Shown one piece after another: positions 1 through 64,000 of a stretch of DNA of 64,000 bases. Source of the stretch: Actinomycetes bacterium (GTDB taxonomy: Bacteria; Actinomycetota; Acidimicrobiia; Acidimicrobiales; CADCSY01); contig JAODBP010000160.1 in the NCBI GenBank assembly GCA_025464025.1, forward strand, positions 1 to 64,000. Reading direction: 5' to 3'. The translations under genes and the position numbers were made by a program. Under the pieces are notes generated by a model. The model saw only the letters and a program-made list of their open reading frames with translations. It did no database searches and was not told where the DNA came from. How positions within the stretch are numbered: the stretch's first letter is position 1; each line of letters starts with the position of its first letter.

Positions 1-241
1 CGCCGATGCGCTCGCGGCCTTCGGCCAGCAGGCGCTCGACCTCGGCGGCCTTGGCCCGCTGGAGGGCGTTGGGTGCGCGGGGCGACGTGCGGCGCCGCAC
101 CACCACCGGGATGTCGCGGGTCCACGCCGACACCGAACCGCGTGACACGCCGAGCTCGGCGCCGATGTCGGGCATGGTCCAGCCGTCGGCCCGCAGCGCG
201 CGTGCCCGTTCCCGCTCGGCGACCTTGCCCCGGTTGCCCAC
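1..241 (-). CDS. HTH-domain DNA-binding protein (3' end cut off by window)
   Basis: The N-terminal 80 residues are present; the rest lies beyond the left edge. Residues of about 8-40 form a helix-turn-helix: a basic RERARALR helix, then GWTMPDIGAELGVSRGSVSAW, typical of resolvase-like or HTH_23-type motifs. The chosen start is the GTG reading VGNRGKVAERER; an ATG slightly upstream is in another frame. After the HTH the chain continues as a basic, then helical segment. Small actinobacterial HTH proteins of this kind are common, but their targets are mostly unknown. The DNA-binding fold is seen in sequence; the function is not known. Confidence 0.6.
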   Translation of the reverse strand, partial: MGNRGKVAERERARALRADGWTMPDIGAELGVSRGSVSAWTRDIPVVVRRRTSPRAPNALQRAKAAEVERLLAEGRERIG

Positions 242-272
242 CCCACCATCGTGCCGAGGGGGTGTGACAGCC

Positions 273-836
273 TCAGTCGAGGTCGAGCCAGGCGGGGGAG
301 CGGTCGAGCAGCCAGCGGCTCACCGCCATGCAGCGGTCGAGCGTGTCGCAGAGCAGCTCCTCGCCCATGAACACCCGGGCCAGTGAGACGGTCTGGCGGG
401 CCACGACCGTGACCGAGCGCTCGGGAGCGTCGGTGACCGAACCGAACGAGTCGATGGCCGAGACCTCGAGCGGCAGCTCGGGCCCGCCGATGCCGGCGAG
501 CTCGGTGGCCAGCAGGAGGAGGTCGGGTGCCTTGGGCAGCGGCGGGAGCTGCCAGGTGAAGTGCAGGGGGAAGTGGTACTCGTCGGGCGGGTTGTCACCG
601 TCGTCGAGCTCGAGGAACAGGTCCTCGAAGGCCAGCAGCACCCGCGGGTCGACCTCGAGGGCGAGGTGCAGGTCGAGCGGGCCGCCGCAGCCCTCCTCGG
701 GGTGCAGGTCGACCTCCCACGCCTGGCGGAGCGAGTACGTCTCGACGAAGTGCCGCTCGTCGTGCACGTGGAAGGCGTGGTCGACGGCGTGCTCCTTGAG
801 CTCGGCCACGTACCCGGCGACGTCGATGACAGCCAT
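273..836 (-). CDS. hypothetical protein, 187 aa
   Basis: An acidic, Leu/Asp-rich soluble protein starting MAVIDVAGYVAELK and ending at a TGA just before the HTH gene. There is no signal peptide, membrane segment or catalytic motif that I recognise. The first half is rich in His, Glu and Asp and the second half looks like alternating beta strands (LPLEVSAIDSFGSV, SVTVVARQTVSLARV). It lies 14 bp downstream of the GNAT gene on the same strand, so the two are probably cotranscribed. Codon use is like its neighbours. A much longer open frame runs through it to base 2018, but that extension crosses two better genes and is not real. Function unknown. Confidence 0.6.
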   Translation of the reverse strand: MAVIDVAGYVAELKEHAVDHAFHVHDERHFVETYSLRQAWEVDLHPEEGCGGPLDLHLALEVDPRVLLAFEDLFLELDDGDNPPDEYHFPLHFTWQLPPLPKAPDLLLLATELAGIGGPELPLEVSAIDSFGSVTDAPERSVTVVARQTVSLARVFMGEELLCDTLDRCMAVSRWLLDRSPAWLDLD

Positions 837-850
837 GTCGGCCCCGAACG

Positions 851-1282
851 CTACTGCCAGCGGTAGCGGATCCAACCCTCGACGGGCCGGGCGCCCAGTG
901 ACTCGTAGAAGTCGATCGAGGGCTGGTTCCAGTCGAGCACGGCCCACTCGACCCGGCCGTCGGTCAGGCGCCGCAGCTCCTGGAGGAGCGCGAGGCCGAG
1001 GCCCTGCTTGCGGAACTGCGGGCGGACGAACAGGTCCTCCAGCCAGATGCCCGGCCGCCCGACCCAGGTGCTGAACGTGGCGTACCAGAGGGCGAAGCCG
1101 GCCACCTCGCCGTCGTGCTCGGCGATCAGCACGTGCGCCGTCGGCGTGGCACCGAAGAGGTGGGTCCGGAGGTCGTCCTCGGTCGCTTCGACCTCGTCGG
1201 CGGCGCGCTCGTAGTCGGCCAGCTCGCGGATGAGGGCGAGGATCTCGGGTACGTCGTTGGGCGTGGCTGCGCGAAGCGTCAC
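851..1282 (-). CDS. GNAT N-acetyltransferase (diamine acetyltransferase-like)
   Basis: A 143-residue single-domain GNAT protein that should transfer acetyl from acetyl-CoA to an amine. Visible marks are the N-terminal beta strand TLRAATPNDV, the segment ELADYERAADEV, the core YATFSTWVGRPGIWLEDLFVRP, the acetyl-CoA loop RKQGLGLALL, and the C-terminal VLDWNQPSIDFYESLGA. This combination resembles the spermidine/spermine N1-acetyltransferase branch, so a small polyamine-like substrate is likely but not proven. The GTG start is chosen because it begins the conserved RAAT strand and lies 7 nt after a TACCGT hexamer shared with the divergent inositol-phosphatase gene. Confidence 0.85.
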   Translation of the reverse strand: MTLRAATPNDVPEILALIRELADYERAADEVEATEDDLRTHLFGATPTAHVLIAEHDGEVAGFALWYATFSTWVGRPGIWLEDLFVRPQFRKQGLGLALLQELRRLTDGRVEWAVLDWNQPSIDFYESLGARPVEGWIRYRWQ

Positions 1283-1289
1283 GGGGGCG

Positions 1290-1299
1290 ACGGTACCGT
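1290..1299. promoter_or_regulatory. Overlapping divergent -10 elements (ACGGTACCGT palindrome)
   Basis: A perfect 10-bp palindrome contains TACCGT on each strand. On the plus strand the hexamer ends 8 nt before the GTG of the phosphatase gene; on the minus strand it ends 7 nt before the GTG of the GNAT gene. Both would give leaderless mRNAs. This is inferred from spacing and from the same hexamer before many other starts in this window; no -35 element is obvious. Confidence 0.5.
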
Positions 1300-1307
1300 C
1301 GGCACCC

Positions 1308-2051
1308 GTGCAGGGCGACGAGGTGCTGGAGGTCCTGGTCGCGGCGGCCGACGTGGTGGCCCGCGCCCTCGCCGGCATCGTCGACTGGCGCCCGCCGGGG
1401 GAGCGGGCCGACCAGTACGCCCTCGACCTGATCGCCGACGGCCCGGTGTGCGAGCTGCTGCTCGCGGCCGGGTTCGGCGTGCTCAGCGAGGAGAGCGGCC
1501 TCCACCACCCCGAGCGCGCCGTCGTCGTGGTCGTCGACCCGGTCGACGGCTCGACCAACGCCAGCCGCCGCATCCCGCACTACAACACCGCCCTCTGCGC
1601 CGTCGACGCCGACGGCCCGTTGGCCGCCCTCGTCGTCAACCAGGCGTCGGGCGAGCGGTTCGACGCCGTGCGGGGCGCCGGTGCCCGCTGCGACGGCCGG
1701 CCGATCACCCCGAGCGCCACCACCCACCTCGACCGGGCGCTCGTCGGCTTCAACGGCCTGCCCGACTCGCACTGGGGCTGGGACCAGTACCGCGCCTTCG
1801 GCGCCGCCGCGCTCGACCTCTGCTCGGTGGCGTGCGGGCGCCTCGACGCCTACGTCGACGCCACGCCGAGCGCCCACGGGCCCTGGGACTACCTCGCCGG
1901 CCTGCTCATCTGCCAGGAAGCAGGCGCCGTGGTCAGCGACGCCGAGGGCCGGGAGCTGGTCGTGCTCGACCACGGCGCCCGCCGCACGCCCGTGGCCGCC
2001 GCCACGGCCGAGCTCCACGCCACCCTCGTCGCCCGGCGGGCCGCCGGGTGA
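1308..2051 (+). CDS. Inositol monophosphatase family protein
   Basis: A 247-residue Mg-dependent sugar or inositol phosphate phosphatase of the IMPase/FBPase/CysQ superfamily. It carries the metal-binding acidic motif LSEESG near residue 60, the signature DPVDGSTN (family consensus DPxDGTxN, with Ser here) around residue 80, and the distal GPWDYLAGLLICQEAGAVVSD block that completes the metal site. The substrate could be inositol-1-phosphate, histidinol phosphate or PAP; the sequence alone does not tell. The GTG start follows a TACCGT hexamer. It overlaps the Nudix gene by four bases (GTGA), so the two are translationally coupled. Confidence 0.88.
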   Translation: MQGDEVLEVLVAAADVVARALAGIVDWRPPGERADQYALDLIADGPVCELLLAAGFGVLSEESGLHHPERAVVVVVDPVDGSTNASRRIPHYNTALCAVDADGPLAALVVNQASGERFDAVRGAGARCDGRPITPSATTHLDRALVGFNGLPDSHWGWDQYRAFGAAALDLCSVACGRLDAYVDATPSAHGPWDYLAGLLICQEAGAVVSDAEGRELVVLDHGARRTPVAAATAELHATLVARRAAG

Positions 2052-2530
2052 TCGGCCGCCTCCACCTCGTCCTGCTCCACCTCTACCAGCGCCTGCCCCG
2101 CCGGGCCCGGCTCGCCGTCATCCACTCGGTGGCGCCGTCGTTCACCGTCGGCGCCATCTGCGTGATCGAGCAGGTCGACGGGCGGGTGCTGGTGGTGCGG
2201 CACTCCTACCGCGATCGCTGGGGCTTCCCCGGCGGTCTGCTGAAGCGGGGTGAGGAGGTCGCCGACGGCGCCCGCCGGGAGGCCCGTGAGGAGGTCGGGA
2301 TCGAGATCGAGCTGCTGGGCGAACCGGCCGTGGTGGTCGCCCCCGAGCCCCGGCGGGTCGACGTGATCTACCGCGCCCGGGTCGCCGACGGGGTCGATCC
2401 CGCCTCGGCACGCCCGATGTCGCCCGAGATCGTGGAGGTGCGCTGGGTGGCTCGTGACGACCTCCCCGACCTCCAGCACGAGGCGGCCGGCGGGCTCGTC
2501 GCCCTGGCCCGGGCCGCCGACCCGACCTGA
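2048..2530 (+). CDS. Nudix hydrolase
   Basis: A 160-residue Nudix enzyme that should cleave a nucleoside diphosphate linked to another group. The Nudix box is complete: GGLLKRGEEVADGARREAR followed by EEVGIEIELL, fitting GX5EX7REUXEEXGU. The N-terminus has a short hydrophobic stretch (LHLVLLHLYQRL) that may be an amphipathic helix or weak membrane contact. Its GTG start overlaps the stop of the inositol-phosphatase gene (GTGA), indicating translational coupling and possibly linked substrates. The exact nucleotide substrate cannot be told. Confidence 0.88.
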   Translation: MIGRLHLVLLHLYQRLPRRARLAVIHSVAPSFTVGAICVIEQVDGRVLVVRHSYRDRWGFPGGLLKRGEEVADGARREAREEVGIEIELLGEPAVVVAPEPRRVDVIYRARVADGVDPASARPMSPEIVEVRWVARDDLPDLQHEAAGGLVALARAADPT

Positions 2531-2540
2531 CGGCCGCCCC

Positions 2541-2546
2541 TACACT
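2541..2546 (+). promoter_or_regulatory. TACACT -10 element for murA-type gene
   Basis: TACACT lies 7 nt before the ATG of the EPSP-synthase-family gene, in the 23-bp gap after the Nudix stop. It fits the leaderless pattern seen before many genes here. No clear -35 box is visible. Confidence 0.45.
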
Positions 2547-2553
2547 CCCGCGG

Positions 2554-3858
2554 ATGGCCACCACCTGGCGGATCGACCCGGCTGGGCCCCTCCAGGGCGA
2601 CGTGATGGTGCGCGGCTCGAAGAACGGGGTGACCAAGCACATGGTCGCCGCCCTCCTCTCCGAGCAGCCCTGCATCGTGCAGAACTGCCCCGAGATCGGC
2701 GAGATCGAGATCACCAAGGGCATGCTCGAGAGCCTCGGCTGCACCGTCGAGGTGGACCAGGACATGGTCACCACCGACGCCCGGGGCCTCTCCTCGGGCC
2801 AGGTCCCCGGGTCCTACGGCGGCCTCAACCGCATCCCGATCCTGATGCTCGGCCCGCTGCTCCACCGGCTGGGCGAGGTCCACGTGCCGATGGTCGGCGG
2901 CGATCGGATCGGTCCCCGCCCGGTCGACTTCCACGTCGACGCCCTCACCGCGATGGGCGCCGAGGTCGAGGTGAACTCCCAGGGCATCTCGGCCAAGGCC
3001 AGCTCGCTCCACGGCGCCCGGATCCGGCTGCCGTACCCGAGCGTCGGCGCCACCGAGACGATCCTGCTCACCGCCGTGCTGGCCGAGGGCCGCACGATCC
3101 TCGAGAACGCCGCCACCGAGCCCGAGGTCATCGAGCTCGGCCTCTACCTCCAGCGCATGGGCGCCCGGCTCGAGCTGCGGCCCGACCGGCGCTTCGTCAT
3201 CGAGGGCGTCGAGCACCTCCACGGCGCCGAGCACAGCCTCCAGGGCGACCGCATCGAGGCGTTCTCGTACCTCGCCGCCGGCCTGGCCACCGGTGGCCAG
3301 GTGCGCGTCTTCGGCTGCCCCCAGGGTCGGCTCGTCACCGCGATCTCCACCCTCCACCGCATGGGTGCCCGCTTCGACATCACCGACTACTACGTGGCGG
3401 CCGAGGCGCCCGACGGGCTCCGCTCGCTGGCCATCCAGACCGACACGCACCCTGGGTTCATGACCGACTGGCAGTCGCCGCTCGTCGTCTGCATGACCCA
3501 GGCCGAAGGCATGTCGGTGGTGCACGAGACGGTGTACGAGGGCCGCTTCCCCTACGTCCGGGCCCTCAACCAGATGGGTGCCGAGATCGAGCTGTTCGAC
3601 TCGTGCCTGGGCGGGCGCGACTGCCGCTTCGCCGAGAGCGAGGCGCTCCACTCGGCCGTGGTGAAGGGCGCGACCCCCCTCCACGGCGCCGAGATCACCG
3701 TGCCTGACATCCGCGGCGGCTTCGCCTACGTCATCGCCGCGGCGGCGGCCGACGGCGGGTCGGTGCTCCACGACGTGCACCACCTCGAGCGCGGCTACCA
3801 CCGGCCGCTCGAGGCCTTCGCCCAGCTCGGCCTCCAGATCGAACGGGTGACGGACTAG
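2554..3858 (+). CDS. murA: UDP-N-acetylglucosamine 1-carboxyvinyltransferase (MurA), Asp-type active site
   Basis: A 434-residue EPSP-synthase-fold enzyme catalysing enolpyruvyl transfer from PEP to UDP-GlcNAc, the first committed step of peptidoglycan synthesis. Evidence: the N-terminal GSKNGVTKH with the catalytic Lys-Asn pair (K23, N24), the loop [13 protein letters not shown], and a C-terminal [17 protein letters not shown] block. In Escherichia coli MurA the loop carries a catalytic Cys that fosfomycin alkylates; here that position is Asp117, as in mycobacteria, so intrinsic fosfomycin resistance is expected. Some blocks ([14 protein letters not shown] instead of the usual MRAS type) differ from housekeeping MurA, so it could be a second paralogue. 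Its stop overlaps that of the convergent sigma gene. Confidence 0.9.
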
Positions 3859-4733
3859 GCGTTGACGAGCTGGCGGAGGGCCGCCGGCGAGCACGGGTGG
3901 CGCAGCTTGGTGAGCGCCTTGGCCTCGATCTGGCGGATCCGCTCGCGGGTGAGCGAGAACTCCCTGCCCACGTCCTCGAGCGTGCGGGGGGCGCCGCCGC
4001 TGAGCCCGAAGCGCAGCTCGAGCACCCGCTGCTCGCGCTCGGACAGGCGGGCCAGCACGGTGGCCAGGGCCTCCTGCTCGAGGCGGGTGGCGGCGGCGTC
4101 GAACGGACCCTCGGCCCGGTCGTCGGGCACGAGGTCGGCCAGCTCGCCGTCGCCCTCGGCCAGTGGCGCCGACAGCGACACGACGTCGTGCAGGGCGGCC
4201 CGCAGCTCGACGATGCGATCGGGCTTGAGGCCCGACGCCCGGGCCAGCTCGGCCATGGTCGGCTCCCGACCGTGGAGCCGGCTCAGCTCAGCGGTGACCC
4301 GGTTGACGACGGCGATGGCATCGCCCACGTGCGCCGGCACCCGGATCGTGCGGCCCTTGTCGGCGATGGCCCGGGTCACGGCCTGGCGGATCCACCACGT
4401 GGCGTAGGTCGAGAACTTGAAGCCCCGCTCGGGCTCGAACTTCTCGACCGCCCGCATCAGGCCGAGGTTGCCCTCCTGCACCAGGTCGAGCAGGGGCAGT
4501 CCGGACGACTGGTAGCGCTTGGCGATCGAGACCACCAGGCGGAGGTTGGCGGCGATGAAGCGCTCGCGCGCGGCGTCGGCCCGGGTCACGACCTCGGCGC
4601 TCGCCCCGGGCTCGCGACCGGCCGCGATCAGCCCGCCGAGCTCGGCCTCGTCGGCCGCCGTCAGGAGCGGGTGGGCGCCGACCTCCTGCAGGTAGCGACG
4701 GAGGGCGTCATCGCCCCCGCTCGGCCCGGGCAT
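3855..4733 (-). CDS. RNA polymerase sigma factor, sigma-70 group 1/2 (RpoD/SigB-like)
   Basis: A 292-residue sigma factor with every core region: region 1.2 ([21 protein letters not shown]), region 2 with [39 protein letters not shown] and [17 protein letters not shown], region 3, and region 4 with [25 protein letters not shown]. It lacks the long N-terminal extension of actinobacterial SigA, so it is more likely a group 2 (SigB/HrdB-like accessory) factor. The ATG reading MPGPSGGD is chosen over an upstream in-frame ATG because TACCGT ends 6 nt before it. It converges on murA with overlapping TAG stops. Confidence 0.93.
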
Positions 4734-4739
4734 GTGCCG

Positions 4740-4745
4740 ACGGTA
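4740..4745 (-). promoter_or_regulatory. TACCGT -10 element for the sigma gene
   Basis: On the minus strand TACCGT is followed by 6 nt and then the ATG, matching the leaderless arrangement used by several other genes here. Confidence 0.45.
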
Positions 4746-4821
4746 CCGCCGGGCCGACTCCCAGTGAGGGATTCGCACCGTTTACCCTCCAGCCGGCCGT
4801 CCCGACGACCGAGAAGGAAGT

Positions 4822-6432
4822 GTGTTCGCGCAACCCCTGCTGGCCCTGGTCGCCGCCGTGTCCGGCGCGCTCGGCGCGCCGCATGCCCCCGCGCCCGTGG
4901 TGCCACGGGTGGCCAGCGTCCTGGCCGCCTCGATCGGGGCGCCCCAGGAGTGCCCGAGCTACTGGGTCGTGGCCGACGACGGCGGGGTCTTCACGGCCGG
5001 CGCGGCGCCGTTCGGTGGCTCGGCGGTGGGCAAGCTCGCCGGTGGCCGGGCCGTGGGCGTGGCCGGCACGCCGACCGGGCGGGGCTACTGGCTGGCATCG
5101 TCGACGGGGCGGGTCAACGCCTTCGGCGACGCCCGGTCGTTCGGATCGACCTCGACCACCGGCGTGGTCGCCCTGGCCGCCCGTCCCGACGGCGCCGGGT
5201 ACTGGCTGGCCACGGCCGACGGCCGGGTGCTCGGCTTCGGTGGGGCCAAGGCCGTGGGGTCGCTCGCCGGCCGGCGCCTGGGCCGTCCCGTCGTGGCCAT
5301 GGCGGCCACGCCCTCGGGTGCCGGCTACTGGCTGGCCACGGGCGACGGGGGCGTGTTCGCCTTCGGCGACGCGCGGTTCCTCGGCTCGGCGGCCACGCCG
5401 GGCCGGTCGATCGCGGCGATCGCCGCGTCCCCGACCGGCGCCGGCTACTGGTTGGCCGGCACCGACGGCGGCGTCTTCACGTTCGGCGACGCCCGCTTCT
5501 TCGGCGCCGCCACCGGCACGCTGCCCCGGGCCGTCACCGCCATCGCCGCCTCGCCCACCGGCGCCGGCTACTGGCTGGCGTCGGCCGACGGACGGGTCGT
5601 CGGCTTCGGCGACGCCCGGGCGGCCGCACCGGTGCGCTACCCGACCGACGCCAGCCGGGTCGTCGGCATCGCCCCGCCGGCGGAGTCGCTCCCGTGCCCG
5701 GTGGCCGAGCAGGGCCGCAAGGTCGTGTTCCTCGGCGACTCGGTGATGTTCGACGTGGCCGCCGGCCTGGAGCCGGCGTTGAAGCTGGTGCCCGGCACGG
5801 TCGTCGCCTCCCGGCCGTGGTTCGCCTACGGGCTCGACCTGTCCCGCGACACCTACGACTGGCGCAAGCAGTGGCCGAAGGTCCTGGCCGAGGAGCAGCC
5901 CGACGTCGTGGTCGTGCTCGCCGGCTTCGGTGACATGTGGGCCAAGGCCACCGCGCCGGCCGACCAGCGGCCGGAGACGCCGCAGTGGCGGGCTCGGTAC
6001 GGCAAGGTCGTCGACGACGCCACGCACGTGCTGACCGCCGGCGGCGCCAAGGTCGTCTGGATCGGGCTGCCGTGGGTGGCCGACACGAACATCTACTTCA
6101 CGAACATCCGAGCTCGGGTGGCCTCGGCCAACCAGGTGTACCGGGCCGCGGTGGCCAAGGTGCCGGGTGCCTCGTTCGTCGACGCCGCCGCCCTGCTGGC
6201 CGGGCCGAACGGGGGCTACGCCTTCACCGTGCTCGATGGCACGAAGGTCGTCCAGCTCCGCAAGCCCGACGGCCTCCACCTCTGCCCGCCGGGCGTGGAG
6301 CGCCTGGCTCGCGCCGCGGGCGCCGAGGTCACCAAGGACTTCGGCGACGTGCTGCGGCCCGGCTGGGAGGGCGGGGCGTGGCGGGCCGACGTGCGCTTCC
6401 ACCAGGGCCCGGCGCTCGACTGCAAGCCATAG
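4822..6432 (+). CDS. Secreted repeat protein with C-terminal SGNH-like domain
   Basis: A 536-residue exported protein. It starts at a GTG preceded by the purine-rich ribosome site GAGAAGGAAG and has a short signal peptide (LLALVAAVSGALGAPHAPA). Residues of about 45-275 hold six roughly 40-residue repeats of the form GYWLA-x2-DGGVFxFGDARFxGS, probably a beta-propeller-like surface domain. Residues of about 295-500 look like a GDSL/SGNH hydrolase: VVFLGDSVMFDVAAGL with the nucleophile-type GDS, later VLAGFGDMW, and PDGLHLCPPG with the His-x-x-Asp-like DGLH end. Such repeat proteins are characteristic of Acidimicrobiia. A role in cell-surface polysaccharide or ester modification is inferred. Confidence 0.85.
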   Translation: MFAQPLLALVAAVSGALGAPHAPAPVVPRVASVLAASIGAPQECPSYWVVADDGGVFTAGAAPFGGSAVGKLAGGRAVGVAGTPTGRGYWLASSTGRVNAFGDARSFGSTSTTGVVALAARPDGAGYWLATADGRVLGFGGAKAVGSLAGRRLGRPVVAMAATPSGAGYWLATGDGGVFAFGDARFLGSAATPGRSIAAIAASPTGAGYWLAGTDGGVFTFGDARFFGAATGTLPRAVTAIAASPTGAGYWLASADGRVVGFGDARAAAPVRYPTDASRVVGIAPPAESLPCPVAEQGRKVVFLGDSVMFDVAAGLEPALKLVPGTVVASRPWFAYGLDLSRDTYDWRKQWPKVLAEEQPDVVVVLAGFGDMWAKATAPADQRPETPQWRARYGKVVDDATHVLTAGGAKVVWIGLPWVADTNIYFTNIRARVASANQVYRAAVAKVPGASFVDAAALLAGPNGGYAFTVLDGTKVVQLRKPDGLHLCPPGVERLARAAGAEVTKDFGDVLRPGWEGGAWRADVRFHQGPALDCKP

Positions 6433-6441
6433 GCTGACGGC

Positions 6442-7851
6442 GTGAACGTGCTGGTCGTCACCGTCGACCAGCTGCGGGCCGACGTGCTGTCGATGCTCCC
6501 CACGCCGGGCTTCGACCGCCTGGCCGGCGGGAGCGTCCACCTCCGCCGCCACTACAGCCAGGCGGCACCGTGCGCGCCGGGCCGGGCCTGCCTCTACACC
6601 GGCACGTACCAGCTCAACAACCGCGTGGTCGGCAACGGCACACCGCTCGACGACCGGTTCGACAACCTCGCCCGGGTCGGCCGGCGAGCCGGGTTCGCGC
6701 CGACGCTGTTCGGCTACACCGACGTGGGGATCGACCCCCGCCAGGCGTCGGGTGCCGACGACCCGCGGCTGTCGACCTACGAGGAGGTGCTGCCCGGCTT
6801 CGACGTCGAGCTCGACCTCCGGGAGGACTGCGGGCCGTGGCTGGCCTGGCTCGGGTCGCTCGGCCACGACGTCTCGGGCGGCGCCGTCCAGGCCTTGCGC
6901 ACCGAGCCGGACCGGCCGGCCGAGCACGGCATCACCGCCTTCGCCGTCGACCGCTTCGTCGAGTGGGCCGGACGCCAGGACGCGCCGTGGTTCGCCCACC
7001 TGAGCCTGCTCCGACCCCACCCGCCCTACGCCGCCGCCGGGCACTGGGCGACGGCCTTCGACCCCGACGAGGTCGGCCTGCCGATCCGGCCGGCCGACCT
7101 CCGCCACCCGTTCCACGACGTCGCGCTGTCCGTCTCGGGCGCCCCGGCCGACGAGGCGAAGCTGCGGCGGCTGCGGGCCCAGTACCTCGGCATGGTGGCC
7201 GACGTCGACGACCAGCTCGGGCGGGTCTGGGACGCCATCGACTGGGACGACACGTTCGTGGTGCTCACGTCGGACCACGGCGAGCAGCTCGGCGACCACG
7301 GCCTCGTGGGCAAGCTGGGCTGGTTCGAGGCCAGCTACCACGTCCCCGCCTTCGTGCGGGACCCGCGCCGGCCGGGCGGCCACGGCACGGTGGTCGACGC
7401 CTTCACCGAGAACGTCGACGTGCTCCCGACGCTGTGCGAGGCGCTCGACATGCCGGTGCCGGCCCAGTGCGACGGGCTCCCGCTCACGCCGTTCCTCGAC
7501 TGCGAGGCGCCGCCGTGGTGGCGCACCGCGGCCCACTGGGAGTTCGACTGGCGCCTGCTGCGGCCCGATCGGGTCGCCGCCGGCGCCGGTGCGTGGCCGT
7601 GGGACCGCCGGCTCGACCGCCAGAGCCTCGCCGTGCTGCGCACCGACGCTGCCGCCTTCGTGCAGTTCGCCGACGGCGACTCGCTCGGGTTCGATCTGGC
7701 GGCCGATCCGACGTGGCGCACGCCGCTCGTCGACCCGGTCGCGCTCTACGACCTGGCCCGGGAGATGCTGGCCTGGCGGGCCGAGCACGCCGACCGCACC
7801 CACACCGGCTTCGTGCTCGTCGACGGCGGCGTCGGGCGGTGGCCGTTGTGA
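6442..7851 (+). CDS. Sulfatase-family phosphonate monoester hydrolase-like enzyme
   Basis: A 469-residue alkaline-phosphatase-superfamily enzyme with a formylglycine site: C44 in APCAPGRACLYTG fits CxPxR. Metal ligands are visible as D9-Q10 (VTVDQLRAD) and D278-H279 (TSDHGEQLGDHG). The details match the phosphonate/phosphate monoester hydrolase branch rather than ordinary arylsulfatases: the run LRPHPPY, GKLGWFEASYHVP, the AHWEFDWR block, and a C-terminal LAWRAEHADRTHTGF that parallels the same element in rhizobial PMH. The expected reaction is hydrolysis of phosphonate (or phosphate or sulfate) monoesters. It lacks a signal peptide, so it acts in the cytoplasm. It is followed by two phosphonate-oxygenase-type genes. 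Confidence 0.85.
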   Translation: MNVLVVTVDQLRADVLSMLPTPGFDRLAGGSVHLRRHYSQAAPCAPGRACLYTGTYQLNNRVVGNGTPLDDRFDNLARVGRRAGFAPTLFGYTDVGIDPRQASGADDPRLSTYEEVLPGFDVELDLREDCGPWLAWLGSLGHDVSGGAVQALRTEPDRPAEHGITAFAVDRFVEWAGRQDAPWFAHLSLLRPHPPYAAAGHWATAFDPDEVGLPIRPADLRHPFHDVALSVSGAPADEAKLRRLRAQYLGMVADVDDQLGRVWDAIDWDDTFVVLTSDHGEQLGDHGLVGKLGWFEASYHVPAFVRDPRRPGGHGTVVDAFTENVDVLPTLCEALDMPVPAQCDGLPLTPFLDCEAPPWWRTAAHWEFDWRLLRPDRVAAGAGAWPWDRRLDRQSLAVLRTDAAAFVQFADGDSLGFDLAADPTWRTPLVDPVALYDLAREMLAWRAEHADRTHTGFVLVDGGVGRWPL

Positions 7852-7903
7852 GCGCAGCGAGCCATGAGCACAGGCTTTGTGAGGCGCCCTGGCGCCGAAC
7901 GGG

Positions 7904-7967
7904 TCATTGGTGCTCCCCGACGCGGGATCGGTCGAGGTGTCATCCGATGCTGATGGTGCACCAATGA
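7904..7967. repeat. Perfect 10-bp inverted repeat ending on a start codon
   Basis: TCATTGGTGC (7904-7913) pairs exactly with GCACCAATGA (7958-7967), with 44 nt between. The right arm contains the ATG of the HD-oxygenase gene and an inner GGTGCACC palindrome. It lies in the only sizeable gap of this cassette. It could be an operator pair or an mRNA stem that hides the start codon. Confidence 0.5.
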
Positions 7968-8479
7968 CGCTCGACGAGCTGCTCGCCGTGCTGCGGTCGA
8001 TGGCGGCCGTGCCGTCGGAGGGCGGCACCTACAGCGAGCTCGACCACGGCCTCCAGTGCGGGGCCGAGCTGGCCCGGCTGGCACCCGATGACCTCGAGCT
8101 CCAGGTCGCCGGGCTGGTGCACGACGTGGGCCACGCCTTCGCCGACGACGCCTCGCACGGGCGGGCCGGTGCCGCCGCCGTGCGGCCGCTGCTCGGTGAC
8201 CGCATCGCCGACCTGGTCGAGGGCCACGTGCCGGCGAAGCGCTACCTCGTCACCGTCGACCCCTCGTACGCCGACGGGCTGTCGCCGGGGAGCACCATCA
8301 CGCTGGACGACCAGGGTGGGCCGCTGTCTGCGGACGAGCTGGCCGCGTTCCGGGCCCGGCCCGACTGGGAGGACGCCGTGCGCCTGCGCCGGGCCGACGA
8401 CGCGGCCAAGGTCCCGGGCCTGATCGTGCCCGGGCTGGAGACGTGGGTCGAGGTGCTCCGATCGGTGGTGGCGCGGTGA
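7964..8479 (+). CDS. HD-domain diiron oxygenase of the PhnZ/TmpB type
   Basis: A 171-residue HD-fold protein. All six ligands of a mixed-valent diiron oxygenase are in place: H28, H53-D54 (LVHDVGH), H65 (ASHGRAG), H88 (EGHVPAKRY) and D145 (RRADDAAK). The spacing of the last three (23 and 57 residues) is essentially that of PhnZ, the enzyme that cleaves the C-P bond of 1-hydroxy-2-aminoethylphosphonate. A Tyr and a Glu (TYSELDH) precede the first His, as in such oxygenases, though the loop differs from that of PhnZ. The ATG start fits the conserved N-terminal helix. It overlaps the next gene by GTGA. A plain HD phosphohydrolase is the alternative. Confidence 0.8.
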   Translation: MTLDELLAVLRSMAAVPSEGGTYSELDHGLQCGAELARLAPDDLELQVAGLVHDVGHAFADDASHGRAGAAAVRPLLGDRIADLVEGHVPAKRYLVTVDPSYADGLSPGSTITLDDQGGPLSADELAAFRARPDWEDAVRLRRADDAAKVPGLIVPGLETWVEVLRSVVAR

Positions 8480-9198
8480 ACCTGCTGGCCCCGGCCGAGG
8501 TGGCCGAGCTCCAGGCCTGGCTCGACGACGTGCAGTGGTGGCCGGCCGGGAGCCACGTGTGGGGCCACTACGCCGAGGCGGCCGCCGACGGCCCGGTCGT
8601 GTCCCGGACCGAGAACGTGTCGGCCTGCCACCCCGGCATCGCCGCCCTGGTCGAGGGCCGGCTGCGCGACCTGGCCACCGAGCTGCTGGGGGCGCCGGCC
8701 GTGGCCTTCAAGGACAAGGTCAACTACAAGCATCCCGGCGGCGCCGGGTTCAGCCCCCACCAGGACCTGCCCGCCTACCCGGGCGTGGAGCGGGTGGTGT
8801 CGCTGCTGGTCGCCGTCGACGAGTGCTCCGAGACGTCGGGGTGCCTGTGGCTCGCCCCGCCGGCCGAGGGCGTGCTGCCCACGGACGACCGGGGCGTGCT
8901 GCTCGAGTCGGTCACCCGCGACCTGGTGTGGTCGCCGGCGGTGCTCGGGGCCGGCGACGTGGCCGTCATCGACGGGCTCGCCCCCCACCACAGCGAGGCC
9001 AACCGATCCGACCGGCCGAGGCGGGTGCTCATCGCCTCCTACGCCCCGGTCGCCGAGGGCTACGACCGGGCCACGTACTACGGCGCCCGCCGCGAGGTCA
9101 TGGACGCCGTCGGCGAGCCCCGCATCAGCACCCTCGGCGACTTCGAGGGCACCCACGTGCTCCCCGACGCCGTCGCCGAGGTGCACTGCACCCACTGA
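8476..9198 (+). CDS. PhyH-family Fe(II)/2-oxoglutarate dioxygenase (PhnY/TmpA-like)
   Basis: A 240-residue phytanoyl-CoA-dioxygenase-fold enzyme. The iron ligands are visible as the HxD of SPHQDLPAY and a distal His in GLAPHHSEANRSDRPRR, where the Arg should bind 2-oxoglutarate. KDKVNYKHPGG is the usual strand before the facial triad. In the known PhnY-PhnZ and TmpA-TmpB pairs, a PhyH enzyme hydroxylates the phosphonate alpha carbon and the HD partner then splits the C-P bond. Here the two genes overlap at GTGA, so equal synthesis is likely. The true substrate is unknown. It also has relatives that hydroxylate amino acids or lipids. Confidence 0.82.
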   Translation: MNLLAPAEVAELQAWLDDVQWWPAGSHVWGHYAEAAADGPVVSRTENVSACHPGIAALVEGRLRDLATELLGAPAVAFKDKVNYKHPGGAGFSPHQDLPAYPGVERVVSLLVAVDECSETSGCLWLAPPAEGVLPTDDRGVLLESVTRDLVWSPAVLGAGDVAVIDGLAPHHSEANRSDRPRRVLIASYAPVAEGYDRATYYGARREVMDAVGEPRISTLGDFEGTHVLPDAVAEVHCTH

Positions 9199-9202
9199 TC
9201 CG

Positions 9203-9220
9203 GCGTTTCCGCGGAAACGC
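9203..9220. repeat. 18-bp perfect palindrome GCGTTTCCGCGGAAACGC
   Basis: It starts 5 bp after the stop of the dioxygenase gene and lies upstream of tRNA-Val. It may be a hairpin ending the cassette transcript (no U tract follows) or a protein-binding site. Confidence 0.5.
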
Positions 9221-9270
9221 AGGGGTTGTAGCGTTGACCCTCTTGTCCGGGCAGCTGTGCCGCCCGGCCA

Positions 9271-9344
9271 GGGCGCTTAGCTCAGCTGGCTAGAGCACCT
9301 CCCTTACAAGGAGGGGGTCGGGGGTTCGAGCCCCTCAGCGCCCA
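9271..9344 (+). tRNA. tRNA-Val (anticodon TAC)
   Basis: A complete cloverleaf can be drawn. The acceptor stem pairs GGGCGCT with AGCGCCC, the D-arm is GCTC...GAGC, the anticodon stem is CCTCC/GGAGG with loop CTTACAA, and the T-arm is GGGGG-TTCGAGC-CCCTC. The anticodon TAC reads GUA valine codons. No CCA is encoded. A possible -35 box TTGACC lies at 9234-9239, but the -10 region is poor. Confidence 0.96.
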
Positions 9345-9355
9345 CGATCGTGCGA

Positions 9356-9739
9356 CTACCGCTGGGCGGGTTGGAAGAGCTCGACGGGGTTGCCCGAGGG
9401 ATCGTCGAAGACGATCTGGGAGCCCCCCGGCCCGGTGATGATGTCGCTGCGGAACTGGAGGCCGGCGGCTCGGAGCCGGTCGACCTCGGTGGCGATGTCG
9501 GCGACGTGGAAGTGGAGCCGGTTCCACCCGCCCGGCACCGGCTGGCGGCCGTCGGGCAGGGCGCGCCCGGCCGAGCTGGTCGGGCCGGAGAGCAGGAGTC
9601 GCAAGCAGCCTCGCTGCACGTCGGCGAAGGCCGGCGCCGCGCTCGACAGGACCGTGAAGCCGAGGTGCGCGGTGTAGAAGTCGATGGACGCTTGGACGTC
9701 GTCGACGATGTACCGGACGTTGACGATCTCTTCGGACAT
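9356..9739 (-). CDS. VOC-family (glyoxalase/dioxygenase fold) protein
   Basis: A 127-residue protein with paired beta-alpha-beta-beta-beta modules: the start IVNVRYIVDDVQASIDFYTAHLGF and the later NRLHFHVADIATEVDRLRAAG, GPGGSQIVFDDPSGNPVELFQP are typical VOC signatures. HFHV and the final VELF Glu could be metal ligands. Its ATG overlaps the stop of the ArsR-ArsC fusion gene (TGATG), so it is translated from the same mRNA and is presumably arsenic- or metal-responsive. It lacks the Cys pair of the C-As lyase ArsI, so organoarsenical cleavage is not supported. Confidence 0.82.
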   Translation of the reverse strand: MSEEIVNVRYIVDDVQASIDFYTAHLGFTVLSSAAPAFADVQRGCLRLLLSGPTSSAGRALPDGRQPVPGGWNRLHFHVADIATEVDRLRAAGLQFRSDIITGPGGSQIVFDDPSGNPVELFQPAQR

Positions 9740-10488
9740 CAAGCAACCTCTCGTTGGACGCTGAGCATCGGGATGAAGAAGTCGAGCCGGGTCGAGAGCT
9801 CGGCCGCGGTGCGCTCGAAGGCGGGGTACGTCGCGGTGTCCGAGTCACCCTCCTCGGCCGGGTTCGCCATGCTCCAGTGCGCGGCTTCGCCGGCACCGTC
9901 GAACTCGGGGCAGACCTCACGGACCTTGTCGCACAGGGTCACGACGTGGTCGAAGCGCTGGCCGACGAGCTCGTCGAGGTGCTTGGTGCGCCGGCCGGCG
10001 AGGTCGACGCCGTAGCCCTGCATGACCCGGACGGCGTTCGGGTGCAGGCGAGTGGGGTGGCTTCCGGCGCTGCACGCCTCGATCCGGCCGTCGGTCCGGT
10101 GCTGGAGGAGCGCCTCGGCCATCTGCGAGCGGGCGCTGTTGCCCGTGCAGAGGAACAGGACCCGACCGGCCACCTCGGGGGGAGAGGCGACCGGTCGGGC
10201 GAGCGCCAGACCGGGGTGCAACGCGGCGCCGGCGGCGCCGAACAGCTGGGCACAGGTCGCCAGGTCGGCGGTGTAGTAGACGTCGCGGCCGTCGGCGGCG
10301 CTGCGCCGCGACGTCACCAACCCGCCGGCCCGGAGCCGACCGAGGTGGTACGAGACCAGGCTCTGGGGCTCGTCGAGGCGGGCGGTCAGCTCGCCCACCC
10401 GCCGGTCGCTTCGAGCCAGCTCGCCGAGCAGCCGCCAGCGCAGGGGGTGCGCCGTCAGGCGGAGGACCTCGGGCGGGGCGGGCTGCAC
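9739..10488 (-). CDS. ArsR-type repressor fused to low-MW phosphatase-type arsenate reductase
   Basis: A 249-residue two-domain protein. Residues 1 to about 95 form an ArsR winged helix (LTAHPLRWRLLGELA, LDEPQSLVSYHLGRLRAGGLV). From about residue 107 it is a low-molecular-weight tyrosine phosphatase/ArsC domain with the P-loop FLCTGNSARSQMAEALL (CX5R). Other Cys residues, including the one in TLCDKVREVCPEF, could serve in reduction of arsenate to arsenite. Sensor and enzyme are therefore on one chain. The GTG start lies 7 nt after a TAGTTT hexamer that adjoins a clear ArsR-type operator. No arsenite efflux pump is next to it. Confidence 0.9.
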   Translation of the reverse strand: MQPAPPEVLRLTAHPLRWRLLGELARSDRRVGELTARLDEPQSLVSYHLGRLRAGGLVTSRRSAADGRDVYYTADLATCAQLFGAAGAALHPGLALARPVASPPEVAGRVLFLCTGNSARSQMAEALLQHRTDGRIEACSAGSHPTRLHPNAVRVMQGYGVDLAGRRTKHLDELVGQRFDHVVTLCDKVREVCPEFDGAGEAAHWSMANPAEEGDSDTATYPAFERTAAELSTRLDFFIPMLSVQREVA

Positions 10489-10495
10489 GCCCGAG

Positions 10496-10518
10496 AAACT
10501 ACATCAATTCAGTTTGAT
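10496..10518 (-). promoter_or_regulatory. ArsR-type operator over the arsR-arsC promoter
   Basis: ATCAA (10503-10507) and TTGAT (10514-10518) form a perfect inverted repeat with a 6-nt spacer, the classic ArsR half-site pattern. On the minus strand it directly precedes a TAGTTT hexamer (10501-10496), 7 nt before the GTG. Binding here would block the promoter, so autoregulation by the fused repressor is likely. Confidence 0.65.
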
Positions 10519-10578
10519 GGAAAAGCCGAGGGCCGGAAACGTCCTCACCGCTTGTTGCTCACGGGTGCGCGCCGGCGA

Positions 10579-10597
10579 CCGCCGCCTAGGGCGGCGG
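10579..10597. repeat. GC-rich hairpin CCGCCGCC-TAG-GGCGGCGG
   Basis: Eight perfect base pairs with a 3-nt loop lie between the divergent arsR-arsC and methyltransferase genes, just upstream of the TAGGAT element. The role is unclear; no U tract follows. Confidence 0.35.
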
Positions 10598-10627
10598 CGC
10601 GCCATGCCGGCCCTAGGATCGCCGGCC

Positions 10628-11581
10628 ATGCCGACGGTGCCCTCGCTTCGTTCGATGCTCGGGAAGCGCCGCCTCGTTCGACGGGTGCACGCCACCCTGC
10701 AGCAGGCGGCCCAGGCGTGGAAGCTGTGGCCGCAACCCGTCCTGCCGCCCGACCGGCTTCGTCCGCCCTGGCCCTACGAGGACCCCGAGCCGACCTTCCC
10801 GGGGCTCGTCAGCCAGGCGTGCACGGACATGCAGCTCCGCTCCCGTGACTACCGGGCATGGGGTGACCGGCTCCGGGTCCGGGACGTGTACATGCACCGG
10901 AAGCAGTGGGAGTGGTTCTACATCGCGCAGGCGCTCGAGGAGTCCGGCCAGGTGCGACCCGGTGCCCGCGGGATCGGCTTCGGGGTCGGCACGGAACCGC
11001 TCACGCCGTGGTTCGCGTCGCAGGGGTGCACGGTGCTCGCCACCGACTACCCCGGCGGCGAACACGCCGACGGTTGGTCGAGCACCGGTGAGCTGGCGCA
11101 CTCCCTGGCCGACCTGAACGCCGAGGGGATCTGCGATCCCCAGGTCTTCGAGTCCAACGTGTCGTTCCAGCCGGTGGACATGCGCGACCTGTCCGACCTG
11201 GACGGACCGTTCGACTTCTCGTGGTCCTCGTGCGCCCTCGAGCACCTCGGATCCATCGACGAGGGCCTCCGGTTCCTGGAGCGACACGTGGAGCTGCTCG
11301 GGCCCGGCGGGGTCGGGGTGCACACCACGGAGCTGAACGTCTCCTCGAACGATCGCACCCTCGACCATGTGCCGACGGTCCTCTTCCGCCGGCGCGACCT
11401 CGAGGACTTCGTCCGGACGATTGCTCCCGTGGCGGAGGTGGCCCCGCTGAACTTCCACCTCGGGCGCACCCCGAACGACCTCTACGTCGCGCCATCGAGC
11501 GGCTTCACGAGCACGATGCTTCGCTACGACATGGGGGCGTTCGTCACGACCTCGTTCGGCCTGATCATCCGCAAGCGCTAG
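10628..11581 (+). CDS. SAM-dependent methyltransferase
   Basis: A 317-residue class I methyltransferase. The SAM-binding glycine loop is GIGFGVGTEPLTPWFASQG, followed by VLATDYPGG (acidic end of strand 2), VDMRDLSDLDGPFDFSWSSCALEHLGS (post-II/III region) and LLGPGGVGVHTTELN. An N-terminal helical extension of about 100 residues contains the aromatic motif HRKQWEWFYIAQAL. Similar proteins occur in glycan or polysaccharide loci, but the acceptor is not known. The ATG is chosen because TAGGAT (10614-10619) ends 8 nt before it; longer in-frame starts exist upstream. Confidence 0.82.
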   Translation: MPTVPSLRSMLGKRRLVRRVHATLQQAAQAWKLWPQPVLPPDRLRPPWPYEDPEPTFPGLVSQACTDMQLRSRDYRAWGDRLRVRDVYMHRKQWEWFYIAQALEESGQVRPGARGIGFGVGTEPLTPWFASQGCTVLATDYPGGEHADGWSSTGELAHSLADLNAEGICDPQVFESNVSFQPVDMRDLSDLDGPFDFSWSSCALEHLGSIDEGLRFLERHVELLGPGGVGVHTTELNVSSNDRTLDHVPTVLFRRRDLEDFVRTIAPVAEVAPLNFHLGRTPNDLYVAPSSGFTSTMLRYDMGAFVTTSFGLIIRKR

Positions 11582-11627
11582 GCCCTCGGCCGCCGCTGCC
11601 TACCTCGGGCACCACGTCGAGAGGAGG

Positions 11628-12128
11628 TCACGGGTTCGGGCCCGCCGCGCCGACCATGCGCCGCTCGGCGTACGCGTCGACGCTGAAGCTGCCCGCGCCC
11701 AGGAAGAAGACCACGAGGGCGAGCGCGGCGACGGCCACGTTGATCTCGTAGCCGGCGTGTCCCGCCAGGTTGTGGATCCCGTTGCTCCAGGTGACCGTGA
11801 TCATCGCCATCGCCATGTCACCGGCGAGGGCGAGCCCGACGAGGCGGGAGCCGAGGCCGAGCACGAGGGCGATCGCGCCGCCGAACTCGATCAGCCCTCC
11901 CAGCACGGCGAAGAACCCGCCGGGGTGGAGGTGCGCGGTGTTCGAGAAGAACTCGGACGTTCCGTCGATCCCCGCACCGTTGAACCAGCCGAAGAGCTTC
12001 GCTCCGCCGTAGTAGACGAAGATCCACGCGAGGGCGATTCGCACGGCGACCAGGGCGAGATCGACTCGAAGGGCATCGGCACGCGTGCTGACGACGGCAG
12101 CGAGCAAGGTGCGACCGCGACCGGCCAT
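11628..12128 (-). CDS. DoxX-family membrane protein
   Basis: A 166-residue integral membrane protein with four hydrophobic helices. The DoxX signature is visible in RIALAWIFVYYGGAKLFGWFNG followed by GGFFAVLGGLIEFGGAIALVLGLGSRLVGLAL and a final ALALVVFFLGAGSFSVDAY. DoxX proteins are often linked to thiosulfate:quinone oxidoreductase subunits or to redox stress protection, but many have unknown roles. Its start overlaps the stop of the fatty-acid-hydroxylase-type gene (TGATG), so the two are coupled, pointing to a shared membrane-lipid or quinone function. Confidence 0.85.
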   Translation of the reverse strand: MAGRGRTLLAAVVSTRADALRVDLALVAVRIALAWIFVYYGGAKLFGWFNGAGIDGTSEFFSNTAHLHPGGFFAVLGGLIEFGGAIALVLGLGSRLVGLALAGDMAMAMITVTWSNGIHNLAGHAGYEINVAVAALALVVFFLGAGSFSVDAYAERRMVGAAGPNP

Positions 12129-13210
12129 CAGGCCGCCCCGCGCTCGGCGCGTGCGGCACGCACGCTCGGAGTCAGTTGCTGCTCGAAGCTCTGCGACATT
12201 CGTGGTCCTTCGGGTTCGGGGCGGAACGGGCCGATGAGCTGCGCAGCGAAGACCCGGAGGTGGCGCGGGCGTGGTCCTGCTTGTTCAACGGTGAGCGGTC
12301 GACCGGGCAGGCCGGTGTCGGTCCTGATGGTGTCCTCCGTCGGGAACACCGCACGCTTGAAGAGCTGGTCCCAGATGGTGAGGGCGAAGCCGAGGTTGAC
12401 GTCCTGCGGTCCGTCGAGCTGGTGGTGGATCCGATGGAAGTTGGGGCTGACGAAGATCCGTTCCAAGGGCCCGAACCCCAGGTTGGTGTTCGAGTGGGCG
12501 AACGCGACCGAGGCGCCGTAGATGACGAAGAGCGTCGTCGTCAGCGCACCGTTGGCGAGGAGCACGACGCCAGGGATCAGCGCGACGAGGTAGGAGACGT
12601 GGATGAGCGGGTGCGTGCGGAACACCGTCAGCACGCTCATGTCCTCTTGGGAGTGGTGGAGCTCGTGGAAGCGCCACAGCAGCCGGACGCGGTGGTTGGC
12701 GAGGTGGGCGAACCAGTTGCACGCGTCCATGGCCAGGAAGATCACGGCGACGGTGATCCAATGCGGCACCCCGCCGGCCCTGGGCAGCACGATCCACGGG
12801 AACGTCGTGCGCGCGGCGACGGAGAACGAGATGGTGAGGAGCGCCACGAGCGGCACGACGAACACGCCGTTGAAGATGGTGAAGAGGAGGTCCTGGCGAT
12901 GGCCGCGAGCAACGAGCGGTCGGCGTTGTGCCGGTCGCACCCGCTCGGCGACGAGGAACACGCCGATGATGGCCAGGGTCGTCGGACCGATCACGATCAC
13001 GCGAAGGCCTGACACCGCGTCGGCGAGGTGGGCGCCACCGAAGCCACGCCACCAGCCGATCCCGGCGAGGGCGACGGCCACCGCCGGGATCGAGCAGGCG
13101 GGCAGGTAGACCCGTGAGGAGAGCGGGCGGCGTCGCCCGGTTGCTTCCCGATGGGCATCGTGCGCGGCAACGGGGGACGTGAGACCGACCGGCGCGGTCG
13201 TCGCGGTCAT
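12128..13210 (-). CDS. Sterol desaturase/fatty acid hydroxylase family protein
   Basis: A 360-residue membrane di-iron enzyme. The histidine clusters typical of the family are all present: HLANH (in NWFAHLANHRVRLLW), HELHH and HRIHH. At least four hydrophobic segments surround them (VAVALAGIGWW, LRVIVIGPTTLAIIGVFLVAE, FVVPLVALLTISF, LVALIPGVVLLANGALTTTLFVIYG). The expected reaction is O2-dependent hydroxylation or desaturation of a lipid. A C-terminal tail of about 50 residues is soluble. It sits between a lipoprotein gene and doxX in one operon. Confidence 0.88.
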   Translation of the reverse strand: MTATTAPVGLTSPVAAHDAHREATGRRRPLSSRVYLPACSIPAVAVALAGIGWWRGFGGAHLADAVSGLRVIVIGPTTLAIIGVFLVAERVRPAQRRPLVARGHRQDLLFTIFNGVFVVPLVALLTISFSVAARTTFPWIVLPRAGGVPHWITVAVIFLAMDACNWFAHLANHRVRLLWRFHELHHSQEDMSVLTVFRTHPLIHVSYLVALIPGVVLLANGALTTTLFVIYGASVAFAHSNTNLGFGPLERIFVSPNFHRIHHQLDGPQDVNLGFALTIWDQLFKRAVFPTEDTIRTDTGLPGRPLTVEQAGPRPRHLRVFAAQLIGPFRPEPEGPRMSQSFEQQLTPSVRAARAERGAA

Positions 13211-13220
13211 GGCGGCGGCC

Positions 13221-13592
13221 TCAGAACCCGGCGCCACCGCCTGGCGGTGCCGTGTCCGAAGGGCTCTCCTGCTCCGTCGTGGTCGTCGCCGCCCGACGGA
13301 CGGTGGTCGTCGTCTTCGGCACGGTCGTCGTCGCCGCCTTCTTCGGTGCCGTGGTCGTCGTCCGTCGCACGGTCGTCGTCGTCTTCTTCCGCGCCGTCGT
13401 CGTGGTCGTCGGCTTCTTCTTCTTGGCGGCGGTGGTGATCTTGCCGGCGGTCGACGTCGATGCGCCGTTGGTCTGCACCTTCCCGTCACTCGACCCGCAG
13501 GCCGTCGCGCCGAGGCCGAAGGCCGCGAGCAGGACGATTGGTGCAATGCGACGAAGCACCCTGGTCCTCGTGAACATCCCGATTCCGGCCAT
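13221..13592 (-). CDS. Thr/Lys-rich secreted lipoprotein
   Basis: A 123-residue protein. The N-terminus (RRIAPIVLLAAFGLGATACGSSD) is a signal peptide ending in a lipobox with Cys as the likely lipid anchor. The mature part is low-complexity: runs of Thr separated by Lys/Arg pairs (TTTTTARKKTTTTVRRTTTT and similar), ending in a Gly/Pro-rich tail. Such basic Thr-rich stalks are common in surface proteins of Acidimicrobiia and probably span or bind the wall. An in-frame ATG 15 bp downstream is an alternative start. It is the first gene of the hydroxylase-DoxX operon, 10 bp before the next gene. Confidence 0.7.
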   Translation of the reverse strand: MAGIGMFTRTRVLRRIAPIVLLAAFGLGATACGSSDGKVQTNGASTSTAGKITTAAKKKKPTTTTTARKKTTTTVRRTTTTAPKKAATTTVPKTTTTVRRAATTTTEQESPSDTAPPGGGAGF

Positions 13593-13708
13593 GTCTCCCC
13601 ATCTCCTAGGTCACCGTGTGCTGGGTCTACGTGGGAAGCCGTCTGGGGATTGCGCCGAACTCCGTGGTGATCCCGACGCACGGCACCACCCGTGACAACC
13701 TGTGGCCC

Positions 13709-14479
13709 GTGGGCCGGCTCGACGAACTGGATCTGTCGCTCTCGCTGAGCAGGAGCGAGGAGGAGGCGCGGCTGGCCGTGGCCCACCGGCGCCTGCTGCA
13801 CCTGCGCCTGGTCCTCGGGGGTCACGTGGGTCCGGGGAAGCTGGGCCCGCCGGTGTGCATCGTGTTCGAGGGGTGGGACGCGTCGGGCAAGGGCGGGTGC
13901 ATCAAGCGCCTGGTCGAGCCGATCGACCCTCGCCACGTGCGGGTGACCCAGACGGCGGCACCCGACCACGACGAGCTGCGCCACCACTTCCTCTGGCGGT
14001 TCTGGCCGAAGCTGCCGGGCTGGGGCGGCATGACGATCTTCGACCGCTCCTGGTACGGCCGGGTCATGGTCGAGCGGGTCGAGGGCTTCGCCACCGACGA
14101 GCAGTGGACCCGCGCCTACGACGAGATCGTCGACTACGAGCGGACCCTGTGCGCCGAGGGGATGCTGCTGGCCAAGTTCTGGCTGCACATCAGCGACGAG
14201 GAGCAGGAGCGTCGCTTCGAGCGCCGGGCCCAGGATCCCCTCAAGCAGTGGAAGCTCACCGACGAGGACTGGCGCAACCGGGCCAAGCGGGCCCAGTACG
14301 AGGCGGCCATCGAGGACATGCTCGAGCGCACCGACCACGCCGCCGCGCCGTGGATCGCGGTGCCGGCCGAGTCGAAGCGCTACGCCCGGGTGCACGTCGT
14401 GGAAGAGGTCATCGCCATGATCGAGCGGGGCATGGAGAAGTGGGGCATCGACGTCCCGCCGCCCGAGTCCGAGTCGTAG
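13709..14479 (+). CDS. ppk2: Polyphosphate kinase 2 family protein
   Basis: A 256-residue PPK2-family kinase, which phosphorylates nucleoside mono- or diphosphates with polyphosphate. It has the Walker A sequence FEGWDASGKGGCIKRL, the Walker B region FDRSWYGRVMVERVEG, and the lid and C-terminal blocks ISDEEQERRFERRAQDPLKQWKL and HVVEEVIAMIERGM. Single-domain length fits class I or III enzymes. The GTG reading VGRLDELDL is chosen because the preceding frame lacks family similarity, but the start is not certain. It is monocistronic. Confidence 0.88.
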   Translation: MGRLDELDLSLSLSRSEEEARLAVAHRRLLHLRLVLGGHVGPGKLGPPVCIVFEGWDASGKGGCIKRLVEPIDPRHVRVTQTAAPDHDELRHHFLWRFWPKLPGWGGMTIFDRSWYGRVMVERVEGFATDEQWTRAYDEIVDYERTLCAEGMLLAKFWLHISDEEQERRFERRAQDPLKQWKLTDEDWRNRAKRAQYEAAIEDMLERTDHAAAPWIAVPAESKRYARVHVVEEVIAMIERGMEKWGIDVPPPESES

Positions 14480-14521
14480 GCCCCCGGCGATGCGCTGGCT
14501 GATGGCAGCGCTGCAACGAGC

Positions 14522-15604
14522 TCAGCGGTAGTAGTTGCGCCACTCGGTGTTCGGCACCGGCGTGGCGCAGTCGGCCGTGACCGCGGCCCGCAGCGCGATG
14601 GCGGTGGTGAGCTGGAGGGTGACGGCCCGGGTGCCGTCGGAGAAGCACCGGAGGTCGCCGACCTTCATCGTGCGCGGGTCGCTCCAGGTCGGCCCGCCCG
14701 GGCCCTGCTTGCTCACGAACACGGCGCCCGGCGCGTAGAAGCCGCCGATGCGGATGTCGCCGGTCGACTCGAACGTGACCATGGCCTGCGACAGGTAGGT
14801 CCCGTCGTAGGTGAGCTTGTCGACGACCGGGTTGTTGACGTTCGGGTCGCGGAACCACTGCCCGAGCACGCTGCCCTTGGTCCCCTGGGTCACCACGCCG
14901 CAACTCGTGCCGGGCACGGCGGTGCCGCCCTGGTTCCCGAGCTTGGCGTACCAGACCTTCCGCAGCGCCGCCGCGTAGAACTGCCACGGGCAGACGGCGT
15001 GCAGCGCGTTGCTCTGGGCGTAGCGCTTGGGGGAGAGGAACGAGTTGGTGGTGGTGAGGTCGTCGACCCAGAAGTCGAACGCCACCGACCCCTCGGCCGG
15101 CTCGTACCACCCGACCTGCTCGCCGGCGGCGACGGGCGTGGCCTTCACGCCCTGCGAGGCGCTGCTGCTCGACGCCTTCTTCGGCACGACGGCGGCCACC
15201 TTCCCGACCACGCCCTTGATGTGGAACAGCTTCACCTCGAGCGAGCACGGGGTCGAGAAGTAGAGGCTGTACTCGGGCTTGTAGCCGGCCGGGGCGCCGA
15301 GCGGCAGGTAGTACGACGCGCCGACCAGCGACATGTTCGTCGGCGCGTAGATCGGGAGGCGCTTGCCCCGGAGCGTCTGGCTCGGGAACACGTACGACCG
15401 CACAGCCAGCACGCCACCGCTGCCCGTCTGCCCGCCGACCGGCGCGACGCCGGTGATCGACGCCGGGTCGATCAGGTTCTTGGTGAACAGCTCGGCCCGG
15501 TTCTTGCATGCCGGCGGCACCGTCGGCGGGGGCGCGGCGACGGCCGCGGTCGGGGCCAGCCCGAGGGCCAGCACGACGGCGGCGAGGAAGCGGCGGAGCG
15601 TCAC
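14522..15604 (-). CDS. Secreted protein of unknown function
   Basis: A 360-residue exported protein. A signal peptide (RRFLAAVVLALGLAPTAAVAAPPP) is clear and suggests cleavage near AVAA. The mature part is rich in beta strands and aromatic residues, has several Cys residues that may form disulfides (PPACKNRAEL, FSTPCSLEV, HAVCPWQFY, GTSCGVV, LRCFSDG, TADCATP), and has no catalytic motif I recognise. A Lys/Ser-rich stretch (PKKASSSSASQ) near residue 150 may be a linker. The GTG start begins the basic n-region. It lies 19 bp downstream of amiF on the same strand and may be cotranscribed. Confidence 0.7.
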   Translation of the reverse strand: MTLRRFLAAVVLALGLAPTAAVAAPPPTVPPACKNRAELFTKNLIDPASITGVAPVGGQTGSGGVLAVRSYVFPSQTLRGKRLPIYAPTNMSLVGASYYLPLGAPAGYKPEYSLYFSTPCSLEVKLFHIKGVVGKVAAVVPKKASSSSASQGVKATPVAAGEQVGWYEPAEGSVAFDFWVDDLTTTNSFLSPKRYAQSNALHAVCPWQFYAAALRKVWYAKLGNQGGTAVPGTSCGVVTQGTKGSVLGQWFRDPNVNNPVVDKLTYDGTYLSQAMVTFESTGDIRIGGFYAPGAVFVSKQGPGGPTWSDPRTMKVGDLRCFSDGTRAVTLQLTTAIALRAAVTADCATPVPNTEWRNYYR

Positions 15605-15623
15605 CGCGACATCATCGGCCAGA

Positions 15624-16628
15624 TCAGGCGTCGGATGAAGGTTGGTAGAGGCGGTCGGGCGGCGGGAACCCGCACGACGTGCCGTCGACGTGCTCGACGT
15701 CGTCCTCCCACGGGAGCCGGTAGCTGCCCGACACCAGGTCCTGCATGAAGGTGTACGGGCAGTCGCCGGCACCGCCCTTGACGGCCACGTAGCCGCGGTG
15801 GCCGAGCTGGTACGGGTTGTTCTCCACACCCCAGTGGTTCCGGGCCTCGCGCACGAGGTCGGGCCGGACCTCGGCCGTGATGATCTCGTCGGGTCGACCG
15901 CTGCCGGTCACCATCGGCCGGCCCTCGAAGTCGACGAACATGCCCTCGCCCATCGAGTCGAACGTGCCGTCGCTGCCGCACATGCACACCGACGCGGTGT
16001 ACACGAGGTTGCAGAACGCGTTGGCCTGGTTGGTGATGCTCCACGCGTGGCGGATCGGCGCGGTGTAGCCGGCGGTGCGGAGGAGGATCTCGGCGCCCTT
16101 GTAGGTCGCTTCCCGTGCCATCTCCGGGAACATGCCGTCGTGGCAGATGATCAGGGCGAGCGTCGAGCCCTTGGGCCCCTCGCACACCGGGATGCCGAGG
16201 TCGCCCGGGGCCCACGGCTCGACCGGCACCCAGGGGTGGAGCTTGCGGTAGTAGAGGCGCAGCTCCCCGGCGTCGTCGACGATGATGCCGCTGTTGAACG
16301 GGTTGCCGTTCGGGTTGCGCTCCATGATCGAGAAGCAGCCCCAGATGGCGTTGTCGACGCACGCCTGGCGCAGCGCGCCGACCTCGGGCCCGTCGAGGTC
16401 GCACATGATGGCGTCGTCGGTGCTCATCGAGAGCCCGTGCAACGAGTACTCCGGGAACACCACGAGGTCGAGCGCCGGGTTGTTCCGGCGGGCCTTGCCC
16501 ACCAGCTCCACGACCCGGGCGGTCTGGGCCGCCAGGTCGTCCGGTGTCTCGACGACCGGGAGCTGGAGCTGGACGAGGCCGATGCCGACCCCGTGCGCCG
16601 ATGTGTTGAGTCCCCCGAGCCCGGTCAT
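15624..16628 (-). CDS. amiF: Formamidase (AmiF-type carbon-nitrogen hydrolase)
   Basis: A 334-residue nitrilase-superfamily enzyme, the same length as Helicobacter AmiF. The catalytic triad is in place: E60 (VVFPEYSLHG), K129 (YYRKLHPW) and C162 (LIICHDGMFPE). It also shares the AmiF-specific blocks CFSIMERNPNGNPFNSGIIVDD, EPWAPGDLGIPVCEGPKGS, MFPEMAREATYKG and NPYQLGHRGYVA. The reaction is formamide hydrolysis to formate and ammonia; a short aliphatic amide is an alternative substrate. The ATG follows a TACCGT hexamer by 6 nt, so the mRNA is probably leaderless. Confidence 0.9.
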   Translation of the reverse strand: MTGLGGLNTSAHGVGIGLVQLQLPVVETPDDLAAQTARVVELVGKARRNNPALDLVVFPEYSLHGLSMSTDDAIMCDLDGPEVGALRQACVDNAIWGCFSIMERNPNGNPFNSGIIVDDAGELRLYYRKLHPWVPVEPWAPGDLGIPVCEGPKGSTLALIICHDGMFPEMAREATYKGAEILLRTAGYTAPIRHAWSITNQANAFCNLVYTASVCMCGSDGTFDSMGEGMFVDFEGRPMVTGSGRPDEIITAEVRPDLVREARNHWGVENNPYQLGHRGYVAVKGGAGDCPYTFMQDLVSGSYRLPWEDDVEHVDGTSCGFPPPDRLYQPSSDA

Positions 16629-16634
16629 GGCGGC

Positions 16635-16640
16635 ACGGTA
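16635..16640 (-). promoter_or_regulatory. TACCGT -10 element for amiF
   Basis: TACCGT on the minus strand ends 6 nt before the amiF ATG, the same spacing as at the sigma-factor gene. Confidence 0.45.
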
Positions 16641-16725
16641 GGGAGCACCCGTTGCCCTACCGTTCCGAAATCGTGAACGCCGGATGTCCCACGCCTGTCC
16701 CGTCGCCCAACGGACGGCCCACCAC

Positions 16726-16731
16726 TACGGT
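16726..16731 (+). promoter_or_regulatory. TACGGT -10 element for the small lipoprotein gene
   Basis: TACGGT is followed by 6 nt and the GTG chosen as the lipoprotein start, fitting the leaderless pattern. Confidence 0.45.
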
Positions 16732-16737
16732 GTGGCC

Positions 16738-17064
16738 GTGGGGCCCGTCCGCGTCGTGTCAGCCGGGCTCGTGCTCGCGCTGGTGAGCGTCGCCGCCTGC
16801 TCCGAGGAGCCCGGGCGCGCCACCGACGGGCGGTTCTGCGAGGTCGCCGAGGCCGGCCACGTGGCCCGGCTCGACCTCGCCGATCCGGAGGTGCTCGCCG
16901 ACGTGCGCTCCGAGCTGTCGCGGCTCCGGGCGCTGGCGCCGGCCAGCGCCCGCCATGACCTGAGCCGGCTCCTCGAGAGCGAGGGCGGGGCCGACCCCGA
17001 CCTCGACGACCTCCAGGCCGCGGCCACCCGGGTCCAGCGCTACGTCATGCAGGTGTGCGGATGA
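16738..17064 (+). CDS. Small putative lipoprotein
   Basis: A 108-residue protein with a short signal peptide (VRVVSAGLVLALVSVAACSEE) ending in a lipobox; the Cys would be lipidated by Lgt (encoded at 24193-25044) and anchored outside the membrane. The mature part is helical, with heptad-like Leu/Ala spacing and two more Cys residues. No family is recognised. The GTG start is supported by the upstream TACGGT; longer in-frame starts would put extra residues before the signal peptide. It overlaps the next gene by ATGA, so both are made together. Confidence 0.65.
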   Translation: MGPVRVVSAGLVLALVSVAACSEEPGRATDGRFCEVAEAGHVARLDLADPEVLADVRSELSRLRALAPASARHDLSRLLESEGGADPDLDDLQAAATRVQRYVMQVCG

Positions 17065-17480
17065 GTCGCCAGATGTCGCTGGCGATCCTGGTGCTGGCCG
17101 TGCTCGCCGTGCTGGCCGGCATCCAGTTCACCAAGTCGGACAGCAGCGGGCAGGCCGGGTGCGTCAGCATCCGCCGCTCCTACGAGCGGGTCTCCTTCGT
17201 CGAGAAGAGCGGCGACGTGCCGACCTCGGCCATCTACCGCGACGTGGCCACGACCGTCCGCCAGGCCGCGGCGTCGGCCCCGCCGGCCGTCGTCCAACCC
17301 GTCACCGACCTGGCCGACGCCTACGTCCAGATCGGCAGCCTGCTCAGCGGCTTCGACCCCGGTGACGACTCGACGTACCACGTCTACGAGGACAACTCGG
17401 CGACGATCGAGCGCCAGCAGGGCATCGTCGACACGTCGCTGCCGAAGATCCGGGAGTGGCTCGACAGCCGCTGCGGTTGA
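17061..17480 (+). CDS. Small membrane-anchored or secreted protein
   Basis: A 139-residue protein starting MSRQMSLAILVLAVLAVLAG, a single N-terminal hydrophobic helix that acts as signal anchor or signal peptide. The outer part is about 110 residues, helical, with a Cys near residue 34 and a Cys next to the C-terminus (SRCG) that could form a disulfide. There is no recognised domain. It resembles its upstream neighbour in size and plan (helical outer domain with an end-of-chain Cys), and the ATGA overlap suggests that the two proteins work as a pair at the membrane. Confidence 0.6.
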   Translation: MSRQMSLAILVLAVLAVLAGIQFTKSDSSGQAGCVSIRRSYERVSFVEKSGDVPTSAIYRDVATTVRQAAASAPPAVVQPVTDLADAYVQIGSLLSGFDPGDDSTYHVYEDNSATIERQQGIVDTSLPKIREWLDSRCG

Positions 17481-17569
17481 CGCCGGGGCCGACGCATGTC
17501 GGCCGGTCGGGCGGGGAACACTGGCCCTAGCACCGCCCTCTCGTCGCGCTCGTCCACCTGGAGCAGTCG

Positions 17570-19645
17570 TTGCACCGTCTCTTGCGGTTCCTCGCCGTCA
17601 TCGCCGCCGGCGGGCTGCTCACCGCGGCCACCCTCGGGCTGCTCGCGCCCCAGGTCGGGGCCATCCTCTCCGCTCACACGGCGACGCCGGTCGACATCGA
17701 CCTGAACCCCCTGGCCCAGCGCTCGATCGTGCTGGCCGCCGACGGCTCCGACGTGCTCGCCGCGCTCCACGCCGAGCAGAACCGCAAGGTCGTGCCGTTG
17801 GACCAGATCCCGGCGGTGCTGGTGGCCACCGTCCTGGCCGTCGAGGACAAGGGCTTCTACGACCACGGCGGCGTCGACGTGCGGTCGATGGTCCGGGCCC
17901 TGTTCACCAACGTGAAGGCCGGCGACGTCCGCCAGGGCGGCTCGACGATCACCCAGCAGCTCGTCAAGAACGCCCTGCTCGACTCGAAGCAGGACTTCAG
18001 CCGCAAGATCAAGGAGGCGGTGCTGGCCGTGCGGCTCGAGCACCAGCTCTCCAAGCAGGAGATCCTCGAGCGCTACCTCAACACCGTCTACCTGGGCAAC
18101 GGCACCTACGGCGTGCAGGCTGCGGCCGAGACCTACTTCGGCAAGGACGCCAAGGACCTCGACCAGGCCGATGCCGTCCTGCTGGCCGGGATGATCAAGA
18201 ACCCGGTCGGCTACGACCCGCTGCGCTTCCCGGAGGCGGCGACCAAGCGGCGGGAGGAGGTCGTGGCCCGGCTGCAGCGAGTCGGCGCGATCAACGAGGT
18301 CGGCGCCTACCTCATCCTCACCCAGCCGCTCCCGACCGAGACCCACTCGACGCTGCCGAAGCCCGACGACTACTTCGTCAACGAGGTCGTGCAGCGGCTG
18401 CTCGACGACAAGGACCTGGGGTCGACGCCCCAGCAGCGCTACAACGCGCTGTTCATGGGCGGCCTCACGATCCGCACCACCCTCGACCCGACCCGGCAGG
18501 CCGAGGCCCTCGCCGCGGTCAAGGCCAAGATGCCCGACACGGACGGCAAGTTCACCGCCGCCGTCGTCAGCATCGAGCCGTCGACCGGTGCGGTGCGGGC
18601 GCTCGTGGGCGGGGAGGGCTTCGGCAAGTCGAAGTACAACATCGTCACCCAGGGCATCGGCCGACAGGTCGGCTCCTCGATGAAGCCCTTCGTGCTGGCC
18701 GCGGCCATCGACAGCGGCATCTCGCCCAAGAGCACGATCAACGGCTCGAGCCCCTGCACGTTCGACAACACCGGCGGCGAGGACCCGATCTACAAGGTCG
18801 AGAACTTCGAGGGGTCGCGCGGCGGCACGGCCAACCTCTACGACCAGACCAAGCGGTCGGTGAACTGCGCCTACGTGCGCCTCGGTCTCGTGGTCGGCCT
18901 CGACAAGGTCATCGACATGGCCCACCGCCTCGGCATCACGGCCGACCTCCAGCCCAACCTCTCGCTGCCGCTGGGGACGAGCGAGATCCGGCCGATCGAC
19001 ATGGCCTCGGCCTACGCGACGTTCGCCGCCGAGGGCGTCTACCGGGAGCCGTACTTCGTCGAGCAGATCAAGGACCGCGCCGGCAAGGTCATCTTCCAGC
19101 ACGAGGACCACCCTCGGCGGGCGATCAGCACCGAGACCGCCCGTGAGGTCATCGACGTGATGAAGGGGACGATCGCCTCGGGCACGGGCACGGCGGCCCG
19201 GTTCAAGGACCGTCGCCCGGCGGCGGGCAAGACCGGCACCACGGCCGACTACGGCGACGCCTGGTTCGTGGGCTACACCCGCCAGCTCTCGACGGCGGTG
19301 TGGGTGGGCTCGCCGATCGGTCGGGTCGAGATGCGCAACGTCGGCGGCCGGCGGGTCACGGGTGGCTCGTACCCGGCGCTCATCTGGCAGGCGTTCATGG
19401 GTCCGGCCCACGCCGGCCTGCCGATCCTGGACTGGGACAAGCCCGCGTTCGAGGGCAAGGGCGTGGCGCTCAAGGTGCCGGGCGAGAAGCCGACGAAGCG
19501 GCGCCTGCGCCGGCCCACCACGACGGTGCCGGGAACGCCCTCGACCACGCCGACGGAGACCACGCCGACGACCGCAGCACCGCCGCCCACGACGCCGCCG
19601 GCCACGGAGGTGCCGTCGAGCGGCCAGACTGAGGGCGGTGCCTGA
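17570..19645 (+). CDS. Class A penicillin-binding protein (transglycosylase-transpeptidase)
   Basis: A 691-residue bifunctional peptidoglycan synthase. One N-terminal membrane helix (FLAVIAAGGLLTAATLGLL) is followed by a GT51 domain with AVEDKGFYDHGGVD and GGSTITQQLVKN, which polymerise lipid II. From about residue 310 there is a transpeptidase with S369 in SSMKPF (SxxK), SVNCAY (SxN) and AGKTGTT (KTG), which crosslinks peptides and binds beta-lactams. The C-terminal 60 residues are a Thr/Pro-rich tail. The start is TTG, preceded by CTGGAG; no ATG or GTG fits better. Confidence 0.94.
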   Translation: MHRLLRFLAVIAAGGLLTAATLGLLAPQVGAILSAHTATPVDIDLNPLAQRSIVLAADGSDVLAALHAEQNRKVVPLDQIPAVLVATVLAVEDKGFYDHGGVDVRSMVRALFTNVKAGDVRQGGSTITQQLVKNALLDSKQDFSRKIKEAVLAVRLEHQLSKQEILERYLNTVYLGNGTYGVQAAAETYFGKDAKDLDQADAVLLAGMIKNPVGYDPLRFPEAATKRREEVVARLQRVGAINEVGAYLILTQPLPTETHSTLPKPDDYFVNEVVQRLLDDKDLGSTPQQRYNALFMGGLTIRTTLDPTRQAEALAAVKAKMPDTDGKFTAAVVSIEPSTGAVRALVGGEGFGKSKYNIVTQGIGRQVGSSMKPFVLAAAIDSGISPKSTINGSSPCTFDNTGGEDPIYKVENFEGSRGGTANLYDQTKRSVNCAYVRLGLVVGLDKVIDMAHRLGITADLQPNLSLPLGTSEIRPIDMASAYATFAAEGVYREPYFVEQIKDRAGKVIFQHEDHPRRAISTETAREVIDVMKGTIASGTGTAARFKDRRPAAGKTGTTADYGDAWFVGYTRQLSTAVWVGSPIGRVEMRNVGGRRVTGGSYPALIWQAFMGPAHAGLPILDWDKPAFEGKGVALKVPGEKPTKRRLRRPTTTVPGTPSTTPTETTPTTAAPPPTTPPATEVPSSGQTEGGA

Positions 19646-20354
19646 CCCGCTCGCCCTGCTCCTCGACGTCCAAGCCCACGATCTCGCCGCCGACCAGGTG
19701 CGGCACCGTCGGGCGTCGCTCCCCGAACGTGCCGCCAAGGCCGAGCAGGACGCCACCGTCGCCCGGCTCGACGCCGAGCTGGCTGACCTCGGCAGCCGCC
19801 TGGCCGAGGTCCAGCGGTCGCAGAAGCGGCTGGAGGACGAGGTCGCCACCGTCGACGCCAAGGCCCACGCCGAGAACGCCAAGCTCTACTCCGGCACGGT
19901 CACCTCGCCCCGCGAGCTGCAGGCCATGCAGGAGGAGATCGACGCCCTCGGGCGCCGCCAGCGCGAGCTGGAGGACGAGGTCCTCGTGCTCATGGAGACG
20001 GCCGAGCCCCTGAGCGACGAGGTCGACCGGCTGGAGGTGGCGCGGGACGCGGCCCGGGTCGAGTCCGACCGGCTGGCCGCCGCCATCGCCGACGCCGAGG
20101 GCGTGCTCGACGGCGAGCTGGCCAAGGTCGAGGCCGAGCGGGCCGGCGTGGCGGCCGGGGTGGGCGACGACCTGCTCGCCACCTACGAGAAGCTGCGGAC
20201 CCAGCTCGACGGCGTGGCCGTGGCCCAGCTCGTGGGCACGCAGTGCACCGGGTGCCACCTGAGCCTGCCGGCCACCGAGGTGGCCGCCGTGCGCAAGGCC
20301 ACGCCGGGCGCCGTCGTCTACCACGAGGAGTGCGGGCGCATCCTCGTGCCCTGA
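19638..20354 (+). CDS. Zinc-ribbon coiled-coil protein (C4-type zinc ribbon family)
   Basis: A 238-residue protein. Residues of about 25-185 form a long coiled coil rich in Glu, Arg, Leu and Ala; the C-terminus is a zinc ribbon, CTGCHLSLPATE...YHEECGRILVP. The third ligand is normally Cys (CxxC) but is His here, giving Cys-Cys-His-Cys. This family is near-universal in actinobacteria, next to cell-wall or RNase H genes, but its role is poorly known; a nucleic-acid or trafficking role has been suggested. The GTG start overlaps the PBP stop by 8 bp, so it depends on PBP translation. Confidence 0.85.
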   Translation: MPDPLALLLDVQAHDLAADQVRHRRASLPERAAKAEQDATVARLDAELADLGSRLAEVQRSQKRLEDEVATVDAKAHAENAKLYSGTVTSPRELQAMQEEIDALGRRQRELEDEVLVLMETAEPLSDEVDRLEVARDAARVESDRLAAAIADAEGVLDGELAKVEAERAGVAAGVGDDLLATYEKLRTQLDGVAVAQLVGTQCTGCHLSLPATEVAAVRKATPGAVVYHEECGRILVP

Positions 20355-20360
20355 CCACCC

Positions 20361-20846
20361 ATGCTCCTGTGGTTCGCCGGAATGGCGTTCGTCTGCGTGT
20401 GGGCCGTCTTCAAGGACCCGGCCATCGACCACCGCCTCGTGGTCGTCGGCGCCCTGCTGCCCGACGGGATCGACGTGTGGAGCGGCGGTCGGTGGGTCGC
20501 CCACACCGTGCTCTTCAGCATCGTGCTGCTGACCGTCGTGATGCTCGCCACCCGTGGGCGTCGCATCCTCCGGCGCCAGTTGCTCGCCCTGCCCATCGGC
20601 ACGTTCCTCCACCTGGTGCTCGACGGGATGTGGGCCGACAAGCAGGTGTTCTGGTGGCCGGTCTACGGCTCGTCGTTCGGCGACCGGGCGCTGCCGTCGA
20701 TCTCGCGGGGATGGTTCGACCTCCCGCTCGAGCTGCTCGGCCTGGTGGCCCTGGTGTGGGCTTGGCGCCGCTTCCGGTTGGCCGAGCCCGAGCGGCGGGC
20801 CTACTTCCTGCGCACCGGGCGCCTCGGCCGCGACCTGGTGCCGTGA
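20361..20846 (+). CDS. YdjM/DUF457-like membrane hydrolase-family protein
   Basis: A 161-residue protein with about four hydrophobic helices (MLLWFAGMAFVCVWAVF, HTVLFSIVLLTVVMLA, LLALPIGTFLHLVLDGMW, ELLGLVALVWAWRRF). Conserved polar residues inside the membrane (DHRLVVVGALLPDGID, AHTVLFS, FLHLVLDGMW) match the metal-dependent-hydrolase-like YdjM family. The natural substrate is unknown. It starts 6 bp after the zinc-ribbon gene and lies 1 bp before the phosphatase gene, so this is one operon running from the PBP gene onward. Confidence 0.65.
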   Translation: MLLWFAGMAFVCVWAVFKDPAIDHRLVVVGALLPDGIDVWSGGRWVAHTVLFSIVLLTVVMLATRGRRILRRQLLALPIGTFLHLVLDGMWADKQVFWWPVYGSSFGDRALPSISRGWFDLPLELLGLVALVWAWRRFRLAEPERRAYFLRTGRLGRDLVP

Positions 20847-20847
20847 C

Positions 20848-21423
20848 GTGCTGATCATCGTCCGCCACGGGCGGACCGCGGCCAACGCCTCGGGGTTGCT
20901 GCTGGGTCGGGCCGATCCCGAGCTCGACGAGCTGGGCCGGCGCCAGGCGGCGGCGATCGCCGCCGTGCTGCCACCGATCGACCGGGTCGTGGCCAGCCCG
21001 CTGCGCCGGGCCCAGGAGACCGCCGCCGCCCTCGGCCGGCCGGTCGAGACCGACGATCGGTGGATCGAGCTCGACTACGGCGACTGGGACGGGCGGCCCA
21101 TCGGCGACGTGCCGGCCGAGGCGTGGGCCGCCTGGCGGGCCGACATCGACTTCTGCCCGCCTGGTGGTGAGTGCCTCAGCGACCTGGGCCGCCGGGTGCG
21201 GTCGGCGTGCGACGACCTGCTCGAGGAGGCGACCCACGGGAACGTCGTCGTCGTCACCCACGTGTCGCCGGTGAAGGCATCCGTGGCCTGGGCCCTCGGC
21301 GTGGGCGACGAGGTCACCTGGCGCCTGTACGTGGCGCCGGCGTCGATCAGCCGGGTCGAGGTGCGCGAGGCTCGCATCGTGCTCACGTCGTTCGACGAGG
21401 TCGGCCACCTCCCGCAGCCGTGA
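20848..21423 (+). CDS. Histidine phosphatase family protein (phosphoglycerate-mutase-like)
   Basis: A 191-residue branch-1 histidine phosphatase. The phosphohistidine motif LIIVRHGRTAANASG is at the very N-terminus; the second catalytic His is in VVVVTHVSPVKA, and the acid/base Glu is in WIELDYGDWDG. Members dephosphorylate small metabolites (for example alpha-ribazole phosphate or sugar phosphates) or proteins. The GTG start is placed one base after the stop of the membrane gene. No cobalamin genes are next to it except the distant IcmF, so the substrate is open. Confidence 0.88.
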   Translation: MLIIVRHGRTAANASGLLLGRADPELDELGRRQAAAIAAVLPPIDRVVASPLRRAQETAAALGRPVETDDRWIELDYGDWDGRPIGDVPAEAWAAWRADIDFCPPGGECLSDLGRRVRSACDDLLEEATHGNVVVVTHVSPVKASVAWALGVGDEVTWRLYVAPASISRVEVREARIVLTSFDEVGHLPQP

Positions 21424-21433
21424 CCCTGCCGTC

Positions 21434-22870
21434 ATGAGCGCGGCGTGGGGGACGCCCGTGGCCCGGCGAGCCCTGGCGGCCGCCGTGCTCGGCTCCGGTG
21501 TCGCCTTCCTCGACGGGACGATCGTCAACGTCGCGATCCCTGCGATCGGGCGCGACCTCCACGCCAGCCTGGCCGGGCTCCAGTGGGTGCTCGACGCCTA
21601 CCTCGTCACCCTGACCGCCCTGCTCCTCCTCGGCGGCGCGCTCGGGGACCGGTACGGCCGGAAGCGGGTGTTCCTCCTCGGGATCTACGTCTTCGCCGCC
21701 GCCTCCGTGGCGTGCGGGCTGGCGCCGAACATCGAGCTGTTCGTCGCCGCCCGGGCCGTCCAGGGGGCCGGCGGCGCCCTCCTCGTGCCCGGCAGCCTCG
21801 CCCTCTTGACGGCCACGCTCCGACCGAGCGATCGGCCGCGCGCCGTGGGGGCGTGGTCCGGGCTGACCGGCGTGGCCAGCGCCATCGGTCCGCTGCTGGG
21901 CGGCTGGCTCGTCGACGCCGCGTCGTGGCGGTTCGCGTTCCTTCTGAACCTGCCGCTCACCGTCGCCGTCGTGGTCGTCGCCCGCGGGATCCCCGAGAGC
22001 GTCGACGAGGACGCGCCGAACCACATCGACGCGCCGGGCGCCATCGCCGCCGCCGGCGGCCTGGTCCTGCTCACCGCCGGGCTCATCGGTGCCGGCGACG
22101 GGTGGTCGGCGCTGACCATCGGGGCGTGCGTGGCGGGTGCGCTGGCCCTCGCCGGGTTCGTGGTGCTCGAGCGGCGGAGCCCGGACCCGATGCTGCCCCT
22201 CGGCCTGTTCGGCTCGGCCCAGTTCACCGGGGCCAACCTGGTGACGCTCGCCGTCTACGCCGGGCTGGGCGCGGCGTTCTTCCTCGTGGTGGTCAACCTC
22301 CAGGTCAGCCTCGGCTACTCGGCGCTCGAGGCGGGCATCGCCATGTTGCCGGTGACGCTGCTGATGCTGGCCCTCTCGTCCCGGGCCGGCGCCCTGGCCC
22401 AGCGCATCGGCCCCCGCCTCCCGATGACCGTCGGGCCGCTGCTCGTGGCGGCCGGGCTGCTGTGGCTGGGCCAGGTCGGCGCCGGCGATGGGTACGTCTC
22501 GGCCGTGCTCCCCGCCGTGCTCGTGTTCGGGCTCGGGCTGGCCACCACCGTGGCCCCGCTGACCGCCGCCGTGCTCGGTGCCGTCGACGAGCACCACCTC
22601 GGCGTCGGCTCGGCCGTGAACAACGCGGTGGCCCGGCTGGCCGGGCTGCTGGCCGTCGCCGTGCTGCCCTCGATCGCCGGCGTCGAGCTCGATGCCGGCG
22701 GGCGCGACGGGCTGCCCGGGTACCGCACCGCCCTGGCGATCAGCGCCGCCCTGTGCGTCGTCGGCGCGGCCATCGCGGCGGCGACCATCCGGCAGGCTCG
22801 GCTCACCGAGCCGACCGTGCAGGCCAGCGTGCTCCAGCCCTGCCACGAACCGTGCCGGGTGACCTCGTGA
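21434..22870 (+). CDS. MFS transporter, DHA2-like drug efflux family
   Basis: A 478-residue membrane protein with about 14 hydrophobic helices. The DHA2 (EmrB/QacA) marks are visible: FLDGTIVNVAIPAIGRDLHASLAGLQWVLDAY, the loop GDRYGRKRVFLLG (motif A), RAVQGAGGALLVPGSLALL (motif C type), and SGLTGVASAIGPLLGGWLVDAASWRFAFLLNLPL. Proton-driven export of drugs or metabolites is expected. It follows the phosphatase by 10 bp and may be the end of the PBP operon. A very similar class of exporter is at 33625-35244. Confidence 0.9.
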   Translation: MSAAWGTPVARRALAAAVLGSGVAFLDGTIVNVAIPAIGRDLHASLAGLQWVLDAYLVTLTALLLLGGALGDRYGRKRVFLLGIYVFAAASVACGLAPNIELFVAARAVQGAGGALLVPGSLALLTATLRPSDRPRAVGAWSGLTGVASAIGPLLGGWLVDAASWRFAFLLNLPLTVAVVVVARGIPESVDEDAPNHIDAPGAIAAAGGLVLLTAGLIGAGDGWSALTIGACVAGALALAGFVVLERRSPDPMLPLGLFGSAQFTGANLVTLAVYAGLGAAFFLVVVNLQVSLGYSALEAGIAMLPVTLLMLALSSRAGALAQRIGPRLPMTVGPLLVAAGLLWLGQVGAGDGYVSAVLPAVLVFGLGLATTVAPLTAAVLGAVDEHHLGVGSAVNNAVARLAGLLAVAVLPSIAGVELDAGGRDGLPGYRTALAISAALCVVGAAIAAATIRQARLTEPTVQASVLQPCHEPCRVTS

Positions 22871-22924
22871 AACCGACGTGTGGTGGCGTCGCCCCGGCCC
22901 TACCGTGCCCCGCCGTGGTGTCCG

Positions 22925-23938
22925 TTGTCCTTCCCTGAGCTCGAGCCCCTCGGCTGGGGCGACCGCTGGGTCGCGCTGCTCGCGGCCGCCTCCCATCCCG
23001 ACGCCGTGCCCGGGCGCGTCGTCCGCCACGACGGGTCCAAGGTGCTCGTCGCCTTCCCGAAGCAACGGTCGATCCCGATGGCGCCGGGCATCGAGCCGCC
23101 GGTCGTCGGCGACTGGGTCGGCACCGTCGACGACATGGTCGTCGACGTGCTGCCCCGGCACTCGTTGCTCCGCCGGCGTGACGCGATCGTCGACGGCGAG
23201 CAGGCCCTCGCCGCCAACGTCGACGTCGTGTTCATCGTGTGCGGCCTCGATCGGCCCGTGCGGGGCGGGCGCCTCCAGCGGGTCGCCGCCCTGGCGTGGG
23301 ACGCCGGCGCCACCCCGGTCGTGATCCTGACCAAGTCCGACCTCGGTGACCACGTCGAGGGCGCCGTCGCCGACGTGCGCGACGACCTCCACGAGGTGGA
23401 CGTGCTCGTCGTCAGCGTCGTCGACGGCAGCGGGCTCGAAGACGTCCGCGCCGCGGCCCGCGACCGCACGGTCGTGCTGCTCGGCGAGTCGGGAGCCGGG
23501 AAGTCGACCCTCGTCAACGCCCTGGTCGACGCCGACGTGGCCGCCACCGGCGCCGTGCGGGAGGGTGACTCGAAGGGGCGCCACACGACCACGACCCGCC
23601 AGCTCCACCCGCTGCCCGGGGGCGGCGTGCTGCTCGACTCGCCCGGCATCCGGGCCGTCGGGCTGTGGGTCGACCCCGAGGCCGTCGACGCCGTGTTCCC
23701 CGACATCGAGGCCCTGGCCGAGGGCTGCCGGTTCCGGGACTGCGCCCACGGTGAGGAGCCGGGCTGCGCGGTCATCGCCGCGATCGGCTCCGAGGAGCTG
23801 CCCCGCGAGCGGTACGAGGCGTGGCGGTCGCTCCGGCGGGAGGCCGAGGCCGCGGCCGAGTCGGCCCAGGACCGCCACCGCAAGAACAAGCAGTTCGGCC
23901 GGATCTCCCGCGAGGCGCAGCGGATGAAGAAGCGCTGA
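22925..23938 (+). CDS. rsgA: Ribosome small-subunit-dependent GTPase A (RsgA)
   Basis: A 337-residue circularly permuted GTPase that checks late 30S assembly. The order of motifs is G4 (LTKSDL), G5-like VSVVDGSG, G1 (LLGESGAGKSTLVNAL), G2 region (GDSKGRHTTTTRQLH) and G3 (LLDSPGIR), as in RsgA. A C-terminal zinc site follows, C-x6-C-x-H-x5-C (EGCRFRDCAHGEEPGCAV). The N-terminal OB-like domain starts LSFPELEPLGWGDRW. I place the start at a TTG; GTG codons at 22880 and 22883 in the same frame would add 15 residues without similarity, and a TACCGT hexamer lies at 22901-22906. Confidence 0.9.
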   Translation: MSFPELEPLGWGDRWVALLAAASHPDAVPGRVVRHDGSKVLVAFPKQRSIPMAPGIEPPVVGDWVGTVDDMVVDVLPRHSLLRRRDAIVDGEQALAANVDVVFIVCGLDRPVRGGRLQRVAALAWDAGATPVVILTKSDLGDHVEGAVADVRDDLHEVDVLVVSVVDGSGLEDVRAAARDRTVVLLGESGAGKSTLVNALVDADVAATGAVREGDSKGRHTTTTRQLHPLPGGGVLLDSPGIRAVGLWVDPEAVDAVFPDIEALAEGCRFRDCAHGEEPGCAVIAAIGSEELPRERYEAWRSLRREAEAAAESAQDRHRKNKQFGRISREAQRMKKR

Positions 23939-24022
23939 CCCCTGGTCGCCCGACCGCCCCTCGGGGTCGGCTCGGGGTCATCCCCGATGGTGGAGGAGGC
24001 CCCCGGCCGGGATGATCAGCAG

Positions 24023-24142
24023 GTGCCCCTCGCCATCGTCGCCCTGGTGCTCCTGGTCGTGCTCCTGCTCGACCAAGAGGTGACTACGCCGGAAATGGCC
24101 CGGACGGGGCATGGTGGGAGAAACGGACAAAGTGGACGATGA
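24023..24142 (+). CDS. Tiny predicted single-pass membrane peptide (39 aa)
   Basis: It starts at GTG, PLAIVALVLLVVLLLDQEV, one strong hydrophobic helix followed by a short polar, Gly/Arg-rich tail. It lies in the gap between rsgA and lgt and overlaps the next tiny ORF by ATGA, an arrangement expected of translationally coupled genes. A GATCAGCAGG stretch could be a weak ribosome site. There is no known family. A chance open frame is possible because of the high GC content. Confidence 0.35.
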   Translation: MPLAIVALVLLVVLLLDQEVTTPEMARTGHGGRNGQSGR

Positions 24143-24252
24143 GCGACGTGCACGCGCTCCTCCTTGCCCTCGCCGTCTGGACCGCCGCCTCGCTACCGGC
24201 TGGTGTCCTCGTGGGCCGGCTGCTCGCCGTCCGCAGCGCCGACCTGGGCTGA
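24139..24252 (+). CDS. Tiny predicted single-pass membrane peptide (37 aa)
   Basis: The peptide begins MSDVHALLLALAVWTAASL and continues through PAGVLVGRLLAVRSADLG: one hydrophobic helix with a basic end. Its ATG is preceded by AAAGTGGA, a possible ribosome site, and overlaps the stop of the preceding tiny ORF. Its last 60 bp run antisense to the 3' end of lgt. Small membrane proteins of this plan are often missed in annotation; the function is unknown. Confidence 0.42.
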   Translation: MSDVHALLLALAVWTAASLPAGVLVGRLLAVRSADLG

Positions 24253-25044
24253 GGGCTCGCCCCTCGGGGCCGACTTCCGCAGCACCAGGAACGCGCTGGC
24301 GGCGAGGAACACGACGATGCTCGTCCAGTCGTTCAGTCGCAGGCCGAGCACGTGGTGGGCGTCGTCGATGCGCAGCGCCTCGATCCAGAACCGCCCCACC
24401 GTGTAGCCGGCGACGTAGAGGGCGAAGAGCCGGCCGCGCGTGAGGTTCCACCGGCGGTCGGCCCACAGCACGAGCGCCACGACGAGCAGGTTCCAGAGCG
24501 ACTCGTACAGGAACGTCGGGTGGAACGTGGCCTGGTCGAGGTAGCCGTCGGGCCGGTGCGACGGGTCGATCTCCAACGCCCACGGCAGCGTGCTGGGCTT
24601 GCCGAACAGCTCCTGGTTGAACCAGTTGCCGAGGCGGCCGATCGCCTGGGCCAGCGGGATGGCCGGGGCCACGGCGTCGAGCATGGCGGTGGCGTCACAC
24701 CCGCGGCGCCGGGCCACGATCCACCCGACGAGGGCGCCGAGGGCGATGCCGCCCCAGATCCCGAGCCCGCCCTCCCAGATGGCGAAGGCGTGGAGCCACC
24801 GGCCCTGGAAGCGCTGGTAGTCGGTCATCACGTGGTAGATCCGGGCCCCGACGAGGCCGGCGGGGACGCCCCACGTGGCGACCGCCGTCATGTCCTCGGC
24901 CCGGCCGCCCTTGGCGACCCAGCGGTCGCTGGCCACCTTGACGGCGGCGACGACGCCGAGGGCGATCATCAGCCCGTAGGCGCGGAGCTGGAGGGGGCCG
25001 ATGTGGAGGGCGCCGCTCGAGGGGCTCGGGAGGTAGGCCAGCAT
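24193..25044 (-). CDS. lgt: Prolipoprotein diacylglyceryl transferase (Lgt)
   Basis: A 283-residue membrane enzyme that attaches diacylglycerol to the lipobox Cys of prolipoproteins. It shows seven hydrophobic segments, LRAYGLMIALGVVAA near the start, the signature QAIGRLGNWFNQELFG, HPTFLYESLWNLLV and GRLFALYVAGYTVGRFWIEALR. Its clients are abundant here (13221, 16738, 26543, 27725 and 63491 all have lipoboxes). The ATG giving MLAYLPSPSSG is chosen over longer frames because GGATGGAG lies just upstream. It is transcribed divergently from the gene at 25085. Confidence 0.93.
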   Translation of the reverse strand: MLAYLPSPSSGALHIGPLQLRAYGLMIALGVVAAVKVASDRWVAKGGRAEDMTAVATWGVPAGLVGARIYHVMTDYQRFQGRWLHAFAIWEGGLGIWGGIALGALVGWIVARRRGCDATAMLDAVAPAIPLAQAIGRLGNWFNQELFGKPSTLPWALEIDPSHRPDGYLDQATFHPTFLYESLWNLLVVALVLWADRRWNLTRGRLFALYVAGYTVGRFWIEALRIDDAHHVLGLRLNDWTSIVVFLAASAFLVLRKSAPRGEPSAQVGAADGEQPAHEDTSR

Positions 25045-25072
25045 CGGGCTCCATCCTCGCAGGTGTGCCCGG

Positions 25073-25078
25073 TACGGT
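25073..25078 (+). promoter_or_regulatory. TACGGT -10 element in the lgt divergent region
   Basis: TACGGT is followed by 6 nt and the GTG of the hypothetical gene. On the other strand the overlapping TACCGG could serve lgt, giving it a leader of about 20 nt. Confidence 0.45.
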
Positions 25079-25084
25079 CCGGTC

Positions 25085-25714
25085 GTGGGCGATCTCGCAG
25101 ATGTCGCGTCCCTTGCCACCGCCGCCGGCACGCTCATCCTGGCCGCCGCCACGTTCTCGTCGGTGCGGTCGGCGAACCGGGCGGCCAAGGCGGCCGAACG
25201 CTCGCTGCTGGCCGGCATCCGGCCCGTCCTCGCCTCGACCCGGTTCCAGGATCCCGAACAGAAGATCGGCTGGCAGGACGAGCACTGGACCCGCGTCCAG
25301 GGCGGCTACGCCGCGGTCGAGCCGACCGACGAGGTGATCTACCTCTCGATGGGCGTGCGCAACGTCGGCACCGGCATGGCGGTGCTCCACGGCTGGCACC
25401 CGTACCCGGACCGCGACCCCGAGCGATCTCGTCCCGACCCGGCCGACTTCCGGCGCCTCACGCGCGACCTCTACGTCCCCGGCGGCGACACCGGCTTCTG
25501 GCAGGGCGCGCTCCGCGACCGGGAGGACCCCCTGTTCGCGGCGATGGCCGAGGCCATCGCCGAGCGCCGGCGGTTCGAGATCGACCTGCTCTACGGCGAC
25601 CACGAGGGCGGGCAGCGGGTGATCACACGGTTCGGGGTCGTGCCGGCCGGCGACGACGCGTGGCTGCCCTCGGTGTCCCGCCACTGGAACATCGACCGGG
25701 ACGACCCCCGCTAG
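25085..25714 (+). CDS. Hypothetical membrane-anchored protein
   Basis: A 209-residue protein. The N-terminus VASLATAAGTLILAAATFSSVRSANRAAKAAERSLLAGIRPVL is one membrane helix followed by an amphipathic helix, a plan seen in many actinobacterial proteins of unknown role. The rest is a soluble beta-rich domain (VIYLSMGVRNVGTGMAVLHGW, RFEIDLLYGDHEGGQRVITRFGV) without catalytic motifs that I know. GTG is the start because TACGGT ends 6 nt before it. It converges with the ferritin-like operon across a long hairpin. Confidence 0.7.
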   Translation: MGDLADVASLATAAGTLILAAATFSSVRSANRAAKAAERSLLAGIRPVLASTRFQDPEQKIGWQDEHWTRVQGGYAAVEPTDEVIYLSMGVRNVGTGMAVLHGWHPYPDRDPERSRPDPADFRRLTRDLYVPGGDTGFWQGALRDREDPLFAAMAEAIAERRRFEIDLLYGDHEGGQRVITRFGVVPAGDDAWLPSVSRHWNIDRDDPR

Positions 25715-25770
25715 CTGTCGATCCCAAGGACGCAACCAAGGGGCGACCGGGTGCCGCCGGCCCATTTGCC

Positions 25771-25819
25771 GTTCTCGGGCCCAAACGGAGCGGAATCCGC
25801 ACGGTTTGGGCCCGAGAAC
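25771..25819. terminator. Long perfect hairpin between convergent genes
   Basis: GTTCTCGGGCCCAAAC (25771-25786) pairs without mismatch with GTTTGGGCCCGAGAAC (25804-25819). The 17-nt loop holds a second small stem, GCGG-aat-CCGC. No U tract follows, so it would act as a factor-assisted or structure-only terminator in both directions, or as a palindromic repeat element. Confidence 0.6.
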
Positions 25820-25856
25820 CGGATTCGCCGGCCCGCCGAGACGTTCCCCGCGCGCC

Positions 25857-26543
25857 CTAGCCCGAGTAGGCCTTGTCGCCTGTCTGGAACACGTCCGGCA
25901 CGGGGTACTCGCCGAGGACGTAGTGGAGGATGGCCGCGTGCTCCTGGGCGGCGCACTGGAGCCCGCCGGCCAGGGTGATGGCCGCCTTGTCCTCGATCGT
26001 GGGGACGGCCTTGAAGTACGTGTCGGCCGCCGTCTGCTCGAGGAGCAGGGCGAGCCTGGCCGCGCCCACCACGTCGGTGACCTTGGCGAACTCGCCGTCG
26101 ACGGTGGCCTTCAGGTCGGCCGGAGGCGTGGTGACCTCCTCGCCGCCGGCGCCGGTGATGACCTCGTTCCACTTGTCGAGAGCGGCCTGGTGCTGCGACA
26201 TGGCCTTGCCCACGAACTCGCCCACGGCCGGCGGGATGGCGCCGAGCTTGCCGGCGGTGGCGGCGTCGAGCGCCGCCTTGTAGGTGCCGACGGCGAGGAG
26301 CTCGAGGCCGGCGGCCAGCTTCGCCGTGGCCACGTCGTCGCCACCACCGGAGTCGCTGCTGTCGGTGGAACCAGGCGATGCCGTGGTCGGGGTGCCCGAG
26401 CTGGCCGACTTGTCGTCGTCGCTGCCGCACGCCGCGGCCACGAGGGCGAGGGCGCCGACGCCGCCGCCGATGAGGAGCTTGCGCCGGCTGAAGCCGGCCG
26501 GGGTTGCGGGGGCCTCGATCTGAACGTCGCTGCTGTCGGTCAC
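25857..26543 (-). CDS. Exported ferritin-like domain lipoprotein
   Basis: A 228-residue protein. The N-terminus has a twin-arginine signal SRRKLLIGGGVGALALVAAAC that also ends in a lipobox Cys, then a Ser/Asp/Gly-rich linker (about residues 45-68). The remaining 150 residues are four long helices with ferritin-like spacing: LELLAVGTYKAAL, MSQHQAALDKWNEV, LLLEQTAADTYFKAV, CAAQEHAAILHYV. These resemble the ExxH iron site of ferritin-like folds, though weakly. Its GTG start overlaps the stop of the upstream ferritin-like gene (GTGA). Metal storage or oxidant protection outside the cell is inferred. Confidence 0.82.
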   Translation of the reverse strand: MTDSSDVQIEAPATPAGFSRRKLLIGGGVGALALVAAACGSDDDKSASSGTPTTASPGSTDSSDSGGGDDVATAKLAAGLELLAVGTYKAALDAATAGKLGAIPPAVGEFVGKAMSQHQAALDKWNEVITGAGGEEVTTPPADLKATVDGEFAKVTDVVGAARLALLLEQTAADTYFKAVPTIEDKAAITLAGGLQCAAQEHAAILHYVLGEYPVPDVFQTGDKAYSG

Positions 26544-27385
26544 TTGACGGCACCTTCCTCGGGCGGGCTGGCCATCTCGGGGGTCGGGATGTCCTGGGGG
26601 AAGGCCACCGAACCGGCCACCTTCGGGAGCTTGTTCGGGTCGACCGGGATGGCGATGGCCTCCGGCGCGGCGCCGAGCAGGGCGCTGACGGCCCGGAGGG
26701 TCGCCAGGTGCTGGGTCTCGACGCCCATGACGCTGGCGATGACCGCCTTGGTCTTCTCGTCGGTGAGGAGCGAGAGGTCGGCGAGGTAGGTGTCGCGGGC
26801 GACCTGCTCGAGCGTGGCGGCCAGCTTCACGACGTCGGCCGGCGTCTTCAGCGTGGGCTTGGCCTGCTCGACGATCGGCGCGTACTTCGGGTTCGGTGTG
26901 TCCTGGGCCTCGCCGCCGAGTGCCTTCGTCTGGGCCTGGAAGGCCTTCTTGTGCTCGTCGTGCTGCTTCATGGTCTCCTGGGCGAAGGCCACGACCACCT
27001 TGTTGCCGTCCTTGATGAACGGGAGGGTGAGGGCGGCGCCGTAGGTCGCCACGGCCAGGGCCTCGAGGGACGAGGCGGTCTGGAGGATCTGCACGTCGAC
27101 GGCTTCGTCGGCACCGGCCGGCGATGCGGTGAAGAGGTCGGTGAGGATCGAGCCGAGGCCGGTGACGGCGAGGATGCCACCGCCGCCGAGGCCGAGCCTC
27201 TTGATCATCGAGCGCCGCTGGCCGATGAAGCGAGCGATCTCGGTCGGGTCGATCTCCTGGTTGCGACGCTCGTGCCGCAGCTCCTCGAGCTGCGGGAGGG
27301 ACGCCTTGACGTCCTCCATCGCGTCGACCTGGAGGTCCTGGGATTCGACGACCAGTTCGCTGAGTCGCCGTTCATCGATGCTCAC
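26540..27385 (-). CDS. Exported ferritin-like domain protein
   Basis: A 281-residue protein. A cytoplasmic-type leader of about 55 residues precedes a twin-arginine-like signal (IGQRRSMIKRLGLGGGGILAV), unusually far from the start. The mature part is helical with LEALAVATYGAALTL, FAQETMKQHDEHKKAF, LEQVARDTYLADLSLL and GVETQHLATL, carrying two E-x-x-x-H/ExxH pairs that could bind a diiron centre. The GTG start reading VSIDERRLSELV is chosen since the upstream frame is not protein-like. It lies between tatA and a second ferritin-like gene, all on one strand. Confidence 0.82.
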   Translation of the reverse strand: MSIDERRLSELVVESQDLQVDAMEDVKASLPQLEELRHERRNQEIDPTEIARFIGQRRSMIKRLGLGGGGILAVTGLGSILTDLFTASPAGADEAVDVQILQTASSLEALAVATYGAALTLPFIKDGNKVVVAFAQETMKQHDEHKKAFQAQTKALGGEAQDTPNPKYAPIVEQAKPTLKTPADVVKLAATLEQVARDTYLADLSLLTDEKTKAVIASVMGVETQHLATLRAVSALLGAAPEAIAIPVDPNKLPKVAGSVAFPQDIPTPEMASPPEEGAVK

Positions 27386-27455
27386 GGGGAAGCCCTTCTG
27401 CGTTTGGTGGGGGTCGTGGGTCCTTCGGATCCACGCGTGATCTGGATGCCGGCGA

Positions 27456-27626
27456 TCAGGCGGCGGCATCGCGGTCGAGCGTCGACTCGTCGTCCTTCTG
27501 GCCGCGCTCGAACTCGCGCTTCGACTCGCCGACCGAGCGGGCGAGCGACGGGAGCTTGGAGCCGCCGAAGAAGAGCAGGAGCACGACGAGGACGATCAAG
27601 AGCTCGGGAGCGCCGAGTCCGGCCAT
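27456..27626 (-). CDS. tatA: TatA/E family twin-arginine translocase subunit
   Basis: A 56-residue protein, MAGLGAPELLIVLVVLLLFFGGSKLP then LARSVGESKREFERG: an N-terminal membrane helix, the conserved FG(G)SKLP hinge and an amphipathic helix with a charged tail. These are the defining parts of TatA, which forms the pore for folded Tat substrates. It sits 70 bp upstream of two genes whose products bear twin-arginine signals, so it probably serves them, either with TatC encoded elsewhere or as an extra TatA. GTACCTCCGG upstream gives no strong ribosome site. Confidence 0.9.
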   Translation of the reverse strand: MAGLGAPELLIVLVVLLLFFGGSKLPSLARSVGESKREFERGQKDDESTLDRDAAA

Positions 27627-27724
27627 GGGTACCTCCGGGGAAGCGGGTGGGTGACGAGGTCTTCGGCGCGGGCGGTGAAGCCGGATGACCCATCCGCGCG
27701 GGGATGGCGCGCCGAAGAGCGCGC

Positions 27725-28081
27725 ATGTCACGCGCCAAGCTCGTCCCGCTCCTCGTCCTGCTCGTCGTCGGGCTCGTCACCGCGTGCGGTGGCAGCGACG
27801 ACGGTCAGCCCGCGGCAGCGTCCACGCCGTCGGCCTCGTCGGCCATCACGATCGAGGACTTCGCCTTCTCACCGGTGTTGGCCACGGCCGAGGTCGGCGA
27901 CACGATCACCGTCACGAACAAGGACAGCGTGACGCACACGCTCACCGCGGACGATGGCTCGTTCGACACCGGCAAGCTGGCGCCGGACCGCGCGTCGATC
28001 ACGGTCGACTCGGCGGGCACGTTCACGTACCACTGCGCCATCCACAGCTACATGAAGGGCACCGTCGAGGTGACCGGCTAG
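27725..28081 (+). CDS. Cupredoxin-domain (plastocyanin-like) lipoprotein
   Basis: A 118-residue blue-copper-type protein. A signal peptide (KLVPLLVLLVVGLVTACGGSD) ends in a lipobox. The mature domain has the cupredoxin strand ITIEDFAFSPVLATAEVGDTITVTNKDSVTHTLTADDG with the first His ligand and the C-terminal YHCAIHSYMKG giving Cys, His and Met. So all four type 1 copper ligands are present. Electron transfer on the outer face of the membrane is expected. It is divergent from tatA and its stop overlaps that of the convergent amidase gene (CTAG). Confidence 0.9.
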   Translation: MSRAKLVPLLVLLVVGLVTACGGSDDGQPAAASTPSASSAITIEDFAFSPVLATAEVGDTITVTNKDSVTHTLTADDGSFDTGKLAPDRASITVDSAGTFTYHCAIHSYMKGTVEVTG

Positions 28082-29013
28082 CGGCTGGTCACCCCGGCGG
28101 CCTGCTCGGCCAGGGCGGCGAACTCGCGGGCGACCACGGCGGTGGCGTAGCCCTGCTGGCCGAGGCGCCACTCCCGCCACGGGAAGACGTCGTACCAGCG
28201 GCCGAGCTGGTGGAAGTTGAGCGTGGCGACCACGAGCGCCTCGCCGTCGCCGGCCTCGGCGTAGACCTTGTTGAAGCCGGGGAACGCCGGGCCGGCGATC
28301 ACGCTGTGCCCGATGTAGGCCGCCTTGTCGTGGCAGTCGACCCGGTTGGCGGTCGCGGCGTAGACGAGGTTCTCCTGGGCCCGCACCATCGTGGTGTTCA
28401 CGATGTAGTCGCGCTTGCCCGGTGCGCCCTTGCACCCGGTGGTGTTCACCAGCAGCCGGGCGCCCTTGAGGGCGAGGATGCGGGCCAGCTCCGGGTTCGA
28501 CCAGAAGTCGTAGCAGATGAGCAGGCCGATGGGCCCGAGCTTGGTCTGCCACACCGGCAGGTCGTCACCGGGGGAGAAGCGGAACGTCTCCATCGGGATG
28601 CCGAGGTGCAGCTTGCGGTACGTGCCGAGGATGCCATCGGGGGCGATGAACGCCGAGGCGTTGTAGATCTTCGTCGGCTCGTCGGGGTCGCGCTCCTCGA
28701 GTCCGAAGATCACGTGGATGTCGAGCTCGGCGGCCAGGGCGGCCATGCGATCGGTGGCCGGGCCGGGCACCAGCTCGGCCTGGCCGAGGTGCCACTCGCA
28801 GCTCGAGTCGATGGCCTTGCAGTCGGCACAGCCGTCCCAGCTGTTGAGGGCCAGCTCGGGGAAGACGACGAGGTCGCACCCCTGGCGGGCGGCATCGCGC
28901 GTGATGCGCTCCATCTTGTCGAGCGTGGCGTCCTTGTCCCGCAGGACCGACGCGAAGTTCACGACCCCGACGGTGACGGTGTCCGGGTACGACGGATCCT
29001 CGACGCTGTGCAC
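28078..29013 (-). CDS. Carbon-nitrogen hydrolase (nitrilase superfamily)
   Basis: A 311-residue enzyme with the Glu-Lys-Cys triad: FPELALNSW, YRKLHLGIP and LLICYDFWSNPELAR. It hydrolyses a C-N bond in an amide, carbamoyl compound or nitrile. An unusual Cys cluster (DGCADCKAIDSSCEW) follows the catalytic Glu and might bind metal. The GTG giving VHSVEDPSYPD is chosen over an upstream ATG because GGGGGAGG lies 5 nt before it and a good promoter is further upstream. Unlike many neighbours it has a true leader and ribosome site. The specific substrate is not identifiable. Confidence 0.85.
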   Translation of the reverse strand: MHSVEDPSYPDTVTVGVVNFASVLRDKDATLDKMERITRDAARQGCDLVVFPELALNSWDGCADCKAIDSSCEWHLGQAELVPGPATDRMAALAAELDIHVIFGLEERDPDEPTKIYNASAFIAPDGILGTYRKLHLGIPMETFRFSPGDDLPVWQTKLGPIGLLICYDFWSNPELARILALKGARLLVNTTGCKGAPGKRDYIVNTTMVRAQENLVYAATANRVDCHDKAAYIGHSVIAGPAFPGFNKVYAEAGDGEALVVATLNFHQLGRWYDVFPWREWRLGQQGYATAVVAREFAALAEQAAGVTSR

Positions 29014-29041
29014 GGTGCCTCCCCCAGGTTGTGGCTCCCAG

Positions 29042-29070
29042 GGCATAGCACCTGCCATGGCGATTGTCAG
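29042..29070 (-). promoter_or_regulatory. Sigma-70-type promoter for the carbon-nitrogen hydrolase gene
   Basis: On the minus strand CTGACA (29070-29065) and TATGCC (29047-29042) are separated by exactly 17 nt. The start point would fall near 29035, leaving a leader of about 22 nt with a GGGGGAGG ribosome site before the GTG. Confidence 0.5.
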
Positions 29071-29089
29071 CCATCGGCACGCGGGCGCC

Positions 29090-29095
29090 TAGCGT
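29090..29095 (+). promoter_or_regulatory. TAGCGT -10 element for a tiny membrane gene
   Basis: TAGCGT is followed by 6 nt and a GTG that opens a 29-codon membrane ORF. The spacing equals that at the other leaderless starts. Confidence 0.4.
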
Positions 29096-29101
29096 GCGGC
29101 C

Positions 29102-29191
29102 GTGTACCGATGGCGGAAGACGATCGCGGTGGTGATCCTGGCCGCCCTGCTGCTCCTCGTCCTCGCCAACGTGCTCACGATCCTGCGCTGA
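29102..29191 (+). CDS. 29-residue single-pass membrane protein
   Basis: The peptide VYRWRKTIAVVILAALLLL continues VLANVLTILR and stops. It has a basic N-terminus followed by one strong hydrophobic helix, so it should insert with the N-terminus inside. It is supported by a TAGCGT element 6 nt before the GTG and by codon choice typical of this genome. It is too short for usual gene finders. No partner is obvious; the next gene is a WYL regulator 150 bp away. Confidence 0.5.
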   Translation: MYRWRKTIAVVILAALLLLVLANVLTILR

Positions 29192-29342
29192 GCAGGACGG
29201 GACCGGCGGTGCCCGGCGGCCTCGTCGAGCAGTCGCTGCCGGCGGTCGAGGACGAGGGCCTCGGTCAGGGGGTTGATCACCCGAGTAGCGTCGCGCCCTA
29301 CCCGGACCGTTTCGGTCCGCATTGCCAGGAAGACTTCGCGAC

Positions 29343-30290
29343 GTGGAATCTCCCGCGGCACGGCTCCTCGCCCTGCTCTCGCTCCTCCAGACCCGGCCCC
29401 ACTGGAACGCGCCCGAGCTGGCCGAGCGGTTGGGCATCACCGAGCGCACCGTGCGGCGCGACGTCACCCGGCTCCGCGACCTCGGCTACCCGGTGGAGGC
29501 CGCGCCCGGTCGCACCGGCGGCTACCAGCTCGGGCGGGGCGGGGCGCTCCCACCCCTCCTCCTCGCCGACGACGAGGCCGTCGCCGTGGCCCTCGGCCTC
29601 CGCGCCGCGGCCACGGGTGGCGTCGCCGGCTACGACGAGGCCGCGGTGGCGGCCATGGCCAAGCTCGAGCAGGTGCTGCCCGTCCACCTGCGGGAGCGGG
29701 TGCTCGCCCTCAGCAGCGCCATCGTGCTCGTCCGCTCCGGCGGTGGCCGGCCCGTCGGCCCCGACTGCCTGCTGCTCCTCGCCCAGGGGTGCCGGCGGGG
29801 TGAGCGGGTCACGTTCTGCTACGTCGCCGGCGACGGCAGCCCCACCGATCGGCGGGTCGAGCCCTACGGCGTGGTGAACGTCGATCGCCGCTGGTACCTG
29901 GTGGCGTGGGACCTCGACCGCGACGACTGGCGCACGTTCCGCCTCGACCGCATGAGCGAGCCGGCCCTGACCGGGCACCGGTTCACGCCGCGCGACCAGC
30001 CCGACACGGCGGCCATGGTGCTCGACGGGCTGACCCACACGCCCTACGCCTGGCAGGCCGAGGTGCTGGTCCGGGCCGAGCTCGACGAGGTGGCCGCCGA
30101 CGTGCCGGCGAGCGTGGGCACCCTGGAGGCTGTCGAGGGCGGGACGATCGTCCGCATGGGCGCCAACGACCTCGATTGGATCGCTCGCTACCTGGCCGGC
30201 CTCGAGCACGACTTCGAGGTGCTCCGCCCGTCCGAGCTCAAGGCCGAGCTCCGCGCCCTCGGCCGTCGCCTGCAGCGGGCCCACAGGTAG
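29343..30290 (+). CDS. WYL-domain transcriptional regulator (YafY family)
   Basis: A 315-residue regulator. The N-terminal DeoR-like winged helix is clear (ARLLALLSLLQTRPHWNAPELAERLGITERTVRRDVTRLRDLGYPVE), followed by a GGYQLG turn and, near residue 165-190, the WYL domain (RVEPYGVVNVDRRWYLVAWDLDRDDWRTFRLDRM), which binds a ligand, often nucleic acid. A WCX-like C-terminal domain ends with a helix. GTG is chosen because AGGAAG lies 10 nt upstream. A small palindrome GGACCGtttCGGTCC (29304-29318) in the leader may be its own operator. Its TAG stop is part of the promoter of the next gene. Confidence 0.88.
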   Translation: MESPAARLLALLSLLQTRPHWNAPELAERLGITERTVRRDVTRLRDLGYPVEAAPGRTGGYQLGRGGALPPLLLADDEAVAVALGLRAAATGGVAGYDEAAVAAMAKLEQVLPVHLRERVLALSSAIVLVRSGGGRPVGPDCLLLLAQGCRRGERVTFCYVAGDGSPTDRRVEPYGVVNVDRRWYLVAWDLDRDDWRTFRLDRMSEPALTGHRFTPRDQPDTAAMVLDGLTHTPYAWQAEVLVRAELDEVAADVPASVGTLEAVEGGTIVRMGANDLDWIARYLAGLEHDFEVLRPSELKAELRALGRRLQRAHR

Positions 30291-30301
30291 CTTCCCGGGG
30301 C

Positions 30302-31996
30302 ATGGGGGACATGCTCATCAAGGGCGGGACGGTCGTCGACGGCTCCGGTGCGCCCGGCGTCGAGGCCGACGTGCGGATCGAGGGTGGTCGCATCACCGAG
30401 GTGGGGCCCGGCCTCGCCGTCGACGGGCTGGAGGTGTTCGACGCCTCCGGGGCCGTGGTGGCGCCCGGGTTCATCGACACCCACACCCACCTCGACCCGT
30501 CGATGTTCTGGGACCCGGCCTGCGACCCGATGCCCCAGCACGGGGTGACGACGGCCCTCATCGGCAACTGCTCGCTCTCGCTGGCGCCGGTCCGGCCCGA
30601 GCACCTCGACGACCTGATCGACGTGTTCTCCTACATCGAGGACATCCCCCTGGCCGACTTCCGCTCGGGCGTGCCGTGGACGTGGTCGACGTGGCGGGAG
30701 TACCGCGACGCGATCAACGAGCAGGGCGCCGGCCTCAACATGGCCTCGCTGATCGGGCACTCGATGCTGCGCATGTACGCCATGGGCGACGACGCCTGGA
30801 CCCGCACGGCCACGCCCGACGAGGTGACGGCGATGTGCGCCGAGCTGGGCGACGCCATGGCCGCCGGCTGCTTCGGCTTGTCGACGTCGGCGTTCGACGT
30901 CGACCGGCGGGGCCGGCCGGTGCCGAGCCGGGTGGCCGACGACGTCGAGCTGCGGGCGCTGGCCTCGACGATGTCGGCGGCCGGGCACGGCGTGGTGGAG
31001 TTCATCCCGAACCTCACCGGCGGCGACGTCCACGCCGAGCTGCGGCACATGGCGGGCATCCTCGGCCCGCTCGGCGTCACGTCGGTGTGGAACGGCCTGC
31101 TCTACAACGAGGGCGACCCGCAGCGGTCCGAGGGGTTCATGGCCCTCACCGCGTCGCTCCGCGACGACGGGTGCGACATGTGGCCGGTGGCATCGCCCCG
31201 CACGGTCGACTTCAACGTCAACTGGGAGCAGACGATGCTCTTCATGATGCTGCCCGAGGGCTGGAACCGGGTCATGCAGGTGGCGGGGGAGGAGCGCCGG
31301 GCACTGCTGGCCGACCCGGCCTGGCGGGCCGACGCCCGCGCCGAGTGGGATCGCCAGCCCAAGTCGATGTTCCCGATCACGCGCATCGATCGGGTGCGGT
31401 TCACCTCGGTCGCCCGGCCCGAGCTGGAGAAGTGGCTCGGGCAGTCGCTCGCCGACCTGGTGGCGGCCCGGGGCGGCCACCCGTCCGACGTGTTCGCCGA
31501 CTGGGTGCTCGAGAACGAGCTCGCCCCCGGTGTGGTGGCGGTGGGCGTGAGCAACGGCGACGTCGACGGCGTGGCCGGGCTGATGGCCGATCCTCGTGCC
31601 CTCATCAGCGCCAGCGACGCCGGCGCCCACGTGCAGATGATGTGTGCGGCGGGCGACACGACGCTGCTCCTCACCCGGCACGTGCGCGATCGCGGCGATC
31701 TCACGCTCGAGCACGCCGTGCACGAGCTCACCGGCCGCCAGGCCGACGTGTTCGGCTTCGCCGGCCGGGGTCGGCTGGCTCCCGGGTGTGCCGCCGACGT
31801 CACCGTGTTCGCTCTCGACGAGCTCGACTGGGGCAGCGACGTGTTCGTGGACGACCTCCCGTCCGGCGCGGCGCGGCTCCGACGGCCACCGGGTGGCTAC
31901 CGGGCGACGATCGTGAACGGCGTCGCCACCCAGCTCGACGGCGAGCTCACCGGCGCCGCGCCCGGTCGGGTGCTCGAGAGCCGGAGCGCCTCGTGA
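30302..31996 (+). CDS. N-acyl-D-amino-acid deacylase/amidohydrolase family protein
   Basis: A 564-residue metal-dependent amidohydrolase of the D-aminoacylase branch. Typical are the N-terminal beta-sandwich (MLIKGGTVVDGSGAPGVEADVRI), the metal-binding GFIDTHTHLDP, NCSLSLAPVR, FGLSTSAFDVD and the late SDAGAHVQ, then a C-terminal return to the sandwich (GRLAPGCAADVTVFALDEL). It should remove the acyl group from an N-acyl-D-amino acid or a related lactam. TAGCTT, starting in the upstream stop codon, ends 8 nt before the ATG. It overlaps the SDR gene by GTGA. Confidence 0.86.
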   Translation: MGDMLIKGGTVVDGSGAPGVEADVRIEGGRITEVGPGLAVDGLEVFDASGAVVAPGFIDTHTHLDPSMFWDPACDPMPQHGVTTALIGNCSLSLAPVRPEHLDDLIDVFSYIEDIPLADFRSGVPWTWSTWREYRDAINEQGAGLNMASLIGHSMLRMYAMGDDAWTRTATPDEVTAMCAELGDAMAAGCFGLSTSAFDVDRRGRPVPSRVADDVELRALASTMSAAGHGVVEFIPNLTGGDVHAELRHMAGILGPLGVTSVWNGLLYNEGDPQRSEGFMALTASLRDDGCDMWPVASPRTVDFNVNWEQTMLFMMLPEGWNRVMQVAGEERRALLADPAWRADARAEWDRQPKSMFPITRIDRVRFTSVARPELEKWLGQSLADLVAARGGHPSDVFADWVLENELAPGVVAVGVSNGDVDGVAGLMADPRALISASDAGAHVQMMCAAGDTTLLLTRHVRDRGDLTLEHAVHELTGRQADVFGFAGRGRLAPGCAADVTVFALDELDWGSDVFVDDLPSGAARLRRPPGGYRATIVNGVATQLDGELTGAAPGRVLESRSAS

Positions 31997-32916
31997 GCCG
32001 GCCGGTCGCGTTCGTCACCGGCGCCAGCCGGGGCATCGGCAAGTCGTGCGCCGTCGAGCTGGCCGCAGCCGGCTTCGACATCGCCATCACCGCCCGCACG
32101 GTCACCGAGGGCGAGCAGCGGGAGCACTCGTCGACGGTCAAGGCGTCCGACACCTCGGCGCTGCCGGGGAGCCTCGACGGCACGGCCGACCTGGTGCGGG
32201 CCCAGGGCGCCGAGTGCCTCGTCGTCCCGGCCGACATCCTCGACCCGGCATCGCTCGGGGCTGCCGTCACGACCGTGCTCGAGCGCCTTGGTCACATCGA
32301 CGTGCTCGTGCACAACGCCCGCTACATCGGGCCCGGGCACATGGACCGCTTCATGGAGACGCCCATCGAGCTGCTCCAGAAGCAGATGCAGGGCAACGTG
32401 TTCGCCCCGCTGCTCATCAACCAGCTCGCCCTGCCGTCGATGCTGGCGGCGGGGGGCGGCACGATCGTGAACATCACGTCGGCCTCGGGCTACGCCGACC
32501 CGACGTTGCCGGCCGGTGAGGGCGGCTGGGGGATGGGCTACGGGATCTCGAAGGGGGCGTTCCACCGCGTCGCCGGGTTCCTCGCCGTCGAGCTGGGTGA
32601 CCAGGGCATCCGCTGCTTCAACGTGCAGCCCGGGCTCATCGCCACCGAGCGCATCGCCCAGGACATGGCCAAGTTCGGCATCGAGAACAACGGGGCGCCG
32701 GTCGAGGTCATGGGCAAGGTCGTGCGCTGGCTGTGCACCGACCCCGAGGCGGCGGCCTACAACGGCCGCAACATCGAGGCCCAGTACTTCTGCCACGCCC
32801 GCGGCCTGCTCCCGGGGTGGGACGGCCCGCGCGTGCTCGACAACCACATCCGCTACGACCGCTCGGGTGCCGTCCTCGACGATCTCGAGCGGGCCCTCGC
32901 CGAGGGCGAGGGCTAG
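31993..32916 (+). CDS. SDR-family NAD(P)-dependent oxidoreductase
   Basis: A 307-residue short-chain dehydrogenase. It has the cofactor loop TGASRGIGKSCAVELA, LVHNARYIG in place of the usual NNAG, catalytic Ser in NITSASGYAD and YGISKGAF (YxxxK). An insert of about 20 residues after strand 2 (TVTEGEQREHSSTVKASDTS) and a long C-terminus make it larger than classical SDRs. Coupled to the upstream deacylase by a GTGA overlap, so both probably act on one substrate. Its TAG stop shares a CTAG with the stop of the convergent TetR gene. Confidence 0.9.
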   Translation: MSRPVAFVTGASRGIGKSCAVELAAAGFDIAITARTVTEGEQREHSSTVKASDTSALPGSLDGTADLVRAQGAECLVVPADILDPASLGAAVTTVLERLGHIDVLVHNARYIGPGHMDRFMETPIELLQKQMQGNVFAPLLINQLALPSMLAAGGGTIVNITSASGYADPTLPAGEGGWGMGYGISKGAFHRVAGFLAVELGDQGIRCFNVQPGLIATERIAQDMAKFGIENNGAPVEVMGKVVRWLCTDPEAAAYNGRNIEAQYFCHARGLLPGWDGPRVLDNHIRYDRSGAVLDDLERALAEGEG

Positions 32917-33464
32917 CTCGGCGGGCGGAGCCCGTCGAGGGCGGCGTCCAGGATCGGTTGCACGTAGGAGCAGTCGGCCGGGATGGTGGCGATGGCGCCG
33001 ACCATGTCGAGGACCTGCTCCAGGGTCAGCTCCGGTCGCACGTCGCCTGCCTCCTGGGCCGCGGCCAGCAGGGGTTGGCCGGCGGCGATGACCCGGACCC
33101 GACTGTCGCCGAACACGGAGTCGCTGCAGTCCACGCCTTCGAGCAGCGCGGCGGCGAACTGGCGCTTGGTGCTGAAGAAGGCGAAGAACCGGTGCAGCCA
33201 CGCCGCCAGCTGGACGCCGGGCGTGGCCCCTTCGACGGTCTGGGCGGCCTGGCAGACGCCGTCGACCTCATGGGCGTAGAGCGCCTCGAGCAGCTCTCGA
33301 CGGTTGGCGAAGTTGCGGTAGAGCGTGCCCATGCCGACGCCGGCCCGTCGGGCCAGCTCGGCCATCGAGACGTCGCGCTCGCTCTCGCAGGTGGCGAACG
33401 CGTCGCGGGCGGCCTCGAGGATCTTCTCGCAGTTGCGCTCGGCGTCAGCTCGGCGGGGGGTCAT
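32913..33464 (-). CDS. TetR-family transcriptional regulator
   Basis: A 183-residue repressor. The HTH is at residues of about 10-55 (NCEKILEAARDAFATCE, VSMAELARRAGVGMGTLYRNFANRRELLEALY), followed by an all-helical ligand domain ending in DAALDGLRPPS. It is divergent from the MFS exporter at 33625, and the gap between them holds two copies of an inverted repeat, so it should repress the exporter and itself until a drug-like ligand binds. The ATG is preceded by AAGGA at 9 nt. Confidence 0.9.
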   Translation of the reverse strand: MTPRRADAERNCEKILEAARDAFATCESERDVSMAELARRAGVGMGTLYRNFANRRELLEALYAHEVDGVCQAAQTVEGATPGVQLAAWLHRFFAFFSTKRQFAAALLEGVDCSDSVFGDSRVRVIAAGQPLLAAAQEAGDVRPELTLEQVLDMVGAIATIPADCSYVQPILDAALDGLRPPS

Positions 33465-33480
33465 CAGGAAACGTCCTTGT

Positions 33481-33527
33481 AAGCGGAGAGCCTCTCCGGT
33501 ACGGTGAAGCGGACAGCCTCTCCGCTT
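33481..33527. promoter_or_regulatory. Twin operator boxes between tetR and MFS genes
   Basis: Box 1 (33481-33498) and box 2 (33507-33524) read AAGCGGA(G/C)AGCCTCTCCG, 26 bp apart. Each is itself an inverted repeat: CGGAGAG-c-CTCTCCG in box 1 and AAGCGGA...TCCGCTT in box 2, which extends to 33527. A TACGGT hexamer (33500-33505) lies between them. This is the expected layout for a TetR operator pair controlling a divergent exporter. Confidence 0.65.
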
Positions 33528-33624
33528 CCCTCCCAACCCTACCGCCCCGACGGAGCGCTGCAAGCACCGAAGAGCAGACGGACGCCGCCGGGCCGGCGCG
33601 CGCCCCCGAACGATCGGACCCCCC

Positions 33625-35244
33625 ATGACCACCACCGCAGCACCTCCCTTCCGGGACCACCTCGAGACGGTGCTCGAGCCCCACGAACGCTTCACGCCAC
33701 GCCAGCGGACGCTCGTGCTCGTCGCCATGTGCTCGGCGCTCGTCCTCGTCGTGGCCAGCGTCACGATGCTCGCCATCGGGCTGCCCGACGTCAGCGCCGC
33801 CCTGGGGCTCAGCCAGAGCACGCAGACGTGGGTCGTCGACGCCTACGCCCTCTCCCTCGCATCGCTGCTCCTCGTCGCCGGGGCCATCGGCGACCGGTTC
33901 GGTCGGCGCACCGCCCTCCTGTGGGGGATCGCCATCTTCGCCGGCGGGTCGTTGCTCTCGGCGTTCGCCGGCTCCGGCGGTCAGCTCATCGCCTTCCGGG
34001 CCTTCACCGGGATCGGCGGCGCCCTGATCATGCCGGGGACCCTGTCGACCATCACCAGCGTCTTCCCGCCAGCCGAGCGGGGACGAGCGGTCGGGATCTG
34101 GGCCGGCTTCGCCGGCACCGGCGGGACGCTCGGCCTCCTCGGCGCCGGCTGGATGCTCGGCGAGTTCGCCTGGACGTCGCTCTTCTACGTGACCGCCGTC
34201 GCCGCGGTGGCGCTGTTCTTCGCCGTCCTCGCCTTCGTCCCCGACACCCGGTCGAGCGAGCACGTCGGGCTCGACCCGCTCGGGACCGTCCTGTCGGCGG
34301 CGTCGATCGGCGGCCTCGTCCTCGGCATCATCGAGGGTCCCATCCACGGGTGGTCCGACCCGATCACGCTCGCCGGGCTGGTCGTCGGTGTCGTCGTCGG
34401 TGCCGCGTTCGTCGTGTGGGAGCTGCGGATCGACCACCCGCTCCTCGACCCGAGGCTCTTCCGCCACCGCGGGTTCGCCACCGGGTCGGCGTCGATGCTG
34501 GTCCTGTTCATGGCGATGTTCGGGATCTTCCTGGTGCTGCTCCAGTACATGCAGCTCATCCTCGGCTACAGCACGCTCCGCTCGGCCGTGGCCCTGCTCC
34601 CCATGACCCTCGTGATGATCCCGGTCTCGACGATGGCCGCGGCCCTGTCGAACCGCGTCGGCCAGAAGGTCGTCGGCGGCACTGGCCTGGTCGTGACCGC
34701 CGTCGCGCTGGGCGCCTTCGCGACCCTCGACGCCCACAGCAGCTTCGCCCCGCTGGCCTTCGCCGAGGTGCTCCTCGGGCTGGGCGCCGGCCTCGCCATG
34801 ACGCCCGCTACCAACGCCATCGTCAACTCGCTGCCGGTCGCCAAGCAGGGCGTGGCCTCGGCCGTGAACGACACCACCCGCGAGATCGGCACCGCCCTCG
34901 GCATCGCCGTGGTCGGCAGCATGTTCAACAGCGGGTACCGGAGCGCCATCGCCGACCACCTGGGGGGCCTCCCGGCCAGCGCCGCGGCCCAGGCCCGCCA
35001 GGGCCCGGTGCTCGCGCTCGACGTCGCCCGAGGGATGGGCAACGTCGGTGACACCCTCGCCGACGCGGCCCGGGATGCGTTCGCCAGCGGGATGCGGCTG
35101 TCGATGCTCGTCGGCGCCGGCCTCCTGCTCCTCGCCGCGGCCTACGTCTTCGTCCAAGGTCCGTCCCGAGCCGACGAGCTGGTGGACGACGCCCTCGACG
35201 AGGACGTCGACGACGCCCTGGAGGCCATCGCCGGCCCGGCCTAG
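33625..35244 (+). CDS. MFS transporter, DHA2 (EmrB/QacA) family
   Basis: A 539-residue exporter with about 14 hydrophobic helices. Motifs: IGLPDVSAALGLSQSTQTWVVDAYAL, GAIGDRFGRRTALLWG (motif A), FRAFTGIGGALIMPGTLSTI (motif C) and WAGFAGTGGTLGLLGAGWML. The chain ends in a Glu/Asp-rich cytoplasmic tail. It should pump toxic compounds out using protons. The divergent tetR gene and the paired operators make drug-inducible expression likely. There is a leader of about 110 nt after the last operator. Its TAG stop is shared with the -10 element of the next gene. Confidence 0.92.
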   Translation: MTTTAAPPFRDHLETVLEPHERFTPRQRTLVLVAMCSALVLVVASVTMLAIGLPDVSAALGLSQSTQTWVVDAYALSLASLLLVAGAIGDRFGRRTALLWGIAIFAGGSLLSAFAGSGGQLIAFRAFTGIGGALIMPGTLSTITSVFPPAERGRAVGIWAGFAGTGGTLGLLGAGWMLGEFAWTSLFYVTAVAAVALFFAVLAFVPDTRSSEHVGLDPLGTVLSAASIGGLVLGIIEGPIHGWSDPITLAGLVVGVVVGAAFVVWELRIDHPLLDPRLFRHRGFATGSASMLVLFMAMFGIFLVLLQYMQLILGYSTLRSAVALLPMTLVMIPVSTMAAALSNRVGQKVVGGTGLVVTAVALGAFATLDAHSSFAPLAFAEVLLGLGAGLAMTPATNAIVNSLPVAKQGVASAVNDTTREIGTALGIAVVGSMFNSGYRSAIADHLGGLPASAAAQARQGPVLALDVARGMGNVGDTLADAARDAFASGMRLSMLVGAGLLLLAAAYVFVQGPSRADELVDDALDEDVDDALEAIAGPA

Positions 35245-35247
35245 CCT
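35242..35247 (+). promoter_or_regulatory. TAGCCT -10 element starting in the MFS stop codon
   Basis: TAGCCT begins with the TAG stop of the exporter and ends 6 nt before the ATG of the following small gene. Confidence 0.4.
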
Positions 35248-35253
35248 CCGGGC

Positions 35254-35535
35254 ATGCCGTACCCGAAGAGCGACATGCGAGCCGGTGCCGAGCAGGCCGT
35301 GGCCGGGGCCAGGGCCGGTCTGCTCGCCGTCCTGGCGATCCCCACGGTGGCGGCCGACGGCACCGACTCGCTGCTCGAGGCCATCCGGACCTCGGACCAC
35401 GCCACGGCCGTGGCCGAGGCGTCGCGGCTGGCCCAGGACCACCCCGAGGTGGGCGAGGCCTGGAGGGGCCTCGACGAGGCGATCAAGTTCCTCGCCTTCT
35501 CGCTGCTCACCGACATGGCGGACGGCACGGAGTAG
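35254..35535 (+). CDS. Small hypothetical helical protein
   Basis: A 93-residue soluble, mostly helical and acidic protein (MPYPKSDMRAGAEQAVAGARAGL ... EAIKFLAFSLLTDMADGTE). It has no known motif. It starts 9 bp after the MFS exporter and could be cotranscribed with it, although a TAGCCT hexamer offers its own leaderless start. Codon use is like its neighbours. It ends 3 bp before the convergent SpoIIE-type phosphatase. Confidence 0.6.
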   Translation: MPYPKSDMRAGAEQAVAGARAGLLAVLAIPTVAADGTDSLLEAIRTSDHATAVAEASRLAQDHPEVGEAWRGLDEAIKFLAFSLLTDMADGTE

Positions 35536-35538
35536 GGC

Positions 35539-36714
35539 TCAGACCTGGGAACCGTGCCACTCCAGCAGCACGACGGTGGCGTCGTCGCGCAGGGCGGAGG
35601 CACGGTGCTCGAGCACGCTGCGCACGAGGAAGCGGACGACGTCCTCCGGGGCGAGCTGGTTCGAGGCGCACTGGCCCACCACATCGGCCAGCCGGTCGAT
35701 GCCGAACTCGGTGCCGTCGGGCGTGCGGGCCTCGGTGACGCCGTCGGTGAAGAACAGGACGCCATCGCCCGGCTCGAGCTGGTCCTGCTCGACGACCGGC
35801 TCGCCGTCGTCGAGGCCCCACGGGAGCATCGGTTCGCAGTCGAGCTGGCCGATCACCTGCCCGTTGCGGACCAGTAGCGGGCAGTGGTGCCCGGCGTTGG
35901 TCCACGAGAGGAGGCCGGACGCCAGGTCGAGCCGGGCGAGCTGGCCGGTGGCGAAGCACTCGCCGACGAACTGGTCGGCAACCACGTCGTTCAGGTCGGT
36001 GTGCAGGGCGGCCAGGCCGCGGCCCTCGCGCCGGCCGTGCCGGTAGGCGCCGACCACCAGCGAGGCGATCGAGGAGGCCGAGACCCCGTGACCCATGGCG
36101 TCGATGAGGGCCAGGTCGAGCACCGGTCCGTTGTGGGCGTAGTCGAAGCAGTCGCCGCCGACCTGGTAGGCCGGCTCCAGCCGGCCGGCGACGCTGCACC
36201 TCGACGTCTTGAGCACGAGCGGCGGAAGCAGGTCCCACTGCATGCTGGCGGCCAGCGACATCGACTTGCGGCGCCGGCGGAGCTGGTAGAGGTCGCTGCT
36301 CCGGCTGTGCGTGGCGATGAGGTAGCCGGCCAGCCGGCCGATGTCCTCGCACCGGGCCACGACGTCGTCGTCGACCTCGGCGAGGGTGAGGGCGACGACA
36401 CCGGTGCGGTCGGACCCCTCGACGATCGGCACCCAGACGCGCATGCCGTCGGGTCGCTCGGCGGTGACCGGGGCATGGGTCAGGAAGGCTCGCCCGGCCA
36501 TGGTGCCGGCGACCGCCTCGGTCTCGGGGAGGTCGGCGTGGGCCGACCGATCGGGCAGGGGTTCGAGCACCTGCTGCTCGTAGTCGACGAGGTAGGTGAC
36601 GACGTCGCTCCCGCCGAGGTCGCGGGCGGCCCGGGCGACGAGGTCGGCGACGGACGACGGATCCGCGCCCTGGCCGGCCCGGAGCAGGGCCGGGTAGTCA
36701 ACGGTTCCGCGCAT
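35539..36714 (-). CDS. GAF-like sensor with SpoIIE/PP2C-type serine phosphatase domain
   Basis: A 391-residue protein. Residues of about 20-150 look like a GAF domain (VADLVARAARDLGGSDVVTYLVDYEQQVLEPL ... VWVPIVEGSDRTGVVALTLAE). Residues of about 170-390 are a PPM/SpoIIE phosphatase with metal-binding QVGGDCFDY, IDAMGHGVSAS, FFTDGVTEAR and LRDDATVVLLEW. Such enzymes dephosphorylate anti-sigma antagonists of the STAS type in partner-switch cascades; a STAS protein is encoded at 46759. The ATG follows TAGGCT (36726-36721) by 6 nt on the minus strand. Confidence 0.9.
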   Translation of the reverse strand: MRGTVDYPALLRAGQGADPSSVADLVARAARDLGGSDVVTYLVDYEQQVLEPLPDRSAHADLPETEAVAGTMAGRAFLTHAPVTAERPDGMRVWVPIVEGSDRTGVVALTLAEVDDDVVARCEDIGRLAGYLIATHSRSSDLYQLRRRRKSMSLAASMQWDLLPPLVLKTSRCSVAGRLEPAYQVGGDCFDYAHNGPVLDLALIDAMGHGVSASSIASLVVGAYRHGRREGRGLAALHTDLNDVVADQFVGECFATGQLARLDLASGLLSWTNAGHHCPLLVRNGQVIGQLDCEPMLPWGLDDGEPVVEQDQLEPGDGVLFFTDGVTEARTPDGTEFGIDRLADVVGQCASNQLAPEDVVRFLVRSVLEHRASALRDDATVVLLEWHGSQV

Positions 36715-36776
36715 CGAACGAGCCTATGGGGTCGCCCCCGTCGTTCGATAACCCACCTGAGTTAGAGTTCGCTCCG

Positions 36777-39032
36777 ATGACGCAGCGCGTGACGTCCCGG
36801 GTGGCCAGCTCCGAACCGGCCTTCGTCGGCTACCCCCGCCCGCCGGCCGGGGCGCCCAACGTCGTGATGGTCGTGCTCGACGACGTCGGGTTCGCCCAGC
36901 TCGGCTGCTTCGGCGGCGGGATCGACACGCCGAACATCGACCGGCTCGCCGCCGGCGGCCTGCGCTACAACCGCTTCCACGTCACGTCGGTGTGCTCGTC
37001 GACGCGCGCCTGCCTCCTCACCGGCCGCAACCACCACGCCGTCGGCATGGGGCTCACGCAGGAGTCGGTGCTCGGCTTCCCGGGCTACACCGGTCGCATC
37101 CCGAGGTCGGCGGCCACGCTCGCCCGCACGCTGCGGGACAACGGCTACAACACCATGGCCGTCGGCAAGTGGCACCTCACGGCCAAGGGCGAGTACTCCG
37201 CCGCCGGCCCCTTCGAGCGCTGGCCCCTCGGGCTCGGCTTCGAGCGGTACTACGGGTTCCTCGGCGCCGAGACCAGCCAGTGGGCGCCCGAGCTCGTGCG
37301 CGACAACTCCCACGTCGACCCGCCCCGCGCGCCGGACGAGGGCTACCACCTGACCGAGGACCTGGTCGACGAGGCCCTCCGGGTGCTGCAGGACCAGCGC
37401 CAGGCCACGGCCGGGGCCAAGCCGTTCTTCCTCTACTTCGCACCGGGCGCCGCCCACGCGCCGCACCAGGTGACCGAGGAGTGGATCGCGCCGTACCGCG
37501 GCCGCTTCGACGACGGCTGGGAGGCGTGGCGCGACCGCGCCTACGCCCGTCAGATCGCCGAGGGCATCATCCCGCCCGGCACCACGCTCACGACCCGTCC
37601 CTCGTGGGTGCCGGAGTGGACCTCGCTGTCCGACGACGAGCGCCGGCTCTACGCCCGCTACATGGAGGTGTTCGCCGGCTTCGTCACCCACACCGACCAC
37701 CACCTCGGCCGGCTGTTCGACGCCCTCGACGACGACACGCTCGTGCTGCTGCTGTCCGACAACGGGGCCAGCGCCGAGGGCGGCGTCACCGGGACGATCA
37801 ACGAGGCGGCGGCGTGGCTCGGCGCGGGGGAGACGGTGGAGGAGGCGCTCGAGCAGATCGACGAGATCGGCGGGCACCGCGCCTTCAACCACTACCCGTT
37901 CGGGTGGGCGTGGGCCGGGAACGCGCCGCTGCGCCTGTGGAAGCGCTACGCCTGGCTCGGTGGGGTCCGCACCCCGCTCGTCGTCCGGTGGGGCGATCGG
38001 CTGGCCGGGCGGGGGAGCGTGCGGGACCAGTTCTGCCACGCCGTCGACGTGTACGCGACGGTGCTCGATGCCGCCGGGATCGACCAGCCCGACGTGGTCG
38101 ACGGCGTGCCCCAGCAGCCGGTCGACGGCCGGTCGATGCTGCCCACGTTCGGCGATGCCGGGGCGGCGGCCCCCCGGAAGCTCCAGTACTTCGAGATGAT
38201 GGGCTCCCGGGGCATCTACCTCGACGGGTGGAAGGCCGTGACCGACCACGTGGCCAACCAGTTCGACGAGCGGTCGCACCTCGAGGGCAGCTTCGACTTC
38301 GCCACCGACCGCTGGTCGCTCTTCGACCTCTCGAACGACTTCTCCGAGGCCCACGACCTGGCCGACCAGGAGCCCGAGCGCCTCCGGCAGATGGAGGAGA
38401 CGTGGTGGGGCGAGGCCGGGCGCAACCAGGTGCTCCCGCTCTACGAGTTCCCGGCGTCGCTGGCCCACATGCACCCGGCTGAGCTGCCCCCGCCGAGCCG
38501 GGCGACCTACGCGCCGGGAGGGGGCCCGATCATCGAGAGCCAGCTGCCGGTGACGATGGGCGGCTTCGAGCTCACCGCCCACGTCGAGGTCGTCGACGGC
38601 ACCGAAGGCATCGTCACCGCCCTCGGCGACCGGCACGGGGGCTGGGCCCTCTACCTGCTCGCCGGCCGCCCGACGGCGACGTTCGCCCTCCTCGGCTCGA
38701 CCGTGCGGATCGCCTCCGACGTGGCGGTGCCGTCCGGCGCCCACACCGTCGGCCTCCGCTACGAGGCCGGCCGCGACCCGAAGGTGCGCCTCGCCATCGA
38801 CGGCGCCGACGTGGCCGAGGCCGCCTTGCCCGGTCTGGTCTTCTTCCCCAACCTCTCGACGGCGGGCGCCGGGATGCTGGTCGGCCGCGACCGGGGCCTC
38901 CCGGTGAGCGACGACTACCGCCCGCCGTTCGCCTTCACCGGCACGCTGCACCGCGTCGAGCTGGCCAGCGGCGCCCCGAAGGCCCGGCCCGACGACGCCA
39001 CGGCGACGAAGGTGGCGCTGGCCGCCGACTGA
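36777..39032 (+). CDS. Arylsulfatase (sulfatase family)
   Basis: A 751-residue sulfatase similar in size and layout to mycobacterial AtsA. The formylglycine site is VTSVCSSTRACLLTGRNHH (C-x-S-x-R). Metal ligands are the Asp pair in VVLDDVGFAQLG and the later LLSDNGASAEGG; VGKWHL is the conserved Lys-x-His. A C-terminal region of about 170 residues (from TMGGFELTAHVEV) looks like a beta-sandwich. It hydrolyses sulfate esters. No signal peptide is seen. TAGAGT ends 8 nt before the ATG, and starting there removes 17 extra upstream codons. Confidence 0.9.
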   Translation: MTQRVTSRVASSEPAFVGYPRPPAGAPNVVMVVLDDVGFAQLGCFGGGIDTPNIDRLAAGGLRYNRFHVTSVCSSTRACLLTGRNHHAVGMGLTQESVLGFPGYTGRIPRSAATLARTLRDNGYNTMAVGKWHLTAKGEYSAAGPFERWPLGLGFERYYGFLGAETSQWAPELVRDNSHVDPPRAPDEGYHLTEDLVDEALRVLQDQRQATAGAKPFFLYFAPGAAHAPHQVTEEWIAPYRGRFDDGWEAWRDRAYARQIAEGIIPPGTTLTTRPSWVPEWTSLSDDERRLYARYMEVFAGFVTHTDHHLGRLFDALDDDTLVLLLSDNGASAEGGVTGTINEAAAWLGAGETVEEALEQIDEIGGHRAFNHYPFGWAWAGNAPLRLWKRYAWLGGVRTPLVVRWGDRLAGRGSVRDQFCHAVDVYATVLDAAGIDQPDVVDGVPQQPVDGRSMLPTFGDAGAAAPRKLQYFEMMGSRGIYLDGWKAVTDHVANQFDERSHLEGSFDFATDRWSLFDLSNDFSEAHDLADQEPERLRQMEETWWGEAGRNQVLPLYEFPASLAHMHPAELPPPSRATYAPGGGPIIESQLPVTMGGFELTAHVEVVDGTEGIVTALGDRHGGWALYLLAGRPTATFALLGSTVRIASDVAVPSGAHTVGLRYEAGRDPKVRLAIDGADVAEAALPGLVFFPNLSTAGAGMLVGRDRGLPVSDDYRPPFAFTGTLHRVELASGAPKARPDDATATKVALAAD

Positions 39033-39035
39033 GGG

Positions 39036-39338
39036 TCAGAGCTCGGCGGCCGCCCGCTTGGCTGCCTCGAGGTTGGCCTCGGTGGCCGTGTGCCGCTCGA
39101 TGGCCTCGTGCAGCTCGCCGGGGGGTCGCTCGCTCAGGTCGCGGAGGAGCGCCTGGATCGTCCGGCTCTGCTCGAGGACCATGTCGATCACGAAGTCGCG
39201 CTGGCTGTCGGTCATCCGCGACCACGAGGCCTGGAGCGTCTCGGCCCCGCCGATGATCACCGACGCGCTGTTGATGAGCCCATGGAAGGCGCGGGCCACG
39301 GCATCGATGGTGCTCTCGGGTTCCGCCGCCTCGGCCAC
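39036..39338 (-). CDS. Small protein resembling a histidine-kinase dimerisation domain
   Basis: A 100-residue helical protein. The segment VARAFHGLINSASVIIGGAETL, followed by DSQRDFVIDMVLEQSRTIQALLRDL, has the helix-His-helix layout of a HisKA (DHp) domain, with H19 where the phosphoacceptor would be. No ATPase domain follows. It could be an orphan phosphotransfer or dimerisation module, or an unrelated helical bundle. The GTG start is chosen because CACACT ends 6 nt upstream; a long open frame continues further but is not protein-like. It converges on the sulfatase gene with a 3-bp gap. Confidence 0.5.
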   Translation of the reverse strand: MAEAAEPESTIDAVARAFHGLINSASVIIGGAETLQASWSRMTDSQRDFVIDMVLEQSRTIQALLRDLSERPPGELHEAIERHTATEANLEAAKRAAAEL

Positions 39339-39431
39339 TGCCGAAGTGTGGCCGGTTACCCACCGGTCATCGAGGCCTTCGCAGGGAGATTCCGGAGGTT
39401 TCAGGGGGACGAAAGCCGCGTTCCAGAATTC

Positions 39432-39475
39432 CATGCAAGTTGCATGTTGACGGGAAGGCACTTGCCTTCCACACT
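39432..39475 (+). promoter_or_regulatory. Promoter with two palindromic operators before a substrate-binding-protein gene
   Basis: TTGACG (39447-39452) and CACACT (39470-39475) are 17 nt apart. Directly before the -35 box lies the perfect palindrome CATGCAAGTTGCATG (39432-39446). The spacer is filled by GGAAGGCACTTGCCTTCC (39453-39470), 8-bp perfect arms with a 2-nt centre. A leader of about 140 nt follows before the start codon. Control by one or two regulators is likely; which is not known. Confidence 0.6.
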
Positions 39476-39624
39476 CGGGACGAGCCACCCAACGGTGGCG
39501 GTTCCCGGGGGGGACGCGGACAGGGCGGACGGTGGGGGACATCGGTCGTCCGTCAGGGGGCACCAGCGAGCGCTGGTCCGCGCGCGCCTTCACCTCGTGT
39601 TGCACCTCGACCAAGGAGAAGGAC

Positions 39625-41106
39625 ATGACCAAGCACCGTTGGCTGCGAGTGATCCCGCTGGTGGCCCTGGTGGCGACCATCGGCGTCACCACGGCCCAGG
39701 CGTCGGACTCGACGTCGCACGCGGCCCAGACGACGTCGATGTTCGCGTCGGACGCGGCGTACTGCACCACGTCGGTGCCGCTGCCCAACCGCAACGCGAG
39801 CAACCCGGGGGTGACCAAGGACTCGATCACGATCAGCGACATGTCGATCGACTCCGCCGGCCTGAAGCGCCTCGGCGTCGACACGCCGGACTACGGCGGC
39901 TTCATGAAGATCTTCATCGACGAGATCAACAGGTGCGGCGGCATCAACGGCCGCAAGCTCAACTACAAGGCCGACAAGTACAACCCGGTCGCGCCCGACC
40001 TCCAGGGCCACATCCAGGCCATGTGCCTCAAGGCCACCGAGGACCAGAAGGCATTCGTGGTGATCGAGATCGGCGCCCCGCAGGGCAGCTCGATCCAGCG
40101 CTGCGTCTCCGTCGCGCACAAGTCGCTGTTCAACGGCCCGACCGGCATGTCCGCCGCGGACTTCGCCGATGCCAAGGGCCGGCTGTTCAGCCTCTACCCG
40201 CCCACCGACAAGCAGGCCGCCGGGACGATCTCCGACCTGATCGCCCAGAACCTGCTCAAGGGTCGCAAGATCGGCGTCCTCGGCCAGCAGACCTCGGCAT
40301 CGGCGACGAACGAGCAGCAGGACCAGTACGTCGACTACCTCAAGTCCAAGGGCTACGACGTCACGTCGTTCGAGGTCCTCCCGTGCATCGGCGTCATCTG
40401 CTCCGCCGGCATCCCGTCGGCCGTCAACCGCCTGAAGGCCAAGGACGTCGACATCCTCATCCTCACCGGCAACATCTCGTCGACCACGGCCGGCCCGCTG
40501 TTCCGCGAGATGCTGAACCAGAGCTTCAAGGTCCCGATGTACGGCCCGCACAGCGGTGCCCTGCACTCGGACAACCTGTCGACCTCGCTGATCCGCAACG
40601 CCGGCACCGACGCCGCCCGGTTCGCCAGCAACATCGGCTGGTACGCGTTCAACAACACCGAGGTCCAGGGTGCGTGGCGGACCGGCCAGGCCTCGGCCTC
40701 GACCCTCGCCACCACGTGCAACGCCATCGTGGGCAAGGCCACCAACTCGGCCCCGTTCGTGTTCGGCGAGCGTGACATCAACAACTCCCGCTGGACCGGC
40801 ACGGTCACGGCCTGCATCCAGGTCCGGGAGATCGCCCGGGCCATCGAGAGCCTCGGCGCCAACGTCACGACCGAGCGCATGGCCGCGGCCCTGAAGGCCC
40901 AGAAGGAGAAGGACCAGACCTACAACTACAAGGGCATCCCGAACTTCGCCGCCGCGAAGTGGTTCACGGCTGGCCAGCTCACCCCGTCCAAGGGCGTCTG
41001 GGTGAAGTTCGCCTACCCGTGCCCGCTGCCCACGGCGGCATCGGCGTCGACCGGCTGCTTCCTCCCGGTCGACCGCCCGGCCCGGGTGCGCACGATCAAG
41101 TACTAG
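39625..41106 (+). CDS. ABC transporter substrate-binding protein (branched-chain amino acid/amide type)
   Basis: A 493-residue exported binding protein of the Peripla_BP_6 fold. A signal peptide (RWLRVIPLVALVATIGVTTAQAS) precedes the mature start; then ITISDMSIDSAG, MKIFIDEINRCGGINGRKLNYKADKYNP and the later lobes. Cys pairs are numerous (CLKAT, RCVSV, CIGVICSAG), suggesting disulfides. It has a strong ribosome site (AAGGAGAAGGAC). No permease genes follow; a paralogue ends at 63704-64000, where its C-terminus shows the same YPCPLPT ... PxRxRT ending. The ligand is unknown. Confidence 0.88.
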   Translation: MTKHRWLRVIPLVALVATIGVTTAQASDSTSHAAQTTSMFASDAAYCTTSVPLPNRNASNPGVTKDSITISDMSIDSAGLKRLGVDTPDYGGFMKIFIDEINRCGGINGRKLNYKADKYNPVAPDLQGHIQAMCLKATEDQKAFVVIEIGAPQGSSIQRCVSVAHKSLFNGPTGMSAADFADAKGRLFSLYPPTDKQAAGTISDLIAQNLLKGRKIGVLGQQTSASATNEQQDQYVDYLKSKGYDVTSFEVLPCIGVICSAGIPSAVNRLKAKDVDILILTGNISSTTAGPLFREMLNQSFKVPMYGPHSGALHSDNLSTSLIRNAGTDAARFASNIGWYAFNNTEVQGAWRTGQASASTLATTCNAIVGKATNSAPFVFGERDINNSRWTGTVTACIQVREIARAIESLGANVTTERMAAALKAQKEKDQTYNYKGIPNFAAAKWFTAGQLTPSKGVWVKFAYPCPLPTAASASTGCFLPVDRPARVRTIKY

Positions 41107-41131
41107 CTCCCATTCCCCCGGCGGTGCGTAC

Positions 41132-41164
41132 GAGGGTCGGCGACCGGTCGGGTCGCCGGCCCTC
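41132..41164. terminator. Hairpin terminator between convergent genes
   Basis: GAGGGTCGGCGACC (41132-41145) pairs with GGTCGCCGGCCCTC (41151-41164) with one mismatch and a 5-nt loop. It lies 25 bp after the binding-protein stop and 35 bp after that of the convergent gene, so it can serve both. Confidence 0.65.
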
Positions 41165-41199
41165 GGCCGCGTCCGGGGTCGGGAGGAGCGGGGGAAGGC

Positions 41200-43260
41200 T
41201 CAGCCCGGGGAGAGCGGGTGGAGCCGGCCGCGGGTGTCGACCAGGAGGAGCTGGACCCGGTTGCGGCCGGCGACGAGGAGCTGCTCGGGCACCATGACCT
41301 GGAAGACGCCGGTGTGGCGGGCCCAGTCGAACCGGGTCGAGACCCCGGCGATCGTGCCGTTCACCACCACGGCGACGTCGCCGGTGCCCCCCTCGACCTC
41401 ACCGCTGACGAAGACGGGGACGCTGTTCCCGGTGGGATCGACGTCGTCGAAGGCGTCGGGGTCGTGGAGCACGGCCTTCGCCGGCGACGAGGAGCCGACC
41501 GTCGCGGCGGTGACCTTCCGTCCGACGAGGTCGGCACCCGGCCCGACCTGGGCCACGCGGAGCGGGCCGGTGGCCGGGAGGAACCGGTCGACCCCGCGCG
41601 CCCGCACCTTCGAGAGGAAGGTCGCGGCCGGCACGGTGAACGTGGGGCCGGCCTTGGTCGAGGCACCCGAGCTGCGGACCTGCTGGTGCATGACCTTGGT
41701 CGCCGGCCGGGTCCCGCGGGCCAGGGCCGAGGTGCCGTCGACCTTCCACGGCACGTCCACGCCGAGCACGTCGGCGATGGTGGGGAGCACATCGATGGTC
41801 TGCACGTTGGTGTCGTCGACCACCGGCTGCCGCTCGCCCGGGACGTGCACGAAGAGCGGGACGCCCATCAGCTCGGGCAGCACGGGCGTCGGGTCGGCGC
41901 CGGCGTCGAGGCCGCGGGCCGGGAGCCCGGCCTGGAACGCCCGACCGTGGTCGGCGGTCACGACGACGAGGGTGTCGTCCCACAGGTCCTCGTCCTTCAA
42001 CGTCGTCACCAGCGTGCGCACCAGCCGGTCGACGTACTGGGTCTGGAGCACGGCCCGTTGGCGACCCACCGCCACCTGCCACGCGTCGGTGGTCCAGAGG
42101 TCGAAGAACCGGCCCGGCTCCTCCCAGAACGGCCCGAGGTCGGCGGCCGGCTGCGGGTAGCTCCGCCCCGAGGGCAGGTACCGGCTCGGCGTGTGGGGGA
42201 GGACCAGGTGGGCGAAGTGCAGGGTGCGCGTCGGCGAGCCGTCGAGCGAGCGGAGCAGCTGCTGGAAGCGGAGGGGCTCCTCGATGCCGGAGCCCTCGTC
42301 GCCGACGCCGCCCGGCTCGGCGAAGGTGGCCAGCGGGTCGGAGCCGGCCGACAGCTCGACCTGCTCCTTCCACACCCGGGTGCCGTCGCCGACCAGGGAG
42401 CGCACCGCCTGCTGCTCGACGCCGGCCGGGTCGCACAGGGCGGTGGGGCAGAGGCGGGTGACCGACTCTGCGACTGCCATGCGGTAGGCACCGCCGAGGA
42501 GGGTGAAGAGGTTGTCGGGGTAGTCGGAGACGAGGGGTTGGGCCTTGTCGGGCGGGAGCTGCCCGGTGAGGATCGCCGGCACGGCGTACGGCGTGGCGTT
42601 GCTCACCGCGCTGGCGGCCCGGAACCAGTGCGAGCCGTCGGCCAGCTCGGCGAAGCCGGGGTAGAGCGAGCGGTCGATCGTGCCGTCGGCGGCCAGCAGG
42701 TCGTCGACCGGGAGCTCGTCGAGCACGACCATCACGACCCGCGCCGGCTTGGTGACGGTGACGCCCTCGACCGTGGCGCGGCCGCCGCGGACTGCGCCGG
42801 CCGCCGGCGACAGGCCGGCGAAGAGCACGAGGAACAGCAGCGGCGCCCACGCCGCGTACGAGAGCCAGAGCCGCACGATCGGGCGGCGGGCCACGGCGGC
42901 GACGGCAGCGCCGACGAGGAGGGCGGCGAGGGCGAGCAGCACCCCGTCGAGCCCGATGACGCGGGCGCCGACCTGGGCGCCGAAGCCGGCGGCGAGCAAG
43001 GCGACGAAGCCGAGGTGGAGCGGGCGCCGCGCCGCGGGCACGACGAGGCCGACGACGAGCTCGACCAGCCAGAGCGCGAGGGGTGGGACGAGCACGAACA
43101 GCAGGCCGACCGCCCAGAGGTCGAGCCCGCCGGCGCCCCGGAAGGCGATGAGCTCGGGGTTGCGGCCGAGCACGTCGAGGACGGGCTGGGCGATGGCGAA
43201 GCCGCTCAGGGCGACGAGCGGCGCCAGGTTCCCCAGCTCGGCGCGGACGCGCTCCTTCAC
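41200..43260 (-). CDS. Membrane-anchored sulfatase-fold (alkaline phosphatase superfamily) enzyme
   Basis: A 686-residue protein. The first 170 residues hold about five hydrophobic helices (APLVALSGFAIAQPVLDVL, LLFVLVPPLALWLVELVVGLV, LGFVALLAAGFGAQVGARV, LLALAALLVGAAVAAVA, AWAPLLFLVLFAGLSPA). An extracellular catalytic domain follows, with VVMVVLDELPVDDLL, a likely nucleophile Thr or Ser in SNATPYAVPAIL and VVVTADHGRAFQ. This plan resembles LTA-synthase-type phosphoglycerol transferases, but no Cys occupies the nucleophile site. Transfer or hydrolysis of phospho-groups on cell-wall glycans is inferred. Two near-identical TCCTTCACCTGCG blocks lie at its start. Confidence 0.82.
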   Translation of the reverse strand: MKERVRAELGNLAPLVALSGFAIAQPVLDVLGRNPELIAFRGAGGLDLWAVGLLFVLVPPLALWLVELVVGLVVPAARRPLHLGFVALLAAGFGAQVGARVIGLDGVLLALAALLVGAAVAAVARRPIVRLWLSYAAWAPLLFLVLFAGLSPAAGAVRGGRATVEGVTVTKPARVVMVVLDELPVDDLLAADGTIDRSLYPGFAELADGSHWFRAASAVSNATPYAVPAILTGQLPPDKAQPLVSDYPDNLFTLLGGAYRMAVAESVTRLCPTALCDPAGVEQQAVRSLVGDGTRVWKEQVELSAGSDPLATFAEPGGVGDEGSGIEEPLRFQQLLRSLDGSPTRTLHFAHLVLPHTPSRYLPSGRSYPQPAADLGPFWEEPGRFFDLWTTDAWQVAVGRQRAVLQTQYVDRLVRTLVTTLKDEDLWDDTLVVVTADHGRAFQAGLPARGLDAGADPTPVLPELMGVPLFVHVPGERQPVVDDTNVQTIDVLPTIADVLGVDVPWKVDGTSALARGTRPATKVMHQQVRSSGASTKAGPTFTVPAATFLSKVRARGVDRFLPATGPLRVAQVGPGADLVGRKVTAATVGSSSPAKAVLHDPDAFDDVDPTGNSVPVFVSGEVEGGTGDVAVVVNGTIAGVSTRFDWARHTGVFQVMVPEQLLVAGRNRVQLLLVDTRGRLHPLSPG

Positions 43261-43296
43261 CTGCGAACGCCATCCTTCACCTGCGCACGCTGGCGT

Positions 43297-44688
43297 TCAC
43301 GGATGGACGAGGTGGAGGATGGTGCGGGTGCCGGAGGGCAGCGCCACCCGGTCCTGCACCGTGAAGTGCTCGGCCACCAGCGCTTCGAACCGCTCGAGCG
43401 AGTAGTCGTCGTGCGTGCCCGACGGCTTGCCCGAGAGGAGCCGCTGCACCATCGGGTCGTCGCGGTGGGGGACCTCGAGCACGACCTCGCCGCCGAACGA
43501 GGCCAACCAGTCGACGACGTCGGCGAGCGGCACGTTGCCGGCCAGCGTCAGGTGGTGGACGAGGGCCAGGGCGAGCACGACGTCGGGACGGCCCCGGTCC
43601 CAGAACGCGGCCCGCTCCCGGTTCCGCCAGCCCAGGCCGGGCGAGGGGTCGAGCAGGTCGAGCACGAGGGGGAGGATCCTCCGGTCGCCGGCCGCCCGCC
43701 GGGCGCGGTAGAGGCGGTCGACGACCTCCTCGTCGGCGTCGACGGCCACCACGGTGTCGGCCCGTTCGGCGGCGATGCGCGAGTAGGTGCCGTCGTTGCA
43801 GCCGAGGTCCCACACCATGCGGTGGTGGCGATCACCCAGGGCGGACCGCACGAAGCGAGCCTTGGCGTCGCGGTCGGCGGGGGTCAGCGAGCAGGCGTCG
43901 GCGTAGTCGGTCCACCCCGACTTCGGCGGCTTCCACGTGAGCCCGCGGACGAGCTCGAGCAGCTTGGCCGCCAGCGAGGCGGCGACCTTCTCGCCGAAGC
44001 CGGCCTCGGCGAGGTCCTTGCTCAGCGCCGAGGAGCCGGAGCCGCCCAGGCGGGCGTCGGCCAGGGCGTGGAGGTGCACGTGGCGCACGACGCCCTTGCC
44101 GGTCCAGCCCAGCGGGCCGAGCAGGCGGCGGGCGTGGCCGGGCTCGATGCCCTCGAGGTGCGACCGCAGCAGGAGGCGGGCCGGGAACCCGCGGTGGGCC
44201 TGGACCAGCAGCGGGAACAGCATGGTCTGGCAGAACTGCCGGTAGCCGGCCCACGGCTCGCCGGTCGACGGGCGGAACGACAGCACGTCGATGAACACCG
44301 GCGAGGCGCCCTGCCACTGGACGTTGTAGGCCGTGCCGTCGGCCATGGTGAGGCCGGCCTCGACCGCCCCGGCCAAGAGCTCGAGGTGGGTGATCGCCGC
44401 GTCCTGCAGCATCGAGAACGACCACTCGTACGGATAGGAGCGGAACGGGATCCGGTCGTGCTCGAGCACGCCGTCCCAGTCGCCGGGCAGGGCGGCGTCG
44501 ACCTCGGTCGTGCCGACGACCTGGCCCCGGGCGACGGCCTGCCGGAAGAAGTCGGTGCCGGCGACGGCCTTCCAGTCGGTGTGGGCCTGGGCGTCGAGCC
44601 CCCGGAGGACGCGGTCGTCGAGGTGGAAGACGGCGTTGGACGGATCGCGGAACGAACCGGGGTCGCGGCTCGCGGCGCGGTCAGCCAT
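43297..44688 (-). CDS. NoeA-like SAM-dependent methyltransferase
   Basis: A 463-residue protein. The N-terminal half has the family marks HDRIPFRSYPYEWSFSML, NVQWQGASPVFIDVLSF and GEPWAGYRQFCQTMLFPLL, known from rhizobial nodulation protein NoeA and related glycan-locus proteins. The C-terminal half is a class I methyltransferase with VWDLGCNDGTYSRIAAE (SAM loop), TVVAVDADEEVVDRLY and LALALVHHLTL. It probably methylates a cell-surface sugar. The ATG (MADRAASRD) lies 8 bp after the small membrane gene in one operon. Confidence 0.85.
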   Translation of the reverse strand: MADRAASRDPGSFRDPSNAVFHLDDRVLRGLDAQAHTDWKAVAGTDFFRQAVARGQVVGTTEVDAALPGDWDGVLEHDRIPFRSYPYEWSFSMLQDAAITHLELLAGAVEAGLTMADGTAYNVQWQGASPVFIDVLSFRPSTGEPWAGYRQFCQTMLFPLLVQAHRGFPARLLLRSHLEGIEPGHARRLLGPLGWTGKGVVRHVHLHALADARLGGSGSSALSKDLAEAGFGEKVAASLAAKLLELVRGLTWKPPKSGWTDYADACSLTPADRDAKARFVRSALGDRHHRMVWDLGCNDGTYSRIAAERADTVVAVDADEEVVDRLYRARRAAGDRRILPLVLDLLDPSPGLGWRNRERAAFWDRGRPDVVLALALVHHLTLAGNVPLADVVDWLASFGGEVVLEVPHRDDPMVQRLLSGKPSGTHDDYSLERFEALVAEHFTVQDRVALPSGTRTILHLVHP

Positions 44689-44696
44689 CGGCCGCC

Positions 44697-44879
44697 TCAG
44701 GCCTCGGTGGTCGGCGCCTCGTCGTCGGCAGCGGCCTCGACGTCGCCGGTGCGGGTGACCTTGCTCTTGACCCGGCGCCAGGCGACTCGCCCGGCGACGC
44801 CCACGCCGGCGGTGCCGGCGGCGAGCGCGGAGACGATGAGGCTGCCTGAGTTCGCGTCGAGGTAGGCGTCGATGGCCAT
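44697..44879 (-). CDS. Small membrane protein (60 aa)
   Basis: MAIDAYLDANSGSLIVSALAAGTAGVGVAG followed by RVAWRRVKSKV and an acidic tail: one hydrophobic, Gly/Ala-rich membrane helix between an acidic N-terminus and a basic cytoplasmic stretch. GGGAGGAG lies at a good distance before the ATG, so translation is well supported. It is first in an operon with the NoeA-like methyltransferase and the membrane sulfatase-fold enzyme, and may act as a small subunit or scaffold for them. The role is not known. Confidence 0.72.
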   Translation of the reverse strand: MAIDAYLDANSGSLIVSALAAGTAGVGVAGRVAWRRVKSKVTRTGDVEAAADDEAPTTEA

Positions 44880-44984
44880 GGAGCACTCCTCCCGGGGGGT
44901 CCGGGCACAGTACCTGAGGTCAACGTGCGCGTAACCTCATGGCCACCTCGGCGCGCCCCGGCCGCGCCGCCCTACGTTGGCGAC

Positions 44985-45980
44985 GTGGCGACGTCGGCAG
45001 CGGTCTGCACCGAGCTCAGCGGGGAAGGTTCGGTCGAGGTCGGCCCCTGGGTCCTCCCGCCCCTCGGCCCGGGCGCGGTGCGCATCGAGGTGCGGGCCGC
45101 CTCGGTGAACTTCCCGGACGTCCTCATCGTGCGCGGCCTCTACCAGCAGCGGGCCGAGCCGCCGTTCGTGCCCGGGAACGAGTGCGCCGGCGTCATCACC
45201 GAGGTGGGCGCCGAGGTCACCGAGCTGGCCATCGGCGACCGCGTGCTCGCCCTGGTGGGCTCGGGGGCCTTCGCCACCGAGGTGCAGGCCGCGCCGCCCT
45301 TCCAGCAGGTGCACCGGATCCCCGACGAGATGCCGTTCGACGACGCCGCGGCCTTCGACCTCACCTACGGCACCGCCTACCACGGCCTCGTCCGGCGAGG
45401 GCGGCTCCGGGCGGGGGAGTCGGTCCTGGTGCTCGGCGCCAGCGGCGGGTGCGGGTCGGCGGCCGTCCAGATCGCCAAGGCGACGGGTGCGAGCGTGGTC
45501 GCGGTGGCCGGGGGCGAGGCGAAGGTCGCCCTGGCCCGGTCGCTCGGGGCCGACGTGGTGCTCGACCACCAGCAGCTCGGTTCGCTGTCGGAGGCGGTGA
45601 AGGAGGCGACCGGCGGTCGGGGGGTCGACGTCGTGTTCGACACCGTCGGCGGGGCCGACGTCCGAGAGCCGCTCCGGTGCCTGGCCTGGGCCGGCCGCTA
45701 CCTCGTGGTCGGCTTCGCCGGCGGCGAGATCCCGACGATCAAGGCCAACCAGACGATCCTCAAGGGGGTCTCGGTGGTCGGCGTGGCCTATGGGATGTCG
45801 GCCATCCTCGACCCGGCGGCCAACCGCGAGGACTTCGCCCAGCTCTTCGACTGGTACCGGCAGGGGTTGGTGACGCCGGCCATCGGCCATCGCTTCCCGC
45901 TGGCCGAGGCGGCCGACGCCATGCGAGTCGTGTTCGAGCGCCGGGCGCTCGGCAAGGTCGTCGTGGAGATGCCGGCATGA
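44985..45980 (+). CDS. NADPH:quinone oxidoreductase-like MDR family enzyme
   Basis: A 331-residue medium-chain reductase without the structural or catalytic zinc ligands, as in quinone oxidoreductases. Visible marks: AASVNFPDVLIVRGLYQ, FVPGNECAGVITEVGAEV, DRVLAL, the cofactor loop VLVLGASGGCGSAAVQIAKATGA, and GGRGVDVVFDTVGG. It should reduce a quinone or enoyl compound with NADPH. TACGTT ends 6 nt before the GTG, so it is probably leaderless. It overlaps the next SDR gene by ATGA. Confidence 0.9.
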   Translation: MATSAAVCTELSGEGSVEVGPWVLPPLGPGAVRIEVRAASVNFPDVLIVRGLYQQRAEPPFVPGNECAGVITEVGAEVTELAIGDRVLALVGSGAFATEVQAAPPFQQVHRIPDEMPFDDAAAFDLTYGTAYHGLVRRGRLRAGESVLVLGASGGCGSAAVQIAKATGASVVAVAGGEAKVALARSLGADVVLDHQQLGSLSEAVKEATGGRGVDVVFDTVGGADVREPLRCLAWAGRYLVVGFAGGEIPTIKANQTILKGVSVVGVAYGMSAILDPAANREDFAQLFDWYRQGLVTPAIGHRFPLAEAADAMRVVFERRALGKVVVEMPA

Positions 45981-46669
45981 GCCGGGTGGCGATCGTGACC
46001 GGCGGGGCGAGCGGGATCGGTCGGGCCACCGCCGAGCTGCTGGCGGCCCAGGGCCTGGCCGTCGCCGTCCTCGACCGCGCCGGGGGCATCCGCACCGACG
46101 TGAGCGACCCCGAGTCGGTGGCCGCCGCCGTGGCCGAGGTGCGCGCCACGCTCGGGCCGGTCGACGTCCTGGTCAACGCCGCGGGCATCGCCGCCGGCGG
46201 CCCCATCACCGGCGACGGCTACCTCGCCGAGTGGGACCGGGCGCTCGCCGTCAACCTCACCGGCACCATGCTCATGGTCCGGGCCTGCCTCGACGACCTC
46301 GTCGCATCCGGCGCCGGGCGCATCGTGAACATCGCCTCGACCGAGGGCCTCGCCGCCGGGCGGAACACCGGGCCCTACACCGTGTCGAAGCACGGCGTCG
46401 TCGGCCTCACGCGGTCGCTGGCCGTCGACCACGGGCGCTCGGGCGTGACCGTCAACTGCGTCTGCCCCGGCGCCACGCTCACGGGGATGACCGAGGTCAT
46501 CCCCGCCGCCCACCGCGACACGTTCGCCCGGCGCAACATCCCGGTCGGCCGCTACGGCCGGCCCGAGGAGGTGGCCCACGTGATCGTGGCCCTCACCGCG
46601 ATCGAGGCCTCGTTCGTCAACGGCGCCGTCATCCCGGTCGACGGCGGGATGACGGCCCAGGCCCGCTGA
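45977..46669 (+). CDS. SDR-family oxidoreductase
   Basis: A 230-residue classical short-chain dehydrogenase/reductase: TGGASGIGRATAELLA (NAD(P) loop), VNAAGIAAG, catalytic Ser in IVNIASTEG, YTVSKHGVVGL (YxxxK), and a C-terminal NGAVIPVDGGM. Strand 2 ends VAVLDRAG, where Asp favours NAD over NADP. It is translationally coupled to the quinone oxidoreductase, so both probably act on the same carbonyl or enoyl compound. Confidence 0.92.
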   Translation: MSRVAIVTGGASGIGRATAELLAAQGLAVAVLDRAGGIRTDVSDPESVAAAVAEVRATLGPVDVLVNAAGIAAGGPITGDGYLAEWDRALAVNLTGTMLMVRACLDDLVASGAGRIVNIASTEGLAAGRNTGPYTVSKHGVVGLTRSLAVDHGRSGVTVNCVCPGATLTGMTEVIPAAHRDTFARRNIPVGRYGRPEEVAHVIVALTAIEASFVNGAVIPVDGGMTAQAR

Positions 46670-46758
46670 ACGACGCCGTTCGCGGGGTACATTGTTCGTG
46701 GTTCCGCCCTGACCCTGCGGAGTCCTTGGTGCGACGAGGACGCGAGGGAGTGGTGGAC

Positions 46759-47124
46759 GTGAGCGGAGCGGAGAGGTCGGCGCGCTCCTGGGGGTCGCCG
46801 GTGGGCAACGACCACGTGCGGGTCGAGGTGACCCACGGCGACCGGTCCAGCACCGTCGTCGTGCACGGCGAGGTCGACGTCGCCTCGGCCGGCGTCCTGG
46901 AGGCGGCGATCGACGCGGTGCGGGACGGCAGGTGCCGGGAGGTCGTCGTCGACCTCGGTGGCGTCTCGTTCATCGACCTCGCCGGCCTGCGCGTGCTCCA
47001 CCTGGCCGCCACCGACGGGCTGGGCGTGGTCGTCCGGAACCCCTCTCGGCTGGCCCGCCGGGTGATCGGCCTGGCCGGCATGGCCGACGCGTTGCCCATC
47101 GAGGGCGACCACGAGGTGGGATGA
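46759..47124 (+). CDS. STAS-domain anti-sigma factor antagonist-like protein
   Basis: A 121-residue single STAS domain: VEVTHGDRSSTVVVHGEVDVASAGVLEAAIDAV, then VVVDLGGVSFIDLAGLRVLHLA. The family usually has D-S-S-G at the phosphorylation site; here it reads D-L-A-G, so the regulatory Ser is missing and the protein cannot be switched by that route. The GTG is chosen because GAGGGAG precedes it at 8 nt; in-frame GTG codons at 46729 and 46750 are alternatives. TACATT (46688-46693) is a possible -10 element. Confidence 0.82.
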   Translation: MSGAERSARSWGSPVGNDHVRVEVTHGDRSSTVVVHGEVDVASAGVLEAAIDAVRDGRCREVVVDLGGVSFIDLAGLRVLHLAATDGLGVVVRNPSRLARRVIGLAGMADALPIEGDHEVG

Positions 47125-47131
47125 TCTGCCG

Positions 47132-47854
47132 GTGACGAACGACGGCGCCGAGCACGTGGACGCGGGCGCCCTCCGGCGGGTCCTCGAGCAGTTCGAGCCG
47201 TCCGATGCGCCGGGCGACGTGGTCGCCGCCCTGCACGGCGTGTGCGCGGCGACGGCCGAGCTGCTCCACATCGACGGCTCCGGCATCCTCCTGGTCGACG
47301 AAGGCCGGGTCCAGCGGTCGACGGCGGCGTCCGACGCCGGTGGACGGCTCCTCGAGATCCACCAGGAGGCGGTCGGGGAGGGCCCCTGCGTCGACGCACT
47401 CATGTACGACCGGTTGGTGGCGACGAAGGACGTCTGCGTCGACGAGCGCTGGCCCCGCCTCGGCTACCTGATGGCTGACACCGAGGTCACGGCCATCCTC
47501 GGCGCGCCGATCCACGTCGGCGGGCAGGCCGTCGGGTCGCTCAACGTCTACCGGTCCGAGCCCTACGAGTGGGACGACAGCGACATCGTCGCCATCCGGT
47601 CGTTCGCCGACATCGCCGGTCACCTGCTCTCGTTGGCCCTGCTGGCCCGCTCGAAGGATCGCATCGTCGAACAGCTCCAGCACGCCCTCGAGAACCGGGT
47701 GAACATCGAGCGGGCCGTCGGCCTGCTGATGGGGCGCCACCGCCTGGCTGCCGTCGACGCCTTCGAGCGGCTCCGCCAGCGGGCCCGGGCCGAGCAGCGG
47801 AAGGTGGCCGACGTCGCCGCCGAGGTGCTCGAAGGGAGCAGCCCCGAGCTCTGA
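47132..47854 (+). CDS. GAF-ANTAR transcription antitermination regulator
   Basis: A 240-residue protein. Residues of about 25-165 are a GAF sensor (VVAALHGVCAATAELLHIDGSGILLVDEG ... AILGAPIHVGGQAVGSLNVYR); residues of about 175-235 are an ANTAR RNA-binding module (LQHALENRVNIERAVGLLMGRHRLAAVDAFERLRQRAR). ANTAR proteins bind paired stem-loops in nascent RNA and prevent termination. It begins 7 bp after the STAS gene and is likely cotranscribed, as often in actinobacteria. Confidence 0.9.
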   Translation: MTNDGAEHVDAGALRRVLEQFEPSDAPGDVVAALHGVCAATAELLHIDGSGILLVDEGRVQRSTAASDAGGRLLEIHQEAVGEGPCVDALMYDRLVATKDVCVDERWPRLGYLMADTEVTAILGAPIHVGGQAVGSLNVYRSEPYEWDDSDIVAIRSFADIAGHLLSLALLARSKDRIVEQLQHALENRVNIERAVGLLMGRHRLAAVDAFERLRQRARAEQRKVADVAAEVLEGSSPEL

Positions 47855-47883
47855 TCAGACGACCTGGGGAACCGGCTTGGACC

Positions 47884-48309
47884 TCAGCTCGCGGGGACGG
47901 CGTCGAGCACCTGGGCCACCACGGCCGCGCAGTCGCGGGGGAGGTGGAAGCGGTGCACCTTGCGGCTGCCGAGCACGTGGGCGCCCCGCTCCGTCGCGAT
48001 GTCGGCGAGCTTGTCGACGGCGTGGCCGGCGTCGACGGCGTAGGTGCAGTAGACGAACGCCTGCTTCCCGGTCAGGTAGGGCAGGTGCCAGAGGCGGGCC
48101 TGGCGGCCCGGCTTCTGGCCGACGAACACGAGGCCGTCGGTCCAGCTCCCCAGGACCACGAGGTCGGCAGCCGACAGGGCGGCGAGGTCGACGTCGGTGG
48201 CGGGGGAGACCCTCGTCTCGATGCCGCCCTCCCGGAGGCCGGCGGCGATGAGCCCGGCCGCCTTCCGCGTCGTGCCCGTCATGCTCTCCCAGATCACCAG
48301 AGCCTTCAC
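47884..48309 (-). CDS. Flavodoxin-like protein
   Basis: A 141-residue flavodoxin fold: KALVIWESMTGTTRKAAGLIAAGL carries the FMN phosphate loop (S-x-T-G-T-T), then DVDLAALSAADLVVLGSWTDGL, and AFVYCTYAVDAG near the isoalloxazine ring. It should bind FMN and transfer electrons or act as a quinone reductase. Single-domain length is normal. The GTG giving VKALVIWES is chosen over another in-frame GTG upstream. It is convergent to the GAF-ANTAR gene. Confidence 0.85.
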   Translation of the reverse strand: MKALVIWESMTGTTRKAAGLIAAGLREGGIETRVSPATDVDLAALSAADLVVLGSWTDGLVFVGQKPGRQARLWHLPYLTGKQAFVYCTYAVDAGHAVDKLADIATERGAHVLGSRKVHRFHLPRDCAAVVAQVLDAVPAS

Positions 48310-48383
48310 GGAGGTGTTCTCTACCACGACCCGGCGGCGCCGAGCGATGACCCGCCTGGGTGGGGTGGCTACCGTCTCGGCCC

Positions 48384-48860
48384 GTGGACCCGATCGCCGA
48401 GGCGCGCCGGCAGTGGGAGGCGCACGGCTGGGCCGAGGCCGCGCCGGGCATGGCCGCGGTCACCTCGGTGATGCGGGCCCAGCAGGTCTTCCTCGCCCGG
48501 GTCGACGAGCGGCTGGCCCCGTTCCAGCTCACGTTCGCCCGCTACGAGCTGCTGCGGCTGCTGGCCTTCACCCGCCACGGCGAGCTGCCGCTGGGCAAGC
48601 TCGGCGACCGCCTCCAGGTCCACGCCACGAGCATCACCAGCGCGGTCAACCGACTGGAGGGGCAGGGCTTCGTCGAGCGGCGGCCCCACCCCAGCGACCG
48701 GCGCACGACGCTGGCCGTGATCACCGACGCCGGCCGCGACGTCGTCGAGCAGGCGACCGAGGTGCTCAACGCCGAGGTCTTCACCGACATCGGGCTGGGG
48801 GAGCGGGAGGTCGCCCAGCTCTACCGGCTCCTGGAGAAGGCCCGGTCCCACCAGGGATGA
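48384..48860 (+). CDS. MarR-family transcriptional regulator
   Basis: A 158-residue winged-helix regulator. Typical marks are APFQLTFARYELLRLLAF, LPLGKLGDRLQVHATSITSAVNRLEGQGFVERRPHPSDRRTTLAVIT and the C-terminal dimer helices. TACCGT ends 8 nt before the GTG (leaderless). It lies 32 bp upstream of the icmF-type gene, with a perfect palindrome in the gap, so it probably represses that mutase until a CoA ester or related ligand is present. A polycistronic mRNA is also possible. Confidence 0.9.
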   Translation: MDPIAEARRQWEAHGWAEAAPGMAAVTSVMRAQQVFLARVDERLAPFQLTFARYELLRLLAFTRHGELPLGKLGDRLQVHATSITSAVNRLEGQGFVERRPHPSDRRTTLAVITDAGRDVVEQATEVLNAEVFTDIGLGEREVAQLYRLLEKARSHQG

Positions 48861-48867
48861 CCCGAAG

Positions 48868-48886
48868 TACTAGGACGTCCTAGTAT
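48868..48886. promoter_or_regulatory. Perfect 18-bp operator overlapping the icmF -10 element
   Basis: TACTAGGACGTCCTAGTA (48868-48885) is an exact palindrome. TAGTAT (48881-48886) overlaps its right end and lies 6 nt before the mutase ATG. A MarR dimer bound here would cover the promoter. It is the clearest operator in the window. Confidence 0.7.
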
Positions 48887-48892
48887 CGGGGC

Positions 48893-51800
48893 ATGACGGT
48901 GCGCTTCGTCACTGCGGCCAGCCTCTTCGACGGGCACGACGCGTCGATCAACATCATGCGGCGGCTGCTCCAGCGCCACGGGGTGGAGGTCGTGCACCTG
49001 GGCCACAACCGGTCGGTCGACGAGGTCGTCGCCGCCGTGGTGCAGGAGGACCCGCACGGCGTGGCGATCAGCTCCTACCAGGGCGGCCACGTCGAGTACT
49101 TCACGTACCTCGTCGACCGCCTGCGCGAGGAGGGCTACGGCCACGTCCAGGTGTACGGCGGGGGCGGCGGTGTCATCGTCCAGTCCGAGATCGAGGCCCT
49201 GCACGCCCACGGGGTGACGCGCATCTTCAGCCCCGACGACGGCCAGCGCATGGGCCTCGACGGGATGATCGCCTCGATGGTCGAGGGTGCGGGAACCGTG
49301 GAGCGTCCGCCGATCGACGGGCTCGACCGATCGTCGCCCCGGTGGCTGGCCCGCACGATCACCACGCTCGAGGAGGGTGGATCGACGGACCTCCCCGCGC
49401 TCGAGCACCCGGTGCTCGGCATCACGGGCACGGGTGGCTCGGGGAAGTCGTCCCTCACCGACGAGCTGCTCAACCGGTTGCGCCGCGACCAGGAGGACAA
49501 GCTCCGCATCGCCGTCCTCGCCGTCGACCCGACCCGGCGCAAGGGTGGCGGCGCCCTTCTGGGCGACCGCATCCGCATGAACAACATCGGCGGCGGCAGC
49601 GTGTTCTTCCGGTCGCTGGCCACCCGCACCGCCGGGAGCGAGGTGCCGGAGGCGCTGGCCGGTGCGATCGCCGCGTGCAAGGCCTGGGGCGCCGACGTCG
49701 TCATCGTCGAGACGCCGGGCATCGGCCAGGGCGACGCCGCCATCGTGCCGTTCGTCGACCACTCGCTGTACGTGATGACGCCCGAGTTCGGCGCCGCCTC
49801 GCAGCTCGAGAAGATCGACATGCTCGACTTCGCCGACGCCGTGGCCATCAACAAGTTCGACCGCCGGGCGGCGGCCGACGCGCTCCGCGACGTGCGCCGC
49901 CAGCTCGACCGCGAGCGGCCCGAGGTGCCGGTCTTCGGCACCATCGCCTCCCGGTTCAACGACGACGGGGTGACCGCCCTCTACCAGCACCTCCGCGAGC
50001 TGCTCGGGCTGCGGCCCGGCGTGCTCGAGCCGGTCGAGACCCGCACGTCGACGGGGTCGACGGTGATCGTGCCGCCGGCCCGCGAGCGCTACCTGGCCGA
50101 GGTGGCCGAGGCGGTGCGGGGCTACCACGCCGAGACCGCCGAGCGGGTCGCCGCCGCTCGGCGCCGCCAGCACCTGGGCACGGCGAAGGAGCTGCTCACC
50201 GACACGGCCGAGGTCGAGGGCCTGCTCGCCGACCTGGCCCCCGATCCGCTGCTGGAGGCGTGGCCGGCCATCGCGGAGGAGGCCCGCCAGCACACCCGCA
50301 CCTCGCAGTCGGGCACCGACGTGCCGCGGGTCGCCGTGCCCCGCTTCGGCGACGACGGCGAGCTGCTGCGGTTCCTGCGGGCCGAGCACCTGCCGGGTCG
50401 GTTCCCGTTCACGGCCGGCGTGTTCCCGCTCAAGCGGGAGGGTGAGGACCCGGCCCGCATGTTCGCCGGCGAGGGCGGCCCGGCGCGGACCAACCGCCGC
50501 TTCCACCTGCTGGCCGAGGGCCAACCCGCCACCCGGCTGTCGACGGCGTTCGACTCGGTGACGCTCTACGGCTTCGACCCCGACGAGCGACCCGACATCT
50601 ACGGCAAGGTCGGCAACTCCGGCGTCTCGATCGCCACCCTCGACGACATGGAGGTGCTGTTCGACGGCTTCGACCTGTGCGACCCCATGACCTCGGTCTC
50701 GATGACGATCAACGGCCCGGCCCCGACGATCCTCGCCATGTACCTGAACGCGGCGATCGACCAGCACCCCGAGCTCGAGCCGGCCGAGGTGCTGCGCCGG
50801 GTCCGGGGCACGGTGCAGGCCGACATCCTCAAGGAGGACCAGGGCCAGAACACCTGCATCTTCTCCACCGAGTTCTCGCTGCGCTGCATGGGCGACATCC
50901 AGGAGTGGTTCGTCGCCAACCAGGTGCGGAACTTCTACAGCGTCTCGATCTCCGGCTACCACATGGCCGAAGCCGGCGCGAACCCCATCAGCCAGCTCGC
51001 CTTCACGCTGGCCAACGGCCTCACCTACGTCGAGTCGTACCTGGCCCGGGGCATGGCCGTCGACGACTTCGCACCCAACCTCAGCTTCTTCTTCTCCAAC
51101 GGGATGGACCCCGAGTACACCGTGCTCGGTCGCGTCGCCCGCCGCATCTGGGCCGTGGCCCTGCGCGACCGCTACGGCGCCAACGAGCGGAGCCAGAAGC
51201 TGAAGTACCACGTGCAGACGTCGGGTCGGTCGCTGCACGCCCAGGAGATGTCGTTCAACGACATCCGCACCACGCTCCAGGCCCTGTGCGCCATCTACGA
51301 CAACGCCAACTCGCTGCACACCAACGCCTACGACGAGGCTGTCACCACGCCCACCGCCGAGTCGGTGCGCCGGGCCCTCGCCATCCAGCTCGTGATCAAC
51401 CGCGAGTGGGGCCTGGCCATGAACGAGAACCCGCTCCAGGGGAGCTTCGTGGTCGAGGAGCTCACCGACCTCGTCGAGGAGGCCGTGCTCACCGAGCTGG
51501 AGGCGATCAGCTCGCGGGGCGGCGTGCTCGGGGCCATGGAGACCGGCTACCAGCGGGGTCGGATCCAGGACGAGTCGATGCAGTACGAGCATGGCAAGCA
51601 CGACGGCTCGATCCCGATCGTGGGGGTCAACACCTTCCGGAACCCGAGCGGTGACGCCACACCCCAGGTGCTCGAGCTGGCCCGCTCCGACGACGCCGAG
51701 AAGCAGGACCAGCTCCGCCGCCTCCGCGACTTCCAGGCCCGCCACGCCGGCGAGCGGCCGGCCGCCATCGAGCGGCTCCAGCAGACCGCGCTCGACGGGG

Positions 51801-51904
51801 GCAACGTCTTCGCCGTCCTCATGGACGCCGTGCGCTCGTGCTCGCTGGGCCAGATCACCGACGCCCTCTTCGAGGTCGGCGGCCGCTACCGGAGGAACGT
51901 CTAG
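48893..51904 (+). CDS. icmF: Fused isobutyryl-CoA-type mutase (IcmF: B12 domain, MeaI GTPase, mutase)
   Basis: A 1003-residue fusion. Residues 1-130 are the cobalamin domain ([15 protein letters not shown] with the DxH base-off motif, [14 protein letters not shown]). About 170-420 is a MeaI/ArgK chaperone GTPase with GTGGSGKSS and AINKFDRR. The rest is the mutase barrel ([27 protein letters not shown] ... [14 protein letters not shown]). It isomerises an acyl-CoA such as isobutyryl- to butyryl-CoA or a close analogue, with adenosylcobalamin. It is somewhat shorter than described IcmF proteins (about 1,080-1,095 aa). Control by the upstream MarR is likely. Confidence 0.92.
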
Positions 51905-51933
51905 ATCGCCTGCGGTCGGGGGACGAACCCAGC

Positions 51934-52773
51934 ATGACCCGTCTGCCCGACCAGCTGACCGCGACCATCGAGGGGTTGGCCCCGCTCGACCGGGTCGGCG
52001 AACCGGTCGCCGTCGCGGTCCGGGCTGCCGTGCCACATGGCGGCACGAAGGACCTGCTGAGCGGGACGTGGCTGGGCCACCCGTTGCATCCGGTCCTCAC
52101 CAGCGTGCCGATCGGGGCGTGGGTCACGGCCGGCATCCTCGACCTGGTGGGCAGCCCGGCTGCCGACGGCGCCATCGCCGTCGGCCTCGCGGCCGTGCCG
52201 GCGACCGCCGCCGCCGGCCTGGCCGACTGGTCCGACCTGCAGGGCGAGACCCAGCGGGTCGGTGTCGTGCACGGGGCGGCGAACGTCACCGCCTCGCTGC
52301 TCTACCTCCTGTCGCTCCGCGCCCGCCGGCGCGGTCACCGGGGGCGCGGCCGGGCGCTGGGGTTCCTCGGCCTCGCCGCCGTCGGGGCCGGCGGCTTCCT
52401 CGGTGGCCACCTGACCTTCCGCCGGGGCGTCGGCGTCGACCACACGTTCGACCGGTCGGGCCCCGACGACTGGACCGACGTGGCCGGGAGCGACGAGCTG
52501 GCCGACGGGTCGTCGTTCGTGGCCCGGGCCGGCGACGACGACGTCCTCCTGGTCCGCCGGGGTGCGCACGTCGACGCCATCTCCGATCGGTGCACCCACC
52601 TGTCGGGGCCGCTGCACGATGGACGGGTCGAGGACGGGTGCGTCACCTGCCCCTGGCACCAGAGCACCTTCCGGCTCGACGACGGCTCGGTCGTCCACGG
52701 CCCGGCGACGGCGCCGCAGCCGCGGTACGAGGTGCGCGAGGCCGATGGTCGGCTGCTCGTGCGCCGAGCCTGA
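51934..52773 (+). CDS. DUF2231 membrane protein fused to Rieske iron-sulfur domain
   Basis: A 279-residue protein. The first 170 residues are a DUF2231 membrane domain (LSGTWLGHPLHPVLTSVPIGAWVTAGILDLVG and two or three more helices, with HPLHP). The last 100 residues are a Rieske domain with CTHLSGPLHDG and CPWHQSTF (CxH...CxxH), holding a 2Fe-2S cluster. A membrane electron-transfer role is likely. It starts 29 bp after icmF and might share its mRNA. It ends 17 bp before the convergent GGDEF-EAL gene. Confidence 0.88.
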   Translation: MTRLPDQLTATIEGLAPLDRVGEPVAVAVRAAVPHGGTKDLLSGTWLGHPLHPVLTSVPIGAWVTAGILDLVGSPAADGAIAVGLAAVPATAAAGLADWSDLQGETQRVGVVHGAANVTASLLYLLSLRARRRGHRGRGRALGFLGLAAVGAGGFLGGHLTFRRGVGVDHTFDRSGPDDWTDVAGSDELADGSSFVARAGDDDVLLVRRGAHVDAISDRCTHLSGPLHDGRVEDGCVTCPWHQSTFRLDDGSVVHGPATAPQPRYEVREADGRLLVRRA

Positions 52774-52790
52774 GTGCCGCCGCGGAACGT

Positions 52791-55004
52791 CTACGCGCAG
52801 GAGCGGAGCCGGTCGGCGAGCGGTCCGGGCCGGGCGAAGAGGTAGCCCTGGGCGGCACCGCAGCCGAGCTGGCGAAGCAGCTCGAGCTGCTCGGTGGTCT
52901 CGACGCCCTCCGCTACGACGTCGAGGTGCAGGGCCTCGGCGAGGGTCACGATGGTCGCGGCGATGGCGTAGCCGTCGACGCTGGTGAGCCGCTCGACGAA
53001 GCACCGGTCGATCTTGAGGATGTCGATCGGCAGCGAGGCGACCTGGCCGAGGGAGGAGAACCCGGTCCCGAAGTCGTCGATCGCGATCTGCACGCCGCGG
53101 CGCCGAAGGTTGGCCAGGAGGTCGGTGACCACGACGGGGTCCTCGACGAGCGCCGACTCGGTGATCTCGAGCGTGAGCCGGCCCGGCGCCAGCCCACACC
53201 GCAGGGCCTCGTCCACCACGCAGGCGAACGACGCGGAGAGCTGGCGGGCCGAAACGTTCACGGCCACGCCGACGTGGGTCGGCAGCAGGAGCGCGTCCCG
53301 GCACGCGGTTCGGAGCACGGAGCGGCCGATGTCGACGATCGCCCCGGTCGCCTCGGCGAGCGGCACCCACTCGAGCGGAGCGATGAGCTCGCCGTCACGG
53401 CGCCAGCGGGCCAGTGCCTCCACGCCCACGAGGTCGAGGGTGTGCAGGTCGATGACCGGTTGGTAGTGGACCTCGATCTCTCCGAGCTCGGCGGCCCGCC
53501 CGAGGGCCCGCTCCGTCTCGAGGCGGTGGAGGAGCTGCTCCCGGACGGCCGGGCTGAACACGGCCACCGAACCGGCGGCCCGGTCCTTGGCGCAGTACAT
53601 GGCGGTGTCGGCGTCCCGGAGGAGCGAATCCGCCGTGTCGCCGTCACCGGCCACCACGACGCCGGCGCAGGCCGTCATGGTGATCGACGTGCCGGCACAC
53701 GCGAGGGGCCGGTTGAGCGCGACCTGAAGTGCACGAGCGACCTCGGTCGCGCCCTGCTCGTCGGTCGATCCGCAAACGACGACGAACTCGTCACCTCCGA
53801 ACCGGCACACGGTGCCGGAACCTCCGGCGGCGGCGACGAGCCGATCGGCCATCTCCACCAGGACCAGGTCGCCGACGGCGTGGCCGAGCGCGTCGTTCAG
53901 GTCCTTGAAGCCGTCGAGGTCGAGGAAGACGACGGCCGTGCCGGCGTCGAGCTCGAGCGCTTCCTCGAGGCGGGCGCGGAGGAGCGCCCGGTTCGGCAGG
54001 CCGGTGAGCTCGTCGTGGAGGGCTCGTCGCTCGGCGTCGCGCTCGGCGGAGGCCCGATCGACCCACGCGCCCAGGAGCTGGGCGATCGTCTCCACGAACG
54101 GCCGATCATGCCCATGTTCTGGTCCACCGACCACCACCTGCCCGATGCGCCCGCGGTGCCCGACGACGGGGTGCGCCCAGCCGGGTCCGACGTGGTCGGC
54201 GTCGCCGTCGAGCGCGACGACGCAAGAGGTGGCCAGCACCGACTCGACGGTCTCGACGACGTGGGCGAGGAGGTGCTCGACCTCGCGCTCACCCAGCGCC
54301 AGCTCGCCGAGGCGGGCGATGGCCGCCTGCTCCCGGTGGAAGCGCAACTGGCGGTCGATCTCCGCGGTCCGTCGATGGACCAGCACCAGTTGCAGGACGA
54401 CGAGCTGCGGGATCGTCCAGCAGCCGGTGAGGAGCTCGGCCACCACCGGGTCACCGACGACGAGCGTCGCCGTGGCGGTCACCAGGCCGAGGCCGGTGCC
54501 GGCGAGGAGCGCGGTTCGTTCGAACGGCTGGGCCACCCGGCTGGCGAGGAGCGTGGCCTGGGTGAGCAGGAGCAGGAGCGCGGGGACCGCCGTCACGCCG
54601 ACCAGGGGCCCGTAGCGCGGGAGGCCATCGACGACCTGGTGGGCGTAGACCAGGTCGGTGGTGACCCAGAGGGCGATGCGGCCGACCACCAGCACCAGGA
54701 ACAGCGGCCCGACCACTCGCGGGAGCCGTTGACCGGTGAACGCGCTGATGGAGCCGAGCATGCAGACGAGCACGACCGACAACGCGACCGTGCGGACGAG
54801 CAGCGCGGCCTCCGTCGGATGGCGGAGGACGACGACGTTCCCGATGAGCACGACTGCCATCGCCGCGGAGGACACGCCGAACCAGGCCGGCCAGGCGTCG
54901 TGACGCCGGCGGAACCAGCTGCCGAGACGGGTGAAGGCGAGGTGCACCCCGACGCCGGCGGCGACGAGCTGCAGGTCGAGCGCGGCGGCGGGGACGCGGA
55001 TCAC
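52791..55004 (-). CDS. Membrane GGDEF-EAL protein (c-di-GMP turnover)
   Basis: A 737-residue protein. About six hydrophobic helices fill the first 200 residues, then a GAF-like stretch (LLAHVVETVESVLATSCVVAL), a GGDEF domain from about 310 with HDELTGLPNRALL, FLDLDGFKDLND and the intact FGGDEF, and an EAL domain from about 480 with VGVEALARW, NVSARQL, DDFGTGFSSL and DILKIDRCFV. Both c-di-GMP synthesis and breakdown motifs look intact, so net activity depends on the signal. The GTG start is at the first membrane helix. Confidence 0.93.
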   Translation of the reverse strand: MIRVPAAALDLQLVAAGVGVHLAFTRLGSWFRRRHDAWPAWFGVSSAAMAVVLIGNVVVLRHPTEAALLVRTVALSVVLVCMLGSISAFTGQRLPRVVGPLFLVLVVGRIALWVTTDLVYAHQVVDGLPRYGPLVGVTAVPALLLLLTQATLLASRVAQPFERTALLAGTGLGLVTATATLVVGDPVVAELLTGCWTIPQLVVLQLVLVHRRTAEIDRQLRFHREQAAIARLGELALGEREVEHLLAHVVETVESVLATSCVVALDGDADHVGPGWAHPVVGHRGRIGQVVVGGPEHGHDRPFVETIAQLLGAWVDRASAERDAERRALHDELTGLPNRALLRARLEEALELDAGTAVVFLDLDGFKDLNDALGHAVGDLVLVEMADRLVAAAGGSGTVCRFGGDEFVVVCGSTDEQGATEVARALQVALNRPLACAGTSITMTACAGVVVAGDGDTADSLLRDADTAMYCAKDRAAGSVAVFSPAVREQLLHRLETERALGRAAELGEIEVHYQPVIDLHTLDLVGVEALARWRRDGELIAPLEWVPLAEATGAIVDIGRSVLRTACRDALLLPTHVGVAVNVSARQLSASFACVVDEALRCGLAPGRLTLEITESALVEDPVVVTDLLANLRRRGVQIAIDDFGTGFSSLGQVASLPIDILKIDRCFVERLTSVDGYAIAATIVTLAEALHLDVVAEGVETTEQLELLRQLGCGAAQGYLFARPGPLADRLRSCA

Positions 55005-55172
55005 GACGCCTGGTCGGTCGCCGTCGGCCCGGCTGGAGGTCCGATGCCGGACTCGGGCGGTTCGGCCACTCGATCGGGATGGTTCGTCACGTCGGGCAGA
55101 AGGGCGGACCGTCGCCTCCGTCGGGAGGGACCGTCTCTCGTCCGGCGATGCGGCGTAGGTGAAGGTGCAGCC

Positions 55173-55817
55173 ATGCGCCCGCTCGCCTCCACCGCATCAC
55201 GCGCCGTCGTCGTCGATGACCTCGACCTGGTCTGCGGAGGGCTCACCCTCCTGCTCCGCCAGGCCGGCGCGTCCACGGTCGACGCGCTCCCGTCGGCGAC
55301 GGCGGCTCGGTCCATCGACGTCGACCGGTGCGACATCGTGCTGATCGGCCCCCACCTGGCTGGGCCCGCCAGCCAGCTCGTGGCCGGGCTCCGCACCCGG
55401 GGCTTCGCCGGTGTCGCCATCCACTTGGCGTCCGTGGTGGCGCGTCCTGAGTTCGTCGACCTGCTCCGGAGCGGCGTCGATGCGATCGTCCCGTTCACCA
55501 TCGATCACGCCGAGCTGACCGAGGTGCTCCGCCGCACGCTGGCGGGCGAGCGGGTCTTCGACGGGGTCTCCCTCGAGGCGGTGCGTCCGGCGTTGGCGGT
55601 CGACCGGCACGCGTCCGACATGTCCCCCCGGGAGCGTCAGGTCCTCGCCCTGCTCGCCACGAGGCGCACGATGGCCGAGATCGCCGCCGAGCTGTACGTC
55701 AGCGTCGGCACGATCAAGTGCCACGCCTCGAACGTCTACGCCAAGCTCGGCGTCCGGTCCCGGGCCGAGGCCGTCGACCGGGCCTTTGCCCGCCGCGTCC
55801 TCGAGGTGGTCGTCTAG
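55173..55817 (+). CDS. LuxR-type regulator with degenerate receiver domain
   Basis: A 214-residue protein built like a NarL response regulator: an N-terminal receiver-like domain (VVVDDLDLVCGGLTLLLRQAG) and a C-terminal HTH (MSPRERQVLALLATRRTMAEIAAELYVSVGTIKCHASNVYAKLGV). The acidic pair D15-D16 is kept, but the phosphoacceptor Asp is replaced by G59 (DIVLIGPHLAG) and the conserved Lys by Phe (AIVPFTID). So it should act without normal phosphorylation, perhaps by ligand or protein contact. GAAGG precedes the ATG by 7 nt. Confidence 0.86.
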   Translation: MRPLASTASRAVVVDDLDLVCGGLTLLLRQAGASTVDALPSATAARSIDVDRCDIVLIGPHLAGPASQLVAGLRTRGFAGVAIHLASVVARPEFVDLLRSGVDAIVPFTIDHAELTEVLRRTLAGERVFDGVSLEAVRPALAVDRHASDMSPRERQVLALLATRRTMAEIAAELYVSVGTIKCHASNVYAKLGVRSRAEAVDRAFARRVLEVVV

Positions 55818-55832
55818 CCTCCGCTCGACCCG

Positions 55833-56918
55833 TTGGGTCCCGAAGGGCGCAGAAGGGGTCGGGGGACGGCAGCAACGACGTTGGACCGGGTCGGCGAGGA
55901 GCTCTGCGCCGTCGTTCGGCGGATCCGTGATGCTTCCTGCGTCCTCGTCTCGCTCCCGAGTGGTCGAGTGACCGCGGTGAGCGCGTCCGTGGCGCCGTTG
56001 CTGGGTGTCGACGCCAGCGACGTGCTCGACCGACCGGTCTCCAAGCTGCTCCGCGGGCTCTGGCGCAGCGAGCCCATGCGGCTCCTGATCGGCGAGGTCC
56101 AGACCGGCTTCGCCAGCACGACCACCCTCCGGGTGGCCAACGGCAAGCTCGTCGACTGCGCGGTGGCCGTTCGGCACCTCCGCACGCCGTTCCACCGCTG
56201 GGTGTTCATCATGCTCGACGCCGACGGCCTGACCTCGGCCGGCGGCGCGCTCCTGCGCCACGTCGACGACGCCGACATCGTGATCGGGGTCGGCAACGGC
56301 AACGGCGGCATCGACGACGTGAGCGCCAACGTCGCCCGGCTCCTCGGGTACGACGCCGCCACCTTCTCCAGCCGCACGGTCGCCGGGGTCATCCACGCCG
56401 ACGACTACCCGAACTTCTTGGCCGCGGCGTCGAACGCAGTGACGCTCGGCCACACCACCTCGCTCCGCCTCCGGCTCCGCCACGCCGACGGCCGGTGGGT
56501 CCCGCTCCGGCTGTTCCTGGCGCTGATGGGCGCGGAGGGGACGGCTCGTCTCACCTTCGTGCTCGTGCCCGACCTCCCGTCGGACGACGACGGGTCCGAC
56601 CCGGCGGACGGGCTGCGCCTCGAAGAGGTCGAGCAGCGCCTTCGCCGGATCGCCCTGGAGATCGCCGCCCTCGGGCTCGCCGAGGGGCTGACGCCGGGGA
56701 TGGCGTCCGAGGTGGCCCAGGCGCTCGGCCAGCTCTCCCCGAAGCGGCAGGAGATCGTTGCCCGCCTGCAGTCCGGTGAGCGGGTCCCGACGATCTCGGA
56801 GCAGATGTTCCTCAGCCAGAGCACCATCCGGAACCACCTGTCCGCCACGTTCCGCCACTTCGGGGTGACGTCGCAGGAGGAGCTGGTCCGCCTGCTCCGG
56901 GGTGGTCCGAGACCGTGA
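55833..56918 (+). CDS. PAS-domain LuxR-type transcriptional regulator
   Basis: A 361-residue protein. Two PAS-like domains are suggested: residues of about 30-130 (VLVSLPSGRVTAVSASVAPLLGVDASDVLDRPVSKLL) and 140-250 (IDDVSANVARLLGYDAATFSSRTVAGVIHADDYPNFL). The C-terminus is a LuxR HTH (LSPKRQEIVARLQSGERVPTISEQMFLSQSTIRNHLSATFRHFGV). It senses a small molecule or redox state and binds DNA. No ATG or GTG start fits; TTG at the chosen position or at 55881 must be used. It begins 15 bp after the pseudo-receiver LuxR gene. Confidence 0.82.
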   Translation: MGPEGRRRGRGTAATTLDRVGEELCAVVRRIRDASCVLVSLPSGRVTAVSASVAPLLGVDASDVLDRPVSKLLRGLWRSEPMRLLIGEVQTGFASTTTLRVANGKLVDCAVAVRHLRTPFHRWVFIMLDADGLTSAGGALLRHVDDADIVIGVGNGNGGIDDVSANVARLLGYDAATFSSRTVAGVIHADDYPNFLAAASNAVTLGHTTSLRLRLRHADGRWVPLRLFLALMGAEGTARLTFVLVPDLPSDDDGSDPADGLRLEEVEQRLRRIALEIAALGLAEGLTPGMASEVAQALGQLSPKRQEIVARLQSGERVPTISEQMFLSQSTIRNHLSATFRHFGVTSQEELVRLLRGGPRP

Positions 56919-56934
56919 GCTGAGGGTCGCCCGT

Positions 56935-56963
56935 CGCGGCCCGCCGCCCAGTGGCGGGCCGCG
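56935..56963. terminator. Hairpin terminator between PAS-LuxR and chemoreceptor genes
   Basis: CGCGGCCCGCC (56935-56945) pairs perfectly with GGCGGGCCGCG (56953-56963) around a 7-nt loop. It sits between two convergent stops and has no U tract. Confidence 0.55.
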
Positions 56964-56975
56964 TCCGGGTGATCG

Positions 56976-58568
56976 TTACGCCGCGACGACGAACTGCGAG
57001 ACGAGGCGCCGCAGCTCGTCGGCCATGCGGGCGAGGTCGCCGGCGGCGGTGAGGGTGTTGGCGGCACCGCTGGAGGTGTCCTCGGCGGCCTGGGCCACGT
57101 TGGTCACGTTGCGGGCGATCTCGGTGGCGCCGGTCGCCGCCTCGCTCACCGAGCGGCCGATCTCGTTGGTGGTGGCCGACTGCTCCTCGACCGCCGAGGC
57201 GATGGTCGCCTGGATCTCGTTGATCCGACCGATGACGTCGGTGATCTCGCCGATGGCGTCGGCGGCGGCCTGGGCGTCGCCCTGGATGGCGGTGACGCGG
57301 GACGCGATGTTCTCGGTGGCCTCGGCGGTCTGCTTGGCCAGCTCCTTGACCTCGTTGGCGACGACGGCGAAGCCCGTGCCGGCCTCGCCGGCGCGGGCGG
57401 CCTCGATGGTGGCGTTGAGGGCGAGGAGGTTGGTCTGTTCGGCGATCGAGGTGATGACCTTGATGACCTCGCCGATCTCGGCCGACGACGCGCCCAGCTT
57501 GTCGACGGTGTCGGACGTGACCCGGGCCGCGGCGACGGCCTCGCCGGCCACCCGTGCCGCCTCGGTCGCCGACCCGGCGATCTCGTTGATCGACGCCCCC
57601 ATCTCCTCGGCACCGGCCGCGACGGTCCCGACGTTGGCCGACACCTGCTCGGCGGCGGCCGCCGCCGTGGTCGACTGCGCCGACGTCTCCTCGGCCGACG
57701 CGCCGAGCTGCTGCGACACGGCCGACAGCTCCTCGGACGAGCTGGCCAGCGTCGTGGCGTTGTCGCCGATGGCCCGGATCACGGTCGCGGTTCGCTCGAG
57801 CATCCGGTCGAGGGCGGCCCCCGCCTGCCCGACCTCGTCCTTGGTCGCCAGGCCGAGGCGGATCGTCAGGTCACCGTCGGCGGCGCGGCGCAGGACGTCG
57901 ACGGTGCGGCGCAGCGGCGTGGCGATCAGCTTGGCGAGGAGGAGCCCGAGCGCCATGGCCACCAGCAGGGCGAATGCCAGCAGGGCGACGGTGGTGGCGC
58001 GCGCCCTGCCGTACCGGGCGGTGGCGTCCCGCTCGGTCCGGCTTGCGGCGGCCTGCTCGATGGCGTCGAGGGACTTCACGGCGGCGCTGAGGGCGTCGAA
58101 GTGGGGCTGGGCCTCGGCGATGGCGGTCGTGAGGGCGCCGAGGTCCTTGGCCTTGGCGGCCGCCTCGGCCTGGTCGAGGGTGTCGAGGTACGAGGCCCAG
58201 CCGTCTTCGAACGTGGCGAGGTCCTTCTCCCGACCGGTGAGGTCGCTCGTCTTGTACTCGGCGACGGCCTTGGCGACCTCGTCCTTCGACTCGGTGAGCT
58301 TCTCGGCGGCGGTCGCCTCGGCATCGGCCGAGTTCGAGACGTATTCGGTGAGGAGGTAGACCCGGGCCCGGTAGATGTGCTTCTGCACCCGGCCGAGCGC
58401 GCTGATCGGCAGGACGTTCTCCCGGTACATCTGGGACGACGCCTGGTTGATCTCGCCCATGTCGCGGACGGCGGTGATCCCCAGGGCGCCCGTCAGGGCG
58501 ACCACCACGAGGAAGCCGGCGAGGATCTTCGTCCTCACGCTCTTCACGTTGCCCAGCAGCTTGCCCAC
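56976..58568 (-). CDS. Methyl-accepting chemotaxis protein
   Basis: A 530-residue chemoreceptor. It has an N-terminal membrane helix ([18 protein letters not shown]), a four-helix sensor (residues of about 40-190, MCP-signal 4HB type), a second membrane helix ([21 protein letters not shown]), a HAMP domain and a long signalling coiled coil. The hairpin tip [44 protein letters not shown] is highly conserved and contacts CheA/CheW. So the cell is probably motile or uses Che-like signalling, although no other che gene is here. GTG is preceded by GGAGGAA. Confidence 0.94.
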
Positions 58569-58715
58569 GGTTCCTCCACAGGTCCACGCCGTCCGATGTC
58601 AGCGGCTGGTCGGTCGTGGACGCGGGTGGGTGAGGTCGGTCCGGTCAGAGGGACGGGCTGTCACTCGCGAGGGGCGGGACCGTCACGTCCGATCGTCGGG
58701 TCAGGTCAAGTCAGG

Positions 58716-59434
<719 letters not shown>

Positions 59435-59438
<4 letters not shown>

Positions 59439-62164
59439 CCCGTCGTCACCTCCTCGGAGTCGTGGATCGTGCCGAGGTAGGCGGCGGCGACGGTCCGGTC
59501 GGCACGGATCGCGGCCGAGTCGCCCTCGGCGATCACCTGGCCGAAGTCCAGCACGTAGATGTGGTCGCACACCGAGAGCACGAGCGCCACGTCGTGGTCG
59601 ACGAGGAGCACGCCGACACCGGAGGCGGCGATGGTCCGGATGCGCTCGCCGAGCCACTTCGTCTCGGTGGTGTCGAGGCCGGCGGCGGGCTCGTCGAGCA
59701 GGAGGAGCTGGGGGTCGGCGGCGCAGGCCCGAGCGATCGAGACCAGTTGGCGCTCGCCCTGGCTCAGCTCGCCGGCCGTGCGCTCGTGCAGCGCCGAGAT
59801 GCCGACCAGGTCGAGGGCCCGATCGACGGCGTCGCGGCGGGCGTCGCCCCGGGCCGCGGCGGCCGCCGCGCTGACGTTCTCGCCCACGGTGAGGTCGTCG
59901 TAGAGCTCGAGCGACTGGAACGTGCGGGCCACGCCGGCCCGCACCCGACGGTAGGGGCGCATCCCGTCGACCCGCTCGCCGACCACCTCGACGGAGCCCC
60001 GGGCCGCGGCGAACCCGGTGATGGCGTCGATGACGCTGGTCTTCCCGGCACCGTTGGGCCCGATGAGGCCGACGACCGTGCCGGCCTCGACGTGGAGCGA
60101 CACCTCCGACACCGCCACCACACCGCCGTAGCGGACGGTGAGGTCGGCGACGTCGAGCACCCGGCCCCCGACCTCGACGGGTTCGCTCGGCGGCGCGGCG
60201 GCGACCGGGTCGGGCGGGGCGTGCCCCTTCGACCGGCGGAACCGGGCCAGGCGATCGGCGAGGGCGTGACCCGTGCTGGCGAGGCCCTCCGGGTGGGCGA
60301 GCAGGGTCACGATCAGCAGGATCGAGCTGATCGTGGGGAACCACTTGCCGAGGCTGACCCACTGGTCGGTGGCGTAGAAGACGATGCCGCCCGAGGCCAG
60401 GATGCCGGCGAGGACGCCGCCGTAGACCGACGTCACGCCGGCCAGGTAGACGGTCGAGAGCAGCAGGAGGTTGGTGATCGTCGAGAACGAGTCGAAGGTG
60501 ACGGTGCCCCGCCGGTAGGCGAGGAGGCTGCCACCGAGGCCGGCGATGAAGGACGCGATGGCGAAGCTGGCCACCTTCACGAGCGTGACGTTGACGCCGA
60601 TGCCGGCGGCCGAGCGCTCGTTGGCCCGGACGGCGAGCATGGCCGAGCCGAGCTTGCTGGTGCGCAGCCGGGCCACGCACCAGGCCACGGCGACGAGCGT
60701 GACCAGGCAGAGGAGGCCGAACTCGATGCGGGGGAAGGCCTTCCCGACGCCGACCGAGAGGTCGATGCCGAACAGCTCGGGCTGGACGGCCGTGGCGCCC
60801 TGCGAGCTCACGATCTGGGTGTTGCGGAACCACGCCCCCTCGATGGCGAACGCCAGGGCGAGGGTCACGACGCCGAGCGTCAGGCCGCGCAGCCGCAACG
60901 CCGGGAGCCCGACGAGCACGCCGATCACCGTCGACACGAGGGCGGCCAGCAGGGGAGCCAGCGGGAACGGGATGTTCCAGCTCTGGGTCAGGAAGCTCAA
61001 CGTGAAGGCGCCCACGCCGGCGAGGGCCATCTGGGCGAGCGAGACCTGCCCGGCGTAGCCCGTCACCACGACCAGCGACAGGGCGATCACGGCGAAGATG
61101 AAGGTGCCGATCACCGCGCCCCGCCAGTTGTCGTCGGTGACGACCAGGGCGACGACGCCGACGAGGAACCCGCCGATGGTCGGGAGCGCCAGGCCGCGGG
61201 GGCGGGGAGCGCGCCCGAGCGGTTGGCGCACGAGGAGGCCACGCACCGGCATGGCCCGCCCGGTGACGAGCAGCGCCACCAGGATGACGATCAGCGGCAC
61301 CAGCTCGGCCGAGCCGGTGCGAGGGAGCCACGAGTGCTGGGCCGCCAGGCTGCCCCCCTCGGACTGGAGCATCCCGATGGTGATGCCGCCGATGACCGTG
61401 GGCACCAGGGCGGCGAAGCCGCCGACGACGGCGGCGCCGAGGGCGGGGATGACGAAGAGGGTGTAGGTGATCGGGGTGAGCGGCGACAGCGGGGCGATCA
61501 GGATGCCGGCGGCACCGGCGACGGCGGCGCTGATCATCCAGTTGAACAGGGCGACGCGATCGGGGGAGACGCCGCTGACGAACGCACCGGTCTGGGTCTC
61601 GGCCGCGGCCCGGGTGGCGAGGCCGAACCTGGTCCACCGGTACAGTGCGGCGATGGCGATCGCCAGGGCGACCACGGTGAGGGCGAGGTAGAAGCGGTCC
61701 GACAGGAACGTGAGCGAGCCGACCTCCCACCGGTGGGCCGGGAAGATGGGGCGCACGCTGACCGGCGTCGTGCCGAACCGGATCGCCATGAGCTCCTGGA
61801 GCACGACGAGTACGCCGAGCGAGGCGACGGCCCGGGCCAGCGGCGGCGCGTCGCGCAGCGGTCGGAAGACGGCGAGGTGGAGCAGGGCGCCGAGGATCGC
61901 CACCAGGACGAGGGCGATCAGCGCGGCCAGCACGAACCCGACGTCGCTGCCCCCGACGTCGACCCGCGCCGGCAGGCCGGGGATCGGCACGATGAGCTGG
62001 CCCTCGCGCAGCCCGGCGTAGGTGTAGGCGGCGTACAGCGCCATGGCACCGGTGGCGAAGTTGACGACACCCGAGCTGCGGTACGTGAGCACCAAGGCCA
62101 GGGCAAGGGCGGCGTAGACGCCGCCGTTGCCGAGGCCGAAGAACAGGTAGGTCAGGTGCTGCAC
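59435..62164 (-). CDS. Fused LivH-LivM permease and LivG ATPase
   Basis: A 909-residue fusion. Residues 1 to about 290 are a LivH-type permease (YLFFGLGNGGVYAALALALVLTYRSSGVVNFATGAMA). About 320-620 is LivM (AVIGTFIFAVIALSLVVVTGYAGQVSLAQMALAGVGAF ... GVNVTLVKVASFAIASFIAGLGG). About 660-905 is LivG with LIGPNGAGKTSVIDAITG, ELSQGERQLVSIARA and LLLLDEPAAGLDTTE. These are three separate proteins in Escherichia coli; fusing them fixes a 1:1:1 ratio. It lies 10 bp after the binding-protein gene and overlaps livF. Confidence 0.92.
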
Positions 62165-62174
62165 GAACCCGCGA

Positions 62175-63491
62175 TCAGTCCTCGATCGGCGTGTCGCCGA
62201 CCGGCTCGAACGTCGTGGCCTGGCCCTTGTCGTCGAGCTTCGTCACGAGGCCACCGCGGACGCAGATGGCCGGCGATCCGGGGACGGCCTTGCCGTTGCA
62301 CCGGAAGTGGATGCCGCCGCCACCGGGCAGGAGCTTCGCCTTCATCGAGTGGAACGTCTTGATGACGTTCTCCTGCGTGACGTCGCCGGTGATGCCCTGG
62401 AGGGCGCTGTGGAAGGCCATGACGCTGATGAACATCAGCTGGGCGTTGGCGCCCTGGTTGACCTGGCCCGCCACCTTCGGGGCGATCTCCTTGTCGTAGA
62501 TCGCCAGGCCGGGGTCGTTGGGGTCGCCGACCGGCGCCGACGCCGACATGTTGATGCCCTTCAGGACCGACCCCGCGACCGCCTTGCGGGTGGAGTCGTC
62601 GACGCACTGCTGCACGAGCGTGACCGGACCGTCGAAGCCGGCGGCGGCGAGGCCATTCAGCACGGCGATGCAGGTCGAGCTGGCGCCGATGATGTGCACG
62701 AGGGCCGGGCCCCCCGCCACGATCTGCTGCATCTGGGGCGTCACGTCGGCGGCGGTGACGGGGATGCGCACGATCTCGAGCTCGATGCCCGCCTTCTTGA
62801 ACTCGGCCGGGCCCTCGCCGGACGCCTCGTAGAACGACGTGGCGGCCGGGACGTCGATCAGGGCGGCCACGACCTTCTCGACCTTGTTCTCCTTGGCCAC
62901 GTCGATCGGCAGCTTGGCCAGCACGGACAACGGGTTGCCGAGGGTGAAGGTGGTGTCGCTGTCGCCGGTGACCTTCGGGTCGGAGACGCCGTACAGCAGC
63001 GTGGGCACGCCGGCGGCCTTCAGTGGTGCGTAGACGGCGGAGACGACCTGGCTCTGGCCGATCACCACGGCGACCACGTCGTTCTGGATCATCTGGTTGG
63101 CGCAGTCGGCGGCGCCGCCGGGGTCGCCCTTGGTGTCGCACTCGACGACCTCGACCGGGTGGCCGCCGATGCCGCCGTAGCCGTCGAGGTAGGCGAACGT
63201 CGCCTTGGCGACGTCCTTCTCGATGGAGTTGTCCGAGGCCGCGCTGCGACCGTCGCTGACGACGCCGACCTTGACCGGGGTGCCCGTGGCCTGCTTGGCC
63301 GGACCGGTGAGGTCCTCGGTGCTCGAGGCACCGGCCACGGTGGTCGACGTGTCCGACTTCACCGTGGTGTCGGTGGCCTTGTCGCCCCCGGAGTCGCTGC
63401 CGCCGCAGGCCGACACCAGCACCACCGCGGCGATCGCCCCGATGGCCGCTCGCCGCCAACCGACAGCGCGAATGAACCTCTGCTCGACCAT
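62175..63491 (-). CDS. ABC transporter substrate-binding lipoprotein (branched-chain amino acid type)
   Basis: A 438-residue Peripla_BP_6 protein. The signal peptide AAIGAIAAVVLVSACGGSDSGG ends in a lipobox, so it is anchored to the outer face of the membrane. A Thr/Ser-rich linker follows, then PVKVGVVSDGRSAASDNSIEKDVAKATFAYLDGYGGIGGHPVEVVECDTKGD with the typical fold start. It delivers its ligand to the fused LivHMG-LivF pump encoded just downstream. The ATG is chosen over an upstream in-frame GTG; GGGGGG lies 6-7 nt before it. Confidence 0.92.
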   Translation of the reverse strand: MVEQRFIRAVGWRRAAIGAIAAVVLVSACGGSDSGGDKATDTTVKSDTSTTVAGASSTEDLTGPAKQATGTPVKVGVVSDGRSAASDNSIEKDVAKATFAYLDGYGGIGGHPVEVVECDTKGDPGGAADCANQMIQNDVVAVVIGQSQVVSAVYAPLKAAGVPTLLYGVSDPKVTGDSDTTFTLGNPLSVLAKLPIDVAKENKVEKVVAALIDVPAATSFYEASGEGPAEFKKAGIELEIVRIPVTAADVTPQMQQIVAGGPALVHIIGASSTCIAVLNGLAAAGFDGPVTLVQQCVDDSTRKAVAGSVLKGINMSASAPVGDPNDPGLAIYDKEIAPKVAGQVNQGANAQLMFISVMAFHSALQGITGDVTQENVIKTFHSMKAKLLPGGGGIHFRCNGKAVPGSPAICVRGGLVTKLDDKGQATTFEPVGDTPIED

Positions 63492-63540
63492 CCAAGACCC
63501 CCCTTGAAGCACAGAATGTGCGAATCGGCTAGCGAGAATG

Positions 63541-63591
63541 ACGTTATTCGCTCTTGGAGATCGTCGTCAACAGTTTGGACCGACCGGTCGG
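63541..63591 (-). promoter_or_regulatory. Promoter and palindromic operator of the liv-type operon
   Basis: On the minus strand TTGACG (63570-63565) and TAACGT (63546-63541) are 18 nt apart, leaving a leader of about 43 nt. Just upstream of the -35 box lies the perfect 12-bp palindrome CCGACCGGTCGG (63580-63591), a pattern common for TetR-type sites. A smaller GAAT...ATTC repeat overlaps the -10 box. Confidence 0.55.
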
Positions 63592-63655
63592 ACTGTAAAG
63601 CATGACGATGTCCCCGTGCCGGGATCGCCCGAACAGGGGGTGAGGGGCCGGGCGC

Positions 63656-63697
63656 GACGGAGGTCGGGCCGGCGAGGGGTCCGGCCCGACCTCCGTC
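63656..63697 (-). terminator. 17-bp perfect hairpin terminator
   Basis: GACGGAGGTCGGGCCGG (63656-63672) pairs exactly with CCGGCCCGACCTCCGTC (63681-63697); the loop is 8 nt. It starts 6 bp after the stop of the cut-off binding-protein gene and insulates it from the next operon. Confidence 0.7.
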
Positions 63698-63703
63698 CGA
63701 ACC

Positions 63704-64000
63704 TCAGCGCACGGTGCGGAACCGGATCGGGATGTCGAGCGGCATCATGCAGCCCTTGGTCCGATCCAGCGTGGGCAGCGGGCACGGGTAGTTGAACTTC
63801 ATCGTCGTGACCACGGTCGGCGCCAGGTTCGACGGCGAGTAGTAGGCCGGCAGGCCGGCCGGCATCGGGACGTTGTCCCGTCGGAACACGTCCTTCAGGT
63901 TCCGCAGGGCGACGACCATGCGGTCGGTGGTGACGTTGTTGCCCAGGCTGTAGATGGCCCGAGCCATGTTCCGCACGGTGAGGCACGAGCCGACCGGCGT
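63704..64000 (-). CDS. C-terminal part of an ABC substrate-binding protein (cut by window)
   Basis: Only the last 98 residues are present. They read TPVGSCLTVRNMARAIYSLGN through KFNYPCPLPTLDRTKGCMMPLDIPIRFRTVR. The end matches the C-terminus of the binding protein at 39625-41106 (VREIARAIESLG, VTTERM, FAYPCPLPT, PxRxRT), so the two are paralogues of one subfamily, different from the lipoprotein at 62175. The ligand is unknown. Confidence 0.8.
   Translation of the reverse strand, partial: TPVGSCLTVRNMARAIYSLGNNVTTDRMVVALRNLKDVFRRDNVPMPAGLPAYYSPSNLAPTVVTTMKFNYPCPLPTLDRTKGCMMPLDIPIRFRTVR

What the first reader, a model, noticed from the sequence alone, without database searches (positions are those of the whole stretch)
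6442..9198. Three-gene candidate pathway for oxidative breakdown of phosphonate esters
A formylglycine enzyme resembling phosphonate monoester hydrolase is followed by an HD protein with all six diiron-oxygenase ligands in PhnZ-like spacing (H28, H53-D54, H65, H88, D145) and a PhyH dioxygenase, the last two overlapping by GTGA. Known PhnY-PhnZ and TmpA-TmpB pairs hydroxylate and then cleave the C-P bond. Adding an esterase in front would let the cell start from phosphonate monoesters such as phosphonolipid or polysaccharide esters and end with phosphate. I do not know of a described pathway that joins these three enzymes in one cassette. The motifs are seen; the joint pathway is inferred.
Basis: partly seen in the sequence, partly recalled or inferred. 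Interest (0 to 1): 0.85.

Follow-up and report, generated by a model that had tools for sequence, protein, structure and literature searches.

The report
Esterase-plus-oxidase cassette for phosphonate esters
Three neighbouring genes in a likely actinobacterium known only from metagenome DNA look like a small assembly line that first cuts an ester off a carbon-phosphorus compound and then oxidises the carbon-phosphorus bond to free phosphate, and the same trio recurs in different arrangements in related bacteria, but no enzyme of it has been assayed.

The parts
6442..7851 (+). PMH-like formylglycine-type esterase (AP superfamily, sulfatase fold), 469 aa; CxPxR at C44-P46-R48, Y92 and D94 (Asp-type PMH signature), D9-Q10, D278-H279, K291, N65
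   Evidence: meaning of Y92/D94 from PMC5488252 (passages)
7964..8479 (+). PhnZ-like HD-domain diiron oxygenase, 171 aa, clade II (no Tyr-x-x-Glu lid); ligands H28, H53, D54, H65, H88, D145
8476..9198 (+). PhyH-family Fe(II)/2-oxoglutarate dioxygenase (PhnY-like), 240 aa; H95-x-D97, H171, R183 invariant in 24 of 24 aligned
   Evidence: roles of the residues recalled
8476..8479 (+). GTGA overlap of HD stop and PhyH start, suggests translational coupling
4822..6432 (+). SGNH hydrolase/DUF459 gene, ends 9 bases upstream of the esterase; possibly co-transcribed here, but not seen upstream of the esterase in L092-L094, so not counted as a member

Best explanation
A three-step phosphorus-acquisition cassette. 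Step 1 (inferred): the PMH-like enzyme, probably cytoplasmic, after its Cys44 is turned into formylglycine, hydrolyses the P-O-C ester of a small imported phosphonate monoester and frees the phosphonate. Step 2 (inferred): the PhyH dioxygenase hydroxylates the carbon next to phosphorus, using Fe(II), O2 and 2-oxoglutarate. Step 3 (inferred): the HD diiron oxygenase cleaves the C-P bond of the 1-hydroxyphosphonate with O2, giving phosphate and a carboxylate. What is shown is the gene row, the family assignments with intact catalytic residues, and the repeated linkage of this PMH subgroup with two deeply separated HD lineages. The order of steps rests on established chemistry (recalled): PhnZ binds a free phosphonate at its iron, and PMHs cut esters, not C-P bonds.
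Against: No activity is known to me for any clade II HD or for this PMH subgroup. All three proteins miss the curated cut-offs of the nearest NCBIfam models (134.8 of 214.6, 162.4 of 500, 339.6 of 900 bits). The HD lacks the lid Tyr and Glu of PhnZ/TmpB. In 27 of the 38 genomes with the PMH subgroup the esterase is not within 1 kb of an HD gene, and 11 of 38 have neither HD nor PhyH at the thresholds used. None of 17 plasmid loci opened has a PMH hit together with an HD hit. No phosphonate transporter showed among 36 window genes scanned with Pfam, and a PhnD-type binding protein was over cut-off in only 3 of 11 linked genomes. A known formylglycine-making enzyme was found in 6 of 11 (FGE in 3; radical-SAM maturase in 3, one of them a partial gene below cut-off). 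PMHs are also phosphodiesterases, so the esterase could serve another substrate. Two flank genes (P450, TetR) are shared by the two closest loci G006 and G245, so these two are not independent cases.
Confidence: 0.6

Rival explanations
1. Parallel phosphorus scavenging: the esterase is a general phosphodiesterase and the HD/PhyH pair degrades a free phosphonate; the genes sit together because both answer phosphate hunger, not because one feeds the other.
For: PMHs hydrolyse phosphate diesters as well as phosphonate monoesters (passages of PMC5649143 and PMC5488252). The Rhizobium pehA gene on pRL9 lies among ABC transporter genes, with no HD or PhyH gene. HD/PhyH pairs without a near PMH are common: 40 genomes have HD and PhyH within 5 kb, 10 of them with PMH within 1 kb.
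Against: No alkaline phosphatase, Pst or Ugp-type gene showed among the flank genes of six linked loci that were scanned (G101, G245, G006, G062, G294, G147). Co-occurrence of the PMH subgroup with the HD+PhyH pair is strong (24 of 38; Fisher p 4e-12, uncorrected for kinship) and the linked state changes at least six times on the tree.
Confidence: 0.22
2. The HD/PhyH pair of clade II acts on a non-phosphonate substrate (for instance another phosphorus, sulfur or polyol compound), and the esterase frees that substrate from a phosphate or sulfate ester.
For: Clade II mostly lacks the PhnZ/TmpB lid and is separated by a long branch with support 100; weak Pfam MIOX match E 0.15.
Against: The residues that hold the phosphonate in PhnZ (roles recalled) are kept in clade II; the same esterase subgroup also sits beside clade I pairs, the clade of PhnZ and TmpB; Z to MIOX is less than half that to PhnZ.
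Confidence: 0.12
3. Chance or ancestral neighbourhood with no functional tie.
For: 11 of 38 genomes with the PMH subgroup lack both partners; the sample is one class, so kinship inflates counts; some flank genes are shared among related loci.
Against: Several gene orders and strands with the same three partners, 0 of 40 genomes in the control group, and mostly differing flanks. My rough arithmetic (not a call) for chance adjacency within 1 kb in 55 genomes of about 3 Mb is about 0.1 genome; 11 were seen.
Confidence: 0.06

Closest known systems
PhnY*/PhnZ (2-aminoethylphosphonate) and Gimesia maris PhnY/PhnZ1 (methylphosphonate) oxidative pathways
   Same: 2OG dioxygenase + HD diiron oxygenase side by side; ligands and phosphonate-binding positions kept; nearest NCBIfam model of the PhyH is the G. 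maris methylphosphonate hydroxylase
   Different: extra PMH-like esterase in the cassette; gene order HD then PhyH; HD in a separate deep clade without the Tyr-x-x-Glu lid; scores below the family cut-offs. The G. maris HD sequence itself was not placed on the tree
TmpA/TmpB (trimethylaminoethylphosphonate)
   Different: in the two TmpB-like plasmid loci with annotation the partner is a TauD/TfdA dioxygenase, not PhyH; lid present in that clade; no PMH. The Labrenzia TmpAB-like pair is followed by a different AP-superfamily gene
Phosphonate monoester hydrolases (RlPMH, BcPMH/PehA, ArPMH 4uph, SpPMH)
   Same: fGly motif, PMH-type active-site residues, fold; 37-38% identity to the Rhizobium pRL9, Ruegeria and Pseudoroseomonas copies
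   Different: separate subgroup, linked to oxidative C-P cleavage genes; Asp type rather than the Thr type of RlPMH; 69-78 residues shorter than the PDB chains of 538-547
PMH proposed upstream of C-P lyase in Sulfitobacter (Sosa 2017, PMC5649143, passages read)
   Same: idea that a PMH frees phosphonates from esters before C-P cleavage
   Different: there C-P lyase, giving methane and ethylene, and the genes are not described as one cassette in the passages read; here the oxidative route, and PhnJ was not found in the 11 linked genomes

Membership tests
PhnZ/TmpB phosphonate HD oxygenases | six-residue diiron motif H...HD...H...H...D | tested here: met
   motif from PMC8177086
PhnZ/TmpB phosphonate HD oxygenases | YxxE substrate lid before the first His | tested here: not met
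   window S18/G21 at the positions of PhnZ Y24/E27; Tyr and Glu in 35 of 35 scored clade I rows, 3 of 59 clade II rows
PhnZ/TmpB phosphonate HD oxygenases | fold | tested here: met
PhnZ/TmpB phosphonate HD oxygenases | NCBIfam TIGR03276 curated score (214.6 bits) | tested here: not met
   134.8 bits; three clade I relatives beside PMH 194.6, 204.8 and 216.1
PhnZ/TmpB phosphonate HD oxygenases | oxidative C-P cleavage activity, mixed-valent diiron | not testable with these tools
   needs purified enzyme
PhnY-type PhyH dioxygenases | HxD...H facial triad and 2OG-binding Arg | tested here: met
   H95, D97, H171, R183 in 24 of 24; meaning of the residues recalled
PhnY-type PhyH dioxygenases | NCBIfam NF052437 curated score (500 bits) | tested here: not met
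   162.4 bits
Phosphonate monoester hydrolases | CxPxR formylglycine motif | tested here: met
   C44, P46, R48 in 24 of 24 and 59 of 59 rows; conversion to formylglycine itself not tested
Phosphonate monoester hydrolases | Tyr and Thr/Asp at the two positions that are Lys and His in arylsulfatases | tested here: met
   Y92 and D94; rule from PMC5488252 (passages)
Phosphonate monoester hydrolases | NCBIfam PehA curated score (900 bits) | tested here: not met
   339.6 bits
Phosphonate monoester hydrolases | hydrolysis of phosphonate monoesters | not testable with these tools
   needs assay
TmpAB pathway | NCBIfam TmpB equivalog score (300 bits) | tested here: not met
   93.9 bits; Labrenzia HD for comparison 351.8

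The most novel reading that the evidence does not exclude
Clade II HD proteins are a second, mostly lid-less branch of phosphonate-cleaving diiron oxygenases with their own substrate, and an esterase-first oxidative route (phosphonate ester to phosphonate to 1-hydroxyphosphonate to phosphate) has been assembled several times in Acidimicrobiia, giving a methane-free way to mine phosphonate esters.
Probability: 0.4. Interest if true: 0.75.

Novelty: new variant of a known kind. Interest (0 to 1): 0.62.

Why it matters
In marine dissolved polysaccharides phosphonates occur as esters (PMC5649143, passages), and that paper could only postulate which enzyme opens the ester before C-P cleavage. As far as I know PMHs have no agreed natural role. 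A recurring trio ties a PMH subgroup to oxidative C-P cleavage and makes both questions testable with three small proteins. If the free product is methylphosphonate, this route would yield formate instead of methane. The lid-less HD clade would extend the mixed-valent diiron oxygenases.

Tried and rejected
Considered and rejected: plain phosphohydrolase for the HD gene; arylsulfatase for the esterase; SGNH gene 4822-6432 as a fourth member (upstream neighbours in L092-L094 are other families). A tie to formate-using genes was considered and not kept: one locus without PMH (L106) has a molybdopterin oxidoreductase beside the pair on the other strand. The sequence of Gimesia PhnZ1 was not obtained, so its clade is not placed. 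Survey of the phylum: 16 of 396 sampled genomes have an esterase match at E 1e-150 or better, all 16 already in the class sample (15 of the window subgroup, one not); HD and PhyH were not searched there, so nothing is claimed for other classes. Promoter and terminator scan of 4600-9500 found nothing. My first gene caller gave shadow genes on high-GC DNA and was replaced; the second failed on four loci of about 50% GC (L099, L101, L104 no genes; L103 12% coding) and missed single trio genes in others, so the trio there rests on tblastn, and the flanks of L099 and L101 were not read. Of the 11 linked loci, flank genes were sent to Pfam for nine (G101, G245, G006, G062, G294, G147; G089, G029, G221 in part). 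Literature: searches listed no paper whose title or abstract start describes the trio; passages of PMC10574752, PMC8177086, PMC5649143, PMC4744853, PMC10590968, PMC9381506, PMC5488252, PMC12421950 and PMC6581173 were read, no whole paper; only open-licence PMC text is searchable, and the PhnZ structure paper was not held.
Full report
What is there. Three genes on the + strand: a sulfatase-fold hydrolase (6442-7851, 469 aa), an HD protein (ATG 7964-8479, 171 aa) and a PhyH dioxygenase (GTG 8476-9198, 240 aa); HD stop and PhyH start overlap as GTGA. No whole genome is held for the window; its esterase and PhyH are listed on one contig of 83,353 bases, and where relatives carry an organism name it is mostly Acidimicrobiia, Acidimicrobiales, Actinomycetes or Actinomycetota MAGs, with single exceptions such as a Deltaproteobacteria and a Phenylobacterium MAG for the esterase.

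PhyH protein. Pfam PhyH E 1.2e-21; the only NCBIfam match is methylphosphonate hydroxylase, 162.4 bits of 500. H95-x-D97...H171 and R183 are invariant in 24 of 24. PhyH proteins beside PMH fall in two score groups against that model: 156.8-163.1 bits (window, G006, G245) and 247.5-271.3 bits (G101, G147, G089, G097, G296) (the others were not scored).

Esterase. Best PDB sequence hits are 4uph, 2vqr, 2w8s and 4upk, PMHs by the structure titles; the top six Foldseek rows are PMHs, although the model is only moderate (pLDDT 72.8, poor at residues 39-70 which hold the CxPxR motif). PMC5488252 (passages) says PMHs and arylsulfatases differ at two positions: Tyr and Thr or Asp in PMHs, Lys and His in arylsulfatases. 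The window has Y92 and D94, the common Asp type; both are invariant in 24 of 24 homologues, and Y92 in 59 of 59, D94 in 57 of 59 rows of a wider set. The Rhizobium pRL9 copy (L112) was taken as RlPMH from its plasmid and name, not checked letter by letter. The window protein begins at the first strand (metal ligand D9), with no room for a signal peptide (read from the sequence; no predictor was run).

Linkage. In 296 genomes drawn from the class of G006 (a genome whose record is titled Acidimicrobiales) PhyH was found in 52 (E 1e-30), HD in 80 (E 1e-20), esterase in 78 (E 1e-60) (the tool scores only the best few candidates per genome, so these are lower bounds). All three occur in 42. HD lies within 5 kb of PhyH in 40. 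The esterase lies within 1 kb of HD in 11: G101, G245, G006, G062, G294, G089, G147, G097, G029, G296, G221; in 10 of these it is also within 1 kb of PhyH (not G062); in two more (G155, G096) it is 8.6-9.2 kb from HD. Arrangements (read from the coordinates): esterase-HD-PhyH on one strand (window, G006, G245); esterase-HD with PhyH on the other strand (G101); esterase-HD with PhyH elsewhere (G062); esterase divergent from PhyH-HD (G294, G089, G147, G029, G221); esterase-PhyH-HD on one strand (G097, G296). The class holds two esterase groups by score and tree: the window-type subgroup in 38 genomes, where all 11 linked cases lie, and others alone in 40 genomes, with 0 linked (the split was set by me from bit scores, with the cut fragments of G221 and G167 put in the subgroup; G062 holds both kinds). 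All 38 subgroup genomes and 15 of the 41 genomes with the other kind are rows of the tree. No HD or PhyH gene was found in the 40 further esterase neighbourhoods fetched (25 of the subgroup, 15 of the other kind; flanks about 2.5 kb or less). On the 59-row tree, less five plasmid references, the linked state needs at least six changes.

Co-occurrence. 24 of the 38 subgroup genomes have both HD and PhyH; Fisher p 4e-12. The same test for the other 40 genomes gives 18, p 7e-6, so part of the signal is shared habitat or kinship; none of these p-values is corrected for kinship. Eleven of the 38 have neither partner.

Two HD clades. Linked rows in the HD tree: clade II holds window, G006, G245, G101, G062; clade I holds G221, G147, G029, G294, G089, G097, G296. 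So one esterase subgroup has joined two lineages of HD oxygenase, which is the strongest argument for a functional link.

Flanks. Genes next to the trio that were sent to Pfam are mostly unlike each other: zinc dehydrogenase and cyclase (G101), PrsW, DUF1275 and another sulfatase (G245), fatty-acid hydroxylase and GGDEF (G006), amino-acid kinase and aldehyde dehydrogenase (G062), DapB-like and short-chain dehydrogenase (G294), DapB-like (G147, G221), thiolase and GGDEF/EAL (G089). Exceptions: G006 and G245, close on the tree, share a P450 and a TetR gene upstream of the esterase; a P450-type family turns up in four of the 20 loci compared; and several families are shared among G294, G147, G029 and G221, as kinship would give. 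PhnJ of C-P lyase: 0 of 11 linked genomes (E. coli control positive). PhnD-like binding protein over cut-off: 3 of 11. Formylglycine makers: FGE in G101, G245, G062, radical-SAM maturase over cut-off in G221 and G029 and a partial one below cut-off in G294; none over cut-off in the other five. These are draft genomes in many contigs, so absences are weak.

Outside the class. Plasmid records: 27 hold an HD relative, 38 an esterase relative; 12 and 5 of them respectively were opened. By HMM search none of the 12 HD loci has a PMH hit (E 1e-40) within the 4-5 kb read on each side, two have PhyH (Dietzia, Rhodococcus), and none of the 5 esterase loci has HD or PhyH. By annotation, HD genes sit in C-P lyase operons (Variovorax, Nostoc) or with a TauD/TfdA dioxygenase (Labrenzia, Aliiroseovarius). 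The Labrenzia HD passes the TmpB cut-off (351.8 bits) and is followed by a gene of the type I phosphodiesterase family: a possible second case of an AP-superfamily esterase joined to an oxidative pair. So the trio as such was seen only in the class surveyed.

Literature. The review PMC10574752 (passages) lists four oxidative systems: PhnY/PhnZ, G. maris PhnY/PhnZ, TmpA/TmpB and PhoF; none with an esterase in the passages read. PMC5649143 (passages) proposes that a PMH might free phosphonates from polysaccharide esters ahead of C-P lyase. PMC6581173 (passages) suggests Prochlorococcus PhnYZ may use such esters, without naming an esterase in the passages shown. PMC9381506 (passages) mentions arylsulfatase A genes near methylphosphonate synthesis genes. 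Nine searches listed no paper that describes the trio.

Verdict. It works like PhnY-PhnZ with a PMH in front, but the HD protein should not be filed as PhnZ or TmpB, because their lid and their family cut-offs are not met.

Noticed in passing
L118 4890-6325 (Labrenzia plasmid): TmpB-type HD gene is followed, overlapping by 4 bases, by a 281-aa type I phosphodiesterase-family gene; possible independent joining of an AP-superfamily esterase to the TmpAB route.
   Followed up: partly
L120 2578-5492 (Novosphingobium plasmid): HD gene lies divergent from a gene annotated as phosphocholine-specific phospholipase C, another esterase beside a PhnZ-like gene.
   Followed up: no
L107 6574-8595 (G005): A clade II HD gene that does have the lid Tyr/Glu lies 6 bases after an aldehyde dehydrogenase gene, with PhyH about 1.1 kb further on.
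   Followed up: no
L109 7644-8375, L110 7400-8107: Clade II HD genes of two genomes without a PhyH hit lie next to an OmpR/PhoB-type response regulator gene on the opposite strand; may point to phosphate control.
   Followed up: no
L119 and L125: HD oxygenase genes sit inside or beside C-P lyase operons (Variovorax, Nostoc) with no PhyH hit in the stretch read.
   Followed up: partly
window 36726-39032: A second sulfatase-fold gene (768 aa) in the window.
   Followed up: no
window 13616-14479: Polyphosphate kinase 2 gene about 4.4 kb downstream of the cassette.
   Followed up: no
G006, G089, G147, G097, G296: Genomes with CxPxR esterases but no formylglycine-generating enzyme found and no sulfatase maturase over cut-off; draft gaps or an unknown maturation route.
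   Followed up: partly
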